From Xanthobacteraceae bacterium (lineage in GTDB: Bacteria > Pseudomonadota > Alphaproteobacteria > Rhizobiales > Xanthobacteraceae), in NCBI GenBank assembly GCA_019745775.1, contig JAIESR010000132.1:1-34849 (forward strand): a stretch of DNA of 34,849 nt. Reading direction: 5' to 3'. This document shows, in pieces, positions 1 to 34,849 of the stretch. Position numbers and translations under genes: made by a program. Positions within the stretch are counted from its first letter, which is position 1. Every line of letters begins with the position of its first letter. Under the pieces are notes generated by a model. The model was not told the origin of the DNA. It was given only the letters and a program-made list of their open reading frames with translations, and searched no databases.

Positions 1-76
1 TGTAGCGCAGCGAGCGGAAGTCGTAGGGATGCGCGACACGCGCGTAGCCGTTGAGGAAGGTGTCGGTGCCGAACAT
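1..76 (-). pseudogene. Aas-like acyl-ACP synthetase fragment, N-terminus missing, runs off left edge
   Basis: The only 25 codons visible (MFGTDTFLNG... ending HPYDFRSLRY) match, from memory, the internal stretch of E. coli Aas around [20 protein letters not shown], which lies well past residue 450 of that roughly 720-residue protein. Aas re-acylates lysophospholipids with acyl-ACP. The ATG at 76-74 is preceded in the same frame by a TAG stop three codons upstream, and the bases from 77 to 241 show no continuation of the acyltransferase/AMP-binding region. So the N-terminal half is absent and this looks like a remnant at the border of the polysaccharide locus. The alternative is a short independent gene starting at this ATG, which has an AGGG about 6 nt upstream. 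The evidence is limited by the short visible length. Confidence 0.5.
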
Positions 77-241
77 GTATCCCTAAGTCCTGGACCCTCG
101 GGTGCCCGCCGCCCGCAGCGGACAGCGCCACGGACCAAGAATCGCAGCCTATCATAGTGGCGATTGCGGGCTTTGGCCCGGCGGGTAAGGCGCGGACCGG
201 CCTTGGGACAGGAGCCGCGGCGAGCGCGGGCGGACTGGAAG

Positions 242-1918
242 TCAGTTCGCCGCGCTGGCGCGCCGCTCGCCGCGATTGATCCGGTAGAGGACGAAGCGGT
301 CGCCCATGTAGACCATGGTCAGCAGCTCGGGCTCGGGATTCTCGTAGCTGGCCTCGGTGAACAGGACATAGAGATAGTCGTAATCGGCCGTCCACCGCTT
401 CCAATACACGTCGCGCGCGCTCGCCGGCTCTTCCACGGCTTCGAGAAGTTCTTCGATCCCCGGCGGCGTGCCATCCTGGGTATCGACCTGCGCGCGGTAG
501 CTCGCCCTGGCCCGCAACACCTGCTTGCCCGGAACGGTGAAGTTCGTCGACACCAGCGCACCGCGCTCGATCACGGCGAGCGACGCCGCATGCACCAGCG
601 GCAGGTCGCGCGATTCTTCACCGGCCTGGGTATCGCCGTAGGCGACCATCACCTTGGCGCCGCGCTCGATCTGACGGACGGATTCCCTGAACGAGCTCGT
701 CACCCGGGACATGTCGTTCCACGCCGTCTCCACCTCGAAGACCCGGATCGCCAGCAGCAACACCAGCACGGTCGCGAAACCGCGCCGTACCTGCGGATGG
801 CGCATGTTGATGTGGGCGCAGGCCACGGCCATGAAGGCGATCGCGATCGGCATCCGCTGATCCGCCATATAGGTGTCGAAGATGACGCGCGGCATCGCGA
901 AGTAAGCCAACCCGCCGACCGCCAGCAGCACGAAGCCGAACGGATGGAACTTCAGCGCCTGCTGCCGGATCGCCCAGCCGGCGGCGAAGGCGACGACGCC
1001 GGTGAGCGCAAGCCCGGCGAATTGGGAATAGGCTTCGACGACGAAGAGGAGGCCGTCGAGCTTGCCGGCGAGCTCCCAGTTGAAGACGCCGCGCAGTCCC
1101 CAGGTCGGGCTCATCAACAGGAGCGGCAGCACCGGCAGGAACGGCAGCCCGGTGGCAACGAAATCGACAAGCGGGGCCATCGGCAAACGCTGGTCGCGGG
1201 ACCGCGGGGCGCCATAGATCGTGCCCAGGCGATAGAGCTCATAGGCCAGGAGACCGAGACCATAGACGCCGAGCGCGAACAGGTGGCACAGATAGAGCGC
1301 CGCCACGAACGCCGCTGATGCCGCCAGCCGCAACACGAGCGTGCGCTCGCGCAACTGCACCCAGACCGCCAGCGCCCACAGTGCGATCCCGATCCCGAAC
1401 ACGTAGTTCAACGTGCCGATCAGGAAGACCTTGTTGTACAGGAGCGGAAAGGCGATCAGCGGCAGCACCGACCAGCGCCCGAACAGCTGCCGGTTGAGCG
1501 CGAGCGTACCCGACATGATCAGCACGAAGCTCAGCGCGATATAGACCTGCCCGGCGACATAGACATTCATCAGCCGCTGCAAGGGCGGCACGATGAGATC
1601 CATCATCAGGTTGGGGATCAGCTGCCAGTCGATCTCATAGTAGTGCGTGATCTCGGGGTCGGTTCCGATCCCGGCAATGATGTACATCCGGGCGAGGTGG
1701 TTCATGTAGTCGGCCAGCGGCAGCCACGGATGCAGCAAGATCGGAATCGACATGATCGCGGTCAACACCACGAACAGGACCGCAATCTGCCTGCTGGTGA
1801 AATCGACGAACGGCGCGGCAGCACTGCCGGCGGACGTTCCAGCAATCCTCGCGGCGATCGAGGGCGGCAACGACTGTTCCGCCTCGGCGCGGACTTTAAC
1901 CGAGCGAGCTTCAAACAT
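242..1918 (-). CDS. Polytopic membrane protein, possibly GT-C-like, function unknown
   Basis: 558 residues. A roughly 40-residue cytoplasmic-type N-terminus is followed by a first hydrophobic helix (about 44-64) and then about ten more hydrophobic segments up to residue ~395. The last ~150 residues are soluble and probably extracytoplasmic. The first loop carries DYMNHLAR (70-77). A short Asp/Asn/His-containing motif after the first helix is common in bacterial membrane glycosyltransferases of the GT-C type, but I cannot assign a family. The ATG at 1918 has a good GAGGGGC ribosome-binding site. It is the last gene of the long minus-strand unit, about 230 nt beyond the sulfatase-fold gene, so it may also have its own promoter. 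A sugar-transferring or polymer-handling role is inferred only from context. Confidence 0.75.
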   Translation of the reverse strand: MFEARSVKVRAEAEQSLPPSIAARIAGTSAGSAAAPFVDFTSRQIAVLFVVLTAIMSIPILLHPWLPLADYMNHLARMYIIAGIGTDPEITHYYEIDWQLIPNLMMDLIVPPLQRLMNVYVAGQVYIALSFVLIMSGTLALNRQLFGRWSVLPLIAFPLLYNKVFLIGTLNYVFGIGIALWALAVWVQLRERTLVLRLAASAAFVAALYLCHLFALGVYGLGLLAYELYRLGTIYGAPRSRDQRLPMAPLVDFVATGLPFLPVLPLLLMSPTWGLRGVFNWELAGKLDGLLFVVEAYSQFAGLALTGVVAFAAGWAIRQQALKFHPFGFVLLAVGGLAYFAMPRVIFDTYMADQRMPIAIAFMAVACAHINMRHPQVRRGFATVLVLLLAIRVFEVETAWNDMSRVTSSFRESVRQIERGAKVMVAYGDTQAGEESRDLPLVHAASLAVIERGALVSTNFTVPGKQVLRARASYRAQVDTQDGTPPGIEELLEAVEEPASARDVYWKRWTADYDYLYVLFTEASYENPEPELLTMVYMGDRFVLYRINRGERRASAAN

Positions 1919-2089
1919 TCAGAGCCCCTCACCGCGGACACGCCTCTTTTTGGAGCGAGGCTTCTAAGGCGGTGCTTGGGCGGTTAAGTGCGCGAATCCA
2001 CCTGTACGAAAGCTGAACAACCGATGTTCCGGCGAGGAATCCAGCCCGCTGTGGCCGGCGGAGCACACACTTGACACACTTGCAGGGCG

Positions 2090-2109
2090 CCGTGAGTCCA
2101 CGCTCACGG
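2090..2109 (-). terminator. Small GC-rich hairpin after the sulfatase-fold gene
   Basis: CCGTGAG (2090-2096) and CTCACGG (2103-2109) form a perfect 7-bp stem with a 6-nt loop. It lies about 40 nt beyond the stop codon of the sulfatase-fold gene. No T-run follows on the minus strand, so an intrinsic terminator is only a weak possibility. It may be an attenuating hairpin or chance. Confidence 0.2.
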
Positions 2110-2146
2110 AGATCCCTCAACGCGCGGCGGTCGCTCGCCGATGCTT

Positions 2147-3850
2147 TCAAAAGCCACTGATGTAGCCGGCGTCGATCAACAGCCGGTTGAAGCGTCGCGC
2201 CTCGGCGCCGTCGTTGCAGAAATAGAACACCCCTTTGCAGCGCTGCAGGATTTTCTTCTGTTCAACAAAGCTTGGATCAAGCGGCACCCCTGCCGCCTCC
2301 AATATGGCGAGCGGCAGATAGCTGGCATCGAGCGTGTCGAGCCATGATGACATGTCGACAGGTTTGAAATTGACGGCATCGATCGCATAGTAGGTGGTGA
2401 AATAGCGCGGATCGGAATTCTGGATGCGCCTGACCACCTCACCCTCGGTAGCGTTTGGATCAACCAACGACCTCACAAACGACGGCTGGTGATCGCCGAA
2501 GCGGACGATCAGGAACGGCTCGCTTGGAAACTCCGATTTGAGCCGGCTCAGAAACCTCGGGAAATCGCGGGCGCTGATGCTCTGACGGCGCACATACTCG
2601 TCGAGCTCGAGCGCCAGCCCGTTCAACTCCATGCCAGCCGTCGGCCATCCCGGGGTGAGGTCTTCACGAAACCGATGGTGCCATGGAAAGTGATTGAACG
2701 ACGTGTAAATCATGATGAACACGGGCGCACGGCCGAGCTCCCAGGTCATCAGCCGCGTCGCGAAGTCGTAGTAATAGATGTCGGGCTGACGAATCGTTCC
2801 GAGCTCCTTCGAATCGATGAATCGCTGGATGCCGGCGGTCGTATGAAATCCCCGGGCACCGACGAAGGCGCCCATCGCAGTGTACATGCTGTAGGTCTTG
2901 TAGCCGCAACGCTGCAATGCCAGCGGCAATCCGCGCTCGACCTTTCCGGCGGCAAGCCGCGTCACGGCGCCGGCAAAGCGTCCGAACGATCTCACAGACA
3001 ACCCGGCAAGCACGTTGTATTCCGTGAACCACGTCGGCCCGCCTGCTCCCTCGACGACGAGGTTTCGCTGCTTGTTGTCCAACGACCGAAAATAATTTCG
3101 ATAGTCCGGCGGCAGAGCAAGTCCCGGCAGCGCGGTCGCATCGAAGCTCGACTCGTCGAGGATCATGATGATGTTCGGAAGCCGCGCAGGCGCTTCGCAT
3201 TGGGTTTCCTCAGGCAGGCTCGCCGTACTGGGAACCGGGGCTTCGGCCTCGAACATGCCCCAGGCGGTCAGATCGACCGCGGCAACGGCACCTGAGCGCG
3301 CAAATCGCGATACGAAATTGTTGTTGTAGAACTGGTTACCGTGGACGAGCGGTTCGTAATATGAAACCGCTGCCAGGGCTGCAAAGCTTGCCACCAGTCC
3401 GGCCGCGGCCCAGCGGCGATAGATGCGGACCGGGTCGCACCACCAGATCAGGAGCACGGCTGGAACGCCGATCAGCGCCGCACCAACAACCCATGTCCGC
3501 AAGTCCGGAGCAAACGCCCACAGGTAGGCGATCGTATCCGGGTCCACCAACATCACGTCGATGATGGTGATGTTTTCGAGAAGATGACTGCGCTTGAATT
3601 TGGATAACAGGATCAGGACGCCGATCATCGCCAGTGAAAGCGCTGCAGCCGGGCCGGGACGGCGAAGCAACAACAGCCAAAAGAAATTGAGCAAAGCCCA
3701 TGCGAAAAGAAAGGCGGCCCGGGCGACGAAGTCGGCCTCCGTCATCACCAGGACGACAATCGCGGCCGCATGCAAGGCGGCCAAGACCGCAAACGCGACA
3801 GCCTTGCGGATCTTGCCCGTTGTTTGGGCCGATTGAGAGGTAAACCTCAT
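2147..3850 (-). CDS. Membrane-anchored sulfatase-fold transferase (LtaS/phosphoethanolamine-transferase-like)
   Basis: 567 residues. About five hydrophobic helices occupy residues 17-165, followed by a large extracytoplasmic domain of the alkaline phosphatase/sulfatase superfamily. Visible landmarks are ILDESSFD (230-237, metal-binding Asp/Glu), GGPTWFTEYN with a likely nucleophile Thr273, YTSFNHFPWHH (382-392) and the metal motif FGDHQP (451-456). Family members move phosphoglycerol or phosphoethanolamine from phospholipids onto glycans, or act as sulfatases. In this locus the likely role is adding a phospho-substituent to the surface polysaccharide in the periplasm, which is an inference. 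The start ATG at 3850 was chosen because it begins just before the first helix. The 161-nt gap to the upstream aminotransferase gene could hold a promoter; I see no clear one. Confidence 0.85.
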   Translation of the reverse strand: MRFTSQSAQTTGKIRKAVAFAVLAALHAAAIVVLVMTEADFVARAAFLFAWALLNFFWLLLLRRPGPAAALSLAMIGVLILLSKFKRSHLLENITIIDVMLVDPDTIAYLWAFAPDLRTWVVGAALIGVPAVLLIWWCDPVRIYRRWAAAGLVASFAALAAVSYYEPLVHGNQFYNNNFVSRFARSGAVAAVDLTAWGMFEAEAPVPSTASLPEETQCEAPARLPNIIMILDESSFDATALPGLALPPDYRNYFRSLDNKQRNLVVEGAGGPTWFTEYNVLAGLSVRSFGRFAGAVTRLAAGKVERGLPLALQRCGYKTYSMYTAMGAFVGARGFHTTAGIQRFIDSKELGTIRQPDIYYYDFATRLMTWELGRAPVFIMIYTSFNHFPWHHRFREDLTPGWPTAGMELNGLALELDEYVRRQSISARDFPRFLSRLKSEFPSEPFLIVRFGDHQPSFVRSLVDPNATEGEVVRRIQNSDPRYFTTYYAIDAVNFKPVDMSSWLDTLDASYLPLAILEAAGVPLDPSFVEQKKILQRCKGVFYFCNDGAEARRFNRLLIDAGYISGF

Positions 3851-4011
3851 GGCATCCGCGCGCCGGTGGGGCTACCAGAATCAGAAGCGGTCATTCGATG
3901 CCTGATCACAACCGCACTCGTCCAGAATTCGGCTCATATCCAAACCCAGGGTGCTTTAGCAACAATGCCCGGCATCGAACAAGTTCCGCCAGGGTTCGCG
4001 GGGATTGTTCA

Positions 4012-5181
4012 TCAACCCGGCTTGCCACCCGCACCAAGCGCCCGGCGGACCGCCGCGATAATTCGGTCCTGCACCGATTCCTCGAGATAGGCGTGCATCG
4101 GCAGGCTGATCACTTCCTTCGCCAGCCGTTCCGAGACCGGGAGCCCGCCCTCGGCGACCGGGAAGCCGGCATAGGCGCTCTGCCCGTGCACCGGCTTCGG
4201 ATAGTGAATCGCGGTCGGGATGCCCTGCGCCTTCAGGGTGGCGGCGAAGCTCTCGCGGCGCTCCGGCGCGACGCGGATGGTGTACTGCGCCCAGACCGAG
4301 GTCGAGCCGTCGGCGACGCGGGGAACCGCGGTGACATCGGCGAGCGCGGCCGAATAGCGCTGCGCGATGCGGTTTCGCGCCGCGATCTCGTCGGGGAAAA
4401 TCTTCAGCTTCTCGATCAGCACCGCGGCCTGGATGGTGTCGAAGCGCCCGTTCAACCCGATCCGCACGCAATCGTATTTGCCACGGCCCTCGCCGTGTAC
4501 GCGGATGCTGCGCAGCACCTCCGCGAGATCGTCGTCGTCGGTGAAGATCGCGCCGCCGTCGCCGTAACAGCCGAGCGGCTTGGCCGGAAAGAAGCTCGTG
4601 CCGGTGGCGTGGCCGAGCGTGCCGATCCTGCGGTTGCGGTAGGTGGCACCGAACGCCTGCGCGGCGTCGTCGATCACGAACAGCTTTGCCGCCTCGGCGA
4701 TCGCCGCGATGGCGGCGTGGTCGGCGGGCTGGCCGAACAGATCGACCGGAATGACTGCTTTCGGCGTGAGCCCGAGCTTCATCGCCACCGGGATCGCGCG
4801 CGCGAGGCTCTTCGGATCGAGGTTGAAGCTTTCCTCCTCCACGTCGACCAGAACCGGCGTGGCGCCGACCAAGGCGGCGACCTCGGCGGTCGCATAGAAG
4901 GTGAAGGCCGGCGTGAACACCGCGTCGCCGGGGCCGATGCCCCTCGCCATCAGCGGCATCAAGAGCGCATCGGTGCCGCTCGCGCAGGTGATGGCGTGGC
5001 GCGCGCCACAGAACGCCGCGAGGTCGGCTTCGACCTGATGAACCTCGGGACCGAGGATGAATTGGCAGTGGCCGAGCACGCGTGCGATCGCATCGTCGAT
5101 CGCCTTGCCAAGGCGTTTGCGCTGGGCGGCAATGTCAATGAAGGGGATTGGACTATTGTCCATTCGGACTTGCTGGTTCAT
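4012..5181 (-). CDS. DegT/DnrJ/EryC1/StrS-family sugar aminotransferase (WbpE-like)
   Basis: 389 residues, normal family length. This is a PLP-dependent enzyme aminating a keto nucleotide sugar. Visible landmarks: GTDAL (69-73) in the phosphate-binding loop, VDLFGQPADH (146-155), the PLP-ring Asp in IDDAAQAFGA (170-179), and the Schiff-base lysine K201 in SFFPAKPLGCYGDGG. It lies 15 nt downstream of a Gfo/Idh oxidoreductase. That pairing is typical of 3-amino-sugar pathways such as WbpB/WbpE (UDP-GlcNAcA to its 3-amino derivative), in which the oxidoreductase makes the 3-keto substrate. The matching acetyltransferase (WbpD type) is not adjacent, so the exact product is unknown. An alternative start is the ATG seven codons in (5163). 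Confidence 0.9.
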   Translation of the reverse strand: MNQQVRMDNSPIPFIDIAAQRKRLGKAIDDAIARVLGHCQFILGPEVHQVEADLAAFCGARHAITCASGTDALLMPLMARGIGPGDAVFTPAFTFYATAEVAALVGATPVLVDVEEESFNLDPKSLARAIPVAMKLGLTPKAVIPVDLFGQPADHAAIAAIAEAAKLFVIDDAAQAFGATYRNRRIGTLGHATGTSFFPAKPLGCYGDGGAIFTDDDDLAEVLRSIRVHGEGRGKYDCVRIGLNGRFDTIQAAVLIEKLKIFPDEIAARNRIAQRYSAALADVTAVPRVADGSTSVWAQYTIRVAPERRESFAATLKAQGIPTAIHYPKPVHGQSAYAGFPVAEGGLPVSERLAKEVISLPMHAYLEESVQDRIIAAVRRALGAGGKPG

Positions 5182-5196
5182 GTCGCTTGATTTCGA

Positions 5197-6192
5197 TCAA
5201 CCGCTGACGAGGCGCGGCGCGCGCTGGGCGCTCGGCTGGGCCGGCGTCTGCTGCAGGCAGCGCGTGGCGATTTCAAGGCTGCCGACGCCTTCTTCGCCGG
5301 TGACGGCGGGCGTGGTGCCGTCGCAGACCGCGGCGACGAAAGCCTGCAGCTCGGCGCGCAGCGGTTCGGCATGGCCGACCGAGAGATGGCGCATCGAATA
5401 GCTGCCATCGGGCTGGAAGCCGAAGCACTCGGTCACCTGCCGCGTCAGCAGGTCGCCCATGATGTACTTGTTGCGCGTCGCCACCGTCACGTTGCGCGCC
5501 TTGAACGGCGTCAGCCAGTTGGTGTTGATGTGGGCGAGCACGCCGGAGGCGGTGCGGAACTGCAGCAGCGCGATGTCTTCGCGCTCGGCGACCGCGCTCT
5601 TGAGCTGCGGCTGCACCTCGACGATCTCGGAATCGGTGAACCAGCGGATCAGGTCGATGTCGTGCACCGCGAGATCGATGACCACGCCGACATTCGACAT
5701 GCGCGGCGGGAACGGACCGACGCGGGTGATCGCGATCGACAGGATGTCCTCGCCCCGGATCGCGTCCTTGATGGTCTGCACCGCTGGATTGAAGCGCTCG
5801 ACGTGACCGACCATCAGCGTCACACCGGCGCGGCGTGCGGCGGCGATGATGGTGCGCCCCTCCTCGACCGTGGATGCGATCGGCTTCTCGACCAGAAGAT
5901 GGATGCCGTGGTTGATGCAGGCGACGGCGATGTCGCGATGCAGGTGGGTCGGCGCCGCGATGGTGACGGCGTCAACGCCGGCATCGAGCAGGCCGTCGAT
6001 GTCCGGAAAGCCCTGACAGCCGAGCGTGCCGGCCACGAATTCACGCTGCTTGGATTCGGGATCGACGATGCCGACCAGCGTCACGCCCGGGAGGCCGGCG
6101 AGCACGCGCGCATGGTTGCTGCCCATGACGCCAACGCCGACGACACCGATCCGAAGCGATTTGTCCGTGGCGACCGTGGCCCGTTCTTTCAT
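5197..6192 (-). CDS. Gfo/Idh/MocA oxidoreductase, WbpB/WlbA-like sugar dehydrogenase
   Basis: 331 residues. An N-terminal Rossmann fold begins with VVGVGVMGSNHA (17-28), the family motif EKP lies at 102-104, and there is GHVERFNP (129-136) and a likely catalytic His177 in DLAVHDIDL. This family oxidises or reduces sugars with NAD(P). Directly upstream of a DegT aminotransferase and nearly touching it, it probably provides the 3-keto nucleotide sugar (UDP-GlcNAc uronate or similar). Substrate is inferred from the pairing. About 250 nt separate its start from the upstream membrane protein gene, and this gap contains a 10-bp inverted repeat (6338-6347/6407-6416), so the pair may be transcribed as a sub-unit of its own. 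Confidence 0.88.
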   Translation of the reverse strand: MKERATVATDKSLRIGVVGVGVMGSNHARVLAGLPGVTLVGIVDPESKQREFVAGTLGCQGFPDIDGLLDAGVDAVTIAAPTHLHRDIAVACINHGIHLLVEKPIASTVEEGRTIIAAARRAGVTLMVGHVERFNPAVQTIKDAIRGEDILSIAITRVGPFPPRMSNVGVVIDLAVHDIDLIRWFTDSEIVEVQPQLKSAVAEREDIALLQFRTASGVLAHINTNWLTPFKARNVTVATRNKYIMGDLLTRQVTECFGFQPDGSYSMRHLSVGHAEPLRAELQAFVAAVCDGTTPAVTGEEGVGSLEIATRCLQQTPAQPSAQRAPRLVSG

Positions 6193-6337
6193 GCCCCGCC
6201 TGACCCCACCTTATTCACGACCCCAAGACTGACCCGATAGCATGCCGGCGCACGGGGAGCGACCCCGCGTCGCCACACGATTGGTATCAATCCCTAACAT
6301 CGCGGCGCGCGCAACCGCCGCTGTGGGTCATTTGCCG

Positions 6338-6416
6338 GGCCACCAGCAGGCCGGCGGCCGCTCTGGCCCTCCAAGAACCGCCACCTGTTTGGGGCTATCC
6401 TAGGCGGCTGGTGGCC
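6338..6416. repeat. 10-bp inverted repeat in intergenic region
   Basis: GGCCACCAGC (6338-6347) and GCTGGTGGCC (6407-6416) are exact reverse complements separated by 59 nt that contain further GC-rich short palindromes. The sequence lies between the stop of the membrane protein gene (6440) and the start of the oxidoreductase gene (6192), both on the minus strand. It could fold as a branched RNA structure (terminator or mRNA-processing site) or be a remnant of an interspersed repeat. Confidence 0.35.
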
Positions 6417-6439
6417 TCGCAACAAGCCATTCAAAAGGC

Positions 6440-8119
6440 TTATGTTTTGCCGGGAGCCGTGATGCCAGGCGGCGCGACGGCCTGTGGCGGGCAATACGGG
6501 AAGCGCTCGATGAGCGGCACATAGTGGCCGACCCAGCTGCAGGTACCCTCCGGCCCCGAGCGCGAGAGCCAGGCCATCTTCACGGCCTCGAACTGGCCGA
6601 ACGTCGCCGTCAGGGCGATGAATAGCGCGCCCACCGGAAAGGCGTAGCGATGCGCGAGCAGCGGTGGAAGGTTGCCGAACAACCACGCCGCCGCGACGAT
6701 GATCGTGAAATCGGCGAAGACCCCGTACTCGATCTTGGCGCCGCGGAACGTCGACGTCAGGTCCAATCCGAACGCCACGAGCAGCAGCAGCGTCACCTGC
6801 CCGACCAGCGCGCGATGCCCGCGCCGCCATGCGAACACCAGCCCCGCGACGATGATCCAGACCAGAAACATCGTGGTGCGCGACGAGGTGTGCAGAACGA
6901 ACGTGACATGCGCGAACACCTCATAGATGCCCGCCGCCAGGGTCCGTAGTGCGCGCATGATGGCGACGCCGCCGTCGGCGCTCAACGCCGAATCGGAAGC
7001 GGTCGCCCACGAGAACATGAGGTCGAGGAAATTGACGACCGCCACCGCGTTCTGCGGATGCGGCCGCAGCGTCATCGACAACAGCGCCAGCGCGACCCCG
7101 AGCGCGACCGCCAGGAGCGTCGCCAATGTCTCCAGTGCGCCAAGGCGCCAGATCAGCGCGAAGGCAACAATGGCGCAGGCCACGTAGACGCCCAGCACGG
7201 CCTGATAGAACCCGACGATGCCGAACAGCGGCGGCAGCATGGGAAATCCCGAGGCCGGTGCGTGCAGCGCGCTCGCCACCAGTCTCGTCGCCGGAATCCC
7301 CGCCAGGACCGTGAGCCCGGCCAGGAGCGCCAGGACGACCGCGGCGCTGGCGGGATGCCGCCACAGCGGCGCACGCTCATCAGCCCGTACACCGAAGGCG
7401 AGAACGACCACGGGCCAGGCGGCCGCGGCGAAGACCACCTGCACCTTGTTGATGACCCCGAGCGTGCACAGCAGGGCCGCGCAGCCGACCATCAGAAACC
7501 GCCAGGACGACCGCGGCGATCGCGCGGCGATCAGCAGCAGCAACAGCCCCAGCGTGGAGAGAGCCGCCGCCACCGCCTCGGTCCGCAAGATCCGCGCGTG
7601 AAACATCACCCCCGTCGAAAACGCAAGCACAACCACCGCCAGCGCGGCGACGCGCCAGTCGGCGATCAAACGGCGGATGAGGACGGCGAATGCCGCGACG
7701 AAGGCCAGCATCAGCGTCAGCGACAACAGGCGGCCGGTGCGCACCGCCGCGGTCCAGGCGCGCTCGAAGCCGGCAACGTCGGACGCCGGCGGGATCTTCG
7801 ACAGCGCAATGACGTCGAGCGCGCCCAGCCCATGGAACAACCGGGACCACAGGTCGAGCAGCACGATCTGGAGATAGCCGGGATGAGTGAAGAAGTCTTG
7901 CGGGCGGCCGTCGTTCAGCAGGAAGACCTGGTAGGTCATCATGTAGTCCATATCGGCGCGCCGCCAATACGGATTGAAATAGCCGGCCGCAAAGAACGAG
8001 ATGGTGATGGCCGCAAGGCACAGCAGCAGCGTCCCGGTGAAGCCGAACAACAAAAGGCCGCCCGCGCCCTGCCCCGCACGCTCCTGCCACACGGCTTTGA
8101 TGCGCGCCGTGATGCTCAT
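6440..8119 (-). CDS. Large polytopic membrane protein, probable GT-C-type glycosyltransferase
   Basis: 559 residues with about eleven hydrophobic segments. The first helix spans roughly 21-47. It is followed by a loop with paired acidic residues (RRADMDYMMTYQ, 54-65) and HPGYLQIVLLDLW (79-91). This arrangement, Asp residues just after helix 1 and then a helix containing a GY, resembles ArnT/PMT-type (GT-C) enzymes that use lipid-linked sugars in the periplasm. The short C-terminal tail (about 505-559) contains two cysteines and may be periplasmic. It lies 23 nt downstream of the fcl stop, so co-transcription is likely. The activity is inferred; O-antigen polymerase-like or purely structural roles remain possible. 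Confidence 0.75.
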   Translation of the reverse strand: MSITARIKAVWQERAGQGAGGLLLFGFTGTLLLCLAAITISFFAAGYFNPYWRRADMDYMMTYQVFLLNDGRPQDFFTHPGYLQIVLLDLWSRLFHGLGALDVIALSKIPPASDVAGFERAWTAAVRTGRLLSLTLMLAFVAAFAVLIRRLIADWRVAALAVVVLAFSTGVMFHARILRTEAVAAALSTLGLLLLLIAARSPRSSWRFLMVGCAALLCTLGVINKVQVVFAAAAWPVVVLAFGVRADERAPLWRHPASAAVVLALLAGLTVLAGIPATRLVASALHAPASGFPMLPPLFGIVGFYQAVLGVYVACAIVAFALIWRLGALETLATLLAVALGVALALLSMTLRPHPQNAVAVVNFLDLMFSWATASDSALSADGGVAIMRALRTLAAGIYEVFAHVTFVLHTSSRTTMFLVWIIVAGLVFAWRRGHRALVGQVTLLLLVAFGLDLTSTFRGAKIEYGVFADFTIIVAAAWLFGNLPPLLAHRYAFPVGALFIALTATFGQFEAVKMAWLSRSGPEGTCSWVGHYVPLIERFPYCPPQAVAPPGITAPGKT

Positions 8120-8142
8120 GCTCGGCGGCGCCCCGGCATCAA

Positions 8143-9102
8143 CTAGCGTTTGCCCGCTGTCTTGAGGAAATCGGCATAGGCCTGCTCCAGCCCCTGCCGG
8201 AGCGGGATCCTGGCCCGCCAGCCAAGCCCGGTCAGTTTCGAGACATCCAGCAGCTTGCGCGGCGCGCCATCGGGTCGCGACGCATCGAAAACGATATTTC
8301 CACGGTAGCCGACGATGTCGGCGATCAGACGCGCGAATTCGCCAATGCTGACATCGGTGCCGGTACCGATATTCAGGGCTTGCTCGCCCGAATAGCTCTT
8401 CATCAGAAACACGCAGGCGTCCGCCAGGTCATCGACGGCCAGGAATTCGCGGCGCGGACTTCCCGTTCCCCACACCACCACCTCCGGCTGCCCCGCGACC
8501 TTCGCCTCGTGGAAGCGGCGGATCAGCGCCGCCGGCACGTGGCTGTGTTCGGGATGATAGTTGTCGCCGGGCCCATACAAATTGGTCGGCATCACCGAAA
8601 TGAAATCGGCGCCGTGCTGACGGCGGAACGCTTCGGTGAGTTTCATGCCCGCGATCTTGGCGACGGCGTACCACTGATTGGTCGGCTCGAGCGCGCCGGT
8701 CAGCAGCGCGTCTTCCGTCATCGGCTGTTCGGCGAGCCGCGGGTAGGAACAGGACGACGACAGAAACAGCAGCTTACCGACCCCCGCGCGGTGCGCGGTC
8801 GCGATCACGTTGGCTTCGATCAGCAGATTGTCGTAGAGGAAATCCACCGGCTGGGTGTCGTTCGCGATGATGCCACCGACCCGCCCGGCGGCGACAAAGG
8901 CCGCATCGGGTTTGTTTGCGGCAACCCATGCTTCGACGTCCGCCTGTCGCCGCAAATCGAGCTCGCTGCTCGTCGCGGTCAGGCACTCGCAATCCTCGGA
9001 CTGGAGGCGGCGCAGAATCGCGCTCCCCGCCATGCCCCTGTGGCCGGCGACCCAAATGCGTTTGCCACGCAGATCGTATCGAGCCCTGGCTGGATCACTC
9101 AT
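8143..9102 (-). CDS. fcl: GDP-L-fucose synthase (GDP-4-keto-6-deoxymannose 3,5-epimerase/4-reductase)
   Basis: 319 residues, the usual length of Fcl/WcaG. It is an SDR-type bifunctional enzyme turning GDP-4-keto-6-deoxy-D-mannose into GDP-L-fucose with NADPH. Motifs: GHRGMAGSA (20-28) for the dinucleotide, LSSSCSYP (114-121) with the active-site Ser/Cys, and catalytic Tyr145/Lys149 in NQWYAVAKIAG. The start at 9102 (MSDPARARYD) was preferred because the open frame upstream of it overlaps the methyltransferase gene and has no family similarity. Gmd lies in the same unit, so the pathway GDP-Man to GDP-Fuc is complete if ManC (18110-19522) works with it. A related 6-deoxy-heptose reductase role is possible because heptose genes are in the same unit. 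Confidence 0.93.
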   Translation of the reverse strand: MSDPARARYDLRGKRIWVAGHRGMAGSAILRRLQSEDCECLTATSSELDLRRQADVEAWVAANKPDAAFVAAGRVGGIIANDTQPVDFLYDNLLIEANVIATAHRAGVGKLLFLSSSCSYPRLAEQPMTEDALLTGALEPTNQWYAVAKIAGMKLTEAFRRQHGADFISVMPTNLYGPGDNYHPEHSHVPAALIRRFHEAKVAGQPEVVVWGTGSPRREFLAVDDLADACVFLMKSYSGEQALNIGTGTDVSIGEFARLIADIVGYRGNIVFDASRPDGAPRKLLDVSKLTGLGWRARIPLRQGLEQAYADFLKTAGKR

Positions 9103-9116
9103 ACGTACACTGTCTC

Positions 9117-9929
9117 TCAGGCGACCTTCTGTACCACCAAATTGATCCAGGGCGATATGACCATCCCGGTCATCGAACGCCACGCGCTCAAGACCGCATA
9201 GGCAAACTTCTTCTGCCGGGTCTTTCGGCATTCGCCATGCCACCACGTCTCGAGCATGTCCCGCGCATCGGGCGCGGACGAACGGACAATGCCCACCGCA
9301 CCCGGCGGCGCGCCCAGGCTGGCGATGATTTCGCGGACCGTGGCGCCCCGCAGGCCATCCCGGAGGCCCTCGTCCCAGGTGTGGATATGCGAGAAACGCC
9401 CGCCCTTGCTGAAGTGCCGCATGGCGAAGAGCGCGAGACGGTCCGGCATATAGTTGACCAAGGGGCGGCCGGTCGAATGCGTCTCGATCGGAAACCACCG
9501 CCAAGGCGTCTCGGTCAAAACCAGATAGCCGCCTGTCACGATGCGCCGCCAGAGCTCGGGCATCAGCGTTCGTCTTTCGGCCGGCAGCATGTGCTCGAAC
9601 ACTGCATTGAGTTGAATCACATCGAAACTGGATTCGATGCCATCGAGGGAGCCCGGACTGCGTGTCTGAATCATCGAGACGCGCGGATTGCCGTCAAAGC
9701 GTGCCAAGCACCGGGAGAGCGTCCCGGGCTCGTACTCCGCGCCGAAAAACTGCGTCTGGGGGAATACGTCGAGCAACGCCTCGATCGAATGGCCGTCCCC
9801 GCAGCCAAAGTCGAGAAACCGATATGTCCCATCGCGCGGCAGATCGACGAAACGCTCGAAGGTGAAACGCGTCCGGAAGCGGACGTAGTCGTTTCGTTCG
9901 ATTTCGTCCGGAGTCGAGATCGTTGTCAC
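9117..9929 (-). CDS. Class I SAM-dependent methyltransferase
   Basis: 270 residues from a GTG start at 9929 that lies only 2 nt after the stop of the upstream membrane protein gene, which implies translational coupling. The SAM-binding motif FLDFGCGDGHS is at 38-48, an acidic motif-II region is in FFGAEYEPG, and VIQLNAVFEHMLP is the motif-IV region typical of methyltransf_11/23-type enzymes. The C-terminal third is basic and ends with a hydrophobic stretch. Probable role: O- or N-methylation of a sugar in the surface polysaccharide. The acceptor cannot be read from sequence. The same frame is open for 290 codons upstream, but that part is antisense-style shadow of the neighbouring gene. Confidence 0.83.
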   Translation of the reverse strand: MTTISTPDEIERNDYVRFRTRFTFERFVDLPRDGTYRFLDFGCGDGHSIEALLDVFPQTQFFGAEYEPGTLSRCLARFDGNPRVSMIQTRSPGSLDGIESSFDVIQLNAVFEHMLPAERRTLMPELWRRIVTGGYLVLTETPWRWFPIETHSTGRPLVNYMPDRLALFAMRHFSKGGRFSHIHTWDEGLRDGLRGATVREIIASLGAPPGAVGIVRSSAPDARDMLETWWHGECRKTRQKKFAYAVLSAWRSMTGMVISPWINLVVQKVA

Positions 9930-9931
9930 CG

Positions 9932-11284
9932 CTAGAGCGCCCCCTTCGGACGGGGAGTTGCCGCCAGGGCCATACCGAGCCGGATGGCACCAAACAGAGG
10001 AAGGGCCGGCAGCAAAACGGCTGCCGTGTCGATGTAGCGTGATGCGGGAAAGGTGATCAGCACCGCGAGCGGCGCCGCGATCAGGACGTAGACCAGAACG
10101 ACCGCGACGACCAGCAGCGTGTCGGTCGATCCCCGCAGATTGCGCACGCTTTCGGGCCGGTAGAGCATCAACAATAGCGTCACCAGCAGCGCCATACTGG
10201 CGAGCACGAACGGCGCATTGGTGACGATCATGCGTCCTATCAGGCGCGAGGACGCTCCGACGATCCACGCGCCATAACGTTCCGGTGCAAGCGCTATGGT
10301 GGCCAGCGCCAACCGCTGCAGCCGGCGATCGAACGCTACCCAGGACTCGCCGGGCGAGCGCAGCTTGGTGATCTCCCCATAGAGGAGATCGTCGTAGCTC
10401 CTTGCATAAATATCGAAGTAACCGGCAGCAGCCGAGACGAACGACCGCTCGCCTTTTGAATTGAGCGGTGTGCGCGACACCCGCCCGGCGGCTTCCGCCT
10501 GCTCGCGAGCGGAAAGAACCTGCATCGCGAGCTCCCGCTCGGCAGCCGGCAGCTTCTGCACGATATCCTGCGACAGCATCAGTCCGGCCATTCCGGCGAG
10601 CGTGAAGCCGCCAAATGCAACCAGCTTGAAATCGCCCGTATGGCGGGCGCGGTCGGCGGCATAGAGCGACAGCGGCAGCGCCAACAGCAGCAGAAGCGCG
10701 ATTGCGCTGCGCGGCGCAACGCGACGTCCGGTGATGCGCGAGGCAAGCGCAAAGAGAACCGGCAGCATGACAACCAATGGCAGCATGATCGGGCGCAGCA
10801 GGCACGCAACCGCCCCCGTTATCCCGGCCAGCAACAAGCAGCTTGTCCGTCGCCCTTCAGGCACCGCCAGCAACGTCGCGGACATCGCGATCAGCGTGAG
10901 CGATACGGCGAACGACTCCGGCGAAATGCCGCGCCCGAATATCAGGAAGCTTTGCGAGAACAGCGCCGGCAAAAACAGCGCAAAGGCGGCGGCCCTCCCC
11001 GCCCCCAGGCGTCGAATGCTCGCGTAGAGGAGCGCCGAGGCGCCGACATGCACGACCAGTTGCAGCCAGACAGCGCGCGACAAGCCGTTTTCGCCGCCGA
11101 GAGCGGCGACCAGCCAGCCATAAAGCGGAATGCGTTGCTCGGCGTAGAACGCCGGATAAGCAGCAACCCTCAGGTATCCCGCGGTGTCGGGATTGATCCA
11201 CGGAGCCGTCCAGCCCGAGCCCCACAAGATCGCCATGAGTGCGGCGGACGGTGCGAACACGATGAGCCAATCTCGCCGGTCCAT
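9932..11284 (-). CDS. Polytopic membrane protein, probable GT-C/GT39-like glycosyltransferase
   Basis: 450 residues with about ten hydrophobic helices. After the first helix comes INPDTAGYLRVAAYP (30-44), the D-x-x-GY-type arrangement seen in bacterial PMT/ArnT-like proteins, followed by a periplasmic-type loop and a run of helices to residue ~210. A central soluble loop (about 215-310) separates two hydrophobic halves. It likely transfers a sugar from a polyprenyl-phosphate donor on the periplasmic side; this is an inference from topology. It is preceded by gmd (about 40 nt gap) and followed within 2 nt by the methyltransferase gene. Confidence 0.75.
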   Translation of the reverse strand: MDRRDWLIVFAPSAALMAILWGSGWTAPWINPDTAGYLRVAAYPAFYAEQRIPLYGWLVAALGGENGLSRAVWLQLVVHVGASALLYASIRRLGAGRAAAFALFLPALFSQSFLIFGRGISPESFAVSLTLIAMSATLLAVPEGRRTSCLLLAGITGAVACLLRPIMLPLVVMLPVLFALASRITGRRVAPRSAIALLLLLALPLSLYAADRARHTGDFKLVAFGGFTLAGMAGLMLSQDIVQKLPAAERELAMQVLSAREQAEAAGRVSRTPLNSKGERSFVSAAAGYFDIYARSYDDLLYGEITKLRSPGESWVAFDRRLQRLALATIALAPERYGAWIVGASSRLIGRMIVTNAPFVLASMALLVTLLLMLYRPESVRNLRGSTDTLLVVAVVLVYVLIAAPLAVLITFPASRYIDTAAVLLPALPLFGAIRLGMALAATPRPKGAL

Positions 11285-11324
11285 GGTGAACGCTCAGACG
11301 TCCCGTGAGACGTTGCTACCGCCA

Positions 11325-12368
11325 TCAACGCGCAAGCTGCGCGAGATCGCTGTTGACCATCTCGGTGATCAGCTCGCCAAATGACACCCGGTGCTTCCAA
11401 CCGAGCTCGCGGTGGGCCTTGCTGGGATCGCCGAGCAGCAAATCGACCTCGGTCGGCCGGAAATAATTCGGATCGATCTCGATCAGCGTATCGCCGGTTT
11501 TTTCGTCGATGCCGATTTCATCCGGGCCGCTGCCGCGCCAGACGATCTTCCGGCCGACGACGGCGAACGCGCGCTCCACCAGTTCACGCACGGTGTGGCT
11601 CTCGCCGGTGGCCAGGACATAGTCGTCGGGCTTGGGCTGCTGGAGCATCAGCCACATGCCTTCGACATAGTCGCGGGCGTGACCCCAGTCGCGCACGGCG
11701 TCCATGTTGCCGATATAGAGCTTCTTCTGCAGCCCGCGTTCGATTGCCGCCACCGCGCGCGTGACCTTGCGGGTCACGAAGGTCTCCCCGCGGATCGGGC
11801 TTTCGTGATTGAACAGGATGCCGTTCGAGGCGTGGATGCCGTAGGCCTCGCGATAGTTGACCGTGATCCAATAGGCGTAGAGCTTCGCCACGCCATAGGG
11901 GCTGCGCGGCGCAAACGGCGTCGTCTCGCTTTGTGGAACTTCCTTGGCGTTGCCGTAGAGCTCGGACGTCGACGCCTGATAGAACCGCACCTTCGACTCG
12001 AGCTTGAGGATGCGGATCGCCTCCAAGAGCCGCAGCGTGCCGAGCGCATCCGCGTTGGCCGTGTACTCGGCGGTCTCGAAGCTCACCTGCACATGGCTTT
12101 GGGCGGCGAGATTGTAGATTTCGGCCGGCTGGGTTTCCTGGATCAGGCGAATGAGATTGGTCGCATCGGTCAGATCGCCGAAGTGGAGAAAAAACTTCAC
12201 GCCGGTCCCGTGCGGGTCGGCATAGAGGTGATCCACGCGCCCGGTATTGAACGACGACGAACGCCGCTTCACCCCGTGAACCGTATAGCCTTTGGCGAGC
12301 AGAAACTCGGCGAGATACGCGCCGTCCTGACCGGTCGCGCCGGTGATCAGAGCAACTTTGCCCGACAT
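11325..12368 (-). CDS. gmd: GDP-mannose 4,6-dehydratase
   Basis: 347 residues, full length. It converts GDP-D-mannose to GDP-4-keto-6-deoxy-D-mannose with bound NADP. The TGATGQDG motif (9-16), the family signature [16 protein letters not shown] (34-49), active-site Thr/Ser/Glu in QASTSELYG (131-139) and catalytic Tyr158/Lys162 in [12 protein letters not shown] are all visible. It lies 27 nt downstream of the transaldolase gene. The product feeds Fcl (GDP-L-fucose) and may also be the substrate of other 4-keto-sugar enzymes in the window. Gmd-like enzymes of 6-deoxy-heptose pathways are close relatives, so a GDP-heptose substrate cannot be excluded given gmhA/gmhB upstream. Confidence 0.95.
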
Positions 12369-12395
12369 GACCCCTCCCGGAAACCTTGGCCGCCG

Positions 12396-13163
12396 TCAGG
12401 CGCGCGAGCGCATGCGCGCCTTCGCGCCGTCGCCGGCGCCGACCGCGAGGCTCAGGCCGGCCGCCAGCGCGTCATCGCGGAATGCCTTGACCGCGGCGAG
12501 CGACAGCTCGGCGCCGGTCTGCGTTCCGAGCGCCGGCAGCTTCTTGAGGATGTCGGCCGGCGCCGTGATGATGTGGCAACCCATCTCGTCGGCTTCGAGG
12601 ACATTGAAGACTTCGCGGGTCGAGGCCCAGATGATCTCGATGTTGGGGGTCTTGCGGGCGCGCGCCACCGCGTCCCGCATGATCGGGCGATAGTCGATGC
12701 CGAGATCGGCGAGACGGCCCGCGAACACCGACACGCAGGCCGGTGCGCCGCCGGCGAGCGCGTCGATCGCGCGCGCGACCTGATCGCCGGTGAAGATCGC
12801 CGTCATGTTGATCTTGACGCCGGCGCGCGACAACGAGCGCACCGCGTCGAACAACGGCTCGCCGCGGGTATTCGTCACCGGCAGCTTGACGTGAACATTG
12901 GCGCCCCAGGTCTTGATGACGTCGGCCTGCGCCATCATTTCAGGGATATCGTCGGAGAAGACTTCGAAAGAGATGTGCCGGTCCGGCACCGCCGCCACCA
13001 GATCGCGGCCATAGGCCTCGTAGTCCTTGACCCCGGCCTTCTTCAACAGCGACGGATTGGTGGTGAAGCCGGCGATCCAGGCCTGCTTCGCCATATCGAG
13101 GATCTGCGCCTTGTCGGCGCCGTCGGTGAAGAGCTTGACCTTGAGATCGTTGAGCTTGGGCAT
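12396..13163 (-). CDS. Transaldolase family protein (TalC/fructose-6-phosphate aldolase-like)
   Basis: 255 residues, slightly longer than the small TalC/FSA type (about 215-220). The family motif AGFTTNPSLL lies at 31-40, the Schiff-base lysine is K93 in HVKLPVTNTRG, and there is INMTAIFTGDQ and IIWASTREVFN later. Transaldolases move a dihydroxyacetone unit between sugar phosphates and make or use sedoheptulose 7-phosphate, the substrate of GmhA, which is encoded two genes upstream. A dedicated supply of sedoheptulose 7-phosphate for heptose synthesis is therefore plausible, though this is inference. The start ATG at 13163 gives MPKLNDLKVKLF, the normal N-terminus. The gap to the gmhB stop is 65 nt. 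Confidence 0.9.
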   Translation of the reverse strand: MPKLNDLKVKLFTDGADKAQILDMAKQAWIAGFTTNPSLLKKAGVKDYEAYGRDLVAAVPDRHISFEVFSDDIPEMMAQADVIKTWGANVHVKLPVTNTRGEPLFDAVRSLSRAGVKINMTAIFTGDQVARAIDALAGGAPACVSVFAGRLADLGIDYRPIMRDAVARARKTPNIEIIWASTREVFNVLEADEMGCHIITAPADILKKLPALGTQTGAELSLAAVKAFRDDALAAGLSLAVGAGDGAKARMRSRA

Positions 13164-13228
13164 GGGATTGTCCGTGGCGTGGCTGCGTCTTGGCCGCCAC
13201 CTTACCTGTCCCGGCAAGGGATCGCGAG

Positions 13229-13825
13229 TCACCTCGTCGCCGGCCGCTCGCCCGCGGAACGCGCAAACTCCCGCAGCCACGCCAGCGCCTGCGCGAGGTC
13301 GCGCGCAAGGCGATGGGGGGGAACCTCGGGCCCGCTCCCCAGCCCCTCCGGGTCGAGCAGGATCCGCTCGGGAACACCCGCCGCCGCGGCCGCTTCGATG
13401 TCGGTGACCTTGTCGCCGATCAGACAGGAGCGGGACAAGTCGAGGCCGAGGTCGGCGGAAGCTTGCAGGATCATGCCAGGCTTGGGCTTCCGCCAGGGAT
13501 GATCGACCCGGTATTCGCCGACGCCGAGCTCGGCATGGAACGGGCAATGATAGACCCTGGCGATCGGCGCCTGCTCGCCACGAAAGCAATCGCACATCCA
13601 CTGGTTCACGGTCTGATAATCCGCCTCGCCATAGAGGCCACGCCCGATGCCGGCCTGGTTGGTCACCACGACGATCGGCCACGCCCGCTCCGCCGCAAAG
13701 CGGGCAAGCTCGAAGATGCCGGGCAGGAATTCAAACTGATCGACGCGATGCACATAGCCGCGATCGACATTGATCACGCCGTCGCGGTCGAGAAACAACG
13801 CGGGCCTGCCGGCAACGCCGTTCAT
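13229..13825 (-). CDS. gmhB: GmhB-like HAD phosphatase (heptose bisphosphate phosphatase)
   Basis: 198 residues. A HAD hydrolase with motif I FLDRDGVIN (11-19; nucleophile D13, acid D15), motif II TNQ (55-57), Lys in WRKPKPGM (111-118) and motif III LIGDKVTDI (135-143). This matches D-glycero-D-manno-heptose 1,7-bisphosphate 7-phosphatase. The zinc loop seen in E. coli GmhB (two Cys, one His, then Cys-x-Cys just before RKP) looks incomplete: C94 and H97 are present, but the second Cys pair is replaced by HPW. The ATG at 13825 overlaps the gmhA stop by 4 nt (ATGA), so the two are translationally coupled and were probably inherited together. The kinase and nucleotidyltransferase of the pathway are not seen. 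Confidence 0.85.
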   Translation of the reverse strand: MNGVAGRPALFLDRDGVINVDRGYVHRVDQFEFLPGIFELARFAAERAWPIVVVTNQAGIGRGLYGEADYQTVNQWMCDCFRGEQAPIARVYHCPFHAELGVGEYRVDHPWRKPKPGMILQASADLGLDLSRSCLIGDKVTDIEAAAAAGVPERILLDPEGLGSGPEVPPHRLARDLAQALAWLREFARSAGERPATR

Positions 13826-14415
13826 GGCTTGCGCGGGATCGCCTGCTCGACCAGTCCGCAGATGATGTGGCCGGCGACGATGTGGATCTGCTGGATGATC
13901 GCGGTCTCGGTCGAAGGCGCACACAGGCACTGGTCGCAGAGGCCGGCCATGTCTGCGGGATTCCGGCCGGTGAAGCCGATGGTCACGACGTTCGCCGCGC
14001 GCGCCGCGCGAAGCGCCGCCAGCACGTTGGCCGAGCGCCCGGAGGTCGAAATCGCCAGCAGCACGTCGCCCGGCCTGCCGAGGCCCCTCACCTGCCGCTC
14101 GAACACATGATCGAAGCCGTAGTCGTTGCCGATGGCGGTGAGCACCGAGGTGTCGGTGGTCAGCGCAATCGCCGGCAGCGGCTGCCGATCGGAGACAAAG
14201 CGGGACAGGAATTCGGCGGCGAGGTGCTGCGCATCGGCCGCGCTGCCGCCGTTGCCGGCGAGCAGGAGCTTGCCGCTGCCGCCGATCGCTTTGGCGATGA
14301 CCGCGGCAATCGCATCGATCGTCGCCTGTAATTGCGCATCGGCGATGACGGCCTCGAGCGCCGCTGCCGAGCGGCGCAAATACGCTTCGACGTAATTGTG
14401 ATCCGTACCGGCCAA
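13822..14415 (-). CDS. gmhA: D-sedoheptulose 7-phosphate isomerase
   Basis: 197 residues, typical for GmhA, a single SIS domain. It isomerises sedoheptulose 7-phosphate to D-glycero-manno-heptose 7-phosphate, the first step of heptose synthesis. AGNGGSAADAQHLAAEFLSR (53-72) holds the phosphate-binding loop and the metal-binding H64/E68, AISTSGRSANV (121-131) is the second SIS loop, and IQQIHIVAGH (174-183) is the C-terminal metal/catalytic segment (usually QEIHI or QQIHI). The start appears to be TTG at 14415; there is no upstream ATG in frame and no downstream Met before the conserved region. First gene of the long minus-strand unit, divergent from the C-methyltransferase gene. Confidence 0.9.
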   Translation of the reverse strand: MAGTDHNYVEAYLRRSAAALEAVIADAQLQATIDAIAAVIAKAIGGSGKLLLAGNGGSAADAQHLAAEFLSRFVSDRQPLPAIALTTDTSVLTAIGNDYGFDHVFERQVRGLGRPGDVLLAISTSGRSANVLAALRAARAANVVTIGFTGRNPADMAGLCDQCLCAPSTETAIIQQIHIVAGHIICGLVEQAIPRKP

Positions 14416-14615
14416 TGTCAGGTCTCGAGCGACGTGTTGGCGCCAATCTGCCGTCGCTGCCGGGAGGGGTCAAGTTCGGCGGCGGGGCGTCGTCCGGAAA
14501 CGCGGCAACAACCTGCGCCGCACGAGTGTGGCAGCGGGTTGGCAACACTTCCGATAGGCGCTATGGCTGTGGCATCCAAACCTCCGGCAGCCCCACAAAC
14601 GAGCACATTTCGTCC
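14416..14615. other. Divergent intergenic region, probable promoters for both units
   Basis: 200 nt separate the gmhA start (minus) from the C-methyltransferase-like gene (plus). No gene was recognised. Promoters in both directions must lie here or within the flanking genes. I could not identify convincing -35/-10 pairs or operator repeats. Confidence 0.35.
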
Positions 14616-15797
14616 ATGAGATGCCACCTGTGCCGGCACGACGGTCTTGTTGAGTTCCTGAATCTCGGCAAGCAGCCGCTCGCCAACAAATACCCGACCC
14701 AAGCGCAATTCGAGTCCGAAGATTTCTTTCCGCTTGCCACGCTGTTCTGCACCAATTGCAAGAACGTGCAGCTCGGCACCGTGGTGTCGCGCGAGCGCAT
14801 GTTCGAGGACTATTATTATCTGTCATCGGTGAATCAGGGTCTCGTGCGGCACTTCGAGGGACTGGCACGCACGCTCGCGTCCGCGAAATTCGTCGTCGAC
14901 GTGGGCTCCAACGACGGAATCCTGCTCAAGCCGCTGAAGGAGATGGGCGTCAAAGCGATCGGCATCGAGCCATCGATCAACGTGTCGAAGATCGCCAACG
15001 ATAACGGCCTGACCACGATCTGCGCGTTCTTCGACGAGAAGTCGGTCCACGACGTCGAGCGGTCCTACGGCAAGGCCGATGCCATCGTCGCCAGCAGCGT
15101 CTTCACGCATCTGGAGGATCCGCATTCCTTCATCGACGCTGCGAAGCTCCTGCTCACCGATGACGGGCGATTCATCATCGAGGTCGAGTACATCGGGAAC
15201 ATCCTGCGCGACATCCAGTTCGAGCGGTTCTACCTCGATCGAATCTTCTATTATTCGCTGACCTCGCTGGCTCATCTCTTCGATGCCCATGACATGCTGA
15301 TCACCGACGTGGAACACATCGAGCCGCATGGCGGCTCGCTGCGCGTGACCGCGCAGAAGAAGGCCGGCGGGAAATCGCCCGGCGGCAGCGTCGGTGCTCT
15401 GCTCAAGGAGGAAGAGCAAACCCTCAATCTCGCAAAGCTCGGCGCGTTCAGGAACCAGGTCGACACGCAGATCGCGGCGTTTCGCAAGGTGCTCGAGGAC
15501 TACAAGGCTTCCGGCATCAGGGTTGGCGGCTATGGCGCGCCCGCCCGCGTCTCGACGATCTGCAACTATGGCAGTATCGGGCCTTCGTTGATCCCGTTCA
15601 CGGTTGACGACAGTCCGCTCAAGCAGAACAAGTTCAGCCCGGGCACGCACATCCCGATCGTCCCCAAGGCCTATCTCGACCAACAGGGGGCCGACGTGCT
15701 GGTCGTGTTCGCCTACGAGTACCTCGACGATATCCGCAGGAAGACCGGCGGCTCTTATCGCTATCTGATCCCGATCCCGCCGCGCGAAGTACCCTGA
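14616..15797 (+). CDS. C-methyltransferase-family protein (TylCIII/NovU/TcaB9-like) with altered active-site motif
   Basis: 393 residues with the full three-part layout of sugar C-methyltransferases. An N-terminal zinc-finger domain has C3/C6 and C45/C48, a SAM-binding core has VDVGSNDGILL (94-104), and the C-terminal domain has GYGAPARVST near residue 310. Family members methylate C3 or C5 of 4-keto-6-deoxy nucleotide sugars. The conserved YHEHxSY motif, whose Glu/His act in catalysis in TcaB9, reads YLDRIFY here (206-212): His to Leu, Glu to Asp, His to Arg. So C-methylation itself is uncertain and the chemistry may differ. The ATG at 14616 was chosen because it begins the Cys motif; the upstream open frame has no family similarity. 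Confidence 0.85.
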   Translation: MRCHLCRHDGLVEFLNLGKQPLANKYPTQAQFESEDFFPLATLFCTNCKNVQLGTVVSRERMFEDYYYLSSVNQGLVRHFEGLARTLASAKFVVDVGSNDGILLKPLKEMGVKAIGIEPSINVSKIANDNGLTTICAFFDEKSVHDVERSYGKADAIVASSVFTHLEDPHSFIDAAKLLLTDDGRFIIEVEYIGNILRDIQFERFYLDRIFYYSLTSLAHLFDAHDMLITDVEHIEPHGGSLRVTAQKKAGGKSPGGSVGALLKEEEQTLNLAKLGAFRNQVDTQIAAFRKVLEDYKASGIRVGGYGAPARVSTICNYGSIGPSLIPFTVDDSPLKQNKFSPGTHIPIVPKAYLDQQGADVLVVFAYEYLDDIRRKTGGSYRYLIPIPPREVP

Positions 15798-15852
15798 CCC
15801 CGCCGGCTATCGCATCATCCCTGACCGAAGCCCAAACGAGATACGACATACC

Positions 15853-16929
15853 GTGAGCCAGAAACCGCAGAGCAGCGACGACGACGTCGATCGGATCATC
15901 GGGAATCTCGGCGATGATGCGCACCGGTTCGCCGGCAAGACCGTCCTTATTTCGGGCGGCGCCGGCTTCCTCGGCCGGCACTTCATCGCGGTGTTCCGGC
16001 GCCTCAACGCGGGCGTGCTGAGCAAGCCCTGCAAGATCATCTCGGCGGACAATTTCATCACCGGCGACCAGACGGCCCTGCACGGCGACGGCACGCGGGA
16101 TCCCAACATTGTCGAGGTATGGGCCGACGTGTCTTACCCGCTGCCGGTGCGGGAGGACCTGCATTTCATCCTGCACGCCGCGGGCGTCGCCTCGCCCGTC
16201 TACTACATGAAGTATCCGCTCGAGACGATCGAGAGCGCCGTGCAGGGAACCAAGAATCTCTTGGAACTTGCGCGGCGCAACAAGGACCTTGAGGGTTTCC
16301 TGTTCTTCAGCTCGAGCGAAATCTACGGCGATCCCGATCCGAAATCGGTCCCGACCCCCGAGACCTATCACGGCTACGTATCAAGCGTCGGCCCGCGCGC
16401 CTGTTACGACGAGTCGAAACGTCTCGGGGAGACGATCACGACCATCTATCAGCAGCAGCATAACGTTCCCGTGACGATCGTGCGGCCGTTCAACGTCTTC
16501 GGCCCCGGCATGAAGCACAACGACCGGCGCGTCATCCCTATGTTCACCTATCAGGCGCTCGTCGGCCAGGCGCTGCCGGTGCACGGCGACGGCAGGCAGA
16601 CGCGCACCTTCTGCTACGTTACCGATGCGATCGCCGGCTTCCTCAAGACCCTGCTCAAGGGGAAGCCGGGCGAGGCCTATAATATCGGCAACGCCGACAA
16701 CGAGATCTCGATGCACGATCTCGCAAGCCTCTACACCAAGCTGATCCCGGGGACGTCGCTGCAGCACATTCCCTATCCCGACACATATCCGGCGGGAGAG
16801 CCGCAGCGCCGCTGCCCCGATTTGACGAAGGCCGCGCAGCATCTCGGCTACGCCTCGGAAGTCGACCTGCAGACCGGGCTTGCCCAGTTCATCGCGTGGG
16901 CGCGGGAGCAGGACAGTTACCGGGCCTAG
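15853..16929 (+). CDS. NAD-dependent epimerase/dehydratase, UXS-like
   Basis: 358 residues from a GTG start. An extended SDR: ISGGAGFLGRHF (33-44) for NAD, LHAAGVASPVYYMKYPLETI (107-126), SSSEIYGDP (153-161) and catalytic Tyr185/Lys189 in GPRACYDESKRLGET. The GPRACYDE-K pattern is the hallmark of UDP-glucuronate decarboxylases (UXS, giving UDP-xylose) and close relatives, so this is the best guess. The N-terminal 25 residues are an extra polar leader. The sequence is more divergent than typical UXS, so another decarboxylase or dehydratase activity on a related nucleotide sugar is possible. It lies 55 nt after the C-methyltransferase-like gene, with the second Gfo/Idh gene following closely. 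Confidence 0.82.
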   Translation: MSQKPQSSDDDVDRIIGNLGDDAHRFAGKTVLISGGAGFLGRHFIAVFRRLNAGVLSKPCKIISADNFITGDQTALHGDGTRDPNIVEVWADVSYPLPVREDLHFILHAAGVASPVYYMKYPLETIESAVQGTKNLLELARRNKDLEGFLFFSSSEIYGDPDPKSVPTPETYHGYVSSVGPRACYDESKRLGETITTIYQQQHNVPVTIVRPFNVFGPGMKHNDRRVIPMFTYQALVGQALPVHGDGRQTRTFCYVTDAIAGFLKTLLKGKPGEAYNIGNADNEISMHDLASLYTKLIPGTSLQHIPYPDTYPAGEPQRRCPDLTKAAQHLGYASEVDLQTGLAQFIAWAREQDSYRA

Positions 16930-16967
16930 ACGGTCGTGAGCGGCCGTCCCGACGATGCAGTGTCCCC

Positions 16968-17837
16968 ATGACCCTTCGCATTGGACTGATCGGCCGGGGC
17001 CCTTGGGGACGCAACATTCAGAGGACGCTCGTCTCGTTCCCTGGCGTTTCGGTGGAGCCTATCGGACGCGGCGAGACCGCGTCGCGAGACCTTGACGGCG
17101 TCGTGATCGCAAGCGTCAGCGCCACGCACGCCGAACTGGCGCTGCCCTATATCGAAGCCGGCATTCCGACCTTCATCGAAAAGCCGATGGCCACGGGCGT
17201 CGCCGATGCCAGGCGCATCTGCGCCGCGGCGGAGCGCGCGGCCGCAACGGTCTTCGTCGGACACATTCATCTTCACAATCCGGCGTTCCTCGCCTTGCTG
17301 GACGTGCAACCCCGGCTCGGCGCGATCAGGTCGGTAGCGTGCCACGGCATGAATGATCGCCCGCGCGCCGATACGTCGGTGCTCTGGGACTGGCTGCCGC
17401 ACGATCTGTCGATGGCGCTCGCACTGTTCCGGCGTCCGCCTGATCGCGTCTCCGTGACGGCCCTTGGCGATGCGCCGGCGACGCAGGCGGCGGTGGCGAC
17501 ATTTGCGTTCGGCAACGTGCCGATGGTCTCGACCGTCAGCTGGCGCTCGCCGGTCCGGCGCCAGACGATGACGGTCGAAGCCGAGAACGGAACGCTGGTG
17601 TTCGACGACAAAGCGGAGCGCAAAGTCACGCTGCGCCAGGGCGACACCGTTTCCTACCCAACATACGCGGACGAGTTGCCACTTACGCGAGAACTGCGTC
17701 TGTTCATCGAGGCCATCCGCTCCGGGAGCGGCGATCACGCGCAGGCGCTGCAAGGCGCCATCATCGTTGCGGCGATTGTCGCCGCAGAGGATTCGCTTGC
17801 ACAAGGCGGCGCGACCGTCGAGATCGCGGGCGCCTGA
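16968..17837 (+). CDS. Gfo/Idh/MocA-family oxidoreductase (short form)
   Basis: 289 residues, shorter than the usual 330-380. The Rossmann motif GLIGRGPWGRN is at 6-16, the family EKP motif at 71-73 (FIEKPMATG), and WDWLPHDLSM carries a likely catalytic His. It probably oxidises or reduces a keto sugar nucleotide in the same pathway as the two upstream plus-strand genes; the substrate is unknown. The ATG at 16968 gives the normal MTLRIG start; an in-frame GTG at 16896 would overlap the upstream gene and add an unrelated 24-residue leader. It is the last gene of the unit, and the MITE-like element starts 23 nt after its stop. Confidence 0.83.
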   Translation: MTLRIGLIGRGPWGRNIQRTLVSFPGVSVEPIGRGETASRDLDGVVIASVSATHAELALPYIEAGIPTFIEKPMATGVADARRICAAAERAAATVFVGHIHLHNPAFLALLDVQPRLGAIRSVACHGMNDRPRADTSVLWDWLPHDLSMALALFRRPPDRVSVTALGDAPATQAAVATFAFGNVPMVSTVSWRSPVRRQTMTVEAENGTLVFDDKAERKVTLRQGDTVSYPTYADELPLTRELRLFIEAIRSGSGDHAQALQGAIIVAAIVAAEDSLAQGGATVEIAGA

Positions 17838-17860
17838 CCGGCCCGCCTCCCACTATCGGC

Positions 17861-18092
17861 CAAGGCAATCGCATTTGGCCGCGAGCGCAGCGTGCATGAC
17901 TGGCCCTCCCCCCTGAGGGAGAGGGCGGCGAGGTGTCGCCGCGCAACGGGATGGGTGAGGGGTATGTGTCCGCGGAGCGATACCCCTCACCCATTCCCAT
18001 TGTTGCAACGCTGCGGCTGCCCTCTCCCGCAAGGGGAGAGGGCGCAATAACAACCGCCCGCAGCGCGGTAAGGACCAAATGCGATTGCCCTG
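17861..18092. mobile_element. MITE-like palindromic element with 10-bp target duplication
   Basis: The ends CAAGGCAATCGCATTTGG (17861-17878) and its imperfect reverse complement (18075-18092, 17/18 match) bound a 232-bp element. The direct repeat CACTATCGGC sits immediately outside both ends (17851-17860 and 18093-18102), the expected mark of transposition. Inside are three hairpins. The left one is made of CCCTCC/GGAGAGGG-type arms near 17904-17926. The central one is a perfect 15-bp stem (17951-17965 with 17980-17994, 14-nt loop). The right one is GCCCTCTCCC/GGGAGAGGGC (18019-18028 with 18034-18043). No transposase is encoded. It lies between convergent genes and may serve as a two-way terminator. 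The CCCTCNCCC...GGGTGAGGGG wording resembles dispersed repeats of Rhizobiales genomes, from general knowledge. Confidence 0.8.
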
Positions 18093-18109
18093 CACTATCG
18101 GCTCTGGGC

Positions 18110-19522
18110 TCAGGTGCGGTGATAATCGTCGTCGAATCGCTCGATGTCGTCCTCGCCGAGGTAGCTGCCGGTCTGCACCTCGATCAGCTCGAGATCGATC
18201 TTGCCGACGTTTTCCAGCCGGTGCTTCTCCCCGATCGGGATGAAGGTCGACTGGTTCTCGTGGACGGTCTTGACCTCGTTGCCGACCGTGACGCGCGCGG
18301 TGCCGCGCACCACCACCCAATGCTCGGCACGGTGGTTGTGACGCTGCAGCGACAGCCGCTTGCCGGGCTTCACGACGATGCGCTTGACCTGGTAGCGATC
18401 GCCGAGATCGAGCGACTGATACGACCCCCACGGCCGATGCACCTTGAGATGCTCTTCCAGCACCGCCGGCGTTTCGGCCTTGAGCCGCTCGATCAGGTGC
18501 TTGAGATCGCTCGCGCGGCTGCGATGGGTGACGAGCACGGCGTCCTCGGTCGCCACCACCACCAGGTCCTCGACGCCGAGCATCCCGACCAGCGCCTTGT
18601 CCGACGCCACGTAAGAGCCCTTCACGTCGACGAACACCGTCCGCCCTTGCATCGCGTTCCGGTTGACGTCCTGCTGCGACAGCTCCCATACCGAATTCCA
18701 CGAGCCGACGTCGGACCAGCCGTAGCTCACCGGCACGACCGCGGCGCGGGAGGTCTTCTCCATCACGGCATAGTCGACCGACTTCGCCGTCGCGCCGGCG
18801 AACTCCTTGGCCCCGAGCGTCACGAAATCGAGGTCCCTGCCGGCGGATTGCACCGCGCCGGCGACCGCGTCGACGGTGCCGGGCTCGAACGCGCGGTACT
18901 CGTTCAAGAACGTATCGGTCCGGAACACGAAATTCCCGCTGTTCCACAGGTAGCCGTCGGCCACATATTTTTTTGCCGCCGGTTCATCCGGCTTCTCGAC
19001 GAACGCTTCGACGGCGAACACGTCGTTGCCGAGCGCGGCGCCGGGCCGGATATACCCGTAGTCCGTCGCGGGCCGCGTCGGGCGCACGCCGAAGGTGACG
19101 ATCCGTCCCTGTGCGGCGGCTTCGCCTCCCGCTCTGCACGCGCCGACAAAGGCCGCCGCGTCCGTCACCACGTGATCGGCCGCGAGCGCGATCATGGCGG
19201 TGTCGCCGTCGCGGGCGCGCGCGAATGCAGCACCGGCGGCGATGGCCGGACCGGAATCCCGCCGCGCCGGCTCCAGCAGGATGTCGGCCTCGATGCCGAT
19301 GGCGGCGAGCTGCTCGGCCGCCAGGAAGCGGTAGCCGGCGTTGGTGATGATGATGGGGCGGCCAAACAGCGACGGGTCGCTGACGCGCAGCGCGGTCTCC
19401 TGGAACGTCGAGCGCTGCCCCATCAGCGGCATGAACTGCTTCGGCCGCCCTTCGCGCGAGGCGGGCCAGAGCCGCGTCCCGGCGCCGCCGCACATGATGA
19501 GAGGAACGATGCGGCCGGTCAT
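18110..19522 (-). CDS. manC: Mannose-1-phosphate guanylyltransferase/mannose-6-phosphate isomerase
   Basis: 470 residues, the normal length of bifunctional type II enzymes. The N-terminal nucleotidyltransferase domain opens with CGGAGTRLWPASREGRPKQF (11-30) and contains the FVEKP motif. The C-terminal cupin domain (about 350-465) contains KPGKRLSLQRHNHRAEHW and the isomerase-type GEKHRLEN. It makes GDP-mannose, the precursor for Gmd/Fcl in the long minus-strand unit. The ATG at 19522 overlaps the stop of the upstream epimerase by 4 nt (ATGA), so translation is coupled. It is the last gene of its unit and faces the MITE-like element. Confidence 0.95.
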   Translation of the reverse strand: MTGRIVPLIMCGGAGTRLWPASREGRPKQFMPLMGQRSTFQETALRVSDPSLFGRPIIITNAGYRFLAAEQLAAIGIEADILLEPARRDSGPAIAAGAAFARARDGDTAMIALAADHVVTDAAAFVGACRAGGEAAAQGRIVTFGVRPTRPATDYGYIRPGAALGNDVFAVEAFVEKPDEPAAKKYVADGYLWNSGNFVFRTDTFLNEYRAFEPGTVDAVAGAVQSAGRDLDFVTLGAKEFAGATAKSVDYAVMEKTSRAAVVPVSYGWSDVGSWNSVWELSQQDVNRNAMQGRTVFVDVKGSYVASDKALVGMLGVEDLVVVATEDAVLVTHRSRASDLKHLIERLKAETPAVLEEHLKVHRPWGSYQSLDLGDRYQVKRIVVKPGKRLSLQRHNHRAEHWVVVRGTARVTVGNEVKTVHENQSTFIPIGEKHRLENVGKIDLELIEVQTGSYLGEDDIERFDDDYHRT

Positions 19523-20562
19523 GGCGTCACCTTCACGCCGCCGGCCGCAGCCGCCCCGTGATAGCTCCGGTACCACGCCACAAAGCGCCGGACGCCCTCC
19601 TCGATCGTGGTCGCCGGCCGGAAGCCGACCGCCCGCTCCAGGTCGGACACGTCGGCGCAGGTTTCCGGAACGTCGCCCGGCTGCATCGGCGCGAGCTCGA
19701 CTTGCGCCTTGCGGCCGAGCTCCCGCTCCAGGATCCCCACGACGTCGGGTACATTCACGGGACTGGAATTGCCGATGTTGTAGATCCGCCAAGGCGCCGC
19801 GCTGGTCGACGGATCGGGCGCGGCGCCCGACCACGCGGGATCGGGGGCCGCGGGGTGCGTGACGAGCTTGGCCACGGCGGTCGCGACGTCGTCGATGTAA
19901 GTGAAATCGCGGCGCATGTTGCCTTGATTGAACAGGCGGATCGGACGTCCCGCCAGGATCGCGTCGGCAAACAGCCACATCGCCATGTCGGGCCGGCCCC
20001 ACGGGCCATAGACCGTGAAAAACCGCAGCCCTGTGGCCGGCATCGCGAACAGATGCGCATAGGCGTGCGCCATCAGCTCGTTGGCTTTCTTGGTGGCGCC
20101 GTAAAGGCTGAGCGGGTGATCGACATTTTCGGTCGTCTGAAACGGGACCCGCGTATTCGCACCGTAGACCGACGACGACGACGCATAGAGCAGGTGCTGG
20201 CAGCCGGTGTGACGGCACCCTTCGAGGATATTGAGGAAGCCCATGAGATTGCTGTCGGCATAGGGGTAGGGATCGACCAGCGAGTGCCGCACGCCGGCCT
20301 GGGCGGCGAGATGCACGACGCGCGCAAACCCGTCCGCCGCGAACAGCCGCTTCACGTCGTTGCGGTCGGCCAGCTCGACCTTCTCGAAGCGAAAACCGGG
20401 ATGGCGCGCCAGCTCATCGAGTCGCGCCTGCTTCAAGCGCGGATCGTAGTAGGAATTGAGGTTATCGACGCCGACGACGGTCGCGCCCCCGGCCAGCAGG
20501 CGCTGCGCCACGTGCATTCCGATGAACCCCGCCGCGCCCGTGACCAGAATTGAATTCGGCAA
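19519..20562 (-). CDS. UDP-glucuronate 4-epimerase-like NAD-dependent epimerase
   Basis: 347 residues from a TTG start with a strong GGAAAGGA ribosome-binding site 7 nt upstream. The frame is open further but the extra N-terminal part is not family-like. TGAAGFIGMHVA (8-19), DNLNSYYDPRLKQARL (33-48), ASSSSVYGAN (127-136), catalytic Tyr154/Lys158 in LYGATKKANE and GPWGRPDMA match bacterial UDP-GlcA 4-epimerases, which make UDP-galacturonate. A roughly 20-residue Pro/Ala-rich insertion near residue 260 is unusual. UDP-GalA would be a precursor of acidic polysaccharide or lipopolysaccharide core. Between the GT4 and manC genes, so likely co-transcribed. Confidence 0.88.
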   Translation of the reverse strand: MPNSILVTGAAGFIGMHVAQRLLAGGATVVGVDNLNSYYDPRLKQARLDELARHPGFRFEKVELADRNDVKRLFAADGFARVVHLAAQAGVRHSLVDPYPYADSNLMGFLNILEGCRHTGCQHLLYASSSSVYGANTRVPFQTTENVDHPLSLYGATKKANELMAHAYAHLFAMPATGLRFFTVYGPWGRPDMAMWLFADAILAGRPIRLFNQGNMRRDFTYIDDVATAVAKLVTHPAAPDPAWSGAAPDPSTSAAPWRIYNIGNSSPVNVPDVVGILERELGRKAQVELAPMQPGDVPETCADVSDLERAVGFRPATTIEEGVRRFVAWYRSYHGAAAAGGVKVTP

Positions 20563-20652
20563 ACGCAGGTCCTTTCCCCAATTCCTGGAGGACGGCCGGG
20601 CGGACGGCGCCGCAGGCTGACGCAGGCTTTTAGCACCGGCCGGCAAGGCCTG

Positions 20653-21786
20653 TCAGCGTCCCGGTGAGAGGCCGAAGCTACCGTAAAGCCTTGCGACAAC
20701 GCCCGTTACCGCGTCCTCGGTAAAGCCCTCGAGGAAGCGCCGGTTGGCGTTCCGCCCCATGTCCTGCCGCAAGGCCGCGTCGGCGGCGAGCCTCGCGACG
20801 GCCTTCGCCGCCCCGGCGATGTCGCCGGGCGCCACCAGAATGCCCTCCCGCCCGTCGCGAACGAGGTCGCGGCAGCCGGGAATGGCGCACGCGATGATCG
20901 GCCGGCCGGCGGCCGCCGCCTCGACGATGGTGCGCGGCAGGCCCTCGCGATAGGTGGACAGGAACAGCGCGACATGGTGCTCCCGCCAGACCCGGGCGAC
21001 GTCGTCCGTCCATCCCTGCCAGCGGATGCCGGGCTCCCGCCCCCACGCGCGCAGCACGTCCAACGGGATCGACAGCGGGTTTGCCGGGTCCGGCGCGCCA
21101 AACAGGCCTAGCTCGACGGCCGCGCCGGCGGCGCGCGCCTGCCGCACCGCCTCGACCGCGTCGGCGATGCCTTTCGGCGCGATCATGCGCGACACCACCG
21201 CCAGCTTGACCGGCGGCGCCGGCGGCTCCGGGAGATACGGGAAATCCTGCGGCGCGACGCCCGCGCCGCCGACGATGAAGACATCGCCGCCGTCTGGATC
21301 GAGCCCGAACGCGCGCGGGTCGTCCGTGTTCTCGAACAGATAGCGCGTATCGGGACCGCGCAGCCATGACGCGACCGCGCGCTTCACCAGCGCGCGCATG
21401 GTGCGGATGAAGACGCCGTCGGTGGTCCAAAGATAGCCGAGGCCGGTCGGTGCCAGCACGAGACGGCGCGCGCCGGCACGCCTGGCGGCCAGGCCGCCGA
21501 GCACGACCGGCCGTAATGCGATGCAATGCACGATGTCGGGCTTCTCATCGCGCACGATCCGGTAGGTCCGGATCATGGATTGCAGCGCCTCTATCACGCC
21601 CGCGCTTCCGCGTTTGGCGTTGAGCGGGATCAGGCGGAATCCCTCGGCGGCAATTCGCTCGGCCTTGTCGCTCGGCTGCGTCGCGATGGCGACGTCGAAC
21701 CCCAAGTCGCGCGCGGTCCGCGCCATCGGCATGAAGTGGGACGCGAAGAACCAATCCTCGGTTACGAGATAAAGGATTTTGGGCAT
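20653..21786 (-). CDS. GT4-family (GT-B fold) glycosyltransferase
   Basis: 377 residues. The N-terminal half begins MPKILYLVTEDWFFASHFMP, the pattern of WbpH/WcaI-like GT4 enzymes, and the C-terminal half carries VSRMIAPKGI and the EX7E-type site in YREGLPRTIVEAAAAGRPII. It is a retaining transferase adding a sugar from a nucleotide donor to a lipid-linked acceptor at the cytoplasmic membrane; donor unknown. The ATG at 21786 follows a GGGGG stretch; upstream in-frame Met codons (21801, 21810) would add a short non-conserved leader. First gene of the GT4-epimerase-manC unit, with a 91-nt gap to the epimerase. Confidence 0.88.
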   Translation of the reverse strand: MPKILYLVTEDWFFASHFMPMARTARDLGFDVAIATQPSDKAERIAAEGFRLIPLNAKRGSAGVIEALQSMIRTYRIVRDEKPDIVHCIALRPVVLGGLAARRAGARRLVLAPTGLGYLWTTDGVFIRTMRALVKRAVASWLRGPDTRYLFENTDDPRAFGLDPDGGDVFIVGGAGVAPQDFPYLPEPPAPPVKLAVVSRMIAPKGIADAVEAVRQARAAGAAVELGLFGAPDPANPLSIPLDVLRAWGREPGIRWQGWTDDVARVWREHHVALFLSTYREGLPRTIVEAAAAGRPIIACAIPGCRDLVRDGREGILVAPGDIAGAAKAVARLAADAALRQDMGRNANRRFLEGFTEDAVTGVVARLYGSFGLSPGR

Positions 21787-22229
21787 CGACCCCCGCTGCA
21801 TTGGTAACAATAACTATCAATGTTTCCGCGTCCGACGGGATGCTTGCCGCGCGCCTGCGCTGAATTTTTCTGATGATAGCGCAAGGGGCCGGAAGTGCCC
21901 ACCGGGCAGGGCTTTCTGCGATGGAGCCGCGCTTCGCGCTCACGTTATCATACGACTTTTGATGATAACGTGGATTTCTGTTTGATCCCGAGAAGCGACG
22001 CGCGCACAATGCAGGATATTTACGATGAATTGCGCGACTTTCGTCGTGGCTGGAGCGACCCGATTCGCGGTTGGCAAAGCGTTGATACCGAGGTTCGATC
22101 ATCCGCTCAGGTACGGCTTCTTTCCTCGCTTGTCGTTGTCTATAACCCTCCCAAATTTGCGCAGAACAAGGTATCTTGTCGATCTGCATAAAGATGCAGA
22201 ACTGTGTCGGACCGCGTGAGTCAAGCGTT
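21787..22229. promoter_or_regulatory. Divergent intergenic region with repeated TGATGATA-CG motif
   Basis: 443 nt with no credible gene separate the GT4 gene (minus) from the phosphodiesterase-fold gene (plus). They contain a perfect 11-bp inverted repeat, CACGTTATCAT (21941-21951) and ATGATAACGTG (21962-21972), with a 10-nt spacer. A related direct copy, TGATGATAGCG, is at 21871-21881. The region is more AT-rich than its surroundings. It probably contains promoters for both units and may be regulated by a DNA-binding protein at these sites. I found no clear -35/-10 pair. Confidence 0.45.
21941..21972. repeat. Perfect 11-bp inverted repeat (possible operator or hairpin)
   Basis: CACGTTATCAT and ATGATAACGTG are exact reverse complements with a 10-nt spacer (ACGACTTTTG). 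The centre-to-centre distance of the arms is 21 nt, about two helical turns, which suits a dimeric regulator. As RNA it could form a hairpin. It lies in the divergent promoter region. Confidence 0.6.
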
Positions 22230-24083
22230 ATGAGTGATGACAAATCCATACTGCTCGATACGAGCGGCGGACTGGGACAGCAAGGCTATGCTTGGACCAT
22301 CGAGATTCCCGCAAGCTTCGGGCCGGGCGACAATCTCGACGCTCTGACCAGTTCAAGATTGGTCGTATATGAAGACGATCGGGAACTGGGACCATCACAC
22401 GCTTCGCACGAGACGATTCGCCAGGCCGGCGGCGGCGCGTACTCGCATTGGAACAATACGCTCTATTTCTCGACATCCGACCGTAGCGACCCGCGAACAA
22501 ATGGGCGAAGATATCGGATCGCGCTTGGATCGCTGAAGGTCCTCGTCATCGGGGTCGACGGCACCGACCCCCAGATGCTGAGGCGCTACATTGTGGAAGG
22601 CCGCCTGCCGGCGATCACAAGGATCCTCGAGCAATCGCGCGAAGTCGAAGTCCGCACCGAGGGCGAGCTTTTCATCAATGCCGCCTGGACTTGCTTTGCC
22701 AGCGGACTATCGGTCGGGTCGCACGGCGTCCATGCATTTCGGCCGCTGCGCTCCGGGACCATGGAATTCGCGGTGCGGTCGGAGTACCGCGTGCCGACCC
22801 CATTTTGGAACTTTACCGCGCGCGCCGGCATCCGAACCTGCGTGCTGGACGGCCCGTTCTATCCACCGCCGGCGGCCGAGCACGGGCTTGAAAAGCTCAC
22901 TTACGTGGAATGGGGGCCGCATCCACCGGCGCGGCCGCCCAGTTCGTCTCCTCCGGACTTGATCGATTATCTCTCGAGCCGTCACGGTTCTCATCCTTGC
23001 ACCATCGACATCCAGGTACTCGACACCATCCAGGATTCGGCCGACATGGCCGCTCTGCTCTGCGCCGGCGCGCGCAAACGCGCCGCCATCACCAAAGACC
23101 TGATCCGGATAGCCAACCCGGAGCTGCTCGTCGTGCATTTTCCCGAGCTGCACACGGCGACGCACCAGTGGCTGAACAGCGAGACGCCCGGTCACCGCCG
23201 CTACGATGCCGCGCTGGTGAAGGCGCTCGGCTCGCCGATCCGGCAGGTGTACGAAGCGGTCGACCAGGCGATCGGAAGGATCATCGCACAGCTATCGCCG
23301 GACACGACGGTGGTCTTGACCTGTCTCGGTGGCGTGCGGGTAACCCACGGCGGTGCCTATCTGCTTGACCACCTTCTCCATCGGCTTGGCCTCTCGGTTC
23401 CGCCCACACCCGGCGAGCCGGCCTCCTGGCAACGCTATCCGGAACCGGTCCGCAGGGTCTTGCGCTTTTGCCGTGACGCCTGGGACAGACGCCTGCCATC
23501 CGAGAACCCGCGGCTCCTGAATATCGATTGGTCGAAGACCCGCGCCTTTGCCCTGCCCTGGGCCTACGATGGATATCTGCGGATCAATCAACGAGGCCGC
23601 GAACCGCGCGGCGTCGTTGCCGACGGGGCTGAGCGCGAACAGGTGCTTGCCGAGGTCGAGAGCGCCGTGCGCGGCTTGCGGTTGGCGGGGACGGATGAGC
23701 CAGCCGCCAAAGCAGTGGTCCGGACCCAGGACGCGTTTCCCGGCGCGGCGTCAGCCGAGCTGCCGGACCTGATGGTGCTGTGGAACAATGCCCGTCCGTT
23801 TGACGCGGTCGAGTCCGAGCAGCTGGGCCGCATCGAAAACGGCGATCCCGCCGGACGCTGCGCGCACAACGATTTGGGCGGCCTGTTCGCCTATGGACCG
23901 CTGATCGCCTATGGGCCAACAATCGCCGGCGCCCGCGACTACGACATCGCGCCGACGATCCTGGAAATGCTGGGGGTCAAAAGTCCCGAGCGTCTCGACG
24001 GCCATGCCATCTCCGAACTGATCGCGTCCGCTTCGACGGGTCGCGACGTCCGCAACACGAGCGCCCCGTTAGCCGCCGAATAG
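22230..24083 (+). CDS. Type I phosphodiesterase/nucleotide-pyrophosphatase-fold protein with novel N-terminal module
   Basis: 617 residues from the ATG at 22230; the frame upstream adds a non-conserved leader. The protein has two parts. Residues ~18-100 are a small module rich in aromatic and charged residues ([33 protein letters not shown]) that reappears in the 853-residue membrane protein at 30751-33312. Residues ~103-600 are an alkaline-phosphatase-superfamily domain: [14 protein letters not shown] (104-117), likely nucleophile Thr154 in [16 protein letters not shown], and a C-terminal metal region around [11 protein letters not shown]. No signal peptide is visible, so a cytoplasmic location is likely. 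It may hydrolyse a phosphodiester or nucleotide-sugar bond; the substrate is unknown. First gene of the plus unit; WbqC-like gene starts 1 nt after its stop. Confidence 0.8.
22386..22514 (+). other. Shared GP-H-H-GGG-SHW-SDPR module, copy 1 (residues 53-95)
   Basis: Core of the module in the phosphodiesterase-fold protein. Over 43 residues, 28 are identical to residues 106-148 of the membrane protein encoded at 30751-33312. Fixed positions are LGP, two His, IR, GGG, SHW, LYFS, SD, SDPR, NGR and Tyr. The Gly/Trp/Tyr/Asp-rich pattern suggests a compact beta-rich fold. Confidence 0.7.
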
Positions 24084-24084
24084 A

Positions 24085-24777
24085 ATGAAGAAGGTCGCCG
24101 TCGTTCAATCCAACTACATCCCCTGGAAGGGATATTTCGATCTGATCGCGGCCGTCGACGAGTTCATTATCCTTGACGACGTGCAATACACGCGGCGCGA
24201 CTGGCGCAATCGCAACGTGATCAAGACACCGGAGGGCCCCAAGTGGCTTACGATCCCGGTCAAGTCAAAGGGACACTATCATCAGACGATCCGTGAGGTT
24301 GAAATCGACGGCACGAGCTGGGGCGTCGTCCACCAGAAGGCGCTGCAATTGAACTACCGCCGCGCGGCCCATTTCGACGAAATTGCCGCGCTCCTTGATC
24401 CTTTCTTGCGGAACCCCCACCCACACCTGACGGAACTCAATTGCAGCATCATTTCTGCAATCTGCGGCTACCTCGGAATCGGCACGACGATCAGCCATTC
24501 TTCCGGCTATCGGTTGACGGGCGAAAAGAGCGAGCGCCTGGCCAACCTCTGCTTTCAGGCGGGAGCGACGGAGTATGTGTCCGGCCCGTCGGCGAAGACC
24601 TACCTTCGGGAGCAGGACTTCAAGGAGCGCGGCATCCAAGTCACCTGGTTTGACTACGATGGTTACCCCGAATACCCTCAGCTGTGGGGGGCGTTCATCC
24701 ACCACGTGACAATCCTCGATCTGCTCTTCAACTGTGGGAAGCAAGCGCCGCTGTTCATGAAGCATGTGCATCGATGA
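24085..24777 (+). CDS. WbqC-like family protein
   Basis: 230 residues, normal length. The N-terminus [16 protein letters not shown], then [15 protein letters not shown] and [14 protein letters not shown], are the signature of WbqC-like proteins, which occur in O-antigen and flagellin-glycan clusters. Their biochemical role is not settled in my knowledge; an amino-sugar N-acylation or related modification is often suspected. The start lies one base after the previous stop and its own stop overlaps the GT2 start (ATGA), so it sits firmly in the operon. The WecE-like aminotransferase at the end of the same operon would supply an amino sugar. Confidence 0.9.
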
Positions 24778-25702
24778 AACTGTCGATCGTAGCAACGCTT
24801 TATCAGTCTGCGCCCTATATCGAGGAGTTTTGCCGCCGGGCGAGTGACTCCGCAGCGCGCGTTGCCGGGAACGACTATGAGATCATCTTCGTCAATGACG
24901 GGTCGCCCGACGACAGCCTCGCTCGCGCTGTTCGACTGAGCGAAGCCAATCCTCATATTGCGGTTGTCGACCTGTCGCGAAACTTCGGCCATCACAAGCG
25001 ATGATGACCGGGCTGCGCTACGCGCGCGGCGAGCAGGTATTTCTGATCGATAGCGACCTTGAAGAAGAGCCTGAGTGGCTGATGACGTTCCTCGAGCAGA
25101 AGCAGCGTGAAAACTGCGATGTTGTTTACGGCGTCCAGGATGCTCGGAGGGGAGACAGTATCGAGCGCTGGAGCGGCCAATTGTACTACTGGGTGGTCCG
25201 CGCGACGACAGGGCTCATGCTGCCCGACAATATCGTGACGGCGCGGCTCATGAGCCGCGAGTATGTGGACGCTCTCTTGCTGCATGACGAAAGAGAGATG
25301 TTCATGGCCGGCCTTTGGTCTATCACGGGTTTCGATCAACGCCCGCAGACGGTCCACAAGCACGCCAACAACACGACGACCTACACGTTCGGCCGCAAAG
25401 TGACGCTCCTTGTGAACTCGATCACGTCGTTCAGCAGCGCACCGCTCGTCGGCATCTTTTACCTCGGCTTGTTCATTTCGCTCGTGGCCGGCACCTACAC
25501 GGCCTACCTGATCATCCACTGGGTGTTTCTTGCCAATCCGCCCAGCGGATGGACTTCAGTGATGGCCTCGATCTGGCTGTTGGGCGGGCTGGTCATTTTG
25601 TTCATCGGGATCATTGGCATTTATCTCTCGAAGATATTCTCCGAGGCGAAGCGGCGTCCGTATACGATCGTGCGAAAAGTCCATGGCCGACGAAACGAGT
25701 AG
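24774..25702 (+). pseudogene. GT2 polyprenyl-phosphate glycosyltransferase (GtrB/ArnC-like), frameshifted
   Basis: Two overlapping reading frames (24774-25004 and 25001-25702) together make a complete GtrB/DPM1-like GT2. The N-part has VNDGSPDDS and ends SRNFGHHKR-stop. The C-part begins MMTGLRYARGEQVFLIDSDLEEEPEW (DxD-type site) and ends with two TM helices. The expected junction is NFGHHKAMMTGL, so one base appears lost in AAG-GCG near 24998-24999, a -1 frameshift. The stop/start overlap CGATGATGA could allow coupled re-initiation, giving a split enzyme of 77 and 233 residues. Either way an intact 309-residue protein is not encoded. Such enzymes load a sugar onto undecaprenyl phosphate for periplasmic GT-C partners. 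A sequencing error is the main alternative. Confidence 0.8.
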
Positions 25703-26315
25703 CATCCTGGCCGATGTCGCCGCCTACTATGGGGCCAAGCTGGCCGAACATGGCCCGACGCCGCGGGGCGTGGATTGGAACGGCGAGGACGGCCAAGTGC
25801 TTCGTTTCGAGCAGCTTACAAAGGTGATCGAGCCCGGCGACGATTTTTCCGTCAATGACCTGGGATGCGGCTACGGCGCCTTGTATGACTACCTCGACAC
25901 CCGGTTCGATCGCTTCCGGTATATCGGGTGCGACATCTCGGAGGACATGCTGCGCGCCGCCCGGCAGCGCCTCGGTCAGCGCAAGAACACTCGATTTTGT
26001 CTGACGGCAGAGCCCGAGATCGCCGACTACGGCATTGCCAGCGGCATATTCAATGTCCGGCAGGGACGCAGCGACGCCGCGTGGCACAGTTATCTGGAGC
26101 AGACCCTCGCTACGCTGAACCGCACCAGCCGGAAGGGCTTCGCATTCAATGGCCTGACGTCCTATTCGGACCGCGACAAGATGCGGCCCGACCTCTACTA
26201 CGCGGACCCGGGTAGCCTGTTCGATCTATGCAAGCGACAATTCTCCCGGCATGTCGCCCTCCTGCATGACTACAATCTCTACGAATTCACAATTATTGTG
26301 AGGCGGGCAGCATGA
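25683..26315 (+). CDS. Class I SAM-dependent methyltransferase
   Basis: 210 residues from the ATG at 25683, overlapping the end of the GT2 gene by 20 nt. SAM motif VNDLGCGYGALYDYL (57-71), acidic motif II in YIGCDISEDML, and motif IV region YGIASGIFNVRQG. The shape (about 210 residues, C-terminal YNLYEFTIIVRR) recalls small trimethyl- or sugar O-methyltransferases in polysaccharide clusters. Its stop overlaps the next start by ATGA. Acceptor unknown; methylation of the amino sugar made in this operon is plausible. Confidence 0.85.
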   Translation: MADETSSILADVAAYYGAKLAEHGPTPRGVDWNGEDGQVLRFEQLTKVIEPGDDFSVNDLGCGYGALYDYLDTRFDRFRYIGCDISEDMLRAARQRLGQRKNTRFCLTAEPEIADYGIASGIFNVRQGRSDAAWHSYLEQTLATLNRTSRKGFAFNGLTSYSDRDKMRPDLYYADPGSLFDLCKRQFSRHVALLHDYNLYEFTIIVRRAA

Positions 26316-26977
26316 GCCGCCCTCTGGTCATCTTCGGCGCCGGCGACATTGCGCAGCTCGCGCATTACTACTTTTCGTCCGACACGGACTACGAGGTCGT
26401 CGCATTCACGGTCGATCCAGAATACATGTCTGCCGACCGCTTTTGCGAGCTTCCACTAGTGCCCTTCGGTGAAATCGCAACACGTTATCCGCCCGCGGCG
26501 TGCGAAATGTTCATTGGCGTGAGCTATACGAAACTCAATCAAGTGCGAAAGGAGAAATATATCGCGGCCAAAGCCTCCGGCTATCGGCTCGCCACCTATA
26601 TCAGTTCGCGTGCGGCGGTTCTCAACGCCGGACGCATCGGCGACAACTGTTTCATCCTCGAAGACAATACGATCCAGCCATTCACAACAATCGGCAACAA
26701 CGTCGTCCTGTGGAGCGGCAATCACATCGGCCATCATTCGACCATCCGCGATCATTGCTTTATCTCATCGCATGTCGTGGTGTCGGGCGGCGTTGAGATC
26801 GGCGAATCCTGTTTTATCGGCGTCAACGCGACGCTTCGCGATCACATCAGGATCGGCGACCGCTGCGTTATCGGCGCCGGCGCGCTGCTGCTTGCCGATG
26901 CGGAGCCCGAGGGCGTCTATCTCGGCGAGGAGACCGCCCGCTCGCGGGTCCCCAGCAGCCGCCTGCGAAAGATCTGA
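26312..26977 (+). CDS. NeuD/PglD-like sugar O- or N-acyltransferase (left-handed beta-helix)
   Basis: 221 residues. An N-terminal Rossmann-like half starts PLVIFGAGDIAQLAHYYF. The C-terminal half is a hexapeptide-repeat beta-helix (IGDNCFILEDNTIQPFTTIGNN ... IGHHSTIRDHCFISSHVVVSG), with the HH near the acetyl-CoA site matching the catalytic His of PglD/NeuD enzymes. The family acetylates (or formylates/acylates) the 4-amino group of UDP-sugars or O-positions of sialic acids. With the WecE-like aminotransferase in the same operon, N-acylation of a 4-amino-4,6-dideoxy sugar is a good hypothesis. Confidence 0.88.
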   Translation: MSRPLVIFGAGDIAQLAHYYFSSDTDYEVVAFTVDPEYMSADRFCELPLVPFGEIATRYPPAACEMFIGVSYTKLNQVRKEKYIAAKASGYRLATYISSRAAVLNAGRIGDNCFILEDNTIQPFTTIGNNVVLWSGNHIGHHSTIRDHCFISSHVVVSGGVEIGESCFIGVNATLRDHIRIGDRCVIGAGALLLADAEPEGVYLGEETARSRVPSSRLRKI

Positions 26978-26989
26978 CAGGCACGCGAT

Positions 26990-27898
26990 ATGCGATGGCG
27001 AAAGCTCGGGCTTCTCTACAGTCCTCGAAGCGAGCACCCCAAGCTCGCGAGTCATGCCGCCAATCCACTTGCGATTCTCCTGCGAGGCGATGTGTACCGT
27101 GTCTTCTTCTGCGGGCGCGATGCGCAGAACAGGTCATCGGTGGGCTCCGTCGATGTCGACATCGCGCGGCGCGAAGTCGTCCAGCTTGCACGGGACATCG
27201 CGTTCGCGCACGGGCCGGAGGGGAGCTTCTACTCGCACGGCGTGAGCATCGGAAATTGCTACGAAGCCGATGGTCGACGCTACATGCTGTTCATGGGATG
27301 GCAGAATCCGGCGGACGGGCATTGGCGCGGCGACATCGGACGGCTCCTTGTGTCGCCGGATCTTTCGCTCAGTCTTGATGGCGATCAGCCGTTCATGGCC
27401 GCGGACCATGTCGATCCCGTCAGCCTCTCCTACCCTTGGGTGATCCGGCATCGCGGAAGTTATCGGATGTGGTACGGTTCCACGGTCACCTGGGACGCGG
27501 GCAATGGCGAGATGCTACATGTGCTCAACCACGCGACGTCGGACGATGGACATCGGTGGCGGCGGCATGGTCTGGGCGTCCCCTACCAGCTCGGCGTCGC
27601 GCAGGCATTCTCACGCCCGACGGTCATCGTCGATAGTCACGGCACATGTCACATGTGGTTCTCCTATCGCGGTGGAGCGGGTGAGAAGTATCGCATCGGC
27701 TATGCCGTCAGCGCCGACGGCGAGCGCTGGGAGCTGAGGTTGGATCAGGCCGGCATCGAAGCCTCGGCGTCGGGCTGGGACGGTGAGATGATTGCGTATC
27801 CGTTCGTGTTCGAGCACGGTGGAGAGGTTTTCATGTTCTACAACGGTAATGGATATGGGCGAACCGGATTTGGCATGGCGGTGGTGGAGGCGCAATGA
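26990..27898 (+). CDS. Beta-propeller glycosidase-like protein (GH43/GH32-type fold)
   Basis: 302 residues without a signal peptide. Repeated blade-like segments, YRVFFCGRD, YMLFMGWQNP, YRMWYGSTVTWD, CHMWFSYRG and VFMFYNGNGYGRTGFG, follow the pattern of five-bladed propellers of the arabinanase/invertase superfamily. Asp and Glu residues at blade edges could form an active site, but I cannot name the catalytic pair. In polysaccharide clusters such cytosolic propeller proteins are often annotated as glycosidases of unknown use. It starts 13 nt after the acyltransferase stop, so is in the operon. A transferase or binding role is also possible. Confidence 0.7.
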   Translation: MRWRKLGLLYSPRSEHPKLASHAANPLAILLRGDVYRVFFCGRDAQNRSSVGSVDVDIARREVVQLARDIAFAHGPEGSFYSHGVSIGNCYEADGRRYMLFMGWQNPADGHWRGDIGRLLVSPDLSLSLDGDQPFMAADHVDPVSLSYPWVIRHRGSYRMWYGSTVTWDAGNGEMLHVLNHATSDDGHRWRRHGLGVPYQLGVAQAFSRPTVIVDSHGTCHMWFSYRGGAGEKYRIGYAVSADGERWELRLDQAGIEASASGWDGEMIAYPFVFEHGGEVFMFYNGNGYGRTGFGMAVVEAQ

Positions 27899-27961
27899 CC
27901 ACCTATGTCGCATCAATTCCTCCACATTCGTTGATCCAGTAAGGCAGCGCCGTGGCCATCC

Positions 27962-29566
27962 GTGACTAAAAAAGACCGGATTATCCAAACAGCTCAGATG
28001 CAACCGGCCATATTCTCCCTCGGTCTGGTGGCAATCCAGACTACAGCGCTTTACTTGGTGTTCGAACCACGATGGGAGACCAACGACGATGTTGCCATGT
28101 CGATGGTGGCTCATGGCTATGGGCTAACGGTTCAAGGCTCGCCGCACCTCATATTCTCGAACGTGCTCTGGGGATATGTCGTGCGCGCCATTCCGTCGAT
28201 AGGTGGCGTATCTGGATATGCCGTTGCGACGATCGTGAGCCTTGGGATTGTTGGCTGGTCGATCCTGCATTGCTTGCATCGGCTCGGCGTCGCCTATGGG
28301 ATCGCGCTGCTGGCAGTCGTGCTGATATTGCTGCGGCCTCTTCAGTTTCCACAATTCACGATTACGGCGGGGCTTCTTGTTGTCGCGGCGGTCGTCGTCC
28401 TACAAGCCTACGATCATTTGCGTAGCACTACCTTGCTACTCACAGGCTGCGCTCTCTTGCTCGCCAGCTTTTTGGTTCGCCAGCTCGAGTTCATCCTTGT
28501 TTTGTTCGTCGGTATTCCGCTCTTGCCGTGGCAAGCGCTGCTTCAGCGGCGCGAAGCACAATTTGCGCTCCCTGCTCTCGGTTTGGCGTTGACAATCGCG
28601 TTCGCAATGGACGCGTGGTCTTATAGCGGGCAGGAATGGAGCACCTTCTCGGAACTAAACGGTATCCGCGGGCAGTTCACCGATTTTGGCGCCGGTCCGC
28701 GCTTGCTCCAGCAGCCCGAGATTTTGGCTCGCCACGGTTACAGCCAAAACGATATTTCGCTCGTCGAGCACTGGTTCTTCGTCGACCCCAACATTGCATC
28801 GCCTGTTGCACTGACGTCTATGTTCACTGAGCTAGGGCGGCCCGCTCCGCTTGCGTTGGAGTCCGTTCGATCTGGTATGTTGGCAATTGAAGCACTGGCG
28901 GCGCCAGAATTGCTTCCGCTCCTTCTCGTAGCACTTGCACTGCTGATCGTTGCACCACATTGGCGCGTCGCAATTGCCTGGGCGCTTTGCCTGGCCGCGG
29001 TGTTCACCATTGGCGCGCTTGGAAAGCCGGGCGCGGTACGCGTCTACGTACCGCTTGTGGCGCTTCTGATTGTAGCATCACTTATGTTTGGCCTGCGCGA
29101 CAGTATTACGCAACGTCGAGTCGTTGCTGGCACGCTCCTGATCGGATGCCTGTTCAATCTGTACCGGCTTATCCCGGAAGCATCTGCTTCCGCGCAGAAA
29201 ATCCAGCAAGTGCAAGTCGATATGGCGCAGCTGCCACAGGGGCCGATCGTAATTTGGGGCGCAAGCTTTCCGTTCGAGTACGCCTTCCCTCCGTTACGAG
29301 AAATCAAGAGTGATGCACCGAAGATCTATGGCTTGGACGTTTTCACACTCGCCCCCTTCTCGGTCGGGTCATCCGAATATGCCGCCGGGAGAGGATTAGT
29401 CGAGCGCTTACAATCCTCTGATGGGTTGCCAATTATCGTATTGCAGAACAACGTTGAAATGCTTCGCAAGTATTGCTTGGAGCGGCTAGGGAAACGCTTG
29501 ACCGAAACCTCGACACGCGAGACGCCTTCATTCACCATCCGGCAGCTGCGCTGCGGGGAGATGTGA
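27962..29566 (+). CDS. Polytopic membrane protein, probable GT-C-like glycosyltransferase
   Basis: 534 residues from a GTG start. Helix 1 is followed by RWETNDDVAMSMVAHG (37-52), an Asn-Asp-Asp motif typical of a family of bacterial membrane proteins in glycan loci that resemble GT-C enzymes. About eleven more hydrophobic helices follow up to residue ~400. The last ~130 residues form a soluble, probably periplasmic domain, a layout also common in GT-C enzymes. Base composition is visibly less GC-rich than most neighbours. It sits between the propeller protein (63-nt gap) and the WecE-like gene, whose ATG overlaps its stop by one base. It could use the lipid-linked sugar made by the GT2 of the same unit. 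Confidence 0.72.
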   Translation: MTKKDRIIQTAQMQPAIFSLGLVAIQTTALYLVFEPRWETNDDVAMSMVAHGYGLTVQGSPHLIFSNVLWGYVVRAIPSIGGVSGYAVATIVSLGIVGWSILHCLHRLGVAYGIALLAVVLILLRPLQFPQFTITAGLLVVAAVVVLQAYDHLRSTTLLLTGCALLLASFLVRQLEFILVLFVGIPLLPWQALLQRREAQFALPALGLALTIAFAMDAWSYSGQEWSTFSELNGIRGQFTDFGAGPRLLQQPEILARHGYSQNDISLVEHWFFVDPNIASPVALTSMFTELGRPAPLALESVRSGMLAIEALAAPELLPLLLVALALLIVAPHWRVAIAWALCLAAVFTIGALGKPGAVRVYVPLVALLIVASLMFGLRDSITQRRVVAGTLLIGCLFNLYRLIPEASASAQKIQQVQVDMAQLPQGPIVIWGASFPFEYAFPPLREIKSDAPKIYGLDVFTLAPFSVGSSEYAAGRGLVERLQSSDGLPIIVLQNNVEMLRKYCLERLGKRLTETSTRETPSFTIRQLRCGEM

Positions 29567-30726
29567 TGAGTGACAAGCCGATCCCGTTCAACTGGCCCCA
29601 CGTGGTCGGTAAGGAGCTCGCCTACATCACTGAGGCGCAGAAACTGGGGCAGCTTGCCGGAGACGGCACGTTCACCAAGCGCTGCCAGGACTGGGTCGAG
29701 CAACGCACCGGCTGCAGCAAAGCGCTGCTAACCCACTCCTGCACCGCCGCGCTGGAAATGGCGGCCCTGCTTGCCAACGTCGAGCCAGGCGACGAAGTGA
29801 TCATGCCGTCGTTCACGTTCGTGTCGACGGCGAATGCATTCGTCTTGCGGGGCGCGCGGCCCGTATTTGTCGATGTCCGCCCGGATACTCTCAACATAGA
29901 CGAGCACCTGATCGAAGCCGCCATCACGCCGCATACGCGCGCGATCGTCGCGGTGCACTATGCCGGCGTCGCCTGTGAGATGGACGCGATCATCGAGATT
30001 GCCTGCCGGCATAATCTCATCGTCGTTGAAGACGCGGCCCAGGGCGTTCTTGCGCGCTACAAAGGCCAATCATTGGGCAATATCGGTCATCTGGGCGCAT
30101 ACAGCTTTCACGAGACCAAGAACGTGATCTCCGGTGAAGGTGGCTGCCTGCTGGTGCGCGATCCCGCGCTGATCGCACGCGCCGAGATCATCCGCGAGAA
30201 AGGCACCGACAGGAACCGATTCTTCCGCGGAGAAGTCGACAAATACACGTGGCAGGACGTCGGATCGTCCTTCCTTCCCGGCGAACTGATTGCTGCGTTT
30301 CTTTGGGCACAGCTCGAGGTAGCCGACACCATCACGCAACGTCGCATGACACATTGGGAGTACTATCACGCCCGCCTCGCCGAACTCGAAACGGAAGGCC
30401 GGCTACGACGCCCGATCATACCGGCGGCCTGCCAGCACAACGCGCATCTCTACTACGTCATGCTTTCTCCAGAGATCGATCGGCAAGCCGTTCTGGACGC
30501 ACTCAAGCGCAACAATATGGCGGCACTGTTCCATTACGTGCCACTGCATTCTTCTCCCGCCGGGCAACGCTATGGCCGCGCGCATGGCATGCTGCCAGTA
30601 ACCGATCTGGCGGCCAGGCAACTGATCCGCCTGCCCCTCTTCATCGGAATAACCGAAGCGCAGCAAGACAGAGTCATCGAAACGCTAACGGCTGCGACGA
30701 GGTCGAAGCCAGGGCACGCGAAATAG
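29566..30726 (+). CDS. wecE: WecE/RffA-like dTDP-4-amino-4,6-dideoxygalactose transaminase
   Basis: 386 residues. High similarity to E. coli WecE can be seen by eye: IPFNWPHVVGKELAYI, LAGDGTFTKRCQDW, PSFTFVSTANAFVLRGA, HYAGVACEMD, EDAAQG (155-160), FHETKN with PLP lysine K185, and EIIREKGTDRNRFFRGEVDK. WecE aminates dTDP-4-keto-6-deoxyglucose with glutamate to give dTDP-Fuc4N. The genes making that substrate (rmlA, rmlB) are not in the window and would have to be elsewhere. The ATG at 29566 shares its A with the stop of the upstream membrane protein gene. It is the last gene of the unit, 24 nt from the convergent 853-residue membrane protein gene. Confidence 0.92.
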   Translation: MSDKPIPFNWPHVVGKELAYITEAQKLGQLAGDGTFTKRCQDWVEQRTGCSKALLTHSCTAALEMAALLANVEPGDEVIMPSFTFVSTANAFVLRGARPVFVDVRPDTLNIDEHLIEAAITPHTRAIVAVHYAGVACEMDAIIEIACRHNLIVVEDAAQGVLARYKGQSLGNIGHLGAYSFHETKNVISGEGGCLLVRDPALIARAEIIREKGTDRNRFFRGEVDKYTWQDVGSSFLPGELIAAFLWAQLEVADTITQRRMTHWEYYHARLAELETEGRLRRPIIPAACQHNAHLYYVMLSPEIDRQAVLDALKRNNMAALFHYVPLHSSPAGQRYGRAHGMLPVTDLAARQLIRLPLFIGITEAQQDRVIETLTAATRSKPGHAK

Positions 30727-30750
30727 CAAGCGCTGGAGGCAATATCTTCT

Positions 30751-33312
30751 CTATTGGATCCGCCAGATCGCGTACAAGCCGTTCCGGTAGATTCTGTCCC
30801 AGCCTATCGGGACGGGACGGTTCGCATTAACGACTGCGAAGTAGGAGCCGTACCGTTGATGCGTGGGAAGCTCGATCGGCGCCATTCCACCGGATAGAAC
30901 GAGATCATTGATTCCCAAGCGCTTGTCGCGCAGCTCAGGATTGTTGCGGAGTTCCCGACTTTGGTACCAGCTGGACAAATACACTTGGCGTTCTCCGTTG
31001 AAAGCATAAGTGTTCCAGCCGCCGAGCAACCCCGGTTCACGCCCGGTTTGGTCGGTAAAGACTAACGCATCTCGTGGCGTTAGTTCGCGCACTCGCTGCC
31101 AGATGTCACGCAGGTCCGGCGTGAAGTTCTGAGCCCCAAATTGCCTGGTTGTAGGAAGCACACCCCGCGATTCGCCGAACAGCACCAATGCCAGCACGAC
31201 AGCCACCGCCGGAAGCACAGCGCGACCCAACTGCGAGGCGGGTTTCGACAACGAAATCCCTTCCCGTCGGAAAATCACCCAAAGCAGCCCCGCCATAATG
31301 AACAGCCAGACGACGCCAGCAAGCGGTCCGGCCGGATCGGTCAACACCATGGCCGGTAGCATCAGCAACAGCCCAGCGCTTGCTCCTCCGATCCAGCGTT
31401 TTTTTCGTGCTGGATCGTCGATCTCGGCGAGACCTAGCGAAATCGACGCGCATACGAAGTTTATCCGCATTGCGTAAGGAAAGATAAGGGCAATCAAGAA
31501 CCCAAACGAGGCTGCCAGAGAGTAAGGCCAAGGCATGACAACCAGCGCCATCACAGCCAGCGTTAAACATCCAACATCTCGAAGAACATACGGCCACGCG
31601 GTTGTAAGCGGGCTGCCGTATATCGCGATCGACACGTACGATTCCGTTGCTAATCCTTCCGCCAGAAGCGATGGTACCAGATACCTGCCCAGCATCAGGA
31701 GTGCATAACCGCCACACAGCAGAACCAAAAGCGCCACCGCCGCGCGCGCCCAAACCGGTAGACGACGCAAGTCTTGGACAATTCCGAGCAGTGCCAAAGG
31801 TCCCAAGGTCGCAAAGGCAGCAACCTTGCTGAGCAGGGACCCAACGAGCCCCATCGCCACCGCGATTGGAGATGACATCTTGCTCTCCGGGCGCCTTGAG
31901 ATCCAAAACCATACGGCAATCGTCAGTGGGACAACGTGGGCGACTGGCGGGCTCTCGGCAATCCAGTAGGGGTAACGGCCGGCGGCCAGGATCGCCAACA
32001 TCAGAACAAATGCTTCGGGCGACAAGAAAGAGACCTCGCGCCCTTGCGTAAGGTAGGCGTGGAGAGCGATGCCGGCCCCGGCAATACTCATGACGGCGGC
32101 TGTCATCAGCACAAACAGAAAACCGTCGATATCGATCAGTCGACGAATGGCCGCTCCGAGCGCCGGAATCAGCTGATTGAAGTATCCGAAATACTCGCCT
32201 TCGTTTCCGAGATTGGGAAATGGATAAGGATGCGAAGAGATCGCTGCGACGCTCGACGCGTAGAAAATCAGATCACCGGACGGATGCCCCTGAAGCGTCG
32301 CCGTTGGTCCATGCCACTGAACGGCAAGCCAGAATGCGAAAGCGCAGGACAGCAGCAATATAGCCGGCATTCGACGCAGCAGATCGCGGGAAGGAGCGGT
32401 CTCCATCGGCCAGCGATACAATGGCCAAAGACACGCGATAATCAGGGCCGACGCAACGATGAGCCCGTTTGGCACGAGCAGCGCTACTACACACAGAGCC
32501 GCCAGAACCGCGAGGCTCAGCGGGAAACCCAGCAAAACGATATGAGCGTATGAAATCTGTTTCGGAAGCAGCGCGCGCGCGAGCCCCACGCCCAGGGTCC
32601 ATTGCAAGATCGTGAGGAGAACCGCGATGAACAGATGCAATATCACCGTGGCGAAGAAATCAGAATCGATCGGCTGACGGTTCGGCGGGTTGACCAAGAT
32701 GATGGCTGTGCCAATCGCCGCGATTCCGGCCAGCGCGCCGGGAAGAGCAGCACGGTGAGTCGCAAGCCCATTGATGAGCCGTCTGCGGCATAACACGACG
32801 AACGCGATGCTGGTGAGCAACACCGCGAAGATTGCGGTCGTCGAGATTCTTGCCGTGGCTGAGGCCGTATACTTCCGTCCGTTTGATCGGGGATCGGAAC
32901 CGTCACTCGATGAAAAATAGAGGTGATTTCCCCAATGGGAGAAGCGCCCTCCTCCATTCACTCGTATGTCAGCGTGGACGCTATGCGCTGGGCCAAGCGG
33001 GCGACCGTTCTCCAAAAGCCGTAGCGACGATGAGTCGCTGCATCGTCTGTCGTCGCAGACTTCAAGCGGAAAGCGATGGGGAAAATTGAGCGGCGCGATA
33101 TAAGCCGTCCCTCGCTCAGGCGTAATCGAGTTTCGTTCAATCCTAACCTCGCTCGTGGGCACCCAAAGAGACTGAAGCAGAATGGCAATATTCGCCAGTC
33201 CTATCACGACTCCCAAGGTCCACAGCACGCTCGCATCAGCGCGATCTACCGCGCTGATGATCAACCGGATAACGGCTTTTGCCCGGTCAGCGATTGTGGA
33301 TTTCTCGTACAT
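30751..33312 (-). CDS. Large membrane protein with novel periplasmic module, possible GT-C-like enzyme
   Basis: 853 residues. Helix 1 (about 30-50) is followed by an extramembrane segment (about 56-150) that carries the same SHW/SDPR module as the phosphodiesterase-fold protein at 22230. About sixteen further hydrophobic segments (to ~700) and a C-terminal soluble domain (~715-853) follow. HPSGDLIFYASSVAAISSHP with NLGNEGEYFGYFNQ resembles the acidic loop regions of large bacterial GT-C or polymerase-like proteins; I do not recognise a named family. The ATG at 33312 was chosen as it precedes helix 1; a TTG start at 33384 is possible. It is convergent with the WecE-like gene, and its base composition is lower in GC than the left half of the window. 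Confidence 0.75.
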   Translation of the reverse strand: MYEKSTIADRAKAVIRLIISAVDRADASVLWTLGVVIGLANIAILLQSLWVPTSEVRIERNSITPERGTAYIAPLNFPHRFPLEVCDDRRCSDSSSLRLLENGRPLGPAHSVHADIRVNGGGRFSHWGNHLYFSSSDGSDPRSNGRKYTASATARISTTAIFAVLLTSIAFVVLCRRRLINGLATHRAALPGALAGIAAIGTAIILVNPPNRQPIDSDFFATVILHLFIAVLLTILQWTLGVGLARALLPKQISYAHIVLLGFPLSLAVLAALCVVALLVPNGLIVASALIIACLWPLYRWPMETAPSRDLLRRMPAILLLSCAFAFWLAVQWHGPTATLQGHPSGDLIFYASSVAAISSHPYPFPNLGNEGEYFGYFNQLIPALGAAIRRLIDIDGFLFVLMTAAVMSIAGAGIALHAYLTQGREVSFLSPEAFVLMLAILAAGRYPYWIAESPPVAHVVPLTIAVWFWISRRPESKMSSPIAVAMGLVGSLLSKVAAFATLGPLALLGIVQDLRRLPVWARAAVALLVLLCGGYALLMLGRYLVPSLLAEGLATESYVSIAIYGSPLTTAWPYVLRDVGCLTLAVMALVVMPWPYSLAASFGFLIALIFPYAMRINFVCASISLGLAEIDDPARKKRWIGGASAGLLLMLPAMVLTDPAGPLAGVVWLFIMAGLLWVIFRREGISLSKPASQLGRAVLPAVAVVLALVLFGESRGVLPTTRQFGAQNFTPDLRDIWQRVRELTPRDALVFTDQTGREPGLLGGWNTYAFNGERQVYLSSWYQSRELRNNPELRDKRLGINDLVLSGGMAPIELPTHQRYGSYFAVVNANRPVPIGWDRIYRNGLYAIWRIQ
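32869..32997 (-). other. Shared GP-H-H-GGG-SHW-SDPR module, copy 2 (residues 106-148)
   Basis: Core of the module in the 853-residue membrane protein, between helix 1 and helix 2, so predicted on the outer face of the membrane. LGPAHSVHADIRVNGGG, RFSHWGNHLYFSSSDGSD and PRSNGRKY line up without gaps with the copy at 22386-22514. Two Cys just upstream (CDDRRC, residues 86-91) could form a disulfide in a periplasmic setting; the cytoplasmic copy lacks them. Confidence 0.7.
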
Positions 33313-33484
33313 ATAGGCTGATCGTCGCCCCGCCCCGTCTTCGGAGAGTGCCCTTATCAGCCTAGATGAAGTGCAGAAAATCAAGCGTTCTTGGGCGGCA
33401 GACGCACTGCAGGGATTAGCGGCGGCCCGGCGCTACCCAGCAGCCTTGTAGGACAATGGCGCGTCAGGCAAGGCCCGGATGTCT

Positions 33485-34849
33485 TCAGGTGAAGAACAGG
33501 AAATCGCTGCTGACCAGGTTGTTCTTATTGACGTTATCCAACGTCAGCGTATTGCCGCCGCCGAAATCGATCACCGTGTTCGCGTCGACCTGGGTCGCCC
33601 GCGCCATCACATCGGCCAGGCTCGTAATGCTGGACCATGACCGCAGGTCGACTTCATCGACCCCGCCGGCGCCGGCCGTGAAGTCCCTGATCGCGTCGAC
33701 GCCGATCGAATAAACAAACGTGTCGTCCCCGGCCATGCCCCACATCAAGTCACTGCCGCCACCGCCATCCAGCGTGTCGTTGCCGTCGACGCCCCACAGC
33801 TGGTTGTCGCCGCCGTCGCCGATCAGCGTGTCATTGAAGTTAGAGCCGACCAGACCTTCAATCGCAACGTAGCTGTCGCCAGTTGCATCGCCAGTGTTGG
33901 CCCCCGCATCGGCCAGGCTGGCCGTTACGCCAGTCGACGCAAACATATAGCGCGCGTAGTCGAATCCAGCGCCACCGTCATAGCTGTCCGCCCCGGCGCC
34001 GCCATCCAGGCGATCGGTGCCGTCGCCGCCAAGGATCACGTCATTGCCAGCGCCACCATCGATCGTGTCGTCGCCGGCCAGACCGATGAGGGTGTCCGCG
34101 GCAGACGTCCCGGCGAACGTATTCGCGCTGTTATTGCCGAGAATGACCGCAACCGTGTTCGAGGCGTTGTTCGCTTCGTTGGTCTCTCCGACCTGACCGT
34201 TATGATCCGCCAGCACGCCAAGATAGTAAGTGCCCGGCGTCAGGTTGCCCGGGAAGGTAAGCGTCCCCCCTTGGTTCACAGACCCGCCGGCGGCCAGTCC
34301 CGAAGTGGCCATCGACGTCACCAGCGTATCCGCGCTGGTGATCGCGCTGTCGGTTGACAGGTAGATGCCGGTGGTCGAGCCAGCCGCGGCATTGGCGCCG
34401 ATATTGTTGATCGTGAAGCTGACGCTTGTCCCGTTCAGAACAAGACCGCTCGCGGTTAGATCGACGCCTGAAGCCGGAGCCGTCGCGAAAAGGAAGTCGC
34501 CGCTCACCAGGTTGTTCTTATTGACGTTATCCAACGTCAGCGTATTGCCGCCGCCGAAATCGATCACCGTGTTCGCGCCGACCTGGGTCGCCCGTGCCAT
34601 CACATCGGCAAGACTTGTAATGCCGGCCACCGCTCGAAGGTCGATTTCGTCGACCCCGCCGACGCCGGCAACAAAATCCCTGATCGCGTCGGCGCCCGTC
34701 GAATAGATAAATACGTCGTCACCGGCTCCGCCCCAGATTGCGTCGCTGCCACCACCGCCATCCAGCGTGTCATTGCCGTCGACGCCCCACAGCTGGTTGT
34801 CGCCGCCGTCGCCGATCAGCGTGTCATTGAAGTTAGAGCCGACCAGACC
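33485..34849 (-). CDS. RTX calcium-binding/CARDB repeat protein, C-terminal part, open at right edge
   Basis: The frame is open from the right edge of the window to a TGA at 33487-33485: 454 codons visible with no N-terminus. Read from the edge: RTX nonapeptides (GGDNQLWGVDGND, GGGGSD), a linker ending TLDNVNKNNLV, a CARDB-type domain (about ASGVDLTASGLVL to NNASNTVAVIL), more RTX repeats (IDGGAGNDVILGGDGTD, LDGGAGADSYDGG), and then a second copy of the first block that ends the protein. RTX proteins are secreted by type I systems and fold on binding calcium outside the cell; CARDB domains are common in adhesins. It is likely a large secreted or surface protein, perhaps interacting with the polysaccharide. 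No T1SS gene is in the window. Confidence 0.88.
   Translation of the reverse strand, partial: GLVGSNFNDTLIGDGGDNQLWGVDGNDTLDGGGGSDAIWGGAGDDVFIYSTGADAIRDFVAGVGGVDEIDLRAVAGITSLADVMARATQVGANTVIDFGGGNTLTLDNVNKNNLVSGDFLFATAPASGVDLTASGLVLNGTSVSFTINNIGANAAAGSTTGIYLSTDSAITSADTLVTSMATSGLAAGGSVNQGGTLTFPGNLTPGTYYLGVLADHNGQVGETNEANNASNTVAVILGNNSANTFAGTSAADTLIGLAGDDTIDGGAGNDVILGGDGTDRLDGGAGADSYDGGAGFDYARYMFASTGVTASLADAGANTGDATGDSYVAIEGLVGSNFNDTLIGDGGDNQLWGVDGNDTLDGGGGSDLMWGMAGDDTFVYSIGVDAIRDFTAGAGGVDEVDLRSWSSITSLADVMARATQVDANTVIDFGGGNTLTLDNVNKNNLVSSDFLFFT
33513..33856. repeat. DNA repeat copy A (993-bp period)
   Basis: Aligns without gaps to 34506-34849 at an offset of exactly 993 bp (331 codons). Both ends are nearly identical (about 70 bp each) with a more divergent centre. 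The outermost bases coincide with the window edge, so the repeat unit continues beyond. Confidence 0.9.
34506..34849. repeat. DNA repeat copy B (993-bp period), cut by window edge
   Basis: Partner of 33513-33856 inside the RTX/CARDB gene. The offset is constant at 993 bp, indicating an in-frame duplication of a 331-residue unit. Confidence 0.9.

Follow-up and report, generated by a model that had tools for sequence, protein, structure and literature searches.

Two otherwise unrelated proteins encoded in the window, that is, the whole stretch of 34,849 nucleotides analysed here, carried copies of one homologous module that recurred elsewhere in bacteria beside many different partner domains. 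The module has no name in Pfam or NCBIfam, and it may help the enzymes that carry it to hold a sugar chain. It could well be a compact, beta-rich accessory domain for carbohydrate recognition, not a catalyst, that serves on either side of the membrane. Whatever its ligand, it merits a family entry of its own.

One module in two unrelated proteins

An earlier note on this DNA had reported 28 identities over 43 ungapped positions between residues 53-95 of protein A and 106-148 of protein B, along with an invariant pattern running from LGP-x-H to NGR-x-Y; for this pair of proteins, both were reproduced exactly. BLASTP aligned the module core with 33 of 55 residues identical (E 4e-18), scoring 75.1 bits with compositional adjustment and 73.6 bits without. 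When protein B was shuffled 1000 times and compared with protein A, the maximum was 29.6 bits (without adjustment, as for the real match at 73.6), and when both modules were masked, the best remaining score was 17.7 bits (E 2.0). These two results show that the match is real and that the remainder of the two proteins has no visible relation, as the note had held. The shared unit itself had been drawn too short, as alignments and both structure models extended it from 43 to about 95 residues (Table 1). Copies A and B were 42% identical over 88 aligned columns, which is less than the identity of their best matches in other phyla (47% for copy A, 53% for copy B), indicating that the window copies are not the product of a recent exchange.

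AlphaFold2, given copy A with 62 aligned modules, predicted a small beta domain (pLDDT 95.3, pTM 0.87). The model of residues 1-215 of protein B (49 rows) had the same strand order and main helix, with an additional short helix at residues 89-94, and confidence within its module reached block means of 81-98, except for 57 at residues 81-90. Both copies were predicted as one beta-rich domain, not as two different folds, and the invariant polar residues lay mostly in loops of the predicted model.

In protein A, a type I phosphodiesterase/nucleotide pyrophosphatase domain, which we take to belong to the alkaline phosphatase superfamily, followed the module directly at residues 104-517 (Pfam), and this domain was present in two of 60 other genomes searched. 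The body of protein B had no Pfam match and no credible PDB match, and a search of 60 other genomes found homologues of it in none; from its architecture, protein B is probably a GT-C-like enzyme. Hydropathy placed no hydrophobic segment in protein A, while in protein B the module sat between segments at residues 28-46 and 156-174. Lysine and arginine accounted for 5 of the 27 residues preceding the first segment, 14 of the 109 in the loop that contains the module and 4 of the 14 that follow the second segment, a distribution that, as hydropathy-based evidence, favours an extracytoplasmic module without proving it. The proposal that the two copies work on opposite sides of the membrane was thus consistent with the predicted topology.

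Ten further window proteins were scanned, of which seven had Pfam matches and three had none. Six of the seven were of a type found in glycan loci, namely the WbqC-like protein, the family 2 glycosyltransferase, the methyltransferase, the hexapeptide acyltransferase, the DegT aminotransferase and the GT4 glycosyltransferase. The family 2 glycosyltransferase gene appeared to change frame near position 25000, which may reflect a sequencing error or a pseudogene.

Table 1. Features of the window, with positions counted from its first nucleotide
Feature	Position	Strand	Basis
GT4 glycosyltransferase	20653..21810	-	PF13692, E 2.5e-23
Protein A, 617 aa, N-terminal module and phosphodiesterase domain	22230..24083	+	Pfam PF01663, E 1.1e-17
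Module copy A, roughly residues 6-97	22245..22520	+	BLASTP, AlphaFold2, alignment
WbqC-like protein	24085..24777	+	PF08889, E 2.7e-81
Family 2 glycosyltransferase, frame apparently broken	24774..25702	+	PF00535 on 25001-25702
SAM methyltransferase (start approximate)	25614..26315	+	PF08242, E 3e-9
Hexapeptide-repeat acyltransferase	26312..26977	+	PF00132, E 6.5e-22
302-aa protein in the glycan locus	26990-27898	+	no Pfam match at E 0.001
Polytopic protein without module, body related to the contig C89 module-bearing protein	27962..29566	+	
DegT/DnrJ/EryC1/StrS sugar aminotransferase (start approximate)	29473..30726	+	PF01041, E 5.1e-89
Protein B, 853 aa, polytopic membrane protein	30751..33312	-	hydropathy
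Module copy B, roughly residues 53-154	32851..33156	-	hydropathy, structure model, alignment
Protein with RTX calcium-binding repeats and CARDB domain, adjoining protein B	33485-34849	-	Pfam

The same genome carried two additional copies of the module on other contigs. The module-bearing protein of contig C89 had only its helix-module-helix part in common with protein B, and its body was related instead to the polytopic window protein that has no module (22% over 469 aa, E 9e-8 in a seven-sequence comparison). A paralogue of the phosphodiesterase on contig C122 (26% identity) had an open frame that began near the hydrolase domain and gave no module match. The fourth module-bearing gene of the genome, on contig C95 (L098, 7069-9383, minus strand), was apparently split between two frames. 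The same contig encoded an 885-aa polytopic protein (L098, 2857-5511, minus strand) with a possible degenerate module after its first helix that lacked SDxSDP (SRLQLLQDGRSI), for which the profile score was not significant (E 0.32).

Distribution, partners and gene clustering

We gathered 90 distinct copies of the module from phage-type contigs and from bacteria of nine phyla (Pseudomonadota, Bacteroidota, Planctomycetota, Gemmatimonadota, Acidobacteriota, Armatimonadota, Chloroflexota, Wallbacteria and Thermodesulfobacteriota); phyla were read from record titles and the taxonomy line, and for several genera they were assigned from the genus name. Identical cores, the weak match L041 and one double record (the L006 fragment and L099) were removed from this set, the weak phylum matches L039 and L040 were kept, and loci from the 296-genome family sample were left out of all module counts. 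Distribution was sporadic. A one-genome-per-species collection held at least 33 module loci, a lower bound because the search used two short exact patterns, and the module was present in at least 4 of 398 genomes sampled from the phylum (one of them borderline) and at least 9 of 296 sampled from the family, the own genome included in each; these are also lower bounds, because no more than 12-16 candidates were scored at first in most genomes. Fourteen IMG/VR contigs and one plasmid carried the module, and a phage collection searched with a hand-written consensus gave no match.

Three residues were present in all 90 copies: E48, D84 and Y95 in the numbering of protein A, which correspond to E101, D137 and Y148 in copy B. 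Near-invariant positions in copy A included G69 and N91 (89 of 90 each) and R93 (85), and L53 and P88 were kept in 87 and 86 copies. Less constant were W74 (69 of 90) and H57 (59 of 90), tryptophan and histidine being residues of a type typical in sugar contacts.

The earlier statement that no named domain has this motif was borne out in the collections searched. Among 43 modules, Pfam gave no convincing match (six families with one or two members each, best E 0.041), nor did NCBIfam among 62 (four families with one member each, best E 0.0029, to a linaridin-like RiPP model). Against PDB sequences, a single-sequence search with the module reached a best E of 0.19, and a profile search returned one chance-level match (E 1.6) that was not Wzt. 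Foldseek found no solved fold in the PDB at E<=0.001 for the module A model, the top TM-score by query being 0.51 among the best 50 of 461 matches. No description of the motif was found in open-access PMC full text.

Pfam scans of 52 records, representing 51 distinct module-bearing proteins (one being a fragment of another), placed a partner above the cut-off in 36, of 19 kinds, and none in 15. By family name, the partner was a glycosyltransferase or polysaccharide lyase in 17 of the 36. The partners comprised Phosphodiest, PMT, GtrII, GT4, GT61, two pectate lyase families and PcRGLX; TylF and further methyltransferases, radical SAM/SPASM, Stf0 sulfotransferase, Asn_synthase/GATase and GFO/IDH/MocA; and GDSL, Acyl_transf_3, transglutaminase-like, PASTA/PKD and Ig-like domains. 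GT4, the methyltransferases and the oxidoreductases are usually cytoplasmic, PMT and GtrII usually face the periplasm, and the lyases are usually secreted. The module stood N-terminally, C-terminally, between domains or in tandem: it was C-terminal in three PMT proteins, N-terminal in two GtrII proteins, at either end in methyltransferases, and present three times in tandem ahead of radical SAM in Azospirillum. Module-only forms also occurred, lipobox-bearing in Mucilaginibacter and single-helix in Bradyrhizobium and phage-type contigs (signals judged by eye). One 2486-aa planctomycete protein (L096, 8735-16192, minus strand) combined an asparagine-synthase-like amidotransferase, two modules and a GT4 domain. 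This range of partners, many of them glycan enzymes, upheld the earlier description of a mobile module.

Module genes were clustered. Across 17 multi-copy genomes, 36 of 102 pairs lay within 30 kb of each other on one contig, compared with 1.2 expected; in this count tandem copies in one frame were merged, and one pair of overlapping frames in G415 may be one gene. Two related Azospirillum genomes supplied 20 of the 36 close pairs, and dropping one of them left 26 of 92. One Azospirillum contig held five module genes within 20 kb, encoding a methyltransferase-like protein (below cut-off), GT61, GT4, and relatives of the transglutaminase-like and radical SAM proteins. Of 29 genomes searched via their loci, 13 gave a single module match, although many were drafts in which copies may be missed. 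In genomes with several modules, and with the double record removed, the nearest relative of 14 of 56 lay within the own genome, whereas shuffles gave 2.5 and never more than 10; five of these 14 belonged to tandem arrays inside a single gene, and another may come from a gene split between frames. Mean identity was 0.42 for modules that shared a partner but not a genome, 0.40 for those of one genome with different partners, and 0.37 for the rest (91 modules including one double record, with hand-assigned partner labels). Convergence of modules within a genome on a strain-specific glycan was considered and rejected, as kinship inside genomes was present but weak.

In five phage-type records (L047, L048, L051, L055 and L056), the module gene was opposite in strand, by eye, to its long neighbours, and cargo (moron) genes are usually arranged in this way. 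In L048, from IMG/VR, a methyltransferase-like protein (4392-5306, plus strand) bore the module close to its C-terminal end, and an adjoining endolysin gene ran on the other strand; L049 and L050 had module-bearing frames of equal length. Of 10 phage-type records, 4 contained an endolysin family, which was present in those of L047 and L055 and not in those of L051 and L056, and which also matched in 3 of 14 control genomes. The large terminase was clear in one of 11 records and weak in two, with a model that also matched 11 of the 14 control genomes. A neighbour in L056 matched tail/virion families, and one in L052 matched an O-acetyltransferase family. The single-helix, module-only proteins of L047, L051, L055 and L056 are likely encoded by phage cargo genes. 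As the gene layout resembles that of cargo genes, it is reasonable to suppose that phage module genes may alter or mask host surface glycans.

The models of both window copies, searched against predicted viral structures (BFVD), returned an identical set of five giant-virus proteins, each with E below 1e-7 (A0A3G5AEI9, A0A3G5ADE5, A0A3G5AAL9, A0A3G5A2W3 and A0A3G5A4X5). Three were from Hyperionvirus (a type-2 glutamine amidotransferase, a galacturonosyltransferase-like protein and a methyltransferase) and two from Harvfovirus (a radical SAM protein and an uncharacterised one). Compared by names and structure scores, these viral proteins appeared like module A in predicted fold (TM-score by query 0.78-0.90, identity 31-40%), and their amidotransferase, methyltransferase and radical SAM classes were also found as partners in bacteria.

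Possible roles of the module

Recognition of a glycan is the reading we favour, since glycan is the factor common to the partners and compartments of the module. Attached to enzymes that synthesise, modify or cleave surface polysaccharides, and located in the compartment where each of them acts, the module would keep the glycan that serves as shared acceptor or substrate close to the catalytic centre. The clustering of module genes, the window neighbours of glycan-locus type and the invariant polar residues in a model of high confidence also speak for this reading, and the carbohydrate-binding domain of Wzt offers a precedent. We infer sugar binding, and with it a binding surface and a role in each protein: the loops ELGPxHxxHxxIR and SDxSDPxxNGRxY and the YSHW strand may form the surface, the module of protein A would offer its phosphodiesterase domain a glycan or glycan phosphate on the cytoplasmic side, and that of protein B would keep the acceptor in place where a GT-C-like transferase faces the periplasm. 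Several observations argue against this. The motif is nearly constant across phyla although surface glycans differ, and this near-identity points to a single, universally present determinant or partner more than to sugars that vary between strains, a structural role being compatible as well. Some partners (radical SAM, transglutaminase-like, PASTA/PKD and Ig) have no clear place among glycan enzymes, 15 of the 51 scanned proteins showed no partner above cut-off, and W74 and H57 vary. With no solved fold matching module A at the threshold used, the module also has no link to a known carbohydrate-binding module.

The main rival, which we hold to be doubtful, is that the modules bind one another, or all bind one scaffold, and so gather the enzymes of one pathway as dockerins do, with the module-only anchored proteins as the scaffold. 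Several enzymes of one locus do carry the module, as in the five-gene Azospirillum cluster, tandem copies exist, and conservation is strong whatever the partner or genome. Speaking against docking are the predicted placement of copies both in the cytoplasm and beyond the membrane, the genomes that gave a single match (many of them drafts, where copies may be missed), and the lone copy with a pectate-lyase-like protein in some genomes. An Ig-like spacer that stabilises or positions enzymes and has no ligand seems unlikely. The small beta fold and its very high model confidence would suit a spacer, part of the motif resembles a turn of the chitobiase C-terminal domain, and the most constant residues (E, D, Y, N, G, P and R) could all be structural; set against this are charged residues invariant across phyla, the existence of module-only proteins, the frequency of glycan partners and the clustering of the genes.

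The earlier note had suggested recognition of a sugar or of a polyprenyl phosphate. The partners favour the sugar and make polyprenyl phosphate the weaker candidate, because the module also occurs on pectate-lyase-like proteins, lipobox-bearing module-only proteins and methyltransferases, none of which has obvious contact with a membrane carrier; recognition of polyprenyl (pyro)phosphate or another such carrier would suit protein B and the PMT and GtrII partners, and we consider it improbable overall. It is more improbable still that the module is a divergent member of Fn3_assoc (PF13287) or CHB_HEX_C_1 (PF13290), the chitobiase C-terminal Ig-like domain. These families share a short motif of the type Y-T-x-D-G-x-x-P...Y that resembles FSTSDxSDPxTNGRxY of the module, and one Bradyrhizobium protein matched them over 22-24 residues (E 0.0025 and 0.0051), but at 18.3 and 17.2 bits these matches fell below the cut-offs of 23 and 22, and among isolated modules only 2 of 43 and 1 of 43 matched, with best E of 0.054 and 0.14. 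Profile comparison with 12 Fn3_assoc sequences gave an hhalign P-value of 0.0042, at a probability of only 8.1% over 18 columns. The motif lies near the start of the Fn3_assoc domain and at the end of the module, no chitobiase was among the best 50 of 461 Foldseek matches, and the profile comparison with Fn3_assoc did not support the proposed link.

Returning to glycan recognition, it is possible, and we propose it tentatively, that this unnamed family acts as a glycan handle shared by entire assembly lines of surface glycans and read by enzymes at either face of the membrane, carried as phage cargo in module-only or methyltransferase-linked form and by soil giant viruses with several of the same partner classes. 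If so, the shared handle would span glycosyltransferases, methyltransferases, radical SAM enzymes, amidotransferases, esterases and lyases, and it could be used as a sequence tag for unknown polysaccharide loci, those of phages and giant viruses included. A common recognition domain that guides the enzymes of one pathway to the polymer, as in O-antigen exporters, would then become testable.

Relation to known accessory domains

Like the carbohydrate-binding modules of CAZy, the module is a small, mobile beta domain that is found at either terminus and sometimes in tandem, and it is a discrete domain fused to carbohydrate-active enzymes in 17 of the 36 partner-bearing proteins. CAZy modules are defined by measured binding and typically belong to secreted degradative enzymes, whereas this module occurs also on usually cytoplasmic biosynthetic enzymes. 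The dockerin/cohesin system resembles it in placing one module on many enzymes of one system; dockerins are calcium-binding repeats on secreted enzymes.

The O-antigen exporter Wzt is described as having a cytosolic beta-sandwich carbohydrate-binding domain that recognises the glycan terminus (PMC9445017). As described there, that domain is part of an ABC transporter ATPase, whereas the module belongs to many enzymes and, as predicted, to both sides of the membrane; Wzt was not among the best 50 of 461 Foldseek matches to module A. The Wzt carbohydrate-binding domain may be regarded as the nearest working analogue, being, in that account, an accessory beta domain in the cytoplasm of a polysaccharide pathway, as we propose for the module (PMC9445017).
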